The notes under the pieces were generated by a model. The model made no database searches. It saw nothing but the letters and a program-made list of their open reading frames with translations, and was not told the origin of the DNA. Positions 1 to 64,000 of a stretch of DNA of 64,000 bases are shown in pieces (position 1 is the stretch's first letter; each line of letters opens with the position of its first letter). The position numbers were made by a program, and so were the translations under genes. The stretch covers positions 5,360 to 69,359 of the forward strand of contig MU128932.1 of NCBI GenBank assembly GCA_014904985.1. The letters are read 5' to 3'. The DNA is from Hydnum rufescens UP504 (Eukaryota > Basidiomycota > Agaricomycetes > Cantharellales > Hydnaceae).

Positions 1-1050
1 TTCGGATAGAACACACTTTGTCGACCACTTAGCCTGCTTTTCTGTTCAACAATCGCAGAGATTGCCCGTCCTCTGCCCCGACACAGAAGACCCTTTCTTG
101 TGAGTAACAGTACTGGCGTCTCTACTGGGGTCCCCCTAGTTCAACGTCGCAGTCATTTGCATAGCCTCTGGTGTGCGTGACACAAGCAGCACAATCAATT
201 TCACGAGTTATCTTTTGACACTCATTCATGATCTTCCAAAAGCAAACCTGTGAGAATTTACGGGATGAGACACTGTAACATGGCCAAGGACCCTTCCCAC
301 CGCTCTTTATAAGTTTCACGATGCGTGCCCAGTTCGCAGTATTTGATGGTTTCACAAAGCTGCTCAGAGAAACTTGACTTGGGGCTCATTTATACATGTT
401 CATAATTGTACACAATTTTCCAGAGAATCACATACACCATTCTCGTTTATCCTCGAGAGTCCTTATGTTCTGTGAATCGTATAACCCATGGAACTGAAAC
501 TAGTCTCATTCACTACAATATTAGTTCAGGAACGATTTAGAACGATTCTTGGGGACTGGATTTCTCCAACTCTAAAATCACAGGTCCTAAAATGATAGTA
601 TCGGCCTGAAGCGCTACCTATTGGCTTACGGTCGCCTTTTTCATAATTACTCTGGTAATCATTATGTTTACCGGAAGGTTATCCTCGCCTGCATGCCTTT
701 GATTGTGTGCTGTTGTCCTATTTGCTGCATACTGTTGAACTGTGAAGGCGTACATCCAGCCTGCCTGTGTTGTGCATGTTCTCAATGTTCCAGCTGCATC
801 CTGAGTTTGTCCCTTGGTGAGTATATTTAGTATATTTTGTTGTTTCTTGCGATTAATTGTCTTGTCTCTTATGCCCGATGCGTACAGATTACGACAAGCG
901 TTTGTGAGGTCATGCAGCATGACCTCCACCGTATACCCACTGGTTCGATTAGAATATTCGTCATAAACTACATGTACCTCCGCAAACACTTGATCTTCTC
1001 ACACTTGGGGCCTACGGAATGAACAACACAATGAAACGTTTACTTCGCCA
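1..1050. other. Unassigned left flank, no gene recognised
   Basis: About 1 kb left of the transposon remnant. It contains only short open frames on both strands. The longest, on the minus strand at 618-989, is about 120 codons and resembles no family I know. No convincing splice-site pattern, RNA gene or repeat is visible. A gene fragment running off the left edge cannot be excluded. Confidence 0.4.
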
Positions 1051-1061
1051 GGGGGCGGCTC

Positions 1062-4000
1062 ATGTTCCCACTCCTCCTCTCACCACTTCCTCAGCACCTT
1101 CCTCATCGTCCCCCAAGCAGTTCTTGTCTTAACCCCTCAATTCGAACAAAAAGACGCAATCGCTCCAAATTCCCAACTGCCGAAGTTGTCAGTGCGGGTC
1201 TGAGTGGCATGATAATGACTGAGTCGAGCCGGATTGGAGGATATCCTTCTGGTCCCATTGTTTGTCAACCTTCGTTGAATCACACCCATTGGATATGACT
1301 TCGAGCCAAGCTTGTGCCTGAGGTTCATATACATCTCGACCAGGATAAACGTTCTTGTCATGCCCGATGGAAGCATGCCAAGCCCGGCACTGGGGAGATG
1401 AGGTGCTACTGTCTTTGATTCGACCCTATATGAGCTTTCAACAGGAGCGAGACGTGGGGGACAAGGTGGACCCAGCACCATCACTATGCACCTGCAATGA
1501 AAAGCATCATGTACTGAGGGTTGTGTGTGTCCACATGGAGTACCTGGAGCATGTTCAACTCGTCATCTGCAAATGCAATCCTGCCACAGCCCAGCTCGTA
1601 TGTCGAGGATTGTTCCCCTGCACACCTTTGTCTCCGACATTGGCTGTCAACATGGACATCCTAGAGTTTGCATCAGAACTCTTTGTTCGCATGGGTCCCA
1701 ATGACAGCGGCATGGGCGGCCACCATGATGAAGTATCTCAAGGCTCGTGGCCATGAATTTCACCACTGCGGACTCACTTCGTCAGCAATTTGCTACTGCT
1801 TTGTCACACTATCAAGTCCTTGTCCGTCTCGTCAATGCAGAGATGGCGAAAATCATAGATTCCTTTCGTGACCCCTCACTGGTGCCCTCAGTGTCATCAA
1901 CTTCCTTGACATCACTGCCCTCTGGGGCCCAACATCCCTCGGGCCCCCAGGGCCTTCAGTGCCCTCAATTTCTTCTCTACCTTCTGTGGCCCCAACATCA
2001 GCAGGACCCCCGACGTACCCAGTGCTAGATGAAATGACGCCAATACCTTTTCAAAACTACACTAACACGCACAATTCTGTGGGGCATGTGCAAGATGGGC
2101 CAAGCATTTATTTGCAATCCTGGTGTCCCCTTTGTTTTGGGGGAAGTCACACCAGCAGACTAGGTGTCAGCACCATAGCATGTATTGATGCCAACTTCAA
2201 TCAAATGCATCATGACAAAGATCGGTGGAAGGCTTCGAAGGCGAAACCAGAGCTAGAGACCCCGAGATCTTTTTGCCAAGAACGGTGGAGCTATCCCAAG
2301 TAGAGCTCGATATGATGGAAGCCCATGTTAATGAGCTCTGACCAACAATGAAAACCTGTGTCAACTTGGGGTGAAAATGAAAAGCGACTGAGATGATGGA
2401 GGATGATCGAGCTGTCCCAGGTGAAGATGATGCAGTGGAACCTGGGATGAATGTTCCGAACTCGGTTCTCGATACGTGTGGCGACTCTTTCATTGCAGCG
2501 GATGGCGATCGCATTAAAGCTTCTACCCAGCGGTTTGATGATACCGGGCTCATGGCCTTACTGTGTCGCCATGACATTGCCCTTTACGTTGCCAACATGC
2601 GCACAGCTGGCGAGAAACAATTTTATGCATTTGCCCTCGTCGTGGCTCTTTTCAAGGAGTTGCCAGAATGGTGGACTGTGGGGATATTGTATGACATTGC
2701 ATGTCAAATCCATCGAAGTCTCCTAAAATGGAACTTTATGCCTGAATGGCATAGTCGCATCGTCTTTGGTGTCTCAGTCTTCCATGCATATGGCCACCAA
2801 TGGACGTGCCAGCTATGGTATCATCCTTGGAAGTCGGAGATCTGGGGCCTTTCTGATGGTGAAGGCTGTGAGAGGTTTTGGAGTGAACTCCAAAGACTTA
2901 TTCCCTCTCTAAGGGTTACGGGCTATCACCAATGACTCTTTATCATTGACCTCCAGGTGGAGCACATTGATGAACTGAAGCAGCAGGGCCTGGCGAAATG
3001 GCTGCATGATTGCACTTTATCTGCTCACAAGCGGGAAGGAGAGGCGATGGCAAGGCTTGGTGGGCAGTCTATCTCGTACCTCCTGGATCAGTTCAAGTCA
3101 CAACGAGCTTTCCAAAGCAAACCGATGCCCGCCAGTCAAAACCAAAGGGGCTCGTGCAATTGAGCACATCTTGTCCATGACACAGACTGCGCAATCCCTG
3201 CGGATCCATCTCAAGGAAACAGTGGATGAGCTGGGAGAGCTTGCAACTGATAGCAGCACTGTGGTGGTGGAGGATGAGCTACGGGCAAAGATTGAGGCTA
3301 TGCGGTCAAGTATAAAGCGCATCAAGAGTAACATCAAGAAAAAGATGGAGGAACTGCATCTCTCTGATCGGATGTCCCATAAAGAGTTGGATCACCTTAA
3401 GACTGATAAATGGGTGAACCTACAGCTCAATATATGCATTGTTTGAGATCAAATTCTGATAAAACTGCAAGCGCAGAAGTTTGAACTTGCGGGATTGGAT
3501 CGTGCAGATACTGGCCACGAGCTTGACCACCGAATGAAGGAGCATGTTGAAAAGGCAATGAAGAGCTGGGTCTCTGGAGTACAAGGGGCTCTAAAGCGAT
3601 ATGAGGAGATCCGAAGGGAGATGATGAAGCTTCAGGGGAAGGGAGTGTTGCAGTGGATGCTTATATCCCCCCAGAGATATCCTCGTCTGTCTACAAGCTA
3701 GATGTAGATGAAGATATCTGGCAAGTACCTCATCATGAGGATCTTGCAAACTTTCCTGATGGAGAGGTACCTGCATGGCTTAGAGATAAGGGGGTATGGG
3801 ATGGGATATGAGCTGCCCAAGAGATTCTAAATTGCCGCCAGGAGCTGGAGTGTTGCAAGGCTGGATTCTCTAACTTACATACATGGTTTATGACCAATGT
3901 TCTGCCACATGGCATGCATATACTCTTTCTTGTGGTATGTAATCTACATTTGGCTGTCATGATAGGGGTTGACTGAATTAGCCTCATTCTGCTAGATGCA

Positions 4001-4342
4001 GAGGTGAAGTTCTTTGCATTACTAGAGTTGCATCACCTGCATGATTTGGTAGAGGCTTGGCAGAGGCATTCATCAGCAATGCTTGGGAGTGATGGCCAGA
4101 TTGGCTGGATGAATCTTCCTGAGCGGCCTCCTCCCCTTTGTTATGGTAGGATTCAGATACTGTGTGGGCCTGTGTCCCCTGTGGCAAACTCACTGACAGG
4201 TGAGGCTGTGGATGGGGTCTCAGATGCTGCAAGCTCAGATGATGATGAAAATGGGGAATTAGAAGATGCACCTGTGCCGCAAGACATTGCATTCTTAGCT
4301 GCTCTTGATGCTCTTGAGGAGTTAGTTGGGGATGATGCATGA
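1062..4342 (+). mobile_element. Decayed KDZ-type DNA transposon, coding part
   Basis: The span carries successive fragments of a Kyakuja-Dileera-Zisupton (KDZ) type transposase with its cysteine-cluster region, all on the plus strand and in the right order, but spread over several frames. The N-terminal cysteine cluster is near 1480-1700, a CPLCFG element and a following DANF motif near 2120-2200, the transposase core at 2393-2935, and the coiled-coil C-terminal part at 2957-4342. I did not find convincing terminal inverted repeats or a target-site duplication, so the true element ends are unknown. The GGGCCC-rich array immediately downstream (from about 4460) may be a subterminal repeat of the same element; that is inference. 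Confidence 0.75.
1355..4342 (+). pseudogene. KDZ transposase with cysteine cluster, inactivated
   Basis: Family role: KDZ transposases cut and paste DNA transposons and are abundant in agaricomycetes. Visible here: a Cys-rich segment with C-x-C near 1490 followed by LRVVCVHMEYLEHVQLV near 1510-1565; CPLCFG and IACIDANF near 2130-2195; then the hallmark core VGILYDIACQIHRSL near 2680-2720 followed by SVFHAYGHQW and GLSDGEGCERFW at about 2775-2885. The frame is broken by three in-frame TGA codons (2933-2935, 3444-3446, 3809-3811) and by frameshifts near 1735, 3120 and 3645. From memory of the family, each TGA falls where an arginine is usual, so CGA to TGA changes are likely. The last open piece, 4004-4342, is acidic and ends normally. 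The gene cannot make a full transposase. Confidence 0.8.
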
Positions 4343-4449
4343 ATTGTTCTATTTGAATGTAATATCTTGTATTTTGTAAACTATGGTTGGTTTAACTTGG
4401 AAAAAAAATAGAGATCTGAGTTCCGTGTGTCCTACTGTGGATTTGGGAC

Positions 4450-4620
4450 AAGTTCACACATTTGGGCCCCATTGGTGCAGGCAGTTTGAATGTATCCACT
4501 TGGGTCCCATTTGGGCCCCACTTGGGCCCCACTTGGGCCCCACTTGGGCCCCATTTTGGGCCCCATTGCATTGATACTGCTCTTTAACTTTGTATTTGGG
4601 CCCTAGTGGGGCCCCAGTAT
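4450..4620. repeat. GGGCCC-rich mini-array
   Basis: Near 4505-4560 an 11-bp unit CCCACTTGGGC is repeated about four times without interruption, flanked by looser copies of TTTGGGCCCC from 4465 to 4615. Each unit holds the palindrome GGGCCC, so the block could fold or serve as a multi-copy protein site. It lies about 120 bp beyond the end of the transposase remnant and may be its subterminal repeat. A short open frame through it is just the repeat being translated. Confidence 0.7.
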
Positions 4621-4911
4621 TGTAGGACCTACTTAGGTACCAATTCATGGCACAGATTCGGTACCTAACATAGGTAGTCAATGTGGTTGACCAGCCTGTG
4701 CAACCACCCATTCCTATCCTGTCTCTATTGTTTCATTGAGCCTAGCTGCAGGCAGCCTTTGTTGTGCTCATTTACAGAAATAGTAGTATGAAACCCAGAC
4801 CTTTCTATGTAGAACTGTTCTGCTACCCTACCTAGCTGGATCTATGGTACACAATATGTTCATTCTTCCATAAATCCAGGGAACCCGGTCTTCATATACT
4901 AAAATAGGATA

Positions 4912-6034
4912 GTGGGAAATTCAGCTGAAATACCCAGGGTTTTTGTATCCAAGAGCCACAACTTGGGAGATCCTATATCACAAACTCTCAGACTTCAGGA
5001 GCAGAATAAGACTAAAGGAGCATCCAGGAACTTGGAAAGTAGCCAGACACTGGCCCTCATACTGCTTCATAACACATGCACTCTTCTAACATCCGAGTTG
5101 TTGATGGAAGGTGGACTATGGTCCCAACTCCTGCGTCAACCAGTGGAGAATTGGTATGAGTACATCACACTTCTATACATCCCTCCCTCAGTAACACTCG
5201 GGGATCGAATCCAGACTGACTATGGTTCACCAACTTCATCATATAATTCCACACTATTCTCACTGGCCACAGAGCTAATTTGCGTACCCCCAATGAGAAA
5301 TGAGGATATCATCAACACCCATGCTCGCTACCAGCCACCAGGTTGCGAAGTTCTCCTTGATGCCAAAATTCTGTGGTCAGAAGGGTCTGATGTCTGGGCA
5401 GAGCATTTTATGTACCTCATGATTGACATGAGGGCTGGCTTTAACAGCCTACTCTCATCCATCATGGGAGGCACTCTCTTTCTCGATCCATCCATTGTGC
5501 TCGCTGGCTCTCGTGGTCCAGTACCTTCCTGCAATGTCTCATTCCCTTTGCACAGACCAACATTTACTATCATCCATCTCCCACTCCATGCCCGTCTCCA
5601 GATTCAGGTCCAGGTGGCTTGCTATTGTCTCAGCCTAAAATGGAAGAGATGGACTAATATGTTGCAGGAAAAGGTTTCAGGGCATGAGGATGTTGATAAG
5701 ACAAATATGTAGCCCCCACTCCTTCGTTCTCACCATCGAAATGTCCCCCACACTCTCGCCCTTTCTTTTTGTAACTACTCGCTACATCACCCAGTTGTGC
5801 AATGACACCAGCAATCCTCTGCTCTCATGTAACATTGACACATGGGGATACTACTGTCCTGACACATCATCACCTTTACCCAAGTATTATCATGCCTACA
5901 TATTCAAAGTCCACACAACTATGACATTTCTGGAGACTCTGGTCATCACAATCCATATGGGCATGTATGTTCAGTGGCCCACCTCCCACTTTGAGCCTGG
6001 ACCACCCATCAACCCAGCATTCTTTTCCAAGTGA
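4912..6034 (+). CDS. Hypothetical ORF pair, unrecognised
   Basis: Two overlapping open frames, 4912-5712 (266 codons) and 5684-6034 (116 codons, starting with a true ATG), lie on the plus strand between the GGGCCC array and the LTR-like region. I do not recognise either product. The first is the longest intact frame in the left 9 kb. It contains a run of hydrophobic residues near its middle but no clear signal peptide or catalytic motif. The 28-bp overlap in a different frame suggests a frameshift or an unseen intron. Its position among repeats suggests a fragment of a mobile element rather than a host gene, but this is inference. It may also be chance open sequence. Confidence 0.25.
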
Positions 6035-6389
6035 CCATACAGGTACAGCCATTCACATTCACAAGGCTTATGTATACCAGTAACCATATAGCTACAGAGC
6101 AACCTGTGCTGGTCCATTCCCCTTCAGGCCTGAGCCCATAGAGAGTGTAGACCACAGGGAAGCAGTAGTAGCTATGGGACCCAGACACAATCAAGTCCCT
6201 CATGTGACAGCTGACAGAAAGTGTTGGTGGAGGTGAATATTAGATATGTGGTCATCAGGAGAAGGCATGGCAGGTGATCCAGGGCAGATCATATAGATCA
6301 CAAGGGACTGTGATATAAAGTCTGTACCACTTTGTAGAAGGATAAAGTAAAAGAGAGGATCTGATTTACACATTTAGGGGTCTAGGAAA

Positions 6390-6870
6390 TGGGGCTGTGA
6401 AAAGGATCACATGATCAGAAAAGCGGAGAAAGTCCTAGAAAGAACAAGGGATGGAATATTAGATTGCGATAGAAACCTCTAGAATGGTAAGGAAGTTAGA
6501 TGGAGGGATGATAGAATATTCTAGAATGGGTCCTTAAAGGTATAAATATCCCTGTAATCTGGTGTGGTAGAACAACAAATCCAACACTAGGACTAGCTAG
6601 TAGAAGTTTGTCTCATAGATAGCTTCCTCTGAATCATAGTGATTGACTGTTCCCTGGTATCAAACCTTGTAAATTCACCTTGCCAGTACAATTAAGTACC
6701 TCTGGTGTGGTCCAGCTAGTGAACGGAACGTGTGTAATCCCACTAGTTGTAGAATAGCCCACTATAGTTAAGCTCACTTGTATCTGAATCTGAATCTAAA
6801 CCCAGGCATAGCAATCTGGTAAATACTGCATATCCAATACAGGCATAGCAACCTGATACAACCTCTCACC
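6390..6870. repeat. LTR-like stretch, possible solo LTR
   Basis: The stretch starts with TGTGAAAAGGATCACATGAT near 6396 and carries a TATA-like TATAAATA at about 6540. It has no coding potential and ends in CA-containing sequence near 6830-6860. This layout resembles a retrotransposon LTR with a promoter in the middle. No second copy in this window, primer-binding site or target duplication was found, so the call is weak. Confidence 0.25.
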
Positions 6871-7279
6871 CAGACTCCAAGTAGCCGGAACCTTTGATTA
6901 CATAATATGCAGATATTGACACAATTGATATAGCGCTACAGGCCATTACTCTCTTACAACACTAGATCACTACCTTTCCAGTTTGTCTCATCCTTCCTTG
7001 GCTTGACTCAGAGTCATACCACTTCTCCCTGAGGACCTCTATTGTGCCTTCTTGTCCAAGTCTGCAGCTTGCAAGTTGTAAGGTATTAATATTGTTCCAC
7101 CTCAGCAGTGTGCAGTTCCTGCATACCTCTCCCACCTTCTTATAGCTTCTAGCTACACCTTGTGTACTTAGAGTGTCCTGTGAAACCTTGCACCATTCTC
7201 ACTGACTAAGACTGAGGCTCGAGTTGGACAGCTTGCCCTCAGAGTTCTGTGGTCATACAACCTAGCCCATAAAACTCTT
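6871..7279. other. Unassigned spacer
   Basis: Low-complexity mixed sequence between the LTR-like stretch and the hairpin array. I see no open frame of interest, no RNA gene and no repeat. Confidence 0.4.
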
Positions 7280-7385
7280 CTACAGTGCACAGCCACTCAA
7301 GACACCAACAGTCAACCATCCGCAACATATGACGAATGAAACATGGTGCCACACACCCACTTCGGCGGGTGTGTGGCAATATTAG

Positions 7386-7492
7386 GTGAGTTTTTTCCTT
7401 ACAGAGTGTACCACAACACCAAAAGAGCAGCACCAGCTGCTCTTTTGGCATTGTCTTCGGTTTTTTTTCTTACTAACCTCTTGTTATTCTAG
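7386..7492 (+). other. Intron-like block 1 of the hairpin array
   Basis: GTGAGT at the start, hairpin B at 7419-7448 with 13-bp perfect arms, T-run, TACTAAC branch-like motif at 7471-7477, TTCTAG at the end. It is the clearest example of the six and is 107 nt long, longer than most introns in the host genes of this window (50-100 nt). Confidence 0.6.
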
Positions 7493-8683
7493 GTACCTCC
7501 ACCGGACAAAGTTTGAGATGAACATGCACAGCCACCCAATCCAAGAACCCAGTGCCCCAACACCTGCAATCTACATGACGACAGATGAAATATGGTACCA
7601 CACACCTGCTGTGGTGGGTGTGTGGTAATACTGGGTAAGTTCTCAATTATACAATGTACGACAGCGCCAAAAGAGCAGCAGAAGCTGCTCTTTTGGCACT
7701 GCTTGTGTTTTTTTCCTGTTACTAATGTGTTTGTTATTCTAGGTCCTTTCTCCCACTACAAAACCCCATCCAAAGCAAGCACAGATGAAGCCCAGGGTGA
7801 AAACCAAGCATGTGCAGCCACCCAAAGGCTCCGCCCCTGAGCACTTGTAACATACACAATGGCTTAAATATGGCACCACACCTGCTGCGGTGGGTGTAGT
7901 AAAATCCAGTGAGTGATATGTACAATGGCACCAAAAGAGTTGCAGCAGCAGCTCTTTTGGTGCCACCTGCATCTCTTTTTTTTTCTTTACTAATCTATTC
8001 ACTACCCTAGGTGCCTTTTCCCACTGCGAAACCCCACCCAAGGCAGCAGAGACGAAGGCCAGGGTGAAACATGGATGTATGCAGGCACCCGAAAGCCCAG
8101 CCCCTGAACACCCACAATGACCGCCATGATGAATTAAATATGATACCACACACCCACTGCAGCAGGTGTGTAGGTGAGTTTTCCATTACTACAACACCAA
8201 AAGAGCAGCACCAGCTGCTCTTGTGGCATTGTTTGGATTCTTTCTTTTTATTAACATGTTTATTATTCTAGGTTCTTTCTTCCATCACAAAACCCAACAA
8301 GGCCCAGAGCAAAATACAGGCACCCGCACAGCCACCCAAGACCCCGACCCTCAAGTATCCGCAGCTCACATGACAACCAATCGAATATGGTGCCACACAC
8401 CTGCTTTGGTGGGTGTGTGGTAGTATCAGGTACATCTAATCCCACTGGTGCCAAAAGAGCAGCAAAAGCTGCTCTTTTGGCACCCCTCTGTTTTCTTTTT
8501 TTTACTGATGTATTATTCTTTGTTATTCTAGGTGCCTTCCCTATGCAAAAACCTGCTCGATGAGGACATGGATGAGCCCCCAGCATGAAACCCAATGCAC
8601 AACTGCCCAAGCCCTGAGTACCCAGCCCCCAAACACAATGATCAACAAAATCTCATACCACACCTGCTGTGGTGGGTGACCTT

Positions 8684-8792
8684 GTAAGTTTCTCATTATA
8701 AGATGTGCAACCATGCCAGAAGAGCAGCAGTTGCTGCTCTTCTGGCACTGTTTCTGTTTTTTTATTCACTAACATATTATTGGTCATTGTAG
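8684..8792 (+). other. Intron-like block 6, hairpin with paired changes
   Basis: GTAAGT start, branch-like CACTAAC, TTGTAG end. Hairpin B at 8716-8745 reads CCAGAAGAGCAGC on the left and GCTGCTCTTCTGG on the right. Compared with the other copies an A-T pair has become a G-C pair on both arms, so pairing is kept. Confidence 0.6.
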
Positions 8793-8983
8793 ATCACCCC
8801 CATTATTCTAGACTGTCCCCACACAAAAACCCACCCAGCGAGAACACAAAGAGGCCCTCAAAAATACGAATGCACAGCCACTGAAGACACAGGCCAGGGC
8901 CACAAGAATGAAACCTGAAACCTGCATGAGCACAAAGACCTGTACAAGCCCGGGCTCATGGACTTGTATGAATACCCACCCAA

Positions 8984-9040
8984 GCCCCCCCCCCCCAGCC
9001 ATATGTAGTAGCAATAATAAATAATAATAATAATGAGGCC
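8984..9040. repeat. Poly-C run and TAA microsatellite
   Basis: A run of about a dozen C residues near 8985-8997 is followed by (TAA)n with interruptions at about 9010-9035. These are simple repeats with no evident function. Confidence 0.8.
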
Positions 9041-9309
9041 TCCATGTACATTAGTGATGAATAATAAAAGCTTGTGATTATCCCAATAAGCCAGTCCATA
9101 TAGCCCACTGACCCATTTAGGGACACGCTGGGATCTATCTCAATACCCCCATCCAAATATATCCATATGTGGATGCATTTGATCCCACATCAGTTGGTGA
9201 CTGATGCAGTAACCCCACATACTGGTATTACCGACAATATCTGCGGGGATATGGCCACCAATAGAAATCCTTCAAGTATATAGAGGAGTTCAAGACCTAA
9301 ATAGTGTAC

Positions 9310-9390
9310 AAGATGAGTTAACCTAGTTGGTTTGAGCACCTGGAGTTCCTCATATATTGGCACATTGTGGGTTCAAACCCTGTGAAGTGC
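9310..9390 (+). repeat. tRNA-like sequence, possible SINE head or tRNA relic
   Basis: CTAGTTGGTTTGAGCACCTG at 9323-9342 resembles a tRNA D-arm and internal promoter A box, and GGGTTCAAACCC at 9369-9380 matches a B box/T-arm. The spacing fits a tRNA, but the anticodon arm and acceptor stem are not recognisable, so it is not a working tRNA. A tRNA-derived SINE is the likeliest explanation. It lies about 180 bp from the left edge of the kinase array. Confidence 0.45.
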
Positions 9391-9427
9391 ATAATTATGG
9401 GTTTGATTTTTGAAACCTTGTGCATGG

Positions 9428-9565
9428 GCTCCTGATATATCAGCCATGGTACCATACCATGTTTGATATATCAGCACTACAGCTAGTGGTGGGTGGTATG
9501 AGACCACATTTATATATGACTTAAGTGTGGTATCATACCATCCTTGATATATGACCACTACAGCA
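9428..9565. repeat. Two diverged direct repeats at the array edge
   Basis: A ~55-bp segment containing ACCATACC, TTGATATAT and CACTACAGC appears twice, at about 9448-9500 and 9530-9565. The second copy ends exactly where similarity to the kinase unit begins. It may be part of the element that cut the first kinase copy. Confidence 0.45.
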
Positions 9566-11580
9566 TCTGGTGGTTGATCAACATGTTCAGCTGAGGATAT
9601 CAGTTGATCAGTAAGGCACCACCACTCAGGATATTCAAGCATACCCCTTTCAGATTGCCATGTATAATTGGAGGGTCATGTTCATGCAAGTATTGTAACC
9701 CCAGCACAACATCAGCACACTGTAAAGATCAAGCTCAGTGGGCGATGGATGCCATATTCAGGAGAAAGTATGTGGGTGTAAACACACAATAATCTCTTGA
9801 TTGACACTTGGATTCTGTGCTAGAAACCTGAAGACACAAAATTGAAACAAGGCCAGGCCCTTCTGGTTCTTCAGTATGACCTAACAATCACACCACATTC
9901 TCATGATGCAATTTGCACCCATATTCACATTTCCACATGCAGACACTATACATGTCATGAATGAAAGATTCATGGTGCAATTATTAGATGAAAGTCCATT
10001 CTGTTATAGATTACCTTGTGGAGTTTCCGTTTGAGTGTGTCCTTGTCCGTATATAAGGCACAAAGCACCTTGATAGCAACCTAGGACATCGGCTGTTAGC
10101 ACATACACCCTATGAGAGCTATGAATTGAGGACAATACCTGAAGAGCTTGATCAGGGCCGTCCTCAGAGGCAGAGAGCAAGCTGCCTCTCCAGACCGAGG
10201 AGTACTCACCTGTGGCCATGGGTGTTGAGCCTAAACAAACAATATGGCCAGTCAAGGTGGGAGTTTCAGGGGGACTGGGCTGGGGATTGGTAAATGGTGG
10301 GCTAGCTTGTGGGCCTTGTCCCGAGCTTCTGCAGAAGGAGCCGTGGTCACAGCACCTTGCAGAATGGACATGGCCTCGTCTATTCCGGTGGAAGCGTCTT
10401 TAGGAGACATCAGAGTGGAAGGAGTGGGAGTTGAAGATGGATTCGCGGATTGCACCGGTCGCCTCTCATCAGTTTGGCCAGATAAGGGCTTCCTGGTTTG
10501 GGATGTTGAAGGACGATGCAGATCGTGCAGTGTCGGGGATTCGGCGGGCTTTGAGGCGAGCATACTGGAGCGGGTAATTTCGCGACCTCGAGGCGGTCCA
10601 CCACCATTCTTCTCAGCGCCGGTCCCAGCAGCAGGTGCTGCACCATTTGCATTGGGCGACTGCATTGGGTGACATCGTGGGCGATGTTCCTCCCGTAAGG
10701 TTGGTGCTGAGCCAATATGTGCTATTTTCCGTTTCGTGCCTACTAGGGTTGAATCGGCTGTTTGAAATAGAGGAACGGGCAGGTTTTTCCATCTCTCCGG
10801 GTCCGTGAGTGAGATCTTTTTCGCGCTAGGGTACTGGATAGCAAATTGGCACTGCACGGATTCTATATGGGCCGCGTGGGGCGCGAAAGAAAGGAGGGCG
10901 CTCTCGAGCCAGCCTGGTAAGGGTGGTTTGACGCAAGATCCCCCAAAGCCTTGATGAAGTATTCCGAAGTTGAGGCAAGTCCACCACCAAGAGTAGAAAA
11001 AGGCAACCGCGTAGGGTGCCCTAATATTAATATTTCCGAGAAGGTCTATGACGTGACGGAAATTCAGGGTAGCAAAAGTGGTGGCCATGGTGTAATCCTG
11101 GCGTAGTGTCCCGAGCTTAGAGCGGTCAGCGGAGAATTGGACTATAGCCGTGCTGCTATAGGCCGCGTCTGCGCCCGCAACCAGACAATTGGCACCCTCT
11201 GGGTCTGGATGTGAACACCCATGAGCAAATAGCTGTACTGGAAGTTCATTCAGCCGCCTGGAATACAAGGACACGGTCAACTACGCCAACCATTACGCCC
11301 AGGTGACACACGACGTCTTGGACACCCCCTGACATAAATGTATGCAGCCTACCAAAAGTCTCCGTTATTATGCCGTCGCACGTATTCAACGGGATGGCTT
11401 ACGCAGAATCAGGAGAGGTAACCTCCCTATAGAAGTCAGGAAGCTCCCAGACGACTGGAGGGACCGTTTCAGCGATAGCAGCAAAAGAGTCAGGGCATCA
11501 GCGCCGGATTCAGCGAGAGACAAGTCCATAGTCCTTGGAGATATGAGAACGAGTAACCTCGCTCTGTCTCCGTTTGCCAT
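9566..11580 (-). pseudogene. U1: kinase copy lacking the C-lobe
   Basis: Leftmost copy of the kinase family. From the right, an ATG at 11580 opens the N-terminal exon (MANGDRAR), then a 342-codon open frame (11280-10252) covers the N-terminal domain with its W-W-W-T-C-L-N-F-G motif and the Ser/Pro-rich linker. The glycine loop follows as ATGEYSSVWRG (Gly to Glu against the other copies), then the HGDLK catalytic-loop region near 9660. Similarity stops near 9566, just at the start of the exon that encodes the DFG segment, so DFG, APE and the rest of the C-lobe are gone. The N-terminal exon also shows a frame change against U2. No active kinase can be made from this copy. Confidence 0.8.
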
Positions 11581-14030
11581 CAGGATCAGAAACCCGGAGA
11601 ATCCAACACGAGAGTCATAGCTTTAAACACTGATAATCGATATTTAAGGAGAGATCCACACCAAAACCACGAGGCCCTTGAGTTTTCGTCACCGTCACGG
11701 TCAACCGTTCACAGAACCCAACCACATATACCCAGACTGAACCTGAACATCATGTACACGGACACTTTCTGTTGTGTGCCGCATCGTTCCAAACTTGGGA
11801 GTCATCTTCGTGGTCTGGGCGTCGATGTGGTCTCGCAGCCATCGCCTCAAGTCGTGCAATGCTATTCTCACTGAGCACAGCGACGGTGGAGCGCGGTTGC
11901 TTTTTTCACCCTCCCTGAGTAGAGAGGCGGACCAGCCACTCAACAGACGACCAAGAAAATAATGAGTTACACAGGCCCTTGCGGCTCCGAGTTCTGATGT
12001 TGGCGGTACGTGTCTTCACCAACTATTTAGGTATGAGCAAATGAGCGGAGTGTGAACGTAAAAAATTGCACCGTGTAAGTCCAAGCGACGCCCAGGCCGA
12101 ATGATAGTGAAGTACAGAAAAACCTAAGGCGCGTGGAATGGGACGGGCGTGCATCCTACAGTTTCCTGGACTCCTGCAAGGACGAGGTGAATCTGGAGTA
12201 TGGAAGTGACACAGCGGCCAAAACACGCATATATCACGTACGTTTACCTAGATTACCGCGTCGACAGAGTAAATGAGAGACTCACTGGGCGGACACTAAG
12301 CTTCGCCTGCTCACCTCGTAAATTTATTTCGCCATGTTCATACGGTCCGCACGACCTGTATTAAGGAAATGACGGCCTACCAGGACACGAGGGGGCTTGG
12401 CTTGGAAGACGTATTGCCGGATTAAGAACAGGTTTATACTAGTGCTCGTGGACTGACGAGGCCGTCGAGTAAGAGCCAAGGTAGAGAAGCGTCTCTCCAT
12501 ACATCCGCATATAGCGTACCTGTATGATTTGCCGCGGGTGGTTTTCATCCTCTACCGTGCGAGTTCATTGGACACCACGTCGTCTTCGGGCCCATCACTG
12601 GAGAATAGGATGGTATGCCGCGATTGAAGGACTGGGTAAGACGACTAGACAAGCGCGACGAAGGAAAGGGATCGCAGATGAAGGTAAAAAACATCGTAGT
12701 GGTCTCCACGAGGTGCGGGGCGACGCTGTCCAGTCGCCCCTAGGCAAAATGAATTGTTTGCGGATAAGTATGACCCAAGTCTGCTTTTGAGTGGTTTGGG
12801 GACTGAGCTAGCGTTCTACGTAGATCACAGGGTCGGTCACAGGTCACACAGGAATTCACTGCTGTCACGCATCACAGGTCACCGAGAACTCGAAAAGTGC
12901 TCTGAGAATCAGATGAGACTGGAGCTCCGCTCCGACTTCCCCTCAGGATGAACTGATCTTGGCCTTAGTCGGAGCTCATTGGGGCTGGTGAAATGGTGAA
13001 CTACCCATTTTGAGCTGTGACAAGAATTTCGTGCGAACCTCCCGTTGAAGGAGGACAGAACTCCGGACGTCAGGAACTAGATTCTTTCCAGGTGTCCGCA
13101 ACCGGGTGAGGTAATGTAATTCCATACGTTATCTCCTCCGCGAGCCCGGCAGCTACATTTTTTTAGATGAACCGTGCACCTTCGGTTGTATCTGGATGAC
13201 GCGACCTCTGCGGACTCTTTTTTCTCTCTTCTTTTCTTTTTTTCTCCCAATTTAGGATGAGCGGTGTCGAGGACACCCGATATTAACTGGACTTCACTGC
13301 GTCCACCTGTGTTTATTTCTCTGCACCTGGTCTTGAATAATTACTGACAACATGTTGTATGCGGGCACTGGTACATTAAACCTTGCAACATCGAGTGGGT
13401 CGATTCAGACTCTGATATCGAGAATCACAACAAACCACTCGGCGGATCGCCTCTGTGGAATAGGGAATAGTCCCGTGGGGTTTTTCGGCGTATCTGGGCT
13501 ATCGGGAGGCGTTTTGTGAGTGCTCTGCTCTTGGGTACCGATTGACAGAGTGGGGGCAGATTAGGGGAATGACCCTCAAGAATGATCGGGTACGAAGCAA
13601 TCATTGATGGATCCTACACCGAGGGGGGAGAACAGTTGGTGCGTCCTGCTCGTGTTCCTTTAATGCCCTTTGCGCTTTCTATATCCTCGGGAGCCCCAAG
13701 GGTTCCATTCCACGGACAGCACATAAATTAATCTGCGCGGAGGGGTACGGAAGTTGACTAGAGAATCTGTCAAAAAGGTTTACTTTGTGCCGTTGGTTTT
13801 TTTCGCCCCCTCCCCGAGATTCTGGTTTCGTTGGAATTTTCGATTGCGCGTTGTTGATTTCTCGCATTAATCCCCCCCCGGGGGATGTAAATTATGTCCA
13901 TCTGATATCCTTTATTCCTTCAAGTCTGAATCGTACACGTACATCTGTCCGAAATCGATATGTACGGTCGTAGCCCCATAGATACATCACACATACACCA
14001 CAACATGACTCTCATGAATAAGCCAGAAAA
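11581..14030 (-). other. U1 leader, conserved among units, no firm gene
   Basis: About 2.4 kb upstream of the U1 kinase, clearly similar to the leaders of U2 and U4. It holds many short frames on both strands, none open across all copies. Landmarks shared between units are a segment with AAATTTATTTC near 12320, a ~350-bp segment near 12520-12870, and a segment with CAGGATGAGCGG near 13250. It may contain a decayed upstream gene or 5' exons and the promoter of the next unit, but I cannot assign a product. Confidence 0.5.
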
Positions 14031-14167
14031 TAACGGCCGGTTGTAAGGAAAGGAGATTGTGGCTAGAATCCCTGTGACTCAACTTGACCTCCAGAGGGTA
14101 CGGCCAGCTCCCATACGCCCATTAAAAGCTCCAGTATCAATTCTCAACCTAGCATCCATTATACTAT

Positions 14168-17095
14168 TTACGAAGATGCTTTGTCGTAGCACTCGTAGGA
14201 CACCATCAACGAGTAGGGGAGGCGGAATTTTACAGAATAGTTCGTCCATTGTGAAACGTAGGGAGGGCTCTCCGATGATGGTGCATCGTTTCCCGAGAGA
14301 GAGGACGCATCAGAGCCATCATCCGAGTCTACTAATACCTTATCAGCTTTTACTTCCGTTAGAGAGTAAGGCGCAACGCACCCTTGAGGTTCTGACTGTC
14401 CACCAATTCCCAGCGATAGCGCTGATAAATCGGGACTCGGTGGAGTGAGGTAGAAGATTCCACCAGAATGCGCAGTCCATCATCATCCACCCATATAAGC
14501 CTTGCTTGTTCAACGCCAGGAAGGGACATAAGTCGAACACGCCTCCCCTGTTAACGAATAATTTGGGTGCATAATCCAGTAGAGTACTATCCAGAGAGAG
14601 CACGTACAATTCCTTTCCGGATGCCCAAGTTTGTTCGAGAGGTATGGTACAAGCAGCGCTTTATAGTGTCGATGATCAAGTTCAATGGTGGCCGACTCGA
14701 TCGGTCGTGATCCCAGCAGCGCTTCAAGATTCGCAAAACTGAAGGGAAAGTGACTTCCTCATTCGATGGTTCGAAGGGAGGCTCATGATTCGATATAGCA
14801 CGTATAAGGGGTGCCTCTTTGGACAGCTGGTGGAAGGGCTCCTGGTCAAACAAGATCTATGGGGAACAGAGGACCACAAGCTAGATACAAAGCATGCCGC
14901 CCGGCAAGAATGGATCGCACCTCAATACAAGCACATGCATAAGCATATATGTCTGTCTCCACAGTTCTGGTGCTTTCTTCCAGAAGTTCGGGAGCTAGAA
15001 ATCGCAGTGTGCCGCCAAAGTTTGAAGATGTATGGCCAGTAGGTTCTCCATCAAGAATTACAGACAGTCCAAAATCACAAATACTCCCTCTTCCTTCTCC
15101 ATTGATCAGCACATTCCGCTGAGCATGTAAATTCATCAGCAATGCACCACCACTCTGTAAATTCAGCCATACCCCTTTAAGATCCCCATGGATAATTTGA
15201 GGCTTGTGTTCATGCAAGTACTGTAATCCCAATGCAACATCGGCACACTGTGAAGATCAAGCTCAATTGGGGAGGGTCCCTTATTTGAGTGAAAGTATAC
15301 CCATGTGAACATACAATAACCTCTCGATTGACACTTGGATTCTTCACTAGAAAGCTCAGGACATCACCATGAACATATGAGATTGAAACAAGACCAGGCC
15401 CTTCGCGTTCTTCAGTATAACCTAACAACCTCACCACATTCTCGTGATGCAATCGGGCCCATATTCGGAGTTCTACATGCAGATGCTACACCTATCATGA
15501 ACAGAAGATCTATTATGCAACTATCAGATAAAATTACCTTGTGGAGTTTCCGTTTGACTGTGGACTCATTTGTATATGGGACATGAAGCACCTTGAGAGC
15601 AACCTATGGAATTGGCTGTTAGCAGATGCACCCTCTGGGAGTTATGAATTGAAAAGAGCACCTGAAGAGTTTGGTGAGAGTCATTGGAGGTGGTAGAGAT
15701 CAAGCTGCCTCTCCAGACTGAGGAGTACCCTCCTCTGGCCATGGGTGTTGAGCCTAAACGAACAATGCGGCCAGTCAAGTTGGGGGTTTCGAAGGGACTG
15801 ACTTGGGGATTGGGAAATGGTGGGCTGGCATGTGGGCCTGCTCCCAAAGCTTCTGCAGGAGCTGTAATCATAACACCTTGCAGAATGGGCATGGCTACAT
15901 CTATTCCGGTGGAAGCCTCTTTAAGAGACATCAGAGTTGGAGGAGTGGGAGTTGAGGATGGATTCGCAGGTTGTACTGGTCGCCTTTCATCGGTTTGGCC
16001 AGATAAGGCATTCCTGGTTCGGGTTATTGACCGACGATGCAGATTGTGTGGTGTCGTGGATTCAACCGGCTTTGAGGCGAGTACATTGGAGTGGTTGATT
16101 TCACGTCCTTGAGGCAGTTCACCACCATTCTTCCCAGTGTCGGCAGCAGCAGTAGGTACAGCACCATTCACATTGGGCGACTGCATTGGGCGAGGTTGTC
16201 GGAGATGTTCCTCTGGTAAGGTCAGTGCTGAGCCAATACGTGTTATTTTCCCTTTTGTGCCTGCTAGGGTTAAATCGGTTGGTTGAGATAGAGGAGTGGG
16301 CTCGTTTTTCCATCTCTCCAGGTCCATGAGTGAGATCTTTTTCGCGTTAGGGAACTGGATAGCAAATTCCTGCTGCAGGAATTCTACACGGGTTGCATGG
16401 TGTGCGAAAGAACTGAGGGTGCTCTCAAGCGAGTGTGGTGAGGGCGGTTTGACCCAAGATCCCCGAAGCCTTGATGAAGCATTCCAAAGTTGAGCCAACT
16501 CCACCACCAAGAGTTCGATGCAGTCGTGGGGGCACTAGATTAATATTATTGAGAAGGTCTATGACGTCACGGAAATTCAGGGTAGCAAATGTGGTGACCA
16601 TGGGGTAACCAAGGAATGGTTCCCGAAGCTCAGAGCGGTCAGCGGAGTATTGTATTGTATCCGGGCTGCTATAGGACCGCCTCTGCGCCCGCAACCAGAC
16701 AATTGGCACCCTCTGGTTCTGGATGTGGACACTCATGAGCAGACAGGTGCCCTGGAAATTCATTCAGCTGCCTGGAATGCAAGGAGATGATAATAAACTA
16801 TGCCAACTGTGCCCAGGTAACACAGGATGTCTCGGACATCCCCTGATATAAATGCATGCAGCCTACCAAAAGTCTCGGTTATTATGTAGCGGTATGTATT
16901 CAACAAGATGACATACTCAGAGCTAGGAGAGGTGACCTTCTTATAGAAGTCAGGAAGCTCCCAGACGACTGGAGAGACCCTTTCAGCGATGGCGGCAAAA
17001 GAGTCAGTGGCATTAACACGGGATTTGGCGCGAGACAAGACCACTGTTATTGGAGGTATGGGGGAGGGCGATCTTGCTCTGTCTCTGTTTGCCAT
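14168..17095 (-). pseudogene. U2: kinase gene with one frameshift
   Basis: Second copy. An ATG at 17095 starts MANRDRAR and an open frame through VVWELPDFYKKV and ETFGRLHAF; this exon is best preserved here. The next exon encodes VPIVWLRAQRR, followed by the N-terminal domain. A run of four Cs at 16461-16464 (five in U1, U4 and U6) removes one base and shifts the frame inside that domain. Downstream the kinase looks sound: GGYSSVWRG glycine loop, a VALK-type lysine exon, HHENVVRLLG, YLHEH, HGDLKG, CDFGLS, APELL and CW-x-H-D-R-S-S-R-P. The C-terminal extension ends at a TAA at 14168-14170. If the single-base difference were a sequencing error this would be a second intact gene. Confidence 0.75.
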
Positions 17096-19775
17096 CAGGA
17101 ATCAGAAACACTAGAGCATAGCCACGTGTCTGGATCAGATGATCTCCATTCAATCCCCATCAGTCCATCAGTGCTTGGGTGATGCTTTCCTGAACATGGC
17201 TTTCCTCCCTGCCTCTTCAACAAAACTTTCAAGGGACTCATAAGCCTACACCCTTGCCATTTTGTCCTCATCACAGTTGAATGGCTCCCAGAATCTAAGC
17301 ACATATACCCGGGCTGATCCTAAACATGATGTACATAGACACCTCTTCCTGTTTGCCATATCACTGCAAGTTTGGACACATCTTCATACCCTGGGCATCG
17401 AGGCAGTCTCAAAGCCATCACCACAAGTCTTCCAATACCATTCTCACCAAGCACAATGACGGTGAATGTGGTTCCTTTTTTTATTCCCCCTGAGTCATCC
17501 CTCCACCCAGAAGATGACCAAGGAAAGAATGAGTTGCGCAGCCCCTTACCGGTCTGAGCTCTGATGTTGGTCCCAGATGTCTTCACCTGTTTAGCCATGA
17601 GCAACTGAGGAGAGAGTGGATGTAGAAAATACACCGTGTGAGATCCAAAAGCCGGAACGACGCTCTTGTACTGAATGATAGCGAAGCACATAGGCGCGTG
17701 AAAGGGGACAATCATCGTCCTGCAGCAAATCTGGAGCATGGAAGTGACACAACGGCCAAGACATGTACATTTGTCTACATTACTGGATGTTGGTGGTAGG
17801 TGTCTTCGCCACCTATTCAGGTATGGGCAAATGAAGGGAGGGTGGATGTAAAAAATGCACCGTGTGAAATCCGAAAGTCCAAAGGACGCCCTTGTGGAAC
17901 GATGGTGGAGTACGAGAGTGAGCGAAGGAGCGTGGAATGGGACGGGCGTGCATCCCACAGTTTCCTGGACTCCCGCAAGGACGAGGTGAATCTGGAGTAT
18001 GGAAGTGACCCAACGGCCAAAACACACATATGTCACGTATGTTGACCTAGATTATTGCATCAACAGAGTGAATGAGAGGCTCACTGGGCGGACACTAAGC
18101 TCCGCCCGCCTCGCCTCGTAAATTTATTTCACCGCGTGTTCATGCGGTCCGCACGACCTGTATTAAGAAAAATAATGGCCTACCAGGACGCGAGGGGGCT
18201 TGGCTTGGAAGACGTATTTCCGGTTTAAGAACGGCATTATACTGGTGCTAAAGGACTATCTGAGGAGGCCATAAAGTAAGAGCCAAGGATGAGAAGCATT
18301 TCTCCATACATCCACATATACCGTACCTGTACGATTTGCCGCGGGGGGTTTTCATCCCCCACCGCGCGGGTTCATCGGACACCACGTCATCTTCGGGCCC
18401 ATCACTGGAGAATTAGATGCTATGCCGCGATTGAAGGACTCCGTGAGACCACTGGAGAAGCGCGACGAACGAAAGGGATCGCAGATGAAGGTGATAAGCG
18501 TGGCGATGGTCTCCACGAGGTGCGGCGCAATGCTGTCAAGCCGCCCCAAGGCAAAATGAATTGTTTGCGGATAAGTATGACACCAAACCCACTTTTGAGT
18601 TGTTGCACTAGCGTTCGACGTGGATGTGGGTTCGGTCACAGGTCACAAAGGATTCCACGTCGCTGTCACGCATCAGCCCTCAGAATCAGATGAGATTGAA
18701 GCCCCACTCCAACTTCCCCTCAGGGTGAACTGATCTTTACCTTGGTCGGAGCTCATTAGGGCGGTGAAATGGTGAACTACCCATTTTGAGCTGTCACAAG
18801 AATTTCCTGTGAACCTCCCGTCAAAGGAGGACAGAAATCCGCACCTCAGGAACTAGATTCTCCCCAGGTGTCCACAACCGGGTGAGGTAATGCAATGCCA
18901 TACGTTCTCTCCTCCGTCAGTCCAGCAGCTACATTTTTTAGATGAACCATGCACCTTCGGTTGTATCTGGATGACGCGACCTCTGCGGACTCTTTTTTTC
19001 TCCCAACTCAGGATGAGCGGCATCGAGGGCACCCGATACTATCTGGACTTCACTGCGTTCACCTGTGTTTATTTCTCTGCACCTGGTCTTGAGTAATTAC
19101 TGACAACATATTGTATGCGGGCACTGGTGCACTAACCCTTGCAGCATCGAGTGGGCTGATTCAGACTCTGATCTCGAGAATCATAACGACCAACTCGGTG
19201 AATCGCCTCTGTGGAATAGGGAATAGTCCCGTGGGATTTTTCAGCGTATCTGGGCTGTCAGGAGGGGTTTTGTGAGTGCTCTGCTCTTGGGTACCGATTG
19301 ATAGAGTGGGGGTAGATTGGGGGAATGATCGTCAGGAATGATCGGGTACAAAGCAATCATTGATGGATCCGACACCCAGGGGGGAGAACAACTGGTGCGT
19401 CCCGCTCGCGTTCCTTTAATGCCGTTTACGTTTTTTTATATCCTCGGGGGCCCCAAGGGTTTCATTCCACGGACAGCACATAAATTAATCTGCGCGAAGA
19501 CGGGAGTTGACTAAAGAGTCCGTCAAAAAGGTCTACTTTGTGCCCTGATTTATTCGCACCCTCCTCGAGATTCTCGCTTCATTCGACGTTCCGAAATTTG
19601 GATTCCGTGTCCTAGGGATGTAAATTATCCAAGTATTATGCCCATCTGATATCCTTTCTTCCTCCAAGCCTGAATCGTACATGTACATCTGTCCGAAATC
19701 GATATCTACACTTGTAGCCATATATATGCATCATACATACACAACATGAATAAGCCAGAGAATGACGGCCGGTCG
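17096..19775 (-). other. U2 leader
   Basis: Upstream region of U2, similar to the U1 and U4 leaders. A minus-strand frame of 238 codons (18036-17320) is open here but broken in the other units. Part of it (GKGLRNSFFPW, VIVLGENGIGRL) recurs in other copies at the protein level, so this may be remains of upstream exons. A direct repeat inside this leader (about 17585-17770 and 17810-18015) duplicates the segment with CACCGTGTGA. No function is assigned. Confidence 0.45.
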
Positions 19776-19899
19776 TAAGGAAAGGAGATTGTGACTAGAA
19801 TCCCCATGACTCGACTCGACCTCCAGGGGGTGCGGCCTGCTCCCATACGCCCATTAAAAGCTCCAGTATCGATTCTCAACCTAGCATCCATTATACCGT

Positions 19900-22816
19900 T
19901 TACGAAGAAGCTTTGTGGTAGGCTTCGTAGGACACCATCGACGAGTAGGGGAGGCGAAATTTCACGCAGTAATCCGTCCATTTTGAGACGCGGGGAGGGC
20001 TCTCCGATGATGATGCGTCCTTCCCCGAGAGAGAGGAAGCATCAGAGCCATCCTCCGAGTCTACCAATACCCAATGGGCTTTTACTTCTGTCAAAGAAGA
20101 CGCAACGCACCCTCTGGGTTCTGCCTATCCATCAATTCCCACCGATAACGCTGATAGATCGGGACTCGGTGGAGGGAGATCCCGCAATCCACAATGATGC
20201 TCAGTCCACCATCGTTGACCGAGATCAGCGCTCCTTGTTCAATGCCAGGAAGGCAAATAAATCAAACAGTCCTGCCCTGTAAACCGACAATATAGGCGCA
20301 TAAACCAGTGGAACCCTATCCAGAAAGAGCACGTACGACTCCTCGGTGGACCCCCGAGTTTGTTCGATAGGAATGGTACAAGCAGCGCCGTGAAGTGTCG
20401 ACGATTAGGCCCAATGATGGCCGACTCGATCGGTTGTGATCCCAGCAACGCCTCAAGATTAGCCAAAAGAAAGGAAAGTGACTTCCTCGTTCGATGATTC
20501 AAAGGGAGGCTCATGATTCGATATGGCACGTATCAGGGGCGCCTCTTTGGAGAGTTGATGGTAGGGCTCCCGGTCAAACAAGATCTATCGGGAATAGAGG
20601 ATTACATGCTAGATACACGGCAGGAGCGAATCGCACCTCAATACAAGTGCATGCATAAGCATATATGTCCGTCTCCACAGTTCCAGTGTCCCCATCAAGA
20701 AGTTCGGGAGCCAGAAATCGCAGTGACCCGCCGAAGTTTGAGGAGGTATGGCCGGTAGGCCCCCCATCAAGAATTATGGATAGTCCAAAATCACAAATAC
20801 TCGCTCTTCCTTCCGCGTCGATCAACACGTTCGGCTGAACATATCAATTCATCAGCAAGGCACCACCACTCGGGGTGTTCGGGCATACCCCCTTCAGATC
20901 GCCATGTATAATTGGAGGCACGTGTTCATGCAAGTATTGTAATCCCAGCGCGACATCGGCGCACTGTAAAGATCCAGCTCAGTGGGCGATGGATCCCATA
21001 TTCGAGACGATGCATATCGATGTAAACGCACGATAATCTCTCGATTGACGCTTGGATTCTTCGCTAGAAAGCTCAACACATTACCATGAGGGTACAACGT
21101 TGAAACGAGACCAGGCCCTTCTGGTTCCTCGGTATGACCTAGCAATCCCACCACGTTCTCGTGACGTAATTGAGCCCATATCCGCATTTCTACATGCAGA
21201 CGCTACATCTATCATGAACAAAATATCCATGGTGTAACGGTCAGATACAATTACCTTGTGGAGCTTCCGTTTGACCGTGTACTCATCCGTATACGAAGCA
21301 CGAAGCACCTTGATAGCGACCTAGGGCATCGACTATTAGTACTTGTGTCCTGCGGAGCTATTAATTGAGAAGAGCACCTGAAGAGATCGATCAGGGTGAT
21401 CGAAGGGACCAGAGAGCAAGGTGCCTCTCCAGACTGAGGAATACCCGCCAGTGGCGAGGGTGTTGAGCCCAAACGAACAATGTGCCCCGTCAAGTTCGGA
21501 ATTTCGGGAAGCCTGGATTGGGGATTAGGAAATGATAAACTAGCTTGTGGACCGTGCCCGAAAGCTGGTGTGGAAGGAGCCGTAATCACAACACCTTGCA
21601 GAATGGACGTGGCTTCGTCTATTCCGGTGGAACCCTCTTTAGGAGACAACAGAGTCGGAGGAACGGGAGTTGAAGATGGATTCGCGGGTTGCACCGGCCG
21701 CTTCTCATCGGTTTGGCCAGACAAGGGTTCCTAGTTCGGGATATTGAAGGACGATGCGGATCGTGTGTCCGGAAGTTAACAGGCTTTGAGGCAAGCACAT
21801 TGGAGTGGTTGATTTCGCCACGTCGAGGCGGTTCACCACTGTTCTTCTCAGCGTCAGTCGCAGCAGCAGGTACTGCACCATTCGCACTGGGCGACTGTAT
21901 TGGGTGACGTCGTTGGAGATGTTCCTCCGGTGGGGTTGGTGCTGAGCCAATATGTGCTATTTCCCGTTTCGTGCCTACTAGGGTTGAATCGGCTGGTTGG
22001 GACAGAGAAGCGGACTCGTTTTTCCATTTCTTGGGGTCCCTGAGTGAGATCTTTTCGCGTTAGGGAACTGGATAGCAAATTGGCGCTGCACGGATTCTAC
22101 ACGGGCCGGGAGGCGTGCGAAAGAACCGAGGGCGCTCTCGAGCCACTGTAGTGAGGGTGGTTTGATCCAAGATCCCCGAAGCCTTGGTGAAGCATTCCGA
22201 AGTTGAGCGAAGGCCACCACCAAGAGTAGGACAAAGGCATGCGGTCTACTACATTAATATTATCATTAATATTATTGAGAAGGTCTAGGACGTGACGGAA
22301 ATTCAGGGTAGCAAATGTGGTGGCGATAGTGTAATTGGGGCGTGCGTCCCGGAGCTTAGAACGGTCGGCGGAGAATTTGATTGTACCCGGTTCATCGATC
22401 CCCCTCTCCGCCCGCAACCAGACAATTGGAACCCTCTGGTTCTGGATGTGGACACTCATGAGCAGATGCCGCTTGCCCTGGAAGTTCATTCAGCCCGCCT
22501 AGAAAATGCAAGGGCATGATAAACTATGCCAACCGGGTCATCGCAGCACCACGATAGTCTCGGATATCCCCTAATATAAATGCATGCAGCCTACCAAAAG
22601 TCTCCGTTATTATGTTGCTGCATGTATTCGACAGGATGGCTTACGCAGAATCAGGACACGTAACCTCCCTATAGAAGTCAGGAAACTGTCCAGACGATTG
22701 GAGGGACCAATTTCAGCAATAGCAGCAAAAGATTCAAGGGCATCAGCGTCGGATTCAGCGGGAAATAAGACCGGAGGCATGAGAATGGGCAACCTCGCTC
22801 TCTCTCCCTTTGCCAT
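19900..22816 (-). pseudogene. U3: kinase pseudogene, several frameshifts
   Basis: Third copy. An ATG at 22816 starts MAKGERAR but the frame soon differs from U2. The N-terminal domain (MSVHIQNQRVPIVWLRAER, NFRHVLDLLNNI) runs to the same four-C run seen in U2 (22174-22177), which shifts the frame. A second shift follows near 22055, inside the NAKKIS-type segment. The glycine-loop exon has a one-base loss at about 21457-21460. HGDLKG and CDFGLSIILDGG remain, but the C-lobe exon is shifted near 20465, losing the R-C-W motif. The C-terminal extension (VSKWTDYCVKFRLPYSSM) ends with a stop at 19900. Clearly inactive. Confidence 0.8.
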
Positions 22817-25800
22817 CAGGATCAGAAACGTGGGAAATCGAACACATGAGTCATAGCCACGTGTCCAGATCGGATGATCTTCATTCAATATCTGTTCCTC
22901 TTCTCCGTCAGCGCTTGCATGATGCTTTCCTGAACATGGCTGGTCAACTCAAACCTCCCCACCTCGTCAGCGAAAACTTTCAAGGGACTCATAAGCCTAC
23001 CCTTACCAATTGTGTCGTCCCCGTCACGGTGAACGGCTCCCAGAATCTAAGTACACATACCCGGGCTGGGCTGATCCTAAACATGATATACGTGGACGCC
23101 TCCTGTTGCGTGCCATATCGCTACTAGTTTGGACACATCCTCATGCCCTGGGCGTCAAGGCGGTCCCAGCCACCACCTCCAGTCTTTCGATACCATTCTC
23201 GCCAAGCACGTGGATGTGGTTCCTTTTTTCATTCTCAGGGACTAGGGAGGCAAGTCATCCTGGCCACTCAGAAGATGGCCAAGGAAGAATGAGTTACGCA
23301 GCCCCTTACTACTCCGGGCTCTGATGTTGGCCGCAGGTGTCCTCGCCACCTATTTAGCGATGAGTAAATGAGGAGAGAGTGGATGTAGAACATACAGCGT
23401 GTGAGATCCAAAAGCTGAAACGACGCTCTTGTAGGCTGAAATGATAGTGAAGCACACGAAAAACGCAAGGCGTACGAAAGGGGACAACCATCGTCCCGCG
23501 GCGAACCCGGAGTATAGAAGTGACACAACGGCCAAGACATGGACGTTTGTTGCATCGATAGAGTAAACGAGAGGCTCACAGATACTAAGCCCCCCCCCCG
23601 GGCTCACTCCCATAAATTTATTTCACCGTCTTGAGATGGTCCGCACAACCTGTGTATTAAGAAAAAAAAACGGCCTACCGGGACGTAAGGGAGTTTGACT
23701 TGGAAGACTTGTTCCCGGTTTAAGAATTGGTGCTGAAGGACAGTTGCGAACACGACACCATCAAATAAGAGTCAAGCTTGAGAAGCGTATCTCCATACAT
23801 CAGCATATACCGTCACTGTGCCTGGGCATTCTTCCTCGGCCACGACGAAGTTTCGCTGGAAACTATGTCGTCTTCGGGGCCATCACTGGGGAATACGCTA
23901 CTAGGTGCGATTGAACAACTCTGTCAAGATCACTGGAGAAGAAGCGTGATGAAAGAAATCGGTCACAGATCAAGGTGCATCCATCGGCGCGAGGATCACA
24001 TCTATGCGATCCCTATTTCTCAACACGTTCGACGACCACAAAAGAATAACGAGTCGGGCGACTGGAAATTTTAATACGAAGGGTGTGTCAAGCCCGGTCA
24101 TGGCCTTCGTCTCGTCCGAGAGTGATACGAGGGCATGGAAGAACCATGGGACAATATTGCAAAATATTGCAAAGGAGATGTGGGATATGGAGCTCGTCGA
24201 TGCCTTCAAACCCTCTTCCGCAACTCTCCGAGGTGCACGATCGAGTCCAACAGGCGGAGACATGGAGCTCTAAGAATTTTCAGGATCTCTGAATCTCTTA
24301 TGGTGCCGGTGCGTACGTAGCATATTGCTGGCCTTGGCTGCTCCCATCGGAGAAAATTGTGGGCCACGAACTGGAACGCATTCCTGACACGTCCTCGATG
24401 GCTTGGGTCTTCATAAATCCGTTCCCGATAGCGCCTCGTGCATCTCGCGGGCATCCGCCACGAGCTGTCAATCCCTAAGTGCAATCATGGGAGCCGCAAG
24501 TTTACGCGAACGCACCCGTCCTGCGTGCAGAATGGGCAAACCGGGGTTTCTGACGATTGGGAGGTGTGAATGAGAACGGAATGGGAGAAGGGTTAGATCT
24601 AATACACAAGGTTCTCGAGAACGCGAAGCAGCATTGAATTTTACTCGTCTTTCTAGGGGTAGAGCCGAATTTATAGCCGTTCAGGGGCCACGAAAGCAGT
24701 GAGAGACGACTCCCGATCCGTTCAAAACACCCAGTCCTAGAAATGTTGGGATGATTTGGTAAACCCAGCCACACTGCGACAAATCCTGGTGAGAATGCGG
24801 TATGCGCGGATCAGGAATACACGTACAAATCCTCCTGAAAATGGAGAGGGCCCACAGCTCTCAAGGATGACATCGTGAACATCCGTACGGTCGAAATGAA
24901 CTGATGGTTGTAAATCAAAGAACTGAAGTCCGTCAAAGGCAGGAGTCTCATTTATAACTTCCTAGGGAGAGCCGCAACTCACCTGTGGATCTAAGCATGA
25001 GCCCATGAAACCAAGGATCTCCTACGCGAGGGCTGGCTATGTATAACACCGTCGAGGAGTCGAGTTGCTTTGCAATGTGGCGCAGATGACGATGGATCAT
25101 GGAGAGCTGAAGCCTTAGGTCTCGAAGCCCCAATAAAATCTTGGGGTGCTCGGGAAAAGGGCTTTTGAATGAATACCCTCCAGGATAAATTTTCAGCATA
25201 ACTATCGGGAATGCTCTTCAGTCAACCAGGTGATTAGGCCCAGCAACACTGATCGTGCCTTTTCCGGAGTGAAGGTCCAATTGACAAAACAAGGGTCGGA
25301 ACGAAAACACGAGGGGAAAGGGACTGGTGATTGCATAGGCGTGCACCGGGACGAGCGAGATCTCGAGAATGAAATTTAGGGAGTGAAGAGAAAAAATCGC
25401 CCAACTCCTCTCCACATTTCGCCGCGCTTGGGTGGCACGAGCGCTGTTGGCTTGGATGGGACCAAAACGCCCCGTGCTAGTTGTGGATGCGGTCTCCCAC
25501 AAGCATCACGGTCGGTAAGATGCACCTTCGGGATATTTGCATATATCGGAGTCGAGCCACATTAGTCCAGTAGGGAGTCAAAATCCAGCTGGCGCGAACA
25601 TCGCCAGAAAGAAATACGAGCAAGGCGCGACCAAGGTCGAGTACTAGCTGTTGCTTCACTAGCACCAGCCATCACTTGATCCCCGAGGTCAGACCTTCAA
25701 ATGTGGCAGAAGCTCAGAGCGTTAGAGGTGGGAAGCAGTCCCGAAATTTCGTCAGGAGACCGTTCTAGAAGCGGAGAGCACGTTCGGAACGCAAGGCAGC

Positions 25801-27095
25801 ATCCCTAGTGGTGGTCTCAACGAGGCACGGCCGTGTCAAGTGACGTCGAGACACAGTGAATTGTGTGCACATAGCCACGATACAAAGCCCGCCTTCGAGT
25901 TGTTCGGAGACTCAGACTGAGCTAGCGAATTCACTCATTCACAGCTCGAGGCAGGCTGTCACAGGTCATGGGTCACGCTGAACTACGAAAACGGCCGAGG
26001 TTGGAGCCGAACTCCAACTAACCCATTCAGTATGAACTGATAGTAACGGCTTACTGGGGCTGCGAATGGGCGGACTACCAGTTTTGAGCGGCATAAGAAT
26101 TTTGGGCGAATCTCCGGTCGAAGGAGGATGGAAGTCCGCACTCCGGATTCTTCGAAGGCGCCTTCAACCAGGTGACATATGTTCGTTTTCCCATGGGCCC
26201 GCCAGCTACGTCTCTTCGATGAACTCTGGGCCTTCAATTGTATCTGAATGATATGATACTGCCGCTCCTTTTCTTTTCTTCTGAATCGGGATGAATGGTG
26301 TCGAGTGGGCCGGAAAATATCTTACCTTCACCATGTTCACATGGTTCACGTATGTTTCTTTCTCTCCACTCCGTCTCGAGTCCTTACCGACAACATATGC
26401 AGGCACTGGCACACTAAGCCTCACTGCTTCGAGTGGACTCAGGCTGCTTCAGACTCACTGGGGCTCTGGTATCGAGAAAACAACTGCGCGTGGTCCCCTC
26501 CTGCGGAATAGGGAAATAACCTCATATAGATGCCCGGCGTATCTAGGCTGTCCGGAAGCGTTTTGTGAGTGTATTCCCCTGGAGTCCTCGTTGATAGAGT
26601 GTGGATAGATTAGGAGAATGGCCGTCAAGTATGGATGAAGATGATCAGGTATGGACCAATCATCGATCGATTCCACGCCCAGGCCGTATACGAGAACGAT
26701 CGAGAGCACCCAGAAAGTCGGTGCGCCCCATTCACGTTCCTTCAATGCCCTGTGTTATTATATATCATTCGGAGCCCCGAGGGGTCCAGCGGAAATTGAC
26801 TGAAGAAGCCGCCATGAATATGTTTGATTAGTATGGCTGGTTTTTCCGCTGTCTTCGCGATTCTTGTTTCGCTCAATGTTGCGAAACTCGCTGTGGCGCC
26901 TGGTTAATTTCTCCCACTGGCATTAATATCCCCTTGAGAGTATAAATGTCCTATTTGTCCAAGTATAATACACATGTACAGTGGTATCTTTTCCTCTCTC
27001 AAGCCGTACACGACAAGCGCCTAGAATTGACATCTACATAGTTGTCCCCGCCATGTACAACATGACGCCCGTGATCAAGACGGAAAATGAGTAGT
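22817..27095 (-). other. U3 leader, long type
   Basis: A 4.3 kb upstream region shared with U5 rather than with U1, U2 and U4 over 23.8-27.0 kb. Relative to U5 it contains about 1.1 kb more (about 24.40-25.60 kb). Several minus-strand frames look protein-like, for example 24484-24206, 25199-24948 and 25502-25218, but most lack an ATG and cannot be joined with confidence. A long protein-like frame at 26745 begins with TTG, not ATG. No family recognised. Confidence 0.45.
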
Positions 27096-27197
27096 CGCAA
27101 GGACAGGTGATTGTGGCTAGGATCACTGTGACTCGACCTTAGTCTCCAGCACATCACGGCCCAGTCCAATATCTGTTGAAAACTCTGGTGGTGACCA

Positions 27198-29775
27198 TTA
27201 TACCGTTTCGGAAGTCGATTCGTTGTAGGGCTCATAGGACACCATCAACGAGTAGAGGAGGCGGAATTTCGCAGAATAGTCCTTCCATTTTGAGACGTAG
27301 GCGGGGATCTGCGATGATGATGCAAACTTCCCCGTCAAGGAGGTGAAAGCAGTGAAAGGCGAATACCGATGATTTGCTTTATGGTGCCGAGATACATCCA
27401 AGTCATCCTCGGAATCTACCAATACCCTATCAGGCTTGACTTCTGTTAGAAAATAAGGCCCAGCGCACCCTTGCGGTTCCGCCCATCCATCAATTCCCAT
27501 CGATAACGCTGATAGATCGGGACTCGGTGCAATGAGCTTGAAGACTTCACCACGATGCTCAGCCCACCGTCCGTGACCGAGATCAACCTTGCTTCTTCAA
27601 TCCCAGGAACACACATAAACCGAACACGCCTGCCCTGTAAACCAATGACCTAGATTCATAATCCAGTGGAGTACTATCCAGGAAGAGCACGTACGATTCC
27701 TTGATGGACGCCCAAGTTTGTCTGATAGGTACGGTACAGGCACCGCTGCAGAGTGTCAATGATTAAGCTCACTGATGGCCGACTTAATCGGTCGTGAGAC
27801 CAGCAGCGTTCTAAGACTTGCAAAACTGAACGAAACGTGCCCTCCTCGTTTTCCGGTTTAAAAGGAGGCTGATGACTCCATATAGCACTCAAGATGTGTG
27901 CCTCTCTGGAGAGTTCGTGATAAGGCTCCTGGTCAAACAAGATCTGCAGTGGATGGAGGATTACAACTTAGACACGAAGCACAGTGTGCGAGAAGAATCG
28001 ATCCCACCCCAATACAAGTGCATGCGTAAGCATATATGTCTGTCGCCACAGTTCTAGTGCTTTCTTCCAGAAGCTCAGGGGCCAGAAATCGCAGTGACCC
28101 ACCGAAGTTTGATGATGTATAGCCAGTAGGGTGCCCATCAAGAATAATAGACAGTCCGAAATCACAAATACTCCCCCTTCCTTCCGCGTCGATCAACACG
28201 TTCGGCTGGGGATATCAGTTGATCAGTAAGGCAACACCACTCGGGATATTCGAGCATACCCCTTTCAGATCGCCATGTATAATTGGAGGGACGTGTTCAT
28301 GCAGGTATTGTAACCCCAGCGCGACATCGGCACACTGTAAAGATCCACCTCAGTGGGTGATGGATGCCGTATGCGAGTGAAAGTATATGGATGTAAACGC
28401 ACAATAATCTCTCGATTGACACTTGGATTCTTTGCTAGAAACCCTGAGACATTACTGTGAGGGTACAAAAATGAAACGAGGCCAGGCCCTTCGGGTTCGT
28501 CAGTATGACCTAACAATCGCACCACGTTCTCGTGATGCAATTGCGCCCATATTCGCATTTCCATGTGAAGACGCTATGCATGTCGTGAATGAATGATTCA
28601 TGGTGCAATTATTAGATGAAATTACCTTGTGAAGTTTCCGTTTGAGCGTGTCCTCATCCGTGTATGAACCACGAAGGACCTTAATAGCGACCTAGGACAT
28701 TGGCTGTTAGCACATGCACCGTGTGGGAGCTATGAATTGAGAACAATACTTGACGAGCTTCATCAGGGGAGGAGGCAGGGAGTAAGCTGCCTCTCCAAAC
28801 TGAGGAGTACCCGCCTGTGGCCATGGGTGTTGGGCCTAAGCGGACAATACGGCCAGTCAAGTTGGGAGTTTCTGGGGGACTGGTGGAAAATGGTGAGGTA
28901 GCTTGTCCCGAAGCATCTGCGGAAGGAGGCGTAATCATAACACCTCGCAGAGTGGACGTGGCTTGGTCTATTCCGGTGGAAGCCTCTTTCGGAGACATCA
29001 GAGTGGGAGGAGTGGGTGTTGATAATGGATTCTCGAGTTGCACCGGTCGCCTTTCATTAGTTTGGCCAGAGAACTTGAAGAGCTTCCTGATTTGGGGTAT
29101 TACAAGACGACGCGGACTGTTTGATGTCGGTGATTTGATGGGCTTTGCATTGGAGGGGTTAATTTCGCGACCTCGAGGCGGTTCACCATCATTCTTCTCA
29201 GCGCCGGTCGCAGGAGCAGGTACAGCACCATTTGCATTGGGCAACTGCACTGGTCGAGGTCGTTGGGGATGTTCCTCCTGTAAGACTGGTCCTGAGCTAA
29301 TATCCGCTATTTTCCCCTTTGTGGTTAAATCGGCCTCGTTTGTCCATCTTTCCGGGTCCCTGAGTGAGATCTTTTTTGCGTTAGGGTACTGGATAGCAAA
29401 TTGGCGCTGCAAGGATTCTATATGGGCCGCGTGGGGCGCGAAAGAAACGAGGGCGTTCTCAAGCCAACCTGGTGATGGCGGTTTGACCCAAGATCCCCCG
29501 AAGCCTTGATGAAGCATTCCGAAGTTGAGGCAAGTCCACCACCAAGAGTAGGTCGAAGGCGTGGGGTGTACTACCTCAATATTATTGTTGAGAAGGTCTA
29601 TGACGTGACGGAAATTCAGGGTAGCAAATGTAGTGGCTATGATTTCATTGTGGTGTGGTTCCCAGAGCTTGGAGCGGTCGGCGGAGAATCGGATGATACC
29701 TGCGTCCCCATAGAACCGCCTCTCCGCCCGCAACCAGATAATTGGCACCCTCTGGTCCTGGGTGTGGACCTTCAT
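27198..29775 (-). CDS. U4: intact TKL-like protein kinase, 8 exons
   Basis: The only copy with a full frame. Exons (minus strand): 29775-28750, 28691-28626, 28573-28403, 28334-28260, 28205-28008, 27943-27695, 27634-27469 and 27415-27198; they sum to 2169 nt, 722 codons plus stop, and every intron is GT-AG of 52-68 nt. Residues 1-150 form an unrecognised family domain (VPIIWLRAERR, NFRHVIDLLN, YSWWWTCLNFGMLHQGFGG). Residues 150-300 are a Ser/Pro/Thr-rich linker. The kinase starts near 310: glycine loop GGYSSVWRG, VAIK lysine, EMRIWAQLHHENVVRLLG, HGDLKG catalytic loop (HGD instead of HRD, common in fungal TKL-like kinases), CDFGLS, APELL and R-C-W-S-H-D-R-L-S-R-P. A ~125-residue C-terminal extension (GRRVRFMCVPGIEE onward) follows. 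Likely a soluble Ser/Thr kinase; substrate unknown. An exon upstream equivalent to U2's first one (near 30119) is broken by stops. Confidence 0.75.
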
Positions 29776-32695
29776 GAGCAGATTATCGAACTAAAGGTTC
29801 ATTCAGCCGCCTGGAATGTAAAGACATGATAAACTATGCCAACCCAGCCCAGGTAACACGCGATCTCTCGGACATCCCCTGATATAAGTGCACGCAGTCT
29901 ACAAAAGTCTCCGTTATTATGCCGTTGCTCGTATTCAACAAGATGACTCACTCAGAGTCAGGAGAAGTAACCTCCCTATAGAAGCCAGAAATAGTCCGGG
30001 AGACTGGAACTCTCACTTCTGCTGCAGCAAAAGAGTCAGGGGCATCAGGAGCGGGAGACAAGACCGTTTGTCCTTGGAGGTACGGGAACGGGCGACCTCG
30101 CTCTGTCTCCGTTCGCCATCAAGGATCAGAAGCGCGGGGAATTCAACACCGCCACGTGTCCAGATCGGACGATCATCAATTCAGTCCCCATCTTGTCTGT
30201 CAGCGCTTGCAGAACATGGCTGGTCAACTCAAACCTCCCCTCCTCCTCAATGAAAACTTTCAGCAGACTCATAAGCCTACACCCTTACGATTTTTTCGTC
30301 CCCGTCACGGTGAACGGCTCCCAGAATCTAAGCTAAGTACATCTACCCGGGCTGATCCTAAACATGATATCGCTGCAAGTCTGGACACATCTTCATGCCC
30401 TGGGCGTTGAGGTGGTCTCACAGCCATCACCTCAAAGTCTTCCGATACCATTCTCACCAAGCACAACGGCGGTGAATACATTTGCTTTTTTCACTCTCCC
30501 TCGAGTAAGGAGGCGGATCATCCGTCCACTTAGCAGGCGACCAAGGAAAGGACGAGTTACACAGCCCCCGTGCTGGTCCGAGTCCTGATGATGGCCGCAG
30601 GCGTCTTCGCCACCTATTTACCTATGAGTAAATGAAGGGAGAGTGGATGCAAAAAATGCAGTGTGAGATCCGAAAGTCCAAACGACGCCCCTGCAGGCTG
30701 AATGATAGTGGATCACGGGAGGGAGCTAAGGCGCGTGGAATGGGACGTGCGTGCGTCCTACAGTTTCCTCCCCCAGGGACGAGGTGAATCTGGAGTATGG
30801 AAGTGACCCAACGGCCAAAAACACGCATATATCACGTACGTTTACCTAGATTTACTCCATCGACAGAGTAAATGAAAGCCTCACTGGGCGGACACTAAGC
30901 CTCGGCCCGCTCACCTGGTAAATTTATTTCACCGTGTTCAGACGATCCACACGACCTGTATTAAGAAAAGTAATGGCCTACCGGGACGCGAGGGGGCTTG
31001 GCTTGGAAGACGTATTTCCGGTTTAAGAACGGCATTATACTGGTGCTAAAGGACTATCTGAGGAGGCCATAAAGTAAGAGCCAAGGATGAGAAGCATTTC
31101 TCCATACATCCACATATACCGTACCTGTACGATTTGCCCCGGGGGGGTTTTCATCCTCCACCGCGCGCGTTCATTGGACACCACGTCGTCTTTGGGCCCA
31201 TCACTGGAGAATAGGATGGCTATGCCGCGATTGAAGGAGTCCGTAAGACCACTAGAGAAGCGCGACGAACGAAAGGGATCGCAGATGAAGGTGATAAGCA
31301 TGGCGGTGGTCTCCCACGAGGTGCGGCGCGACGCTGTCAAGTCGCCTCGAGGCAAAATCAATTCTTTGTGGATATGTACGATGCCAGGCCCCGCTTTTGA
31401 GTTGTTTGGGGGTTGCGCTAGCGTTCTACATAGATCGTAGGTTCGGTCACAGTTCACAAAGGATTCCATGTCGCTGTCACGCATCACAGGTCACGGAGAA
31501 CTCGAAAAGTGCCCTCCAGAATCAGATGAGATCGGAGGTCCGTTCCAACTTCCCGTTGGCATGAACTGATCTTTGCCTTAGTCGGAGCTCATTGAGGCCT
31601 GGTGAAATGGTGGGCTACCCATTTTGAGCTGTCACAAGAATTTCGTGCGAACTTGCCGTCGAAGGAGGAAAGAAATCCGCACGTCAGGAGCTAGATTCTT
31701 CCCAGGTGTCCGCAACCGGGTGAGGTAATGCAACGCAATGACGTTCTTTCCTCCGCGAAGCCCAGGAGCTACATCTTTTAGATGAACCATGCACTTTCAG
31801 TTGGCATCTGGATGACGCGACCTCCGGGGACTCCTTTTTTCTCTCTTCTTTTCTTTTTTTCTCCCAATTCAGGATGAGCCGGTATCGAGGGTACCCGATA
31901 TTATCTGGACTTCACTGCGTCCACCTGTGTTTATTTCTCTGCACCCGGTCTTGGATAATTACTGACAACATATTGTATGCGGGCACTGGTACACTAACCG
32001 TTGCAGCATCGAGTGGGCCGATTCAGACTCTGATGTCGAGAATCACAACAAACAACTCGGCGATTCGCCTCTGTGGAATAGGGAATAGTCCCGTAGGGTT
32101 TTTCGGCGTATCTGGGCTGTCGGGAGGCGTTTTTTGTGAGTGTTCTGCTCTTGGGTACCAGATTGACAGAGTGGGGAATAGATTAGGGGGAAATGATCGT
32201 CAGGAATGATCGGGTGCAAACCAATCATGGATGAATCCTACACCCCAGGGGGGAGAACAGCTGGTCGCGTCCCGCTCACGTTCCGTTTAATGCCTTTTAC
32301 GTGTTTTCTATATCCTCGGGGGCCTAAGGGTTCCATTCCACGGACAGCACATAAATTAATTCTGCGCGAAGAGTACGGTAGTTGAATAAAGAATTTGTCC
32401 AAAAAGGTCTACTTTGTGCGGCTGATTTTTTCGCTCCCCTCCTCGAGATTCTTGTTTCGCTCAACGTTCCGAGATTTTCGATTGCGCGTTGTTGATTTCT
32501 TCGCATCAATCCCCACCCTCCCCAGGGATGTAAATTATCCAAGTATCATGTCCATCTGATATCCTTTCTTCAAGTCTGAATCACACACATATGTGTCCGA
32601 AATCGATATCTACAATCATACCCCCATACATAGATACATCACATACTGCACAACATGACTCCCCATGAATAAGCCAGAAGATGACAGCCCGTTGC
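29776..32695 (-). other. U4 leader, short type
   Basis: Upstream region of the intact copy, similar to the U1 and U2 leaders. The segment equivalent to the MANRDRAR exon of U2 (ATG at 30119) has in-frame stops here. A plus-strand frame at 31874-32209 and a minus-strand frame at 31487-31035 are open, but their equivalents in other units are broken. The promoter of the intact kinase should lie in the first few hundred bases, but I see no clear TATA element. Confidence 0.45.
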
Positions 32696-32829
32696 AAGGA
32701 AAGGAGATTGTGGCTAGAATCCCTGTGACTCGACTCGACCTCCAGGGGATCTGGCCTGCTCCCATACGCCCATTAAAAGCTCCAGTATCAATTCTCAATC
32801 TAGCATCCATTCTACCGTTCCGAAGAAGC

Positions 32830-34775
32830 TTTGTCATATGGACTCGTAGGACTACCATCGACGAGTAGGGGAGGCGAAATTTCACAGAGTAATCCCTCCA
32901 TTCTGAGACGTAGGGAGGCCTCTCCGATGATAATGCGTCCTTCCCCGAGAGAGAGGAAGCATCGGAATCACCCTCCGAGTCTACCAATACTCGATCAGCT
33001 TTTACTTCTGTCAGAGAAGAACACGCAACGCCCCCTCCAGGTTCTTACTATCTATCAATTCCCAGCGATAACGCTGATAAGTCGGGACTCGGTGGAGGGA
33101 GATCCCGGAATCCACAATGATGCTCAGTCCATCGTCGTCGGCCGAGATCAGCGTTCCTTGTTCAATGCCAGGAAGGCAAAAAAATCGAACACTCCTCCCC
33201 TGTAAACCGATAATCTAGGCACATGAACCAGTGGAACCCTACCCAGAAAGAGCACGTACGAGTCCTTGGTGGACGCCCAAGTTTGTTTGATAGGAATGGT
33301 ACAAGCAGCGCTGTGCAGTGTCGATGATTAAGTCCACTGATGGCCGACTCGATCGGTCGTGAGACCAGCAGCGTTCTAAGACTTGCAAAACTGAAGGAAA
33401 CGTGCCGTCCTCGTTTTCTGGTTTAAAAGGAGGCTGACGACTCCATATAGCACTCATGATGTGTGCCTCTTTGGAGAGTTTGTGATAGGGCTCCTGATCA
33501 AACAAGATCTGCAGTGAATGGAGGATTACAAGTTAGACACAAAGCACAGTATACGAGAAGAGTGGATCCCACCGCAATACAAGTGCATGCATAAGCATAT
33601 ATATCTGTCTCCACAGTTCTGGTGCTTTCCTCCAGAAGTTCGGGAGCTAGAAATCGCAGTGTGCCGCCAAAGTTTGAAGAGGTATGGCCAGTAGGCGCCC
33701 CGTCAAGAATTATAGACAGTCCAAAATCACAAATACTCGCTCTTCCTTCCGCGTCGATCAACACGTTCGGCTGAACATATCAATTCATCAGCAAGGCACC
33801 ACCACTCGGGATGTTCGGCCATACCCCCTTCAGATCGCCATGTATAATTGGAGGCACGTGTTCATGCAAGTATTGTAATCCCAGCGCGACATCGGCGCAC
33901 TGTAAAGATCCAGCTCAGTGGGCGATGGATTCATATTCGAGACGATGCATATCGATGTAAACGCACGATAATCTCTCGATTGACGCTTGGATTCTTCGCT
34001 AGAAAGCTCAACACATTACCGTGAGGGTACAACGTTGAAACAAGACCAGGCCCTTCTGGTTCCTCGATATGACCTAGCAATCTCACCACGTTCTCGTGAC
34101 GCAATTGAGCCCATATTCGCATTTCCACATGCAGACGCTATGCATGTCGTGAATAAAAGATTCATGGTGCAATTATTGAGATAAAATTACCTTATGGAGT
34201 TTCCGTTTGAGCGTGTACTCATCCGTATACGAAGCACGAAGTATCTTGATAGCGACCTAGAGCATCGACTATTAGCACTTGTGCCCCGGCGGAGCTATGA
34301 ATTGAGAGAACACCTGAAGAGATCGTCAGGGTGATCGGAGGGACCAGAGAGCAAGGTGCCTCTCCAGACTGAGGAATATCCCGCCAGTGGCGAGGGGTGT
34401 TGAGCCCAAACGAACAATGCGCCCAGTCAAATTAGGAGTTTCGGGGCGCCTGGATTGAAAGGATGAACTAGCTTGTGGACCGTGCCCGAAAGCTTGTGTG
34501 AAAGGAGTCGTACTCCCAACACCTTGTAGAATGGGGGCGGCGTCATCTATTCCGGTGGAAGCTTCTTTAGGAGACATTAGAGTTGGAGTGGGAGTTGAGG
34601 ATAGAATGGCGGGTTGCACCCGTCGCCTCCCATCGGTTTGGCCAGATAAGGGGTTCCTGGTTCGGGGTATTGAACGGCGGTACAGGTCGTGTAGTGTCGG
34701 GGATTTGGCAAGCTTCGAGGCAAGCACACCGGGGCGGTTGATTTCGCGACGTCGAGGCGGTTCACCACCGTGCAA
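32830..34775 (-). pseudogene. U5: kinase half left of the inversion
   Basis: Kinase-side half of the fifth copy. It keeps HVEMRIWAQLRHENVVRLLG, HGDLKG, CDFGLSIILDG, APELLEES and the RCWSHDRSSRP element, with splice sites as in U4. The glycine loop exon carries one extra base near 34378, turning GGYSSVW into a shifted frame. One extra base near 32853 shifts the C-terminal extension. Upstream the gene stops abruptly at about 34775 in the linker (GGEPPRRREINR): the next base belongs to an inverted piece of the same gene. Cannot produce a normal protein. Confidence 0.8.
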
Positions 34776-35411
34776 GGCCATAATAACGGAGACTTTTGGT
34801 AGGCTGCATGCATTTATATCAGGGGATGTCCGAGACATCGAGTGTTACTGGGCTGGGTTAGGCATAGTTTACCATGTCCTTGCATTCCAGGCGGCTGAAT
34901 GAACTTCCAGGACAACTGTCTGTTTATGGGTGTCACACATCCAGAACCAGAGGGTACCAACTGTCTGGTTGCGGGCGGAGAGGTGGTCCTATGGCAGCCC
35001 GGGTACAATCCAATTCTCCGCCGACCGCTCCAAGCTCTGGGAACCCACACCCACGATGAAGTCATAGCCACCACGATTTGCTACACTGAATTTCTGTTGC
35101 GTTCATAACGACCTTCTTCAACATAATATTGAGGTAGTACACCCCACGCTTCGACCAACTCTTGGTGGTGGACTTGCCTCCAACTTCGGAATGGCTTCAT
35201 CAAGGGCTTCGGGGGATCTTGGGTCCAAACCGGCCACCCAAGCGTGGCTCGACATCACCCTCGTTCTTTCAGCGCCGCGGCCGTATAGAACTCTGTGGCA
35301 GGCGCGCAAATTTGCTATCCCAGGTTCCCTAAATGCGAAAAAGATTTCACTCTAGCGGACCCAGAGAGATGGAAAAACGAGCCCCGCTCTCTAATCTCAA
35401 CCAGCCGACCC

Positions 35412-35436
35412 NNNNNNNNNNNNNNNNNNNNNNNNN
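35412..35436. other. Assembly gap of 25 N
   Basis: Twenty-five N bases join two contigs. The real distance and the relative orientation of the flanks are not shown by the sequence. Confidence 0.99.
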
Positions 35437-36959
35437 GGTGGATCTGCGTACCATGGACTGAGCGTTGAGTTCCAGTAGCATCCTCGCGGATTGTCCGACA
35501 GCCCTTTCATACTTGAAGGAACACTTGGCATCTTCTGGGGGGGAGTCTGTGCATGAACCTAAGCGACGGTTCCCCTATTAAGCTATGGATTCAGGTGCAG
35601 GTGGGAAGAGAATACCTGATAGCTCATAGGCGTCCCAGTACGGAATCAGAGGGTGGGGGACGAGAACTGAGGGGTGGTCTCGTTGCGACGGCGCCGGGGG
35701 AGGCTCAAGGGGTTGGTCGTTCGCTCTCGTCTCCAAGTACAATCTTAAATACTCCGGAGGAGGATCGGTGGGGGCGTGATTTGGCATCCATGATATCTCC
35801 AGCCCTTTCTCCAAACATTGCCACTCTTCAGCATCTTGCCACAGGAGATGAGCTGCACGTCTTTTCCGATATGGACAGTGCACGCTTGGTATCCTCATCT
35901 GCATCTACTGACATCATGCCTGTTCCAAGAGTTCCTCTTGCCGGCAGAAGGCTCGAGGAGGGCGGGCGCATGGGGACATGCGGGGCGCTGGTTCAAGGAC
36001 TTTGGCACAAAAGTAGGACTCGGAGGTCAGTGGATCGACTGTCGAGAAAGGGGTGATCGTGCAGAGATTGTTTGGGATTCAAATGCCAGGTGGGGGAAGC
36101 GACGCAGCGGGGCGCAGTAATAATATTGGGGATTTGGTGAGTTACGACGTGGGTTCTGGGAGGAGGGGGGGGCAGTCCCTCCCGAGGTCAGATATCCAGG
36201 TTACGCGGCTCTTTTACTTATTAGATTTTTGAAGTTAAGCGGGAGGAGGAAAGCATGTCTTTCTTTGGGTTATTTTCGAATGAGAGTTGGGTGGTTGTTC
36301 TAACGGTTTCCTGCCACCACCCCGTGGATTATCCTGAATTTCGTAGTACAAGTTGTCTGTATGCATCTGCAACAGAGTTCCAATTCTCACTGAGTAGCAA
36401 ATGGACTGGTACGGCAGTGCGCCTAAATGACTCATACTGAGGTGGTGGTCCCGGAGGCGTGGTGAAGCTCGGTTCGGTGGGAGAGGTGTTGGGATTGTTA
36501 TCTGGGTGCGTCGTATGCCCCTTCCGCGATGCCCCTGTCCTTTCCGCGGCGCGCCCAGCTTCGGACATCAGGCATCTTTTTCTCAACCAGCTCACGCTCC
36601 CTCGCGGGTATTCTGCCTTTCCAGCCGCGACCCCGAGGAGATCTGTGGTTTTTACGGTTGTTCCAACCAACACCCATAATAGAACTGTAGTCACACAGAA
36701 TCGGCGGTCGCGCGTCCCACTACTCAGTGCTGCTGTCGGATAGAATCCCTATAAAGTCTTTTCCATCAGGGGTCAGGGCACTCGCCTTCGGCAATGCTTG
36801 CTACTGAGGAGACTCAATAACCAACGGGTCTCTCTTCTTAGTTTACTCAGCTCATCAATCCCTCCGCACCACCTCACTTCACGATCTGATTGTTGCTTCT
36901 GTGTGGAGTTGAACTCCTCGTCCTGTGGCCCTCCCCACTCTCCAGCTCGGGCTAAATCC
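35437..36959. other. Unrelated insert next to the gap
   Basis: About 1.5 kb unlike the kinase unit. Minus-strand frames 36694-36329 and 35904-35578 look protein-like: the first is Pro-rich with PPGPPPQYESFRR and has a short hydrophobic stretch, the second contains DPPPEYLRLYLETRAND. They could be two exons of a decayed gene. A plus-strand frame of 167 codons at 35553-36056 overlaps them. No family recognised. Confidence 0.4.
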
Positions 36960-37805
36960 CTGGAGGGGCGCGTGAGGTCAATGACCTTGCTCGCACGGGG
37001 CAACTGTACGCCTGAGTTGCCAGGTTTGGTGTCACAATCCAGGCGCACCAGGCCAGGGGGTACCGACACCTGTCTGGTTTTGCGGGGAGGAGGTCGGATC
37101 CTTCATTGTCGTCAGCCCGCACTTAAATTTGCCCCGCTGTCTACAATCCAATTCCTCCGCCGACCGCTCCAAGGCTCTGTGGAGAGTACCAGAGCGACCA
37201 GCGTTGAAAGATGTATGTTGCTCTTGATGTCGGGGACCACATTTGTATCCTGAACTTGGATCTGCTTGACGGTGTCGGTACCTAGACCTTGCTGATGGAC
37301 ACAGAAGATAGATATTCTAGACCGTGGGTGTAGGTACACCAGTTGCGCATGCTGTCGACGCGCCGCGCCGTCTTACCCCTCAGGTTGTATAATGTGGGTG
37401 GTGGACTGTGCCTCAACTTCGCGGAATGCTTCATCAAGCTTGCGGCGGATCATTGTCGAACCGGCCCCTTGTGCGCGCTGGCTCGGCCTATCTCACCTCG
37501 CGTTTCTTTGTTCACTCCGCCTGCGCGGCCGCTGATACCATAGGTCGAATCTGTGCGAGCGCAATTTGCTATCGCAGTTCCCTAATGCGGAAAAGATTGT
37601 CACTCCGACGGACCGCATGAAGTGGAAAAACGACCGCCGCCTCGCTTAGTCTCAACCAGCTATTCAGCCCAGTAGGCACGAAACGGAATCAGGCACAATA
37701 TTGCTCAGCACACCTTACCGGAGGAGCATCTCCAACGACCTCGCTTTAATGCGTCGGCCCAATGGTGAATGGTGCGGTACCTGTTGCTGCGACCGACGCT
37801 GCGAG
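36960..37805 (+). pseudogene. Degenerate N-terminal kinase-family piece, inverted
   Basis: Plus-oriented remnant of the N-terminal domain. Matching landmarks include TCCGCCGACCGCTCCAA near 37156, the G-G-T-G-G-A-C-T run near 37397 equivalent to the W-W-W motif, GCAATTTGCTATCGCAG near 37560 and the linker near 37760-37800. Many indels set it apart from the piece at 34776-35411. It may be old, or it may reflect poor sequence quality beside a gap. Confidence 0.6.
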
Positions 37806-40800
37806 AGAACATTTGCACGTATTCAACAGGATGGCTTACGCAGAGTCAGGAGAGGCAACCTCGCTACAGAAGTCAGGAAGCTCCCAGACGAACTGGAGGG
37901 ACGTTTCAGGCGATAGCAGCAAAAGGGTCAAGGGCATCAGCATCGGATTCAGCGGGAAATAAGACCGTTTTCCTTGCGGGTATGAGAACGGGCACTCGCT
38001 CTGTCTCCGTATGCCATCAGGGATCAGAAGCGTGGGAATCCAACACCGCCACGTGTCCGGATCGGATGATCTCCATTCAGTCCCCATTGGTTCCTCTTCA
38101 TCAGCGCTTGCACGATGCATATACTTTCCTAAACACGGCTGATCAAGTTAACTCAAACCTCCCCTCCTCTTCGACGAAACTTTCAAGGCTCATAAGCCTA
38201 CACCCTTGCGACTTTGTCGTCCCGTCACCGTGGACTGCACCCAGAATCTAAGTACACATTCCTGGGCTGATCCTGAACATCATGTACATGGACACTTCCT
38301 GTTGTGTGCCCCATTGCTCCAAGTTTGAACACATCTTCGTGGTCTGGGCGTCGACGAAGTCTCGCAGCCATCGCCTCAAGTCTTCCGATGCTACTCTCAC
38401 TGAGCACGACGGTGGTGGGCACAGTTGCTTTTTTCACCCTCCCTGAGTAGGGAGGCGAATCATCCGTCCACTCAGCAGGCAACCAAGGAAAGGATGAGTT
38501 ACACAGCCCCTTGCCGCTCCGAGTTCTGATGATGGCCGCAGGCGTCTTCACCGCCTATTTAGTTGTGAACAAATGAAGGGAGAGTGGATGTAGAAAATAT
38601 ACTGTGAGATCCAAGAGCCGAAACGATCTGAACGATAGTCAAGTACAGGAAAAACCCAAGGCGCCATGAATGGGGAAAATCATAGGATTCCAGCGTCCTT
38701 TAGTTTTTGACTCCAGTAAGAACGAAGACGAATCTGGAGTATGGAAGTGACACAACGGCCAAAACATGCATATATCACATACGTTTGCCTACATGACCGC
38801 ACCGAAAGAGTAAATGAGAGGCCCCAGATACTAAGCCTCCCCCGGCTCGCCTCTGTAAATGTATTTCACTGTCTTGAGATGGTTCGAATAACCCGTGTAT
38901 TAAGAGAAAAAAGGATCTACTGGGACGCGAGGGGGCTTGACTCGGAAGACATGTTTCTGGTTTAAGAACAGGATCATATTGATGCTAAAGGACAGTCGCA
39001 AACTGACGACGCCATCAAATAAGAGGCAAGCTTAAGGCAGCTTGTCTCCATACATCAGCACATCCCGTTATTATGTGTGCCCGGGCACTTTTCCTCTGCC
39101 ACAATGAGTCGAACTATCTCGTCTTCGGAACCATCACTGGGGAATATGCTGCCATGTTGCGGTTGAACGACTCTGTGAAGGTCACTGGAGAAGAAGCGTG
39201 ACGAAGAAACCAGCCACAGATCAAGGTGCATCCATCAGCGCGAGGATCACATCTGGCGATCCCTATTTCTCAACACGTTCGACCACCCACGAGTCGTATG
39301 ACTGAAACTCCAGTACAAGGGGTGTATCAAGCCGACCATGTGCTTCCTCCTTCGTCTCGTCAGAGAGCGATACGAGGGCATGGAAGAACCATGGGGCAAT
39401 AGGGCGAAAGAGATGTGGGATAGGGTGCTCGTCGATGCCTTCAATACCTGTGCCACAACCCTCCGAAGTGCACCAACCGGTGGAGACATGGAGCTCCAAC
39501 AATTTTCCGGATCTAGGAATCGCTTAGCGCTGAACCAGAATGCCACTGTGCATATAACATATTTCTCGCCGCGGCGGTTCCCATCAGACGAAATTGCGTG
39601 TCACGAACTCGAACGCATAGGGCAGAGAAGGGATGGATGAATCCAATCGCAGACAGCCGATGGAGGCTATCAGCTGGACCGGACGTCAGAAAGAAATACG
39701 AGCAAGGCACGATCGAGACTGGGTAGCTAGCATCAGCCATCGCATGATCTCCCGAGGCCGCACCTACAAGTGAGGCGAAAGCTTCGAGCGTTCAGGAGTG
39801 GACAACGGTCCTGGAGTTCGGCCAGGAGACCATTTTAGAAGCAGAGAGCACGTTCGGAACGCAAGGCTGCTTCACTAGTGGTGGTGTCAACGAGGGACCA
39901 ACTGCCGAGTCGTCTCGAGACACAGTGAGTTGTGCGCACGTAGCTACGATACAAAGCCCGCCTTCAAGTTGTTCGGAGACTGAACCAGTGAGAGCGATGG
40001 CTTACACTCAGTCACACGGGCTTGAGATAGGCTGTCACGCGTCACAGGTCATGCTGAATACGCCCTCAGATGAGCTGGAGCCAAGTTCCAAACTACCCAT
40101 TCAGTATGAACTGATAACACTGGGGCTGGCAGGCGAACTACCGGTTTTCAGACGCCATAAAAATTTTGGGCGAATCTCGGTCGAAGGAGGATGGAAATCC
40201 GCACTCCGAATTCTTCGAAGGCGGCTACAACTAGGTGAGATAATTATTGTACATGCCACATGTTCTTTTCCCCACGGGATCACCAGCTATGTTTTTTTGA
40301 TCAACTCTGGGCCTTCAATTGTATCTGAATGGTATGATACTGCCGCTCCTTTTCTTTTCTTCCAATTCAGGATGAATGCTGTCAAGTGGGCCAGAAAATA
40401 TCTTACCTTCACCATGTTCGCATCGTTCACGTGTGTTTATTTCTCTCCACTCTGTCTCAAGTCCTTACTGACAACATATGTGGGTACTGGCACACTAAGC
40501 CTCACCGCTTCGGGTGGGCTGATTCCGACTCACCCAGACTCTGGTATCGATAAAACAAGTCCGCGGATCCCCTCTGCGGAATAGGGAGATAGCCCTGTAG
40601 GGATCTCCGGCGTATCTAGGCTGTCCGGAAGTGTTTTGTGAGTGTATTCCCCTTGGGTCCTCGTTGATAGCGTGGATAGATTGGCGGAATGGCCGTCAAG
40701 TATGCATGAAGATGATCTGGCGTGGACCAATCATTGATCGATTCCACGCCCAGGCCACACACGAGAAAGACCGAGAACAGCCAGAAAGTTGATGCGCCCC

Positions 40801-41205
40801 ACTCACGGTCTTTCAATGCCCTCTGTGTCTATATATATCATTCGGGGCCTCGAGGGGTCAGCAGACAGCACGTAAATCCACATGGAGTGTACGGAAATTG
40901 ACTCAAGAAGTCGCCATGGATATCTCTAATTAGTATGGCTGGTTTTCCGCTGTCTTCGTGATTCTTCTTTCCTCAACGTTCCGAAATTCGCGATTGCGCC
41001 TGGTTGATTTCCCCCACTGGCATTAATCTCCCCCTGGGAGTATAAATGTCATATTTGTCCAGTATAATACGCATGTGCAGCGGTATCTTTTCCTCCCTCA
41101 AGCCGGACACGACACGCGTCTGGAATTGACATCTACATACAGTCGTACCCGGATACATACATATACAGCATGACGCCCGTGATTAAGACAGAAAATGAGC
41201 GGTTG
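37806..41205 (-). other. U5 first exon remnant and long leader
   Basis: Minus-strand sequence resumes. An ATG at 38017 corresponds to the family start; the exon continues as FVWELPDF and breaks at 37806 where the inverted segment joins. Upstream lies a leader of the U3 type with recognisable segments at 39040-39640 and 39700-41200, lacking about 1.1 kb present in U3. A 219-codon plus-strand frame (39925-40584) is open here but broken in U3, so I do not call it a gene. Confidence 0.5.
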
Positions 41206-41249
41206 TAACGAAAGGCAATTGTGGCTATGATCCCTGTGACTCCAGCGCG

Positions 41250-44200
41250 TCATGGCCTGCTTGAATACCCGTTAAAAACTCTGGTAACAATTAGCATCCT
41301 GGCGACCATTATGCCGTTTCCAGAAGTTGCTTCGTTGTAGGGCTCATAGGATACCATCAATGAGTAGAGGAGACGGAATTTCGCAGAATAATCCTGCCAT
41401 TTTGAGACGTAGGCGGGGGGCTCTGATGATGATGCAAAGTTCCCCGTCAGGGAGGTGAAAGGGGTGAAAGGCGAATACTGATGATCTGCTTTGTGGAGCC
41501 AAGATACATCCGAGTCATCCCCAGAATCTACTAATGCCCTATCAGGTTGTACTTCTGTTAGAGAATAAGGCCCAACGCACCCTTGAGGTTCCGCCCATCC
41601 ATCAATTCCCATCGATAACGCTGATAGATCGGGACTCGGTGCAATGAGCTCGAAGAATTCACCACGATGCTCAGTCCACCATCGGCGACCGAAATCAACT
41701 TTGCTTCTTCAATCCCAGGAACACACATAAATCGAGCACGCCTCCCCTGTAAACCAATAACCTAGGTGCATAATCCAGTCGAGTACTATCCAGAAAGAGC
41801 ACGTACGATTCCTTGATGGACGCCCAAGTTTGTCTGATAGGTACGGTACAGGCAGCGCTGTAGAGTGTCAATGATTAAGCCCACTGATGGCCGACTCGAT
41901 CGGTCGTGAGACCAGCAGCGTTCTAAGACTTGCAAAACCGAACGAAACGTGCCGTCCTCGTTTGCTGGTTTAAAAGGAGGCTGATGACTCCATATAGCAC
42001 TCATGATGTGTGCCTCTCTGGAGAGTTCGTGATAGGCTCCTGGTCAAACAAGATCTGCAGCGAATGGAGGATTACAACTTAGACACGAAGCACAGTGTGC
42101 GAGAAGAATCGATCCCACCCCAATACAAGTGCATGCGTAAGCATATATGTCTGTCTCCACAGTCCTAGTGCTTTCTTGCAGAAGCTCAGGGGCCAGAAAT
42201 CGCAGTGTCCCACCGAAGTTTGACGATGTATAGCCAGTAGGGTGCCCATCAAGAATAATAGACAGTCCGAAATCACAAATACTTGCCCTTCCTTCCGCGT
42301 CGATCAACACGTTCGGCTGGGAACATCAGTTGATCAGTAAGGCAACACCACTCGGGATATTCGAGCATACCCCTTTGAGATCGCCATGTATAATTGGAGG
42401 GTTGTGTTCATGCAAGTATTGTAACCCCAGCGCGACATCGGCACACTGTAAAGATCAACCTCAGTGGGTGATGAATGCTGTATGCGAGTGAAAGTATATG
42501 GATGTAAACGCACAATAATCTCTCGATTGACACCTGGATTCTTTGCTAGAAACCTCAAGACATTACCGTAGAGGTACGAGATTGAAACGAGACCAGGCCC
42601 TTCGGGTTCATGAGTATGACCTAACAATCGCACCACGTTCTCGTGATGCAATTGCGCCCATATTCGCATTTCCACATGCAGGACGCTATGCATGTCGTGA
42701 ATAAAAGATTCATGGTGCAATTATTAGATGAAATTACCTTGTGGAGCTTCCGTTTGAGCGTGTCCTCATCCGTGTATGAAGCACGAAGGACCTTAATAGC
42801 GACCTAGGACATCGGCTGTTAGCACATGTACCGTGTGGGAGCTATGAATTGAGAACACTACCTGAAGAGCTTGGTCAGGGTCGGAGGAGGCAGGGAGTAA
42901 GCTGCCTCTCCAGACTGAGGAGTACCCGCCTGTGGCCATGGGTGTTGAGCCTAAACGAACAACACGGCCAGTCAAGTTGGGAGTTTCAGGGGGACTGGCT
43001 TGGGGATTGGAAAATGGTGGGGTAGCTTGTGGACCTTGTCCTGAATCTTCTGCGGATGGAAGGTGTAATCACAACACCTTGGGGAATGGACATGGCTCCA
43101 TCTGTTCCGGTGGAAGCCTCTTTAGGAGAGATCAGAGTGGGAGGAGTGGGAATTGAGGATGGACTGGCAGATTGCATCGATCGCCTCTCATCGGTTGGCC
43201 AGATAAGGGGTCCTGGTTCGGGATATTGAACGACTATGCAGATCGTATGGTGTCTGGGATTCGACCGGATTTGAGGCGAGGCACATTGGAGCGGTTAATC
43301 TCCTGACCTTGAGGCAGTTCGCCACCATTCTTCTCGGCACCAGGTCACAGTAGCAGGTACTGCACCATTCGCATTGGGCCACAGCACTGAGCGAGGTCGT
43401 TGGAGACGTTCCTCCGGTAAGGCTGGTGCTGAGCTAATATGCGCTATTTTCCGTTTCGTGTCCTGCTAGGGTTAAATCGGCTGCTTGAGACAGAGAGGCG
43501 GCCTCGTTCGTCCATTTCTTGGGGTCCCTGACTGAGATCTTTTTCGCGTTAGGGTACTGGATCGCAAATCGGTCCTGCACGGATTCTATTCTCATATTGA
43601 CCCTGTGGCGTGCGAAAAACTCGAGGCTGCTACTTGAGCCAGTATGGTGGGGGCAGTTTGACCCAAGATCCCCCGAAGCCTTGATGAAGCATTCCGAAGT
43701 TGAGGGAAGCCCACCAGCACAATTGTAGACCGGAACCATGGAGTCTACTTCATTGAGAAGGTCTATGAGGTGGCGGAAACTCGAGGTTAGTCAAATGTGG
43801 TGGCCATGGTGTAATTGTGGACCTGTAGTTCCCCGAGCTTAGAGCGGTCGGCGGAGAATTGAATTGTACCCAGGTCTGCGCCATGGGCGTGCCGCCTCCG
43901 CCCGCAACCAGACAACTGGCACCCTCTGGTTCTGGATGTGGACACTCATGAGCAGACAGTTGCCCTAGAAGTTCATTCAGCCGTCCTGGAATGCAAGGAC
44001 ATGATAAACTAAGCCAACCCAGCCCAGGTAACACGCGATTTCTTGGACATCCCCATGACGCAAATGCACGCAGTCTACCAAAAGTCTTCGTTATTGTATG
44101 CCGTTGCTTGTATTGAACAAGATGACTTACCGAGAGCCAGGAGAGGTAACCTCGCTGATAGAAGTCAGAAATGCTCCAGGAGACTGGAACTCTCACTTCT

Positions 44201-44312
44201 GCCATAGCAGACAAAAGAGTCATGGGCATCAGCGCTGGATTCAGCGGGAGACAAGACCGTTGTCCCTGGAGGTATGAGAACGGGCCACGTCGCGCTGTTT
44301 CTTGTTCGCCAT
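41250..44312 (-). pseudogene. U6: kinase pseudogene
   Basis: Sixth copy, most similar to U4 in its kinase part. Kept elements include the ATGGYSSVWRG glycine loop, HHENVVRLLGHTHE, YLHEH with HGDL, CDFGLSIILDGH, APELLQES and RCWSHDRSSRP. The C-terminal extension (YVSKWQDYSAKFRLLYSLM) ends at 41250. One extra G at 42681-42682 shifts the helix-C exon, and one missing base near 42034 shifts the exon that begins ILFDQEP. Near the N-terminus (43880-43780) the frame also differs from U4. The start used here is the family ATG at 44312 (MANK-type). Inactive unless the small indels are sequencing errors. Confidence 0.75.
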
Positions 44313-45590
44313 CAGGGATCAGAAGCGCGGGAATCCAACACCGCCACGTGTTCCGGATCGGATGATCTCCATTCAGTCCCATCGGTTTCTCCGTCAGCGC
44401 TTGCATGACGCGTCGTCCCCGTCACGGTGGACAGGCTCCCAGAATATAAGTATACATACCTGGGCTGATCCTAAACATCATGTACATGGACACTTCCTGT
44501 TGAGTGTCCTATTGTTCCAAGTTTGGACACATCTTCGATGCCTGAGCGATCGATGTAGTCTCGCAGCCATCACCTCAAGTCTTCCAATGCTACCGTTACA
44601 GTTGGGGGGAAGTGTGAAGAACAACAAGCACGATGAATGTCGTAATACACATACTATACAGACGGGCCGTGTATCGGCACGTTACAGGGATTCGACCTAC
44701 ATGAGATGCTGCCCAACAAGCCAATAGCAGAAAAGAAAGAGAACCGATCCGAGGACGCAGCGGATGTCTCAGGATGAAAGTCCGTACCGTCTGCACCGAC
44801 GCAGTAATATCCTAACAGCTACTCTCACTGAGCACAATGACGGTGGAACGCTTTTCTCATTCTCCCTGAGTACAGGAGGCAATCGTCCCTCCAGTCAGAG
44901 ATGCATGGCCAAGGAAAGAATGAGTCACACAGGCCCCTTGCCGCTCAGAGCTGTAACGTCGGCCGCAGGTGTCTTCACCACATATTTAGCCATGAGCAAA
45001 TGAGAGAGTGAATGTAGAAAGTAGACCGTCTGGGATTCAAAAGCCGAAAACGACGGTCTTGTAGGCTGAATGATAGTGAAGTACATGAAAAACCTAAGCT
45101 ATGCGTGAAAGGGGACAATCATAGTATTCCAGTGTCCTGCACTTTCCTTGACTTCCACAAAGACGAGGCAAATCAGGGGACGATGGAAGTGACACAGCGG
45201 TCAAAACACGCATATATCATGTGCGTTCGCCTACGTTATACGTTACTGCATCGACAGAGTAAATGAGAGGCTCACAGATACTACAGTAAGCTTCCCCCGG
45301 CTCGCCTCTCTAAATTTATTTCACCAGCTTGATCGGGTCCGCACAACCTGTGTATTAAGGGAGAAAAATAGCCTACCGCGATGCGAGGGGGCCTGGCTTG
45401 GAAGTCTTGTTTCCAGTTTAAGAACGGGATTATAAAGGACAGTCGTGAACTGATGACGCCATCAAACAAGAGCGAAGGTTGACATCACCATATACCGTCA
45501 TTAGAATTGTACCTGGGCACTTTCCCTTAGGTTTCATTGGACACTACGTCATCTTCGAGGCGCCGGAGAGGGGTTATCGCACTATAGCTG
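44313..45590 (-). other. U6 leader, right edge of the array
   Basis: Leader sequence similar to the other units up to about 45590, where similarity ends after the segment equivalent to the one near 39130. A ~190-bp stretch near 44600-44800 has no match in the other leaders and may be an insertion. No gene called. Confidence 0.5.
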
Positions 45591-45752
45591 GGGAGACCCA
45601 TTGTATATAAACTAGATATCGGTCGGCCATGGCAGAGAACACCGAGCGTCTGGAGTTCCCAGGTTCATGCACGTGCAGCTGGCTAGTCCATCTAGGCGAA
45701 GCGAGCCTGCCCCGCTTTGTGCTTCGAGTTGTGCTATATCGGAAAACATCCT

Positions 45753-46497
45753 TTAGAAGTGCCGCCGGGATAACACAGCGATGCACCACTTCCGGATTCT
45801 CGCTCTATTAGCGTCACTGTAAAGAGTAGCATTGTAGACTACCTCGTGGTCGGACAGGAAATTGACGAATTGATCATCCCCAGGATAATATCTTTGTGCT
45901 CCAGGGTCTTGGACATAACGCCTCATGTAAGTTCCTATTAGCTGCAACATTGCGTACCAAGGATCCCTTATGCAAACTACGGTGTTTGTAATCGTATATG
46001 CTCCAGCGTATAGTCCATTATCATCCACTGGGATGGAAAGTAGGGGAAAATAGGGGTGAGACTCGAATCATATCTGCCCGGGCTCTCTTGCAAATAAAGA
46101 AGCACATCGGCAATGGGGAGGAAAAAAACATGGGGTGGGCGGATTGGACCTCACCTCGCCACACTCCAAAAAGGGGCCGAATAAAATGGACAAATGTCTG
46201 ATTCTTGCTCCAGATACTTCCGTGAGACAACGATCTGACCAAGATCTGACCCTGGCATCCATTTCCGTATGTAACGAAACTGTCCCCAGCAGTAAGCTCA
46301 TAATGCCTTGTCCGTTCCAAAATTTTAAGCCAATAGGAATTCACCTTAGGAGAGCCATCATCCACGTGCCATACACCCAAATTCGACCCACAGCCAGCAC
46401 GGCATTGCGACGAATGATCAACGGAGGGTGTTCGGTAAGGATTTATGTCCTCTCCAACTTGCCAACGACCCACTTCTCTGTCCAGAGTCGTGTCCAC
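45753..46497 (-). CDS. Hypothetical gene fragment, two exons
   Basis: Two minus-strand open frames can be joined by a GT-AG intron of about 215 nt. The first (46497 to about 46247) reads through GVWHVDDGSPKV and HYELTAGDSFVTYGNGCQ, then a GTCAGATC donor. The second starts after CATCCCAG near 46029 and reads VDDNGLYAGAYTITNTVV to a stop at 45753. The joined frame looks protein-like, but I recognise no family, there is no firm ATG, and an overlapping plus-strand frame of 163 codons exists. It sits just outside the array. It may be a fragment of a larger gene. Confidence 0.3.
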
Positions 46498-46961
46498 TCA
46501 AAGGCAACCTTCGCGGCGCCCACTGGCCTTCCTAGGCTGTTGGATGTCATGGCCGTGTTGCACACCTCCATCCTGGGCGAGTTGCTGGACCGTTCACGGT
46601 CCTGGAGACTTGCCTCTGCTGCGTGAAATGATGTTGATTACGAAATCACAGCTTGGATCTAAGTCCAGACTTCGAAGAAAGGCGGTTGATCAGACGTAGC
46701 CCTATCGGCAGGGCCCCGGGGTATTACTCGGGATACACACTAGCCCCACCAGCCAAGAAAGAGGACGTTATCAAACAGACTGAACGTTTCGGAATTCGAC
46801 TGGTGCATGCTCGTCAAAACGGCCGTGCTGATTTCCTGAGCCATGCGGTTAACTCCACGGCTCGAAGATTAGCGAGTGGGGAGTCAGACGTTCGAAAATG
46901 CGATCTCACCATGTAACCTGATACTGTTAACTCCACTAGTAGACGGGTCGCACAAATGAAT

Positions 46962-47016
46962 TAGTCTCCCCAGGCAGACATCACGCTCCGGGGTGACGTC
47001 TGCCTGGGGAGACTAG
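46962..47016. repeat. Near-perfect 23-bp inverted repeat
   Basis: TAGTCTCCCCAGGCAGAC is repeated inverted as GTCTGCCTGGGGAGACTA. A single mismatch then four more paired bases leave a loop of about 8 bases (around GCTCCGGG). It would form a strong hairpin or cruciform. No T-run follows, so it is not an obvious terminator. Confidence 0.9.
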
Positions 47017-48904
47017 AGGTTGGGAGACTACTGATGATGCGGTCGTGACACGCGGTTTCTGACCTCCCAAAATGTCTCGCTTGAAATGGGCTCCCAATCC
47101 GATTCTCTCGACAATCGGGCAAATGCCGCTCTTTCTGTACGCCAGAAATTCGGACCCCACGGCACTACACTTTGGACCACGAGCTCTACGTCGATTGAGA
47201 TTACTGCGGGCCACGCAGCAAGGCACAATAGAAGCTTACGAACCCCTTCCGCACCTCCGCATATATCCTGCTCTGACCCAAGGCTGCGGTCGAAATAGGC
47301 ATCCTTTGACCAAACTTCGCGGATCACCAAAGCATCTTTCATACATGTCAGAGGGACAAAGAGAAGATGGAGGAATACGGAGTTGGGTGAGCAGGGCCGA
47401 GATAGAAGTCCCAAGGACACCCCCCCATCCAATGGCAAGATAACAGTTGTCCTCAGCCAACCAGAAAGGAGAAGGAAGCGACGGCTTGATCAATACTGTG
47501 TGACAAGCGTGACTCTCCGCTGATAAAAGCAGCGCTCAAGACGCGGCATGCAAAACGGTGCTGTATGGATGGACAGACGTCCGGGGATTCTATGAGCATC
47601 TCATGGACTCCCTAGGACAACCACAATTGATGTGGCAGTTAAAAATCCGAAAGTACAAAAACCGAGAGTGAAGTCATCCCTCATGGCTAAACACCTGGAG
47701 GCACAGAATAATATTAATTAAGAATGCTAAATATCCAATGAAGAAGCGAGCGGTACGCTTTCGCACGGCCTTCCTGGGTGATTGTGCAGCAAAAGAGAGA
47801 ACCCGCTGAGAATGAGGTGAATACGCAAATAAACTACCACAAAAGGGATAGGCCTATGTAGGTGGTGCTCTATGAAGCTAAAATGGATGGAATCCTTGTT
47901 GGTCTTTTGAACCAAAAATGTGTGAACCGCAGATGCCAATAATGCCCATCGGGTTCCTGGAGCAGCATCCCCCTAAGAGTGCCAACGAGAATATTGCTTG
48001 TTACCAGGGGGCTCAGTCTACCTCCGTAAGGCTGGATGGCATCCTAGCTGATAATCTTGCTCCGGTTATGCCCACCGATCTCCGACCGGTGGTGTAAATT
48101 GGGAATGTTTGCTCCCATTTGTCAACTACTGTAGGGTCCAGTATACACCTATCAATCCACGAGGCTGTATGTACCCAAATAAGTAATTCGGTCGATAACG
48201 CAATATGAGGGCTGTGACAACCATCTTGTCCCTGGGATCTACTGTATGGAGCTTACTCATTACATTTCCCCCAACATACTTCACACTCCATGCGTGTATG
48301 AGCTACATTGTCTCTGGCTCACCACGATGACATTCGGATTGACACCGGTTGACGGACAATAGCGAAAAACCCCAATTCTCCGAGATCAAGCAACCTGCGG
48401 CTACTCATGACCAACTTGTGGGTTACAGTAATGAAAGTCTCAGACAACCCCACACAATTTTTAGTGACCTTGGAAGTCACTTCAAATGTCTAATTGCCTA
48501 TTACGGGAGAATCCGGGAAATGCCGTTCAGGGCCTTGGGAGTCTGCAGAACCAATTTGACTTCCCTGTCAGACACTTCGATAGGTGACTGATGATGACTG
48601 AGCCAACTTAGTTTTCCTTACCATTCTTTGCGATCCTGTGGGAAGCGACAAAACGCCCACAATATTTTGCGAGTCGTGTCGCCTGCTAAACGTCGTTGGT
48701 TCATTTCTACTGCACTCCAGGTTCATGATAATGACACACTCATTTTGTTTTGCTCCAACAGAGATGATTTGCATGGAGGCGGGCAGGAGTTTTGGCACAT
48801 TGACATTGACAGTTTTTTAATCGCCTTCGCGTGATTACACTATCCGGCCTATAAAGTCCAATGGTTGTCGAATCTACCCCACAGCTTCTTCTCCAAACCT
48901 CAAC
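47017..48904. other. Unassigned region
   Basis: Nearly 1.9 kb without a recognised gene. Overlapping frames on both strands at 47028-47443 (136 codons minus, 123 plus) are open, but neither resembles a known family. A small inverted repeat CCACCG/CGGTGG is at about 48072-48092. The last few hundred bases are presumably the promoter of the dehydrogenase gene. Confidence 0.4.
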
Positions 48905-49935
48905 ATGCCTTCCTACTTAATCACTGGTGCCTCCCGCGGCTTGGGTCTTGCGATGACCGAGAAGCTCGTGAGTTTGCCAGTCCTCGACGGTGGGAGGCGT
49001 GTGGCCCATACATTTTCTCTAGCTCGAAGATCCCAACAATGTCGTAGTCGCAACCGCTCGCGACACTACTGCCTCTGGACTCAAGGCCCTTGAAGCAACG
49101 ACTCCAAAGGAGCGTCTTCACCTCGTCACGCTCGATGTTTCCAAGGAGGAAGTATTCCCGGCTGCGGTCGCAGCCGCAGAAGCCGTCCTTCCCAACGGCC
49201 TCGACTACTTGATTGTCAACGCTGGTGTGGACCACCAAACTTTGAAGACCTTCGGCAATGATGTGTGAGTCTCAGAACGCCCTTGTGGCCGACCGCGGCC
49301 CTCCCCATCCAACTTCTCAAGACCCTACACAATAGGGATTTCAAATTATTCCAAGAGGAATTCTTTGTCAACGCTATCGCTCCCGCAATCACCGTGCGCT
49401 CGTTCACCCCTCTCCTGAACCAGGGGACAGCCAAGAAAGTCTTGTTTATGGGCACCGTGTTGGGATCCCTGACACTAGCAGAAAGTGTGCCAATGCTCGG
49501 TGAATCAGGGTCTTCCCTATATTTATGTTCTCCGCCCGAACCGGCTTACTCATTTGCGTACTCTTGACTTTGCAGCCGATACGTACTCTGTTGGAAAAGC
49601 CGCGATGAACATGGTCGTCCGAAAATACGCTGGAGCCCTCAAGGCTCAAGGATCTGATATCCTCTTGATTTCTGTTTTCCCCGGTGCGTCCTTTGCGATC
49701 TGAATCTGTGTGGGGATTAGTCGGCTTAGGATTCTTGCTGTACGGTGGATTAGGCCTGGTCCCTGTGACGGCAATAGGGCAATCCCTCATCGAATATTTG
49801 GACAAATATGCCCCCGATTACCCCAGAACTCCGCTCGATGAGTCTATCCAAGGCACCATCGATGTCCTCCACACCTTCACGAAGGAAGAGCATGGCTCAT
49901 TCGTCAACTGGAAACACGAGAGTTGTCCCTGGTAA
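48905..49935 (+). CDS. Short-chain dehydrogenase/reductase, 5 exons
   Basis: NAD(P)-dependent oxidoreductase of the SDR superfamily; probably cytosolic, substrate not predictable. Exons 48905-48967, 49023-49264, 49336-49499, 49576-49683 and 49754-49935 sum to 759 nt, 252 residues, the usual size for classical SDRs. All introns are GT-AG, 55-76 nt. The cofactor motif TGASRGLG is at residues 7-14, the NAG structural motif follows (YLIVNAGVD), and the catalytic YxxxK is present as YSVGK with upstream serines in GTVLGSL. After SVFPG the usual loop follows (exon 5 starts LVPVTAIGQSLIEYL). The ATG is preceded by CAAC and is the only start giving the complete Rossmann motif. Closest in layout to fungal carbonyl reductase-like SDRs. 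Confidence 0.9.
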
Positions 49936-50553
49936 CAAAACGTCGATCTTGGATCATGCTTTATATTTGTATACGACTCGTAATGAACCGAATTGTTCTT
50001 TTTTTTTTTTTGGTGACCCCACGACCCCACGGGGCTGGGCCTAGTCAAATAGTGGTGCAGCACTTTCCTCTGTAACTAGACGCCGTCTGTATTAATCAAT
50101 ACACTTGGCTTGCGCATGCACGGAGGGTGGGAAACGGTGGAGCGTGAGTCTGCGCGTTTCAGGATATTGCCGACTTAGCCATTATTCAGGTTTCCGTGGG
50201 CGCGTGCAATAGATAACGGCAAGTAGCAAATCCTTCGGCGATGGGGATCGGTGTTGTTGGTGTTGCGCTCGATGTATTCTGCTTCTGGGAATAGACGCTG
50301 ATATTTTGCAATCGATATAGCTACATCTCACCTCCAATTTGCACCTCTTGTCTCAAGAGTACATCTGCCCCTTACTTTCAGCACGAATGAACTGGCCACC
50401 GAACCTGACACTGATTCAGACCCGTTGGTATTACTATGACAGAGGAATAGACTTCAATGCCATTTCCAACTGCAGTAGTTAACCAATACACAAGAGAACC
50501 ACGTCCATATGTCTTTCCCGATCTGGGAGGTATTGCGAGTTTGTTTCACAACG
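49936..50553. other. Convergent intergenic region
   Basis: About 620 bp between the ends of two convergent genes. It holds a run of 12 or more T at about 49999 and probable polyadenylation regions of both genes. Nothing else is recognised. Confidence 0.6.
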
Positions 50554-51742
50554 CTAATCAGTTCGTTTATTGGATTTAGAGCCTGTGACTTGGTTATATT
50601 CGGTAGCCAGTCGATCGAATTCATCTGCTTGTTGTTTCGCCTGCTTCTTGAGAGTTTCTAATTCGGGCAGGATGAGTTTCAGGGACAGTAAAAGGCAAGA
50701 ATAAGTCAGTACGGAACGGACAGCCATAGAAGAAAAAAAGGATGCACGAACCGAAATCTCGATCCTTGGCTTCCAGAGCAGCCAACTTGGCCTTGAGATC
50801 ATCAATTTGGGCTTTTTGCTCCTGTGACGCGATCGTAGATTTGGAAGAACTTGCAGTCTTGGCGTTTCCAACGAACAAACACAAAGGAAAACGTGTGAAT
50901 ATCGACGATTCGACTGCGGAGATAATAGATACACACCAATTTCTTCAGTTTCGCATTTTCATCCTGGACACGGACCAGGTCGAGGAGAATATAAAATGTT
51001 CGCGTAAGGATCAACGAGAGGAAGAGCGTAAAGCCTGTAAGGTACATGTTGCGTTGGGCGCTAGCAGAAGTAGGTCGAAAAGGGATCACTTGGTACATTG
51101 TGTGTCATAGAAGAACAGAGGACTTACTAGAATCTTCTAGCAGCAAGATTTGTTTCAGTTCGTACATCCTGGACGACCTCCTTCCCATGTGCCCCATCGG
51201 ACTGGGCGCTGATGCGTAACATTCGCTGCACCGAATCTATGCATAGATAAAATAAAGTTGAGCTATTTTCGTAAATGGTTTAAAGCGAGGCAAAGGCTAT
51301 ACATACCAAGAAACAGTATTGCTACGAATCTGGTTCAACGCCAAGGATTGAGAAATAAGGCACAGCCAGACTGACGACTGCGGAAGAGTACCTACATGAA
51401 TGATATTTTCAATCCGTACGCAAACTATCGTAGGACGTTAGAAGTTAAGACGCGAAGAGGAGACCGCAGGAATGGGTGGACGCTGGACTCGCCTTGGCAA
51501 CAAGCGGATTTTCGCTTAAGAAGGTGAACAGCTTCTTGCGAAGACTGAGTGGGAGTGGGAGAACAAGCAGACAAAATGTAGCCATCTGGGGAAAACACTA
51601 TGAGTATGGTTGCAATGCTGTGTATTTACTCCCATTACCTCGCCTGTCATAAGGAGAAAGGTCAGGCTGTTGGTGGCATAAGTTAGCCACGGAGCGTTGG
51701 GAAAAGGTATGTAAACAGGACGAACGTATAGTAGACAGTCAT
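50554..51742 (-). CDS. BAP31/Yet-family ER membrane protein
   Basis: ER membrane protein of the B-cell receptor-associated protein 31 family (yeast Yet1/Yet3), which helps sort membrane cargo leaving the ER. Spliced N-terminus: MTVYYTLTFLLMTGE (51742-51726 plus 51666-51639), then MATFCLLVLPLPLSLRKKLF (from 51585), FAYGLKISF (from 51424), ILFLDSVQRML, then YAQRNMYLTGFTLFLSLIL. That gives three membrane segments followed by a coiled coil rich in Lys/Ala/Glu (SQEQKAQIDDLKAKLAALEA and LKKQAKQQADEFDRLA). The protein ends KRTD, a degenerate dilysine-type ER retrieval tail. Nine or so exons; intron 3 (51492-51425) appears to be GC-AG with donor AAG/GCGAGT and branch CTAAC. The start was chosen because it restores the family N-terminus exactly. 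Confidence 0.85.
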
Positions 51743-51845
51743 GTTTATTCGTTCTTGTTGGATTAGTACGGGCTTGAATAAAACTCTGGTGCGCCGCAAT
51801 AAAAGCGATGAGAGACGTCACTTCCACAAAGCTAGAGATTCGGCA
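51743..51845. promoter_or_regulatory. 103-bp bidirectional promoter
   Basis: The starts of the BAP31-like gene (minus) and the TFIIE beta gene (plus) are only 103 bp apart, so both 5' regions and core promoters must share this space or overlap each other's transcripts. No TATA box is evident. Confidence 0.6.
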
Positions 51846-53142
51846 ATGTCCAGTGCACCCATGGCAGATTCCGAACCATCATCCTCCATCAGACCCCATG
51901 CCTTGGAACTCAATCCCAACTATGAACGTAAAAAGAAAAAGCGCGTCAAGCATGGTGGGCTAAATACTGTTTCTTTGGCTACGGATTCATCCAACTAATC
52001 GATATCGTTGCGTGCGTAGACGTCGTATACTCACAACCTGTGGACCAAGGGATAGGAAAACATGCAAACACCCAGTTCTTCTTCATCCTAGATACCCTAA
52101 AGGTGTGATACCCTCCTGTCAGCTATCACTCCGTCCTTCATTCAATTGGAAAATAGAAAAGAAATGGACCAATGAGTCTCCGCGAGTTGTCGATAATGAC
52201 CGAATCGGTCCTTGAAACAGACCCAGAAATGCTCGCTCGATTCGAAGCACATGAGAATGTCATTAAAAACCCTATCAATGGCCTCTATTCATATCGGGTG
52301 CGTTCCTCGTCTTCATCCCTTTGAATGACTCGCACCCGACATCTCAGAATTCCCAGCCTTGCCACCTCACTAATTCCATCTTATGCCGCCCCCGTAGATT
52401 GAGCACGAAACCTTTGCCACTCGGGACGATCTCCTGAAAGAAATAAAATCTCACACTCGACGTGGGGGTGGCCTCTCCGTCGCCTTGCTCAAACAGACAT
52501 GGTCCGGGGCTCCAGCCGTCATCGAAGAACTAGAGAAGGAGGGACTCGTACTCGTCACGCGGACCGGCGGACCCTCCAGAGATGCGAATGGGAATAAAGA
52601 CCCCAGTGGGTTAGGAAAGGACAATGGAGGGCCTCGAGAAAGAGTACCCAAGATGGTCTTTTGGAATGATATTCCACCCACGGATGGTGGAAAACAGGTC
52701 GAGTCAGGTGCGTTGTTCAGCCTCTACTTCTCGTTTGGTTTCTTTAATGTAGTGGGGTCGCGGGAGATGACCCCCGATTCTGAATGCGGTCACCTCTTCC
52801 CTCCTTCCTTCCTTTCGTTCGTTTCATTCTGAATCCTCCCTGGCTCATAACCCACCATCAGAATTCCTTGAAATGTGGCAATCCTTAAAATGGCCCACCG
52901 AGGCAGACCTCCCGGCAGCGCTCGATTCAATTGGTCAAACTCCTGCCCGCACTTCCGCTAGCACCGGTGTGGACGGTGGTGGTGGGATAAATGGGAAGGC
53001 CAAAGGGAGGAAGGGCAAAAGAGGGTCAAGAGCGAGGGTCACAAAGATCCAGAATACTCACTTGAAGGGTATCGATTTAACGAAGGATTATGTTCCTCCT
53101 CCCCCTTCGTCGGGCTTTCCTGGTACGTCGGGGTCAAAGTAA
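51846..53142 (+). CDS. TFIIE beta subunit (general transcription factor)
   Basis: Small subunit of TFIIE, which recruits TFIIH and stabilises promoter opening by RNA polymerase II in the nucleus. Exons 51846-51954, 52020-52102, 52157-52297, 52398-52707 and 52862-53142 total 924 nt, 307 residues, the usual fungal length. A basic patch KKKKRVKH ends exon 1. The first winged helix is VYSQPVDQGIGKHANTQFFF, ILDTLK, MSLRELSIMTE and NPINGLYSYR. The second contains RGGGLSVALLKQTWSGAP and IEELEKEGLVLVTRT, then MVFWNDIPP and EFLEMWQSLKWP. The C-terminus holds the family element TKIQNTHLKGIDLTKDYVP after a Gly/Lys/Arg-rich linker. The first intron's donor (51955) is one of two possible in the same phase. 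Confidence 0.93.
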
Positions 53143-53378
53143 AAGATCTTAGAATAGGACCGAGGGACAATTCCCGTCATTGTCCGGCCACCTTCCCTGT
53201 TAATTATGCATTCAAATCACACGTCTGCCCCCCATTGTTAGACTCAAGGTTCCCATTGCCAGTACAGTAGTGCAGTGATGTTACAGTAAGTTCGTACATA
53301 TACAGCCATAAGATCCATTACCACACCGCACCCAACTTGGCCATGAATCGCCTTTTCCTCCTCGCCATAGAGCGCATC
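53143..53378. other. Convergent intergenic region
   Basis: About 240 bp between the stop codons of TFIIE beta (plus) and the PPR-like gene (minus); it presumably holds both 3' ends. No other signal is seen. Confidence 0.6.
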
Positions 53379-56378
53379 TCAACCTCCCAGATCGTTCTGG
53401 GTTTTCTTTGGCGCACGCTTCCGCAAATCCTTCTGCGACCGTCTCCACCTTGCCCTTCTCTGCTCAAGCTCCCGTTCGTACTCACGACGTCGCGGAGAAC
53501 CTGGCTCGCCGGCGTGGAACGCCCTAGCTTTGGCAATCTCAAATTCCGTGGGGCAGTGTTTCTTTCCCACCCAATCATAGATCCACGCCTTCAACGTGCC
53601 ATACGGACTCTCATCAGGAGACTGTCCTATCAGTTCCTCCATGAAAGGCGCACCGCTGCCAACTTCCGCGAAATGCATCAACGCCATGCGGAGCGTGTTG
53701 CGAGAGGGAAAGATTTCGAGAGCCCGCTGCCATGCAAGGGCTTGAGGAATCTCGGACTCCAGGCCGTGGTTGCAAAGTAGACGCATGTAGGCATCGAACG
53801 CACGTCGACTGGGCACAATATCGTAATATGTCCCGATCCCGATCCCCAGTCTTCCGAGTCCCCCTTCGTTCGAGGAACCTCTGGCGTCGGACGATGCAAA
53901 TTTAGCCTTCAGAAGAGGGGCGAAGCCATCTGGATTCGCTACTGCTGGGATGGGTACATGTTTCAGGGATGGATAATTGCCGAGTATGACTTCCCGGAAA
54001 ATATCGCGGGCTCGTTGCCAGGCTATCTGGCTACCCCACCAGAATCCGTTGCCAGAAGTTCGCTTCTGCATTAGGATCGTGCGAATGCGGCCGGAGAGCT
54101 CCTCGGCATCCTCTTCCTTACTGGTAGCTCCGAGGCTGGGACGCCGAGAAGTCCAGTTCCATCCTAGCATATCCAGCATACCCCGAGCGCTCTCTCGCGT
54201 GCTGTATGAGGATGCAGCGAGTAATATGGTGTTGAGGGTCTGATCATTTGGTCGGACCCCGTATATAGCCTCCATATTATCCCAAAGCATGTAAGCCACG
54301 TCGGGTCGTCCCAAATGTCCAAGAATCCGGATGTAATCGGTGAGTAGAACAACATCCAGCCTTCTCTGTCTTTGGGGGTGATCTTCAATCTTGTGTGCAA
54401 TACGCATCGCAACAGGGGGTTCGGCGGAGTCGAGGCAGCCAGTGGCGTGAACAATATCAGGAAACAACCGTTGCGCCCGCGTGGTGTCACGCTTCCGCAG
54501 ATACCGATCAGTGACGAATGAAATAGACTGCAAATCATCGTCTGGAATCCGCAAGGCATTGCCCTTGACTGCCACTGAATCGAAGAGATCGAATGCGTCG
54601 AGCAGTCTTCCCGACTCAGCCAACACCCGGACACCAGCTGAAACGGCCATGAGGTCGAGAGGACCGGAAACACCACTCGCAAGATACTCCTCCCAAATTC
54701 GCATCGCGTTATTCCGGTCACCCTTTTTGACGAGCCCACGCACAATAGAAGTGAGAGCTGGAATGTCTAGCTTGGCCTTCCCAGACCCTACTACGGCTTC
54801 AAACGAGTCGACGAGCTTGGAGGCCGGGAAGCCTGTCTGCGCAGCGAGAGCTGTAAACATCGTAGACCACAATCGGTCCTTCCATCTGGAGTCTTCAATA
54901 AGCTGGGCCATATCCAGATCGTCGCCGACGGCGTCCTCGTGTGTTTGGAGACGGCGGAAGTAAGCGAATAAAGCATGAGGAAAGCGCTCCGGATCACGAG
55001 AACGGTGATCACGAGTAAAGGAAGAGAGTAGAATAGCATTAAGTGAGGAAATGAGCTCTCGGTTTATCCGCCCACGGCTGGTGACATTGACAGGAAGTGG
55101 GGGTGTCTGAATAGAATCGGCAGTAGGATGGGCACCAATCTGGTCAGAAGTAAACTGACTTTTCGGCGCAGGCGGACGAGCAACTGGAGAATTTGAGGGT
55201 GTGGCATACGCATTCTTGTTGTATCCTGAAGATATCGGGACAATGGGGATCCGGGCCTCGATACGCTGACGCCGGATCTTATCAACCCAAATGCCAGTTT
55301 GCAATGTGTTTCCGGTCGACGCTGAGGCACGAACGTGGGATTTGAAGAGTGCATCAGTGAACTCGATTGGCTCATCTATATGCTCCCCGGAGGTTTCCAT
55401 GAGCCGTAACTGCTTTTCCTTCCGATGGTTCAAGATGAAATGAGTGATCGAAGAGGACGGAGGAGGCACGGAGCGAATGATGAGTGTAGCTGTCGCTTCG
55501 TCGCTAATATCAATGTCGCGTCTTCGCATTGTTTCTAAAACACGTAAGATTTGAGTGTCTTTTTGATACAGGAGTCCTGACACGGTGCGGTGCTTGCGAT
55601 AAGGGTCATAACCACGAGGCGAGGTGAAAACCAGAGTCTCTCCGCGAGGGGTACGAATGAGAGCACGGAGAATGGCGTGATAGTCGACGAGTCTTACTTC
55701 GACACTGGGCAGCACAAGAAATATGTCGATAAGAGATGGAAGAATAGAGAGTACGGTGAATTGGGCGCTAGCGTCAATCAAATGACGAATCAAAGGGACC
55801 CTCGCGTGTCCGAGCGACGTATTGGCGATGTGGGGTATAACGAGGTCAAGAGCAAAGGTGATATCCCAAGGCATGTTAATTTTAGTGCTGACGAGTGACA
55901 AAACCAGCCAATACGGATGGCTATGGAGGCGTTGAATCCGGTCACCAACAGTGGGAACATTCTTTGCGTCTCTGAGACGACGTGCGCGGGACTCAAAAAT
56001 ACTAGGAGTAGTAGACAGCCCGTAAGACGCATTGGAAATAGCATCTTGCAAGGTCCGCGCTATGAGAGCATTACGCCAGCGAAGAAACTGAAATTCATCA
56101 ATAGCATGTGTTTGGAGGATGGCCCGAATCTCTCTCTGGCGCTCGGGTTGGGGAATGAGATCAGGGAGAGACCATACCGCATCCTCTGTATAACGCGTAG
56201 AGACGAAAGTTGCAATGAACTTGGATATGTCAAACTGATGATGGATCCGCCTTCGATTCCAACAAAAATGTTCCACGCTCAACGTGAGACGTCGCGGAAG
56301 CCTTCGAAAAGGGTATAAGTTGCGATAAAACCGTATGCAGGCTGTCCGCAATGGGAATTGGGACGAGCAAAGGATCAT
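53379..56378 (-). CDS. PPR-like mitochondrial protein, single exon
   Basis: A 999-residue open frame with no intron. The N-terminus (residues 1-50) is Arg-rich without acidic residues until about 36, as in mitochondrial targeting peptides. Helical-repeat segments resembling pentatricopeptide repeats are visible at about 543-568 (IVRGLVKKGDRNNAMRIWEE), 580-604 (GVRVLAESGRLLDAFDLFDS) and 679-715 (DYIRILGHLGRPDVAYMLWD). Another is near 870-905. PPR proteins bind organellar RNA and act in its processing or translation; the exact target cannot be told. The last 40 residues are strongly basic (RRREYEREL, RRARWRRSQKDLRK). The start ATG at 56378 is head-to-head with the folate gene, about 200 bp away. 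Confidence 0.8.
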   Translation of the reverse strand: MILCSSQFPLRTACIRFYRNLYPFRRLPRRLTLSVEHFCWNRRRIHHQFDISKFIATFVSTRYTEDAVWSLPDLIPQPERQREIRAILQTHAIDEFQFLRWRNALIARTLQDAISNASYGLSTTPSIFESRARRLRDAKNVPTVGDRIQRLHSHPYWLVLSLVSTKINMPWDITFALDLVIPHIANTSLGHARVPLIRHLIDASAQFTVLSILPSLIDIFLVLPSVEVRLVDYHAILRALIRTPRGETLVFTSPRGYDPYRKHRTVSGLLYQKDTQILRVLETMRRRDIDISDEATATLIIRSVPPPSSSITHFILNHRKEKQLRLMETSGEHIDEPIEFTDALFKSHVRASASTGNTLQTGIWVDKIRRQRIEARIPIVPISSGYNKNAYATPSNSPVARPPAPKSQFTSDQIGAHPTADSIQTPPLPVNVTSRGRINRELISSLNAILLSSFTRDHRSRDPERFPHALFAYFRRLQTHEDAVGDDLDMAQLIEDSRWKDRLWSTMFTALAAQTGFPASKLVDSFEAVVGSGKAKLDIPALTSIVRGLVKKGDRNNAMRIWEEYLASGVSGPLDLMAVSAGVRVLAESGRLLDAFDLFDSVAVKGNALRIPDDDLQSISFVTDRYLRKRDTTRAQRLFPDIVHATGCLDSAEPPVAMRIAHKIEDHPQRQRRLDVVLLTDYIRILGHLGRPDVAYMLWDNMEAIYGVRPNDQTLNTILLAASSYSTRESARGMLDMLGWNWTSRRPSLGATSKEEDAEELSGRIRTILMQKRTSGNGFWWGSQIAWQRARDIFREVILGNYPSLKHVPIPAVANPDGFAPLLKAKFASSDARGSSNEGGLGRLGIGIGTYYDIVPSRRAFDAYMRLLCNHGLESEIPQALAWQRALEIFPSRNTLRMALMHFAEVGSGAPFMEELIGQSPDESPYGTLKAWIYDWVGKKHCPTEFEIAKARAFHAGEPGSPRRREYERELEQRRARWRRSQKDLRKRAPKKTQNDLGG

Positions 56379-56581
56379 GCGCGTTCGAGAAGTTATCTCG
56401 CATATCAGGAAAAGAGATGTGCTACGACACGAGAGCTCCGTTGAGAGAGACCCTCACACAGGCGCTCGACAGACTCACGAGAAGGGAAGCGGCTGTCAGC
56501 CACAAGTGTGCAGCTTTGCACGATCAGTTCCACGGCTTATCCCGATGTCTGCAGGCAGAAGTCACGACTGTCACGTCAAGG
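56379..56581. promoter_or_regulatory. Shared promoter of the PPR-like and folate genes
   Basis: 203 bp separate the two divergent start codons. The plus strand is open through this interval from an ATG at 56351 in frame with the folate gene, so a longer N-terminus is possible, but the 77 added residues do not resemble the enzyme family. Confidence 0.5.
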
Positions 56582-57589
56582 ATGGCCTCTATCCAGACTC
56601 TCCGCTCCCAGAAGAAAGCCTTGAGGTCCTCAATATTGGCGGCCCGAAAGCTGATCCCTTCCGCTTCTGTCAACTCCCAATGTGCTTGTCCTGTCTATTT
56701 CACACTGCATTAGCTTGGACGTTGACACATCCATAGCGGAGCATATAACTCGTAGTGTGCTACAATGCCCCGAATTCAAAGAAAGTGAATCAATTAGCTG
56801 CTACCTATCAATGCCAGGAGAGGTGGACACTTCTGCCATCGTTGATGAGATCCTTCGCCAAGGTACTGGCGACCTCGTCTGATGATAACTCGCACTAACA
56901 TCACTTCTATTGATATTCCTACATACCTGTATGTGGTAAGGCAAGAAGCTCTTCGTTCCCCGGACTGATTCCCCGAGTAACTCTATCGAAATGTTGCGCA
57001 TATACGATGGAGATGATCTTCGATCCTTACCCTCCGGTCTATGGGGAATCCGAGAACCTGGCCCGTCACGTCCCAATGGAGTGGGCCTCCGTGAGAACGG
57101 TACGCCTGCCGTCCCATTTCATTATTGTTGTCGCATGGCCTCCTGGTTTTCCCTTGTGTCACATTCTGATCTGTGATCAAAATGTTCAGCCTTGGACTCG
57201 GGTCTCAGCCTGATACTTATGCCAGGCGTGGCTTTTGACCGTTCCTTCTGTCGAATTGGGTACGGAAAGGGATACTATGATAGGTTTTTATCCTCATACT
57301 CTTCGAAACACGGGCACGTGTTCTTGCGTGCGTCTACTAGCTTGGATTTTGTTACAGATCGAGTCTCTTATCCTACCTTTGGTTCTTGCTCGCAGTTGGC
57401 CTTGCCCTTGCCGAAAACGTTCTAGATTTCAATACCATTCCCACAGGCTCGAACGACTGGAGCGTGCATGGGATTGCCTCGCCTGCGTTCCTAGCTGATG
57501 GAGATACCCGGGGGGAAAGCAAGGAAAACGACATTTCCGGCAATGCGCAGGATTTGACCGCATATTGTATAGCCAGACGCCCCTCTTAA
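56582..57589 (+). CDS. FAU1: 5-formyltetrahydrofolate cyclo-ligase
   Basis: Converts 5-formyltetrahydrofolate to 5,10-methenyltetrahydrofolate with ATP, returning the storage form to one-carbon metabolism. Exons 56582-56681, 56737-56862, 56941-57099, 57190-57327 and 57396-57589 sum to 717 nt, 238 residues, matching the family. Motifs: LRSQKKALRSSILAAR at the N-terminus (basic ATP-binding helix), SCYLSMPGEVDTSAIVDEIL, KKLFVPRTD, LILMPGVAFD, the signature RIGYGKGYYDRFL and LGLALAENVL near the end. All introns are GT-AG, 55-90 nt. The last intron has several possible borders; 57328-57395 is the only choice I found that joins HVFL to LGLALAE in frame. The symbol follows the yeast enzyme. Confidence 0.92.
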
Positions 57590-57878
57590 TTGGATGATGT
57601 TTAATGAAGAGGCTTGTCTGGGATCATCCTTATCGCTTGCTACTATCCATTTCACTACCCCGCATATCTACTGTCCTCCAAGCCAAGACTACCAAAGCGG
57701 CACTGTAGCCTCGATTCGAGAGGGTTCCTAATGCATGCTGGACTAGACAAAAAGACTATTAGAGGTGTGAGTTCTATGGCATGAAGCAGTCCCAAGCTTC
57801 TTATTAACAGTAAGGTACACGAGGGCGATGGAGAACATGTTAATTGAAGAATAGCATTGCTCCACGGAATGAGCATAT

Positions 57879-58795
57879 TATCGCTTCTGGCCCGATGCAG
57901 CCTTCTTTCCTTCGAGTTCTGCCGCTTTAGCTATGGAGAGGAGAATTCATCAGTTCTTAGAGCAAGGGAAGACTGAAGGGGAGCCACAAAATGAATTAAT
58001 GGGGCATAACTTGTTCAATACAGTACCTTCTTGTTCTGCTTTCCGCTTCAAAGCCGCCGCTTCGCGCTCCTTACGAATAGCAGCGAGACGGCCCAAGTCT
58101 GCTTTTGCTTGATCCGTCTTTCCTGCAGCATGAAGCTAGCATAGAAGAGAAACAGTAAGCAAGACAATAGACGTTGCGAGTGGTTATCGTAAATCATCCC
58201 AACTAACTTTCCAATACCGCTCTTGGGCTTCCTTCTTTTCCTTCTCTTCACTGTGTATCCAATTCTTCAGCGCTAGATCGGAATGGATGTGAAAGGCACA
58301 AACCGTTCGCGTCGAGAAAGTTGCCTTGGAGCAGCCAAGTCCGCTGCCTTGAGGTTCTTAGATGGTACACGATTCGGATTTACAAGATCGGCGTCATCTT
58401 CATCCTCATCGCTTTCTGCCTTCTTGGCCTGTGCGCCCTGCTGTTTCCTCGCTTTTCTCGCTGCCCGCGCAACTGCCGGATCCCTGGTGCTATCGTGGGT
58501 ACAGCCGACGAACCCGGGGCAGGAGTCACTTCTTCTCCACCGCTTTCTTCGTCTGTGGATTCGTTCTCTCCAGAGGAATCACCCTCCTGAGCATCACCTC
58601 GGGGTGCCCTATAGGATGTCTCCTCAGTGACATATGTGTATGGCAAACACGAAGAAGGAATGACTAGGGAATGAGGATCACGCACCATTTCGGATCCTGG
58701 GAGACGGCCACACCATTCTCATCAAGTTCGAGATGCCTGCTAAATGCATGTCCTCCGCCACGCTTTGGCCCACCGCGTCCACGACCTCGTGCCAT
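57879..58795 (-). CDS. PDAP1-like (28 kDa heat/acid-stable) phosphoprotein
   Basis: Conserved eukaryotic protein of unclear role, also called PDGF-associated protein, probably nuclear or cytosolic and RNA-linked. It begins MARGRGRGGPKRGGGHAF at 58795. Exon 1 ends DPKW and the next begins APRGDAQEGDSSGEN (donor GTGCGTGATC, acceptor CCTATAG). The conserved core is visible in pieces: KARKQQGAQAKKAESDEDED, LVNPNRVPSKNLKA, APRQLSRRER, then LHAAGKTDQAKADLGRLAAI and RKEREAAALKRKAEQ, ending KKAASGQKR at 57879. Between SSAVPT and DSTRDPAVARAA (58491-58497) the frame changes by one base with no usable intron, so either a frameshift or a sequence error is present. The gene lies tandem to the dynamin gene, 193 bp downstream of its stop. 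Confidence 0.8.
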
Positions 58796-58988
58796 CTTGT
58801 TTCCGGATAAGGGAAGAGAAAAGGTACAACTACTTAGATTGGAGAGCGAGTAGCAGCGGTGTTTGCCGCCATACTGAGATCGATCTTCACAAGTTCTCAC
58901 GATCTCCCACGCGTCTAGTCTCTGCCTAACGTATTTCACAATTACAATGCTATGGGCCATCACAAATTCGTCCCGTAGTCCATGCCAT

Positions 58989-61900
58989 TAAATGGTTCCA
59001 TATAGCTTGCCATTGATATCAACCAACCTTGCTGCCTTCGCCTCTAATTCCTCCCTGCGCGACGCAACTGTCGGGTCGTCCGCCATGAAACGCTCAGCGA
59101 GTTCTCTTCCCTTGTCCGTACCAATAAGGAGCTCTGCATAAAGTGCTTTCTGTATTCGGCCAGCCAGCGCTGCAACGAATTGTGATCGATAATTCTCGGA
59201 ATCATATCGATAATACGCTGTTTGACGAGGTAAACAGTTAGCTTCTTTGATGAGGTCTCATGGGCAACGTCTTCAGAATACGGACCTTGTAGGCTATCTG
59301 AAAATAGGCGCGAGCCTCGGCAGCCACTGTCATCTCTCGCTCAAACTCATCCGGCTTCTCTAGTTTGATGAGTTCTTCAGCACTGTTAATATCGTAGCCA
59401 GCGGCCCGAAGGAAGGCAAGAGCTTGTTCAGCAGCGGGGCATGGAGGGCCGTTTCTGGATAATGGGCGTCGATGTTACGAAGAGCACAGTTTAAGGCAAT
59501 CAAGGATTCTTACGGGGCGTTGGCTCCTATATTTCGTGAGATATTTGTCTCGATAAGAAGCAAAGTAATGTTCGTTCTGGGTGTAGGGAGGGTCCTCAAC
59601 TATCCGCCAAGGGGAGGTTAAAGCATTAACATGCAATGTTGTATTACAAAGACTCACGCTGATTATCCAGCTCAACTTGGCAGTGACCTCTTCCTTGCAC
59701 CTTTTCATTTCTTCCAGTACAATGGACCTGCAGCACGATCAGAATGCTGTATCGAGCGTATGATCATCCTACTTACTTGACTTTCTCATTCAAAGAGGAA
59801 TATGAGAAGCGACCAAAATGGTGCTCGAGTCTGGACAGTGCCTTCTCCTGGGTGGCGAGAAACACGGTCTCGAAGGATTCCAATGCCAGACAATCCCAGG
59901 TATTGAAGCACCCAAGGATGACAGCTACCTTGGCGGAGAATGGAACGCAGTGTGGCAATTCTCTCGTGATGCATCTGAGGTTTCGCGTTAGCTGTCAATT
60001 GGATCACAGTATTACACAATCCATACCGTTCAATTCTCTCCCGAAGGTCCTCAAGATAAAGGGGCTCGTTTTCGTCCAGGATGTCACTATCTCTTCGTCA
60101 CGAAATAATCCCGGTGAAAACTCGGGTGCCTGGAGCGATTGCTCCAGGTCGGAGGCCTCCCTCTTCGATTTCGCGATGAAGACAGGGGCCGTGCGTCTGA
60201 TTCTTTTTGAAAAGCGCCTGTACGCTGGTGTGCACCTTTGTATAAGATCTTCGAATCCTGGTCCCCCATGGACATAGAGAGTAAGCTCCCCACAGTACGC
60301 CGAGATCGAATTTATAAGTTCGACCATAGGCAATTGCCCTAGTCGTGCAGGAAGGGCCGAGAGCTCAGACTCAGTGGCTTTCCGCTGCTCAGCGACTTGG
60401 GCGCGGAGGCTTGGAAGCCTACAGATTGGTCAAGTATTGGGGTAACAACCACCTCTTTCTGACATAAAACTACACGTACGTCTTATCAATCACCTGCGAG
60501 AGAAGCTTGCTCAGACTTTGCCCAAGATTTATCGTCCCCATCCGAGATCTCGTAGAAGAATCACAAGTAGACCATATTTTGTGACTCTTGAAAAAATTAT
60601 TCTCGCGGCGGCGGGCCTCTCCATGAGTGATGTTTTCTTCTAGCTCTTTCGGTGCTGGCTGCTTCGTGATGTAGTAGCCGTGGACCAGAGGGTGCCGCCG
60701 TCCTTCTAGAACGTCCTTCCAATAATTCTCTTCCCCGCTTTGAAGAGTGTCAGGTTTAGTGAGGACTCCTGCAAACGTAGAAAACGATGGAGATGAGCTT
60801 CCAACGGTCGGAACAAGCAGGTAATATACTTACCTATGGTCCGCACGCCACTGGGATCAACAGTTTTGGCCAGAAAAGCGGCGCTTTGGTTATCGATGTC
60901 GTCTGCAATCAAAAATTGATTAATGGGGCTTTGTTATCTCAGCGGAATTTACATGTTGATACCTCTCATCGTCTATTCCATTCGTGGGATGATATCAGGG
61001 GGGGCCTGAAAGAAGAACAGGTCGTTCTGACTTACAATAGTCAAGAGAATCAAACAATTGCCCTGAATATGCTTCATAATCATATTTTTGACAGCGTCGA
61101 TGTTCCCAGTATCTCTAGTATCGGCAACATTGGATATAATACCTGGTGGATTTGTTTAAGACTGGAAGTAAAAGCAGTGATGTTGCACTTGCCAGGTAAG
61201 TCGATGAAAGAAAGATCCGGGACACCAGGTCCAGAAACATCGAGACAGATTACGTTGGATGAGAACGCCAACTGCTGGTTGGATCCGAAAGGTGGGATGT
61301 CGCCGGGGATTGAATCAGGATCCAAATCAACAAACCGATCAGGCATTGTGCCGGGATTCAGTATCGCTAATTGGGCACGTCGTAGCATCCTCTCCAATTC
61401 ATGTGTATCATAGACTATAGGTCCAAACTCCGTCTCACCAATTTCCGGGAGCTGATTACCAAAGGAGTCGATCTCAATCCTTAGCAGGACTTGACATTGC
61501 CACAGAGAGCCGGAATGCTTGAGGCGACACTCCATGGGACACCTGCAACTTGACATCAGCACCAACTTACACCACAAATATGAACACAATGACCTGGTAC
61601 ACGTCCCGCTTGCCCTAGGAACAGTGATCTATCCGCAGCATGTCAGTTGCTATTAGGAACTGTGATAGCAAACTGAGCGAACGCCAGAGATAGCCTCAAT
61701 GAGACTCGATTTCCCAGCTGATTGATTGCCAATAACGGCAATGCGGGGCAGATCCAGGTCGCCCTAGTGATCTGAGTGAGGACTGGACCTGGACATTTTA
61801 GACGCCAACAAGAGGGAAGCCAACCTGACCACTGCCGCAAGCAAAGATTACCAGATTCAGCCGTGGGTGATCGCCCTCCCGAACAACTAACTTACCCTAG

Positions 61901-61990
61901 AGCCCTTACATCCCCAATCACGCTGATCAGAGCTTTTGTCCTCTGTGCGTACTCGGTTTTCCCGAGACCTACTGGTCCTTCGTTGTCCAT
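58989..61990 (-). CDS. Dynamin-family GTPase
   Basis: Large membrane-acting GTPase of the dynamin superfamily (dynamin/Mx-like layout without PH or Pro-rich domain seen). Many short exons. The start MDNEGPVGLGKTEYAQRTKA is at 61990. G1: DLPRIAVIGNQSAGKSS near 61757-61700. G2 switch: ITVPRASGTCTR joined to CPMECRL (61625-61500). G3: FIDLPG near 61195. G4: VLTKPDTLQSGEENYWKD near 60765-60720. Then the middle region with QLPMVELINSISAYCGEL (60333 onward) and a C-terminal GED ending LEAKAARLVDINGKLYGTI at 58989. The intron after DLP-G (61192-61143) has a GC donor (GCAAGTGC). The exon border between the first frame (VIGDVRALG) and the G1 exon could not be resolved. Function in membrane fission or organelle division is from the family only. 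Confidence 0.85.
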
Positions 61991-64000
61991 TTTGAATGCG
62001 AAGAGCTTGTATTCGCCAAGAAAAGCCTTGTATGTTGCAGGCTTAACAAAGGATCGCATGTAAGAGAAAGCCCAATTTTCTCCCCATGTGATTGATTTGA
62101 TTATGATCGACACCGCCATGAAACCAGCCGCGCTGAATCAGGTCAAAATGATATATAATCATCTGACCGCCCCTTTAAGCAAGGTTTTGGACGCTAATAT
62201 CATGACGCCCAGGAAGATTGACGCCTCATTAGAAATGGAGACAGGAGAGTAGGCGTCGAGACTAACGCTGAAGGGCATCATGGAGGGTATTAGAGGTTTT
62301 GTGGAATTTCTACCAGTGATTACTTGAGGCATTCCTTTGTTCAACGGGGAGCGTGAGACGACGATCATCCGAATTATCCCGAGGCTGGTTTGGATCCAGG
62401 TAGATCCCGTCACCTCCTTTCGACGCGGATGCATTTTTCCACGTCTCGAGAAGGGATGCTTCATTGAGGCCAGGTAGACAGGGATGACGGAGAAGTAGCG
62501 GAACCAACGTGCATTTCGAAGGTGATATACAGACTGATACAGCACAGTATGTCGCGTCACGAGATCCCAGGTGCATGGTCAGAACCATCTGAAGACAAGA
62601 GAGCGCCGGCGGCAAGGTCGGTTCAACTGTAGTCACTGGGACTTGTTTGTGGTTGCACGGCAAATGCCGTCAGAGCGTGGCCTGCTTGACCTGTGGCCCA
62701 ACATCCACAGTAGAAGAGAGATGTCGTAACGTTTCGTTAAAATGGCGACCCCGAATCCTTGGTTGGCCCTTGGATTCCGTATCTCTCGTTTTGCCATTAC
62801 TTTCATGCCCAGCACAACATTGTAGCCTGATGCCTGCCCATGGCGCCGAAATCCATGTGGTTAAGCAATATAGAAAGCAGCTCTCGATGCAGAAATGTTG
62901 TATCAAGCATCACCTACACAATAATCCATGCTTCCAAAACTTTGAGATTCTGGGAATCAAAATGATTCACTTCGAGTCATCAAAGGAACTCTCCCGCTCT
63001 GTTGATTCGTTCAAATTCGTGTAAGGAAATCCGGGTTTCCAAGGGTGGTGGACTACCAAACATTTTAACCTTTACGGACACCAGCTCATCGTCGCTGGGG
63101 GACATAACGGCTTCTCTGCCAAGTGTTGATGCGCCCACGGATCGGAATCGCATTCCTCAGAATACCCAGAGTAACTGCGAGATGAGCCTCGATCCCAATG
63201 ATACGACCATCAGAGACGATGATCGACGGGCCCCTGCATAAGACTTTGAACGTGCCACCAAGGCACCTTATCGAGGGAGGCTCCATGCGATGGGACTCTT
63301 GAGGAGCACAAGTTAAGAACCTACATGCGTCACTTAACACGTTAAGCGGGTGCATATTCAGTCAAAAGAAACTCGCATGCCTACAAAGCGGTCACCTGAG
63401 TCCCATTTCCAAGATCGTCCTTCTAACGGAAGTGGGGCCAGGAAAACAGAATCGAGGGTACGATGTGCATATGACGTTGGACCCAGATCCTACAGTCGTC
63501 TCCATCTTGACATCATCCACACAATCTTGTCCAAGAACTGTCGGGACAAGATGCCATCTCACTGCAATATTCAATGCTGCTCGATCTCCCACTTCTGTGA
63601 TTTGTATATCGGCATCCAATGTCAGTTTTCTATTTCGGGAGATGCGATAGATCTTTGTCGTCCCCCACCGTGAAGCGATCAGTCTTCCTGTCGGAATATC
63701 CCGCTAAATATGTCGCCTGGAAATCGGACATCTTTCTACCCAGCTTATTGAGTAGTTACCCGAGTCTTCCAAAGCCAAAACGGGACGACGAAATGGTGAC
63801 CAGGAATCTAGAGCGATGACGTAGTGGGGCTAAAGAATAAGGGCATCGATAATGTGACCAAGCAGAGTCAATACAGAGGCCATTCTGACCTTTTGGGACA
63901 TAGCCCAGGTGTTGCATCAGGCCGACGCCAAACCCTGGGCTTGAGAAGTTTGTGGCAACTTGGGGGCGGAGCTACTCCAAGATGCTAATAGAATGCCAGA
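61991..64000. other. Unassigned right flank
   Basis: Two kilobases with no recognised gene. Minus-strand frames at 62663-62310, 62560-62159, 63355-63086 and 63619-63392 look partly protein-like (for example DIQITEVGDRAALNIAVRW), and plus-strand frames at 62647-63024 and 63350-63673 overlap them. No family, start or splice pattern could be fixed. It may include the dynamin promoter just upstream of 61990 and a decayed or edge-truncated gene. Confidence 0.4.

Follow-up and report, generated by a model that had tools for sequence, protein, structure and literature searches.

The locus considered here raises the question of why an apparent exon, followed each time by an apparent hairpin-bearing intron, should be repeated six times in tandem in Hydnum rufescens UP504 when the exon blocks do not keep a reading frame. 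The first-pass annotation offered two answers as alternatives, an RNA-level role or a transposon relic, and the evidence backs both together, since arrays of this kind are dispersed with defined ends and target duplications and also carry constrained, covarying splice signals and hairpins. On the explanation that fits best, and that we consider probable, the array represents a truncated right arm, belonging to a cut-and-paste transposon of KDZ type (Kyakuja-like) that is non-autonomous and carries two divergent spliced non-coding units.

In the window (the whole 64,000-nucleotide stretch of DNA analysed), the array consists of six exon-plus-intron units at 7284-8792 with a spacing of 248-266 bp, and all six predicted introns run from GT to AG over 98-109 nt, so that the six-copy array of the earlier annotation is real. 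The extent given there (7280..8930) starts a few bases early and ends inside the last exon or 3' region. The parts of the copy, together with the repeat that borders it, are as follows.

6333..7283, forward strand: LTR-like repeat, outside the element, with TGTAGAAG...CTTCTACA ends; abuts and truncates the array
7284..7385, forward strand: exon-like block of unit 1, 5'-truncated at the LTR junction; hairpin A at ~7347-7378
7386..7492, forward strand: predicted intron 1, GTGAGT...ACTAAC...CTAG; hairpin B at ~7419-7448
7493..7634, forward strand: exon of unit 2; hairpin A at ~7596-7627
7635..7742, forward strand: predicted intron 2, GTAAGT...ACTAAT...CTAG; hairpin B present
7743..7908, forward strand: exon of unit 3; hairpin A eroded (z -0.8)
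7909..8010, forward strand: predicted intron 3, GTGAGT...ACTAAT...CTAG; hairpin B at 7926-7965
8011..8173, forward strand: exon of unit 4; hairpin A eroded (z -0.6)
8174..8271, forward strand: predicted intron 4, GTGAGT...ATTAAC...CTAG; hairpin B present
8272..8429, forward strand: exon of unit 5; hairpin A at ~8391-8422
8430..8531, forward strand: predicted intron 5, with weak donor GTACAT, then ACTGAT and CTAG; hairpin B present
8532..8683, forward strand: exon of unit 6; hairpin A eroded (z -0.4)
8684..8792, forward strand: predicted intron 6, GTAAGT...ACTAAC...GTAG; hairpin B present
8793..9572, forward strand: 3' part of the element, including the last exon-like block, AATAAA motifs and the right terminus

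The 80-nt pieces matched among the window units are 61-79% alike to the reference copy, and the five complete exons measure 142, 166, 163, 158 and 152 nt, lengths with which the frame is lost. Hairpin B, which lies mid-intron, is clear in all six introns: folding z ranges from -3.4 to -7.6, and no more than 1 in 200 shuffled sequences folds equally well. Hairpin A, which closes the exon, is clear in units 1, 2 and 5, where z is -3.4 to -5.2, whereas units 3, 4 and 6 have an eroded form of it (z -0.4 to -0.8); the two well-kept hairpins per unit described earlier therefore hold for hairpin B, but in this copy for only half of the hairpin As. In the 3' part, AATAAA motifs can be read off the sequence at 9016 and 9063, and the right terminus falls at 9491 (...CTAGTGGTG) or 9572 (...CATCTGGTG). 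Tandem Repeats Finder at its usual settings does not report the array, Rfam gives no match in the window at gathering scores, and a tRNA scan of the window returns nothing.

The array belongs to a large family. In the 63.2-Mb genome (539 contigs) it has at least 350 matches (the best 40 of 1,184 candidates having been scored), the longest of which runs for ~1.5 kb in register. A strict pattern that combines the hairpin B core with ACTAAY occurs at 2,061 + 2,104 = 4,165 genome sites, and its reversed control at 0 + 0. This pattern recovers 133 of the 251 known units that span its site, and the genome may hold ~8,000 units in total, a rough figure in that the loci used for calibration were picked by likeness to the window. 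These are 20 loci fetched for study, and in them and the window a unit profile detects 277 units, of which five are solo (no same-strand neighbour within 400 nt). The earlier annotation had held that many dispersed solo copies, along with an absence of transcription and splicing, would mark a simple satellite or MITE cluster; copies are indeed dispersed, but they are rarely solo.

In 18 of the 20 fetched loci (hand count), arrays are paired outward from a centre, mostly of 0.26-0.73 kb; L023 and L020 lack such a pair, the array of L020 lying next to the start of its contig, and in L009 one side of the outward pair consists of fragments only. The palindrome at the centre of L030 is near-perfect, and the centre of L028 comes close to this. 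A TATA motif (TTTATATRAGCCTTGTA, at most one mismatch) occurs at 46 sites (control 0), among which 14 outward pairs 85-96 bp apart were counted by hand. Each arm typically has 3-9 modules with introns of ~108 nt, and in the copies read AATAAA-rich sequence precedes the terminus. The six units that had been taken as a natural set thus cover a portion of one of the element's two arms. Position by position, the seven elements closest to the window match it at 84-93%, compared with 61-79% for the window's own units against the reference copy, which indicates that arrays spread as wholes, at least among close relatives; more distant elements match at ~67-73%. Satellite-like homogenisation of units within an array is not seen in the seven closest elements. 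L024 has 31 units in 9.9 kb, belonging to several elements that are packed together or nested; an older module type with a different spacing is among them. Nested insertions appear to account for the 3 kb of extra sequence in L011 and for the interruption of a unit in L010.

Exact 7-bp target duplications flank five elements, four of group B, to which the window copy belongs (L015, L016, L027 and L029), and one of group A (L021). The duplications of L015, L016 and L027 (TCACAGT, GTATAAT and GACTTGT) were read from a listing of 8-mers with one mismatch, and those of L029 and L021 are CAGTTGG and GTTCACG, respectively. For the shared left end, a duplication is present at three of nine ends tested. 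A candidate duplication at L030 is left uncounted, about 0.4 such matches being expected by chance on our own estimate. Group B elements start with CAGCCCTAGCTGTAGTATAGATATATCAAA and end with ..TTTGATATATCAGCACTACAGCTAGTGGTG or close to it, and the four with duplications have a CAGCCC start and a ..TG end. Their ends form imperfect inverted repeats of ~25-30 bp, and the group B end core is found at 56 genome sites with at most two mismatches (control 0). The group A element L021 starts with CACCTTGG / CACCTTGGACAGCC and its end reads ..CTG or ..CTGG according to the point at which the duplication is cut. A second terminal sequence, CAGGCTGTAGTGTTGATATATCA, appears 13 times among the matches listed (e.g. 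at C26:398127 and C1:80835) and may mark another such family.

Target duplications of 7 bp and CA..TG ends are also features of Kyakuja elements: in the parts of Kojima 2025 (PMC12730594) that deal with them, two Laccaria families have both, and have no terminal inverted repeats. The H. rufescens genome contains at least 154 matches to pieces of KDZ transposase. Two KDZ copies, L031 and L032, are 99.8% alike over 4.5 kb and both start with CAGGCTGGTCAGCC; their other end and target duplication were looked for and not found, and no 7-bp duplication is confirmed for KDZ elements here. A KDZ terminal motif, CASNCTGGTCAGCC, occurs at 502 genome sites (control 0), and a hand comparison with the motif sites listed places an exact copy, pointing outward, within ~3 kb downstream of 9 of the 26 KDZ matches on contigs C1-C31.

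The 40 terminal bases of array elements were compared with the KDZ end in L033, against which 500 gapped shuffles reach maxima of 26-29. L037 matches at 38/40, L036 at 36/40, and L034 and L035 at 31/40 each; in these four elements a second end and a target duplication were looked for and not found. The right ends of group A match at 31 (L021) and 32 (L022) of 40 with gaps (23 and 24 ungapped), and the group A left end, at 23/40, is not above the shuffles. The ends of group B, the window's subfamily, match at 20-22/40 gapped, within the range of the shuffles. The terminal bases thus suggest a good link to KDZ for some array elements (L034-L037 and the group A right ends), and for the window's subfamily an indirect one, which would run through CA..TG ends, 7-bp duplications and homologous arrays. 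In a tblastn search with one 184-aa KDZ fragment, matches are found in L018, L020, L031, L032 and L033 but in none of the five two-ended array elements (L015, L016, L021, L027 and L029), and these are accordingly regarded as non-autonomous. Array elements therefore resemble Kyakuja in their duplications and CA..TG ends, and some carry the terminal bases of the resident KDZ elements, but they differ in that the interior is made up of two divergent exon-intron arrays and that no transposase is present in the two-ended elements. The Kyakuja families that Kojima describes (PMC12730594) have no inverted ends; the window's subfamily has them, although imperfect, and it is therefore called KDZ-type here and is not assigned to a Kyakuja family.

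The copy in the window retains its right end. Its left end was looked for and not found, and the promoter arm is missing. The array starts abruptly at 7284 because the LTR-like repeat ends there. This repeat (6333-7283) has 43 genome matches including itself, many of which start at 6332/6333, and when the query is extended into the array, 31 of the 39 other matches stop at 7284-7294, none of them continuing through the array; the remainder comprise seven that end earlier and a copy of the array. Genome-wide, the repeat is present in about 40 copies or pieces, 83-99% alike, and no short matching duplication is visible by eye at its edges. Since the repeat removes the promoter side, the window copy could presumably be transcribed only from outside, e.g. 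from that LTR. Further upstream lies a decayed KDZ transposase (2201-2971; Pfam PF18758, E 3.8e-49), whose element probably ends at 4698 (CAGGCTGGTCAACC), separate from the array; an 11-bp tandem repeat, CCACTTGGGCC (4496-4565, 6.3 copies), sits ~130 bp inside this KDZ-like terminus. The KDZ gene was considered as part of the array element and dropped, as the terminus at 4698 and the LTR-like repeat intervene. Downstream, minus-strand open frames at 10252-11280, 15566-16534, 21251-22059, 28681-29790 and 34326-34844 look by eye like one repeated gene family, among which lies a protein-kinase piece (14846-15256); a search with one member returns seven relatives, five on JGI contigs and two in H. 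rufescens.

The case for an RNA-level function rests on which positions of the module are kept. The consensus exons are CpG-rich and the copies have decayed at CpG, which could mimic selective conservation elsewhere. The comparison is therefore limited to non-CpG columns, and conservation is expressed as the average frequency of each column's commonest base among 46 full, non-redundant units. The stems reach 0.97 and 0.98 (hairpin A) and 0.97 and 0.96 (hairpin B), the branch site 0.965, the donor 0.88 and the acceptor 0.97, the last value being biased upward by the requirement that units align to the last column. By comparison, the exon body has a value of 0.73 and the exon end 0.71, other intron sequence 0.68, the two loops 0.79 and 0.63, the T tract 0.73 and the stretch from branch site to acceptor 0.76. 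CpG columns score lower, at 0.66 for the pair located in the hairpin A stem and 0.62 for those of the exon body. Across the larger set, AG is present at the aligned acceptor in 215 of the 251 units that reach the branch site, GT at the donor in 225 of 253 (eight are unaligned there and 20 have another sequence), and ACTAAY at the branch site in 171 of 228. At the sequence level, a GT, a branch site and an AG held at constant spacing and conserved above background characterise these predicted introns as spliceosomal.

The stems are also kept as pairs. In 64 non-redundant modules, 94.0% of cells pair, and two-sided changes occur in 21 of 30 pairs, amounting to 132 cells as against 54.8 in shuffles, with the proviso that units share ancestry and such counts are not independent events. 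None of 500 shuffles reaches any of five covariation measures, and structures slid along the alignment give 9-33 cells. Among single-sided stem changes outside CpG, there are 36 transitions that leave a G-U pair on the predicted strand and 19 that abolish pairing, besides 26 non-pairing transversions (57, 48 and five, respectively, at CpG pairs). Relative to background rates, the bias toward keeping G-U has P values of 0.056 (C>T/G>A) and 0.0006 (A>G/T>C), which are optimistic given that the units are related. Splice signals and stems are constrained, and the stems covary.

Dyads kept in this manner could instead be DNA-level subterminal repeats, comparable to those of CACTA elements, with hairpins A and B serving as dyad-symmetric sites for the transposase or a helper and the splice-like motifs being incidental. 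The symmetrical arrangement of the arms is as expected for such sites, and the near-invariance of non-CpG stem positions on both sides is what sequence-specific DNA binding would give; however, GTRAGT, ACTAAY and YAG are also strongly conserved, at intron spacing, and both the compensatory stem changes and the preference of single transitions for G-U on the predicted RNA strand point to RNA, so that we regard this alternative as unlikely. The hairpins, chiefly the intronic hairpin B, might also be small-RNA precursors (mirtron-like or siRNA), which would be compatible with the transposon reading and is suggested by the strong hairpin in each of the six window introns and by the covariation of the stems. 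Such a role has a slight chance of being correct, given that the stems are ~16-18 bp, which is short for a Dicer substrate, that hairpin B does not span the intron ends, and that Rfam has no match in the window. That the locus is a simple satellite or MITE cluster with an exon-intron look acquired by chance is hardly credible: it would agree with the high copy number and with the in-register identity of distant elements, which is no higher than that between units, but the units are not homogenised (as seen in the identities of the window units and the seven closest elements), nearly all have neighbours, and conservation sits on splice signals and stems.

The public annotation treats the arms as protein-coding repeat genes with one repeat per exon, in which case most would now be pseudogenes. 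Nine public 'hypothetical proteins' match the array translation, all matches being to H. rufescens UP504, and one of them, P0004, is identical at 228 of 228 residues, exon by exon, to five exons in contig C195, with all four acceptors being the predicted ones. The right arm of L030 is open for 162 codons after in-silico splicing, and in 2 of 12 arms, both of L030, the longest frame exceeds 95% of shuffles in a scan that missed introns (a 265-codon frame in L030 is discounted, as it runs through intron sequence). Exons also have fewer indels per substitution than introns (0.054 versus 0.252, the introns holding T tracts), and they contain sense TAA and TAG less often than shuffles do. TGA, however, is not depleted; the units being related by descent, and antisense stops being reduced in total as well, this stop depletion is not used as coding evidence. 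Against coding, most exons have a length that is not divisible by 3, and close copies differ in exon length by 1-3 nt. Indels between close copies are multiples of 3 in 39 of 238 cases in exons (16%) and in 1,349 of 5,947 in introns (23%), and open-frame exons make up 39% versus 37% in shuffles. Of the four donors of P0004, two are the conserved ones and two lie, by our own reading, inside hairpin A, the kind of site that a gene finder searching for an open frame would pick. Despite the contrary hints, the exons do not protect a reading frame, as the first-pass annotation had held for the blocks in the window, and a coding origin of the arms appears quite improbable. We read the nine protein models as over-annotation. 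Two neighbouring public models on one contig, BS47DRAFT_1367198 and 1367199, of which 1367199 was compared with the DNA, may be the two arms of one element.

Under the preferred reading, that of a KDZ-type transposon with two divergent non-coding units, KDZ transposase from other copies would move the element in trans, and Pol II would transcribe both arms from the outward TATA motifs of the central region. Each module would comprise a non-coding exon ending in hairpin A, followed by a spliceosomal intron with hairpin B, and removal of the hairpin-bearing introns by the spliceosome would yield a spliced non-coding RNA with serial hairpin As, along with many small hairpin introns. As to why such modules would be selected, our preferred guess is that splicing makes the element RNA resemble host mRNA, which would keep the locus expressed, open and unsilenced. 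A transposon class with splicing as its cargo, whose arms selection has maintained through many transposition cycles because the spliced state or the hairpin RNAs protect from silencing or recruit host machinery, is a tentative proposal, which we hold to be possible and somewhat less than an even prospect.

Several known systems share part of this arrangement. The subterminal repeats of CACTA/En-Spm elements are short transposase-binding motifs on both arms in inverted orientation, and are similar in that inverted repeats occupy both arms, but the array consists of ~265-bp modules with full splice signals. In Cryptococcus, a stalled-spliceosome route leads from intron-rich transposon transcripts to siRNA, which likewise links introns in transposon RNA to silencing; those introns lie in coding or centromeric transposon RNAs, whereas the array is a hairpin-bearing non-coding intron array. 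Introner-like elements were reportedly described by van der Burgt et al. in 2012. Introners, as presented in the relevant parts of Gozashti et al. 2022 (PMC9860276), are repeated, similar spliceosomal introns tied to DNA transposons and inserted one by one into host genes. The array resembles them in its repeated, sequence-similar spliceosomal introns linked to a DNA transposon, but on that description each introner copy is an intron in a host gene, whereas here tandem introns lie inside a transposon with its own non-coding exons, and single copies as expected of introners are scarce in the fetched loci and the window (the 5 of 277 noted above). Among the papers listed by a full-text literature search, none describes a counterpart of such an element, judged by title and the beginning of the abstract.

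The mobile frame of these elements is known, and the exon-intron cargo is, as far as this search goes, a variant not described before. Non-autonomous DNA transposons are usually thought to need their ends only, while here the interior is a conserved exon-intron array, from which it follows that selection appears to act on the splicing and RNA structure of a non-coding transposon. The findings also suggest that arms of this kind have been read as genes, giving some of the 'hypothetical proteins' catalogued for this fungus. The elements allow a direct test of whether splicing lets a transposon escape silencing, and they bear on the origin of mobile introns. If the reading of splicing as cargo is true, a single genome would contain several thousand introns outside any protein gene.
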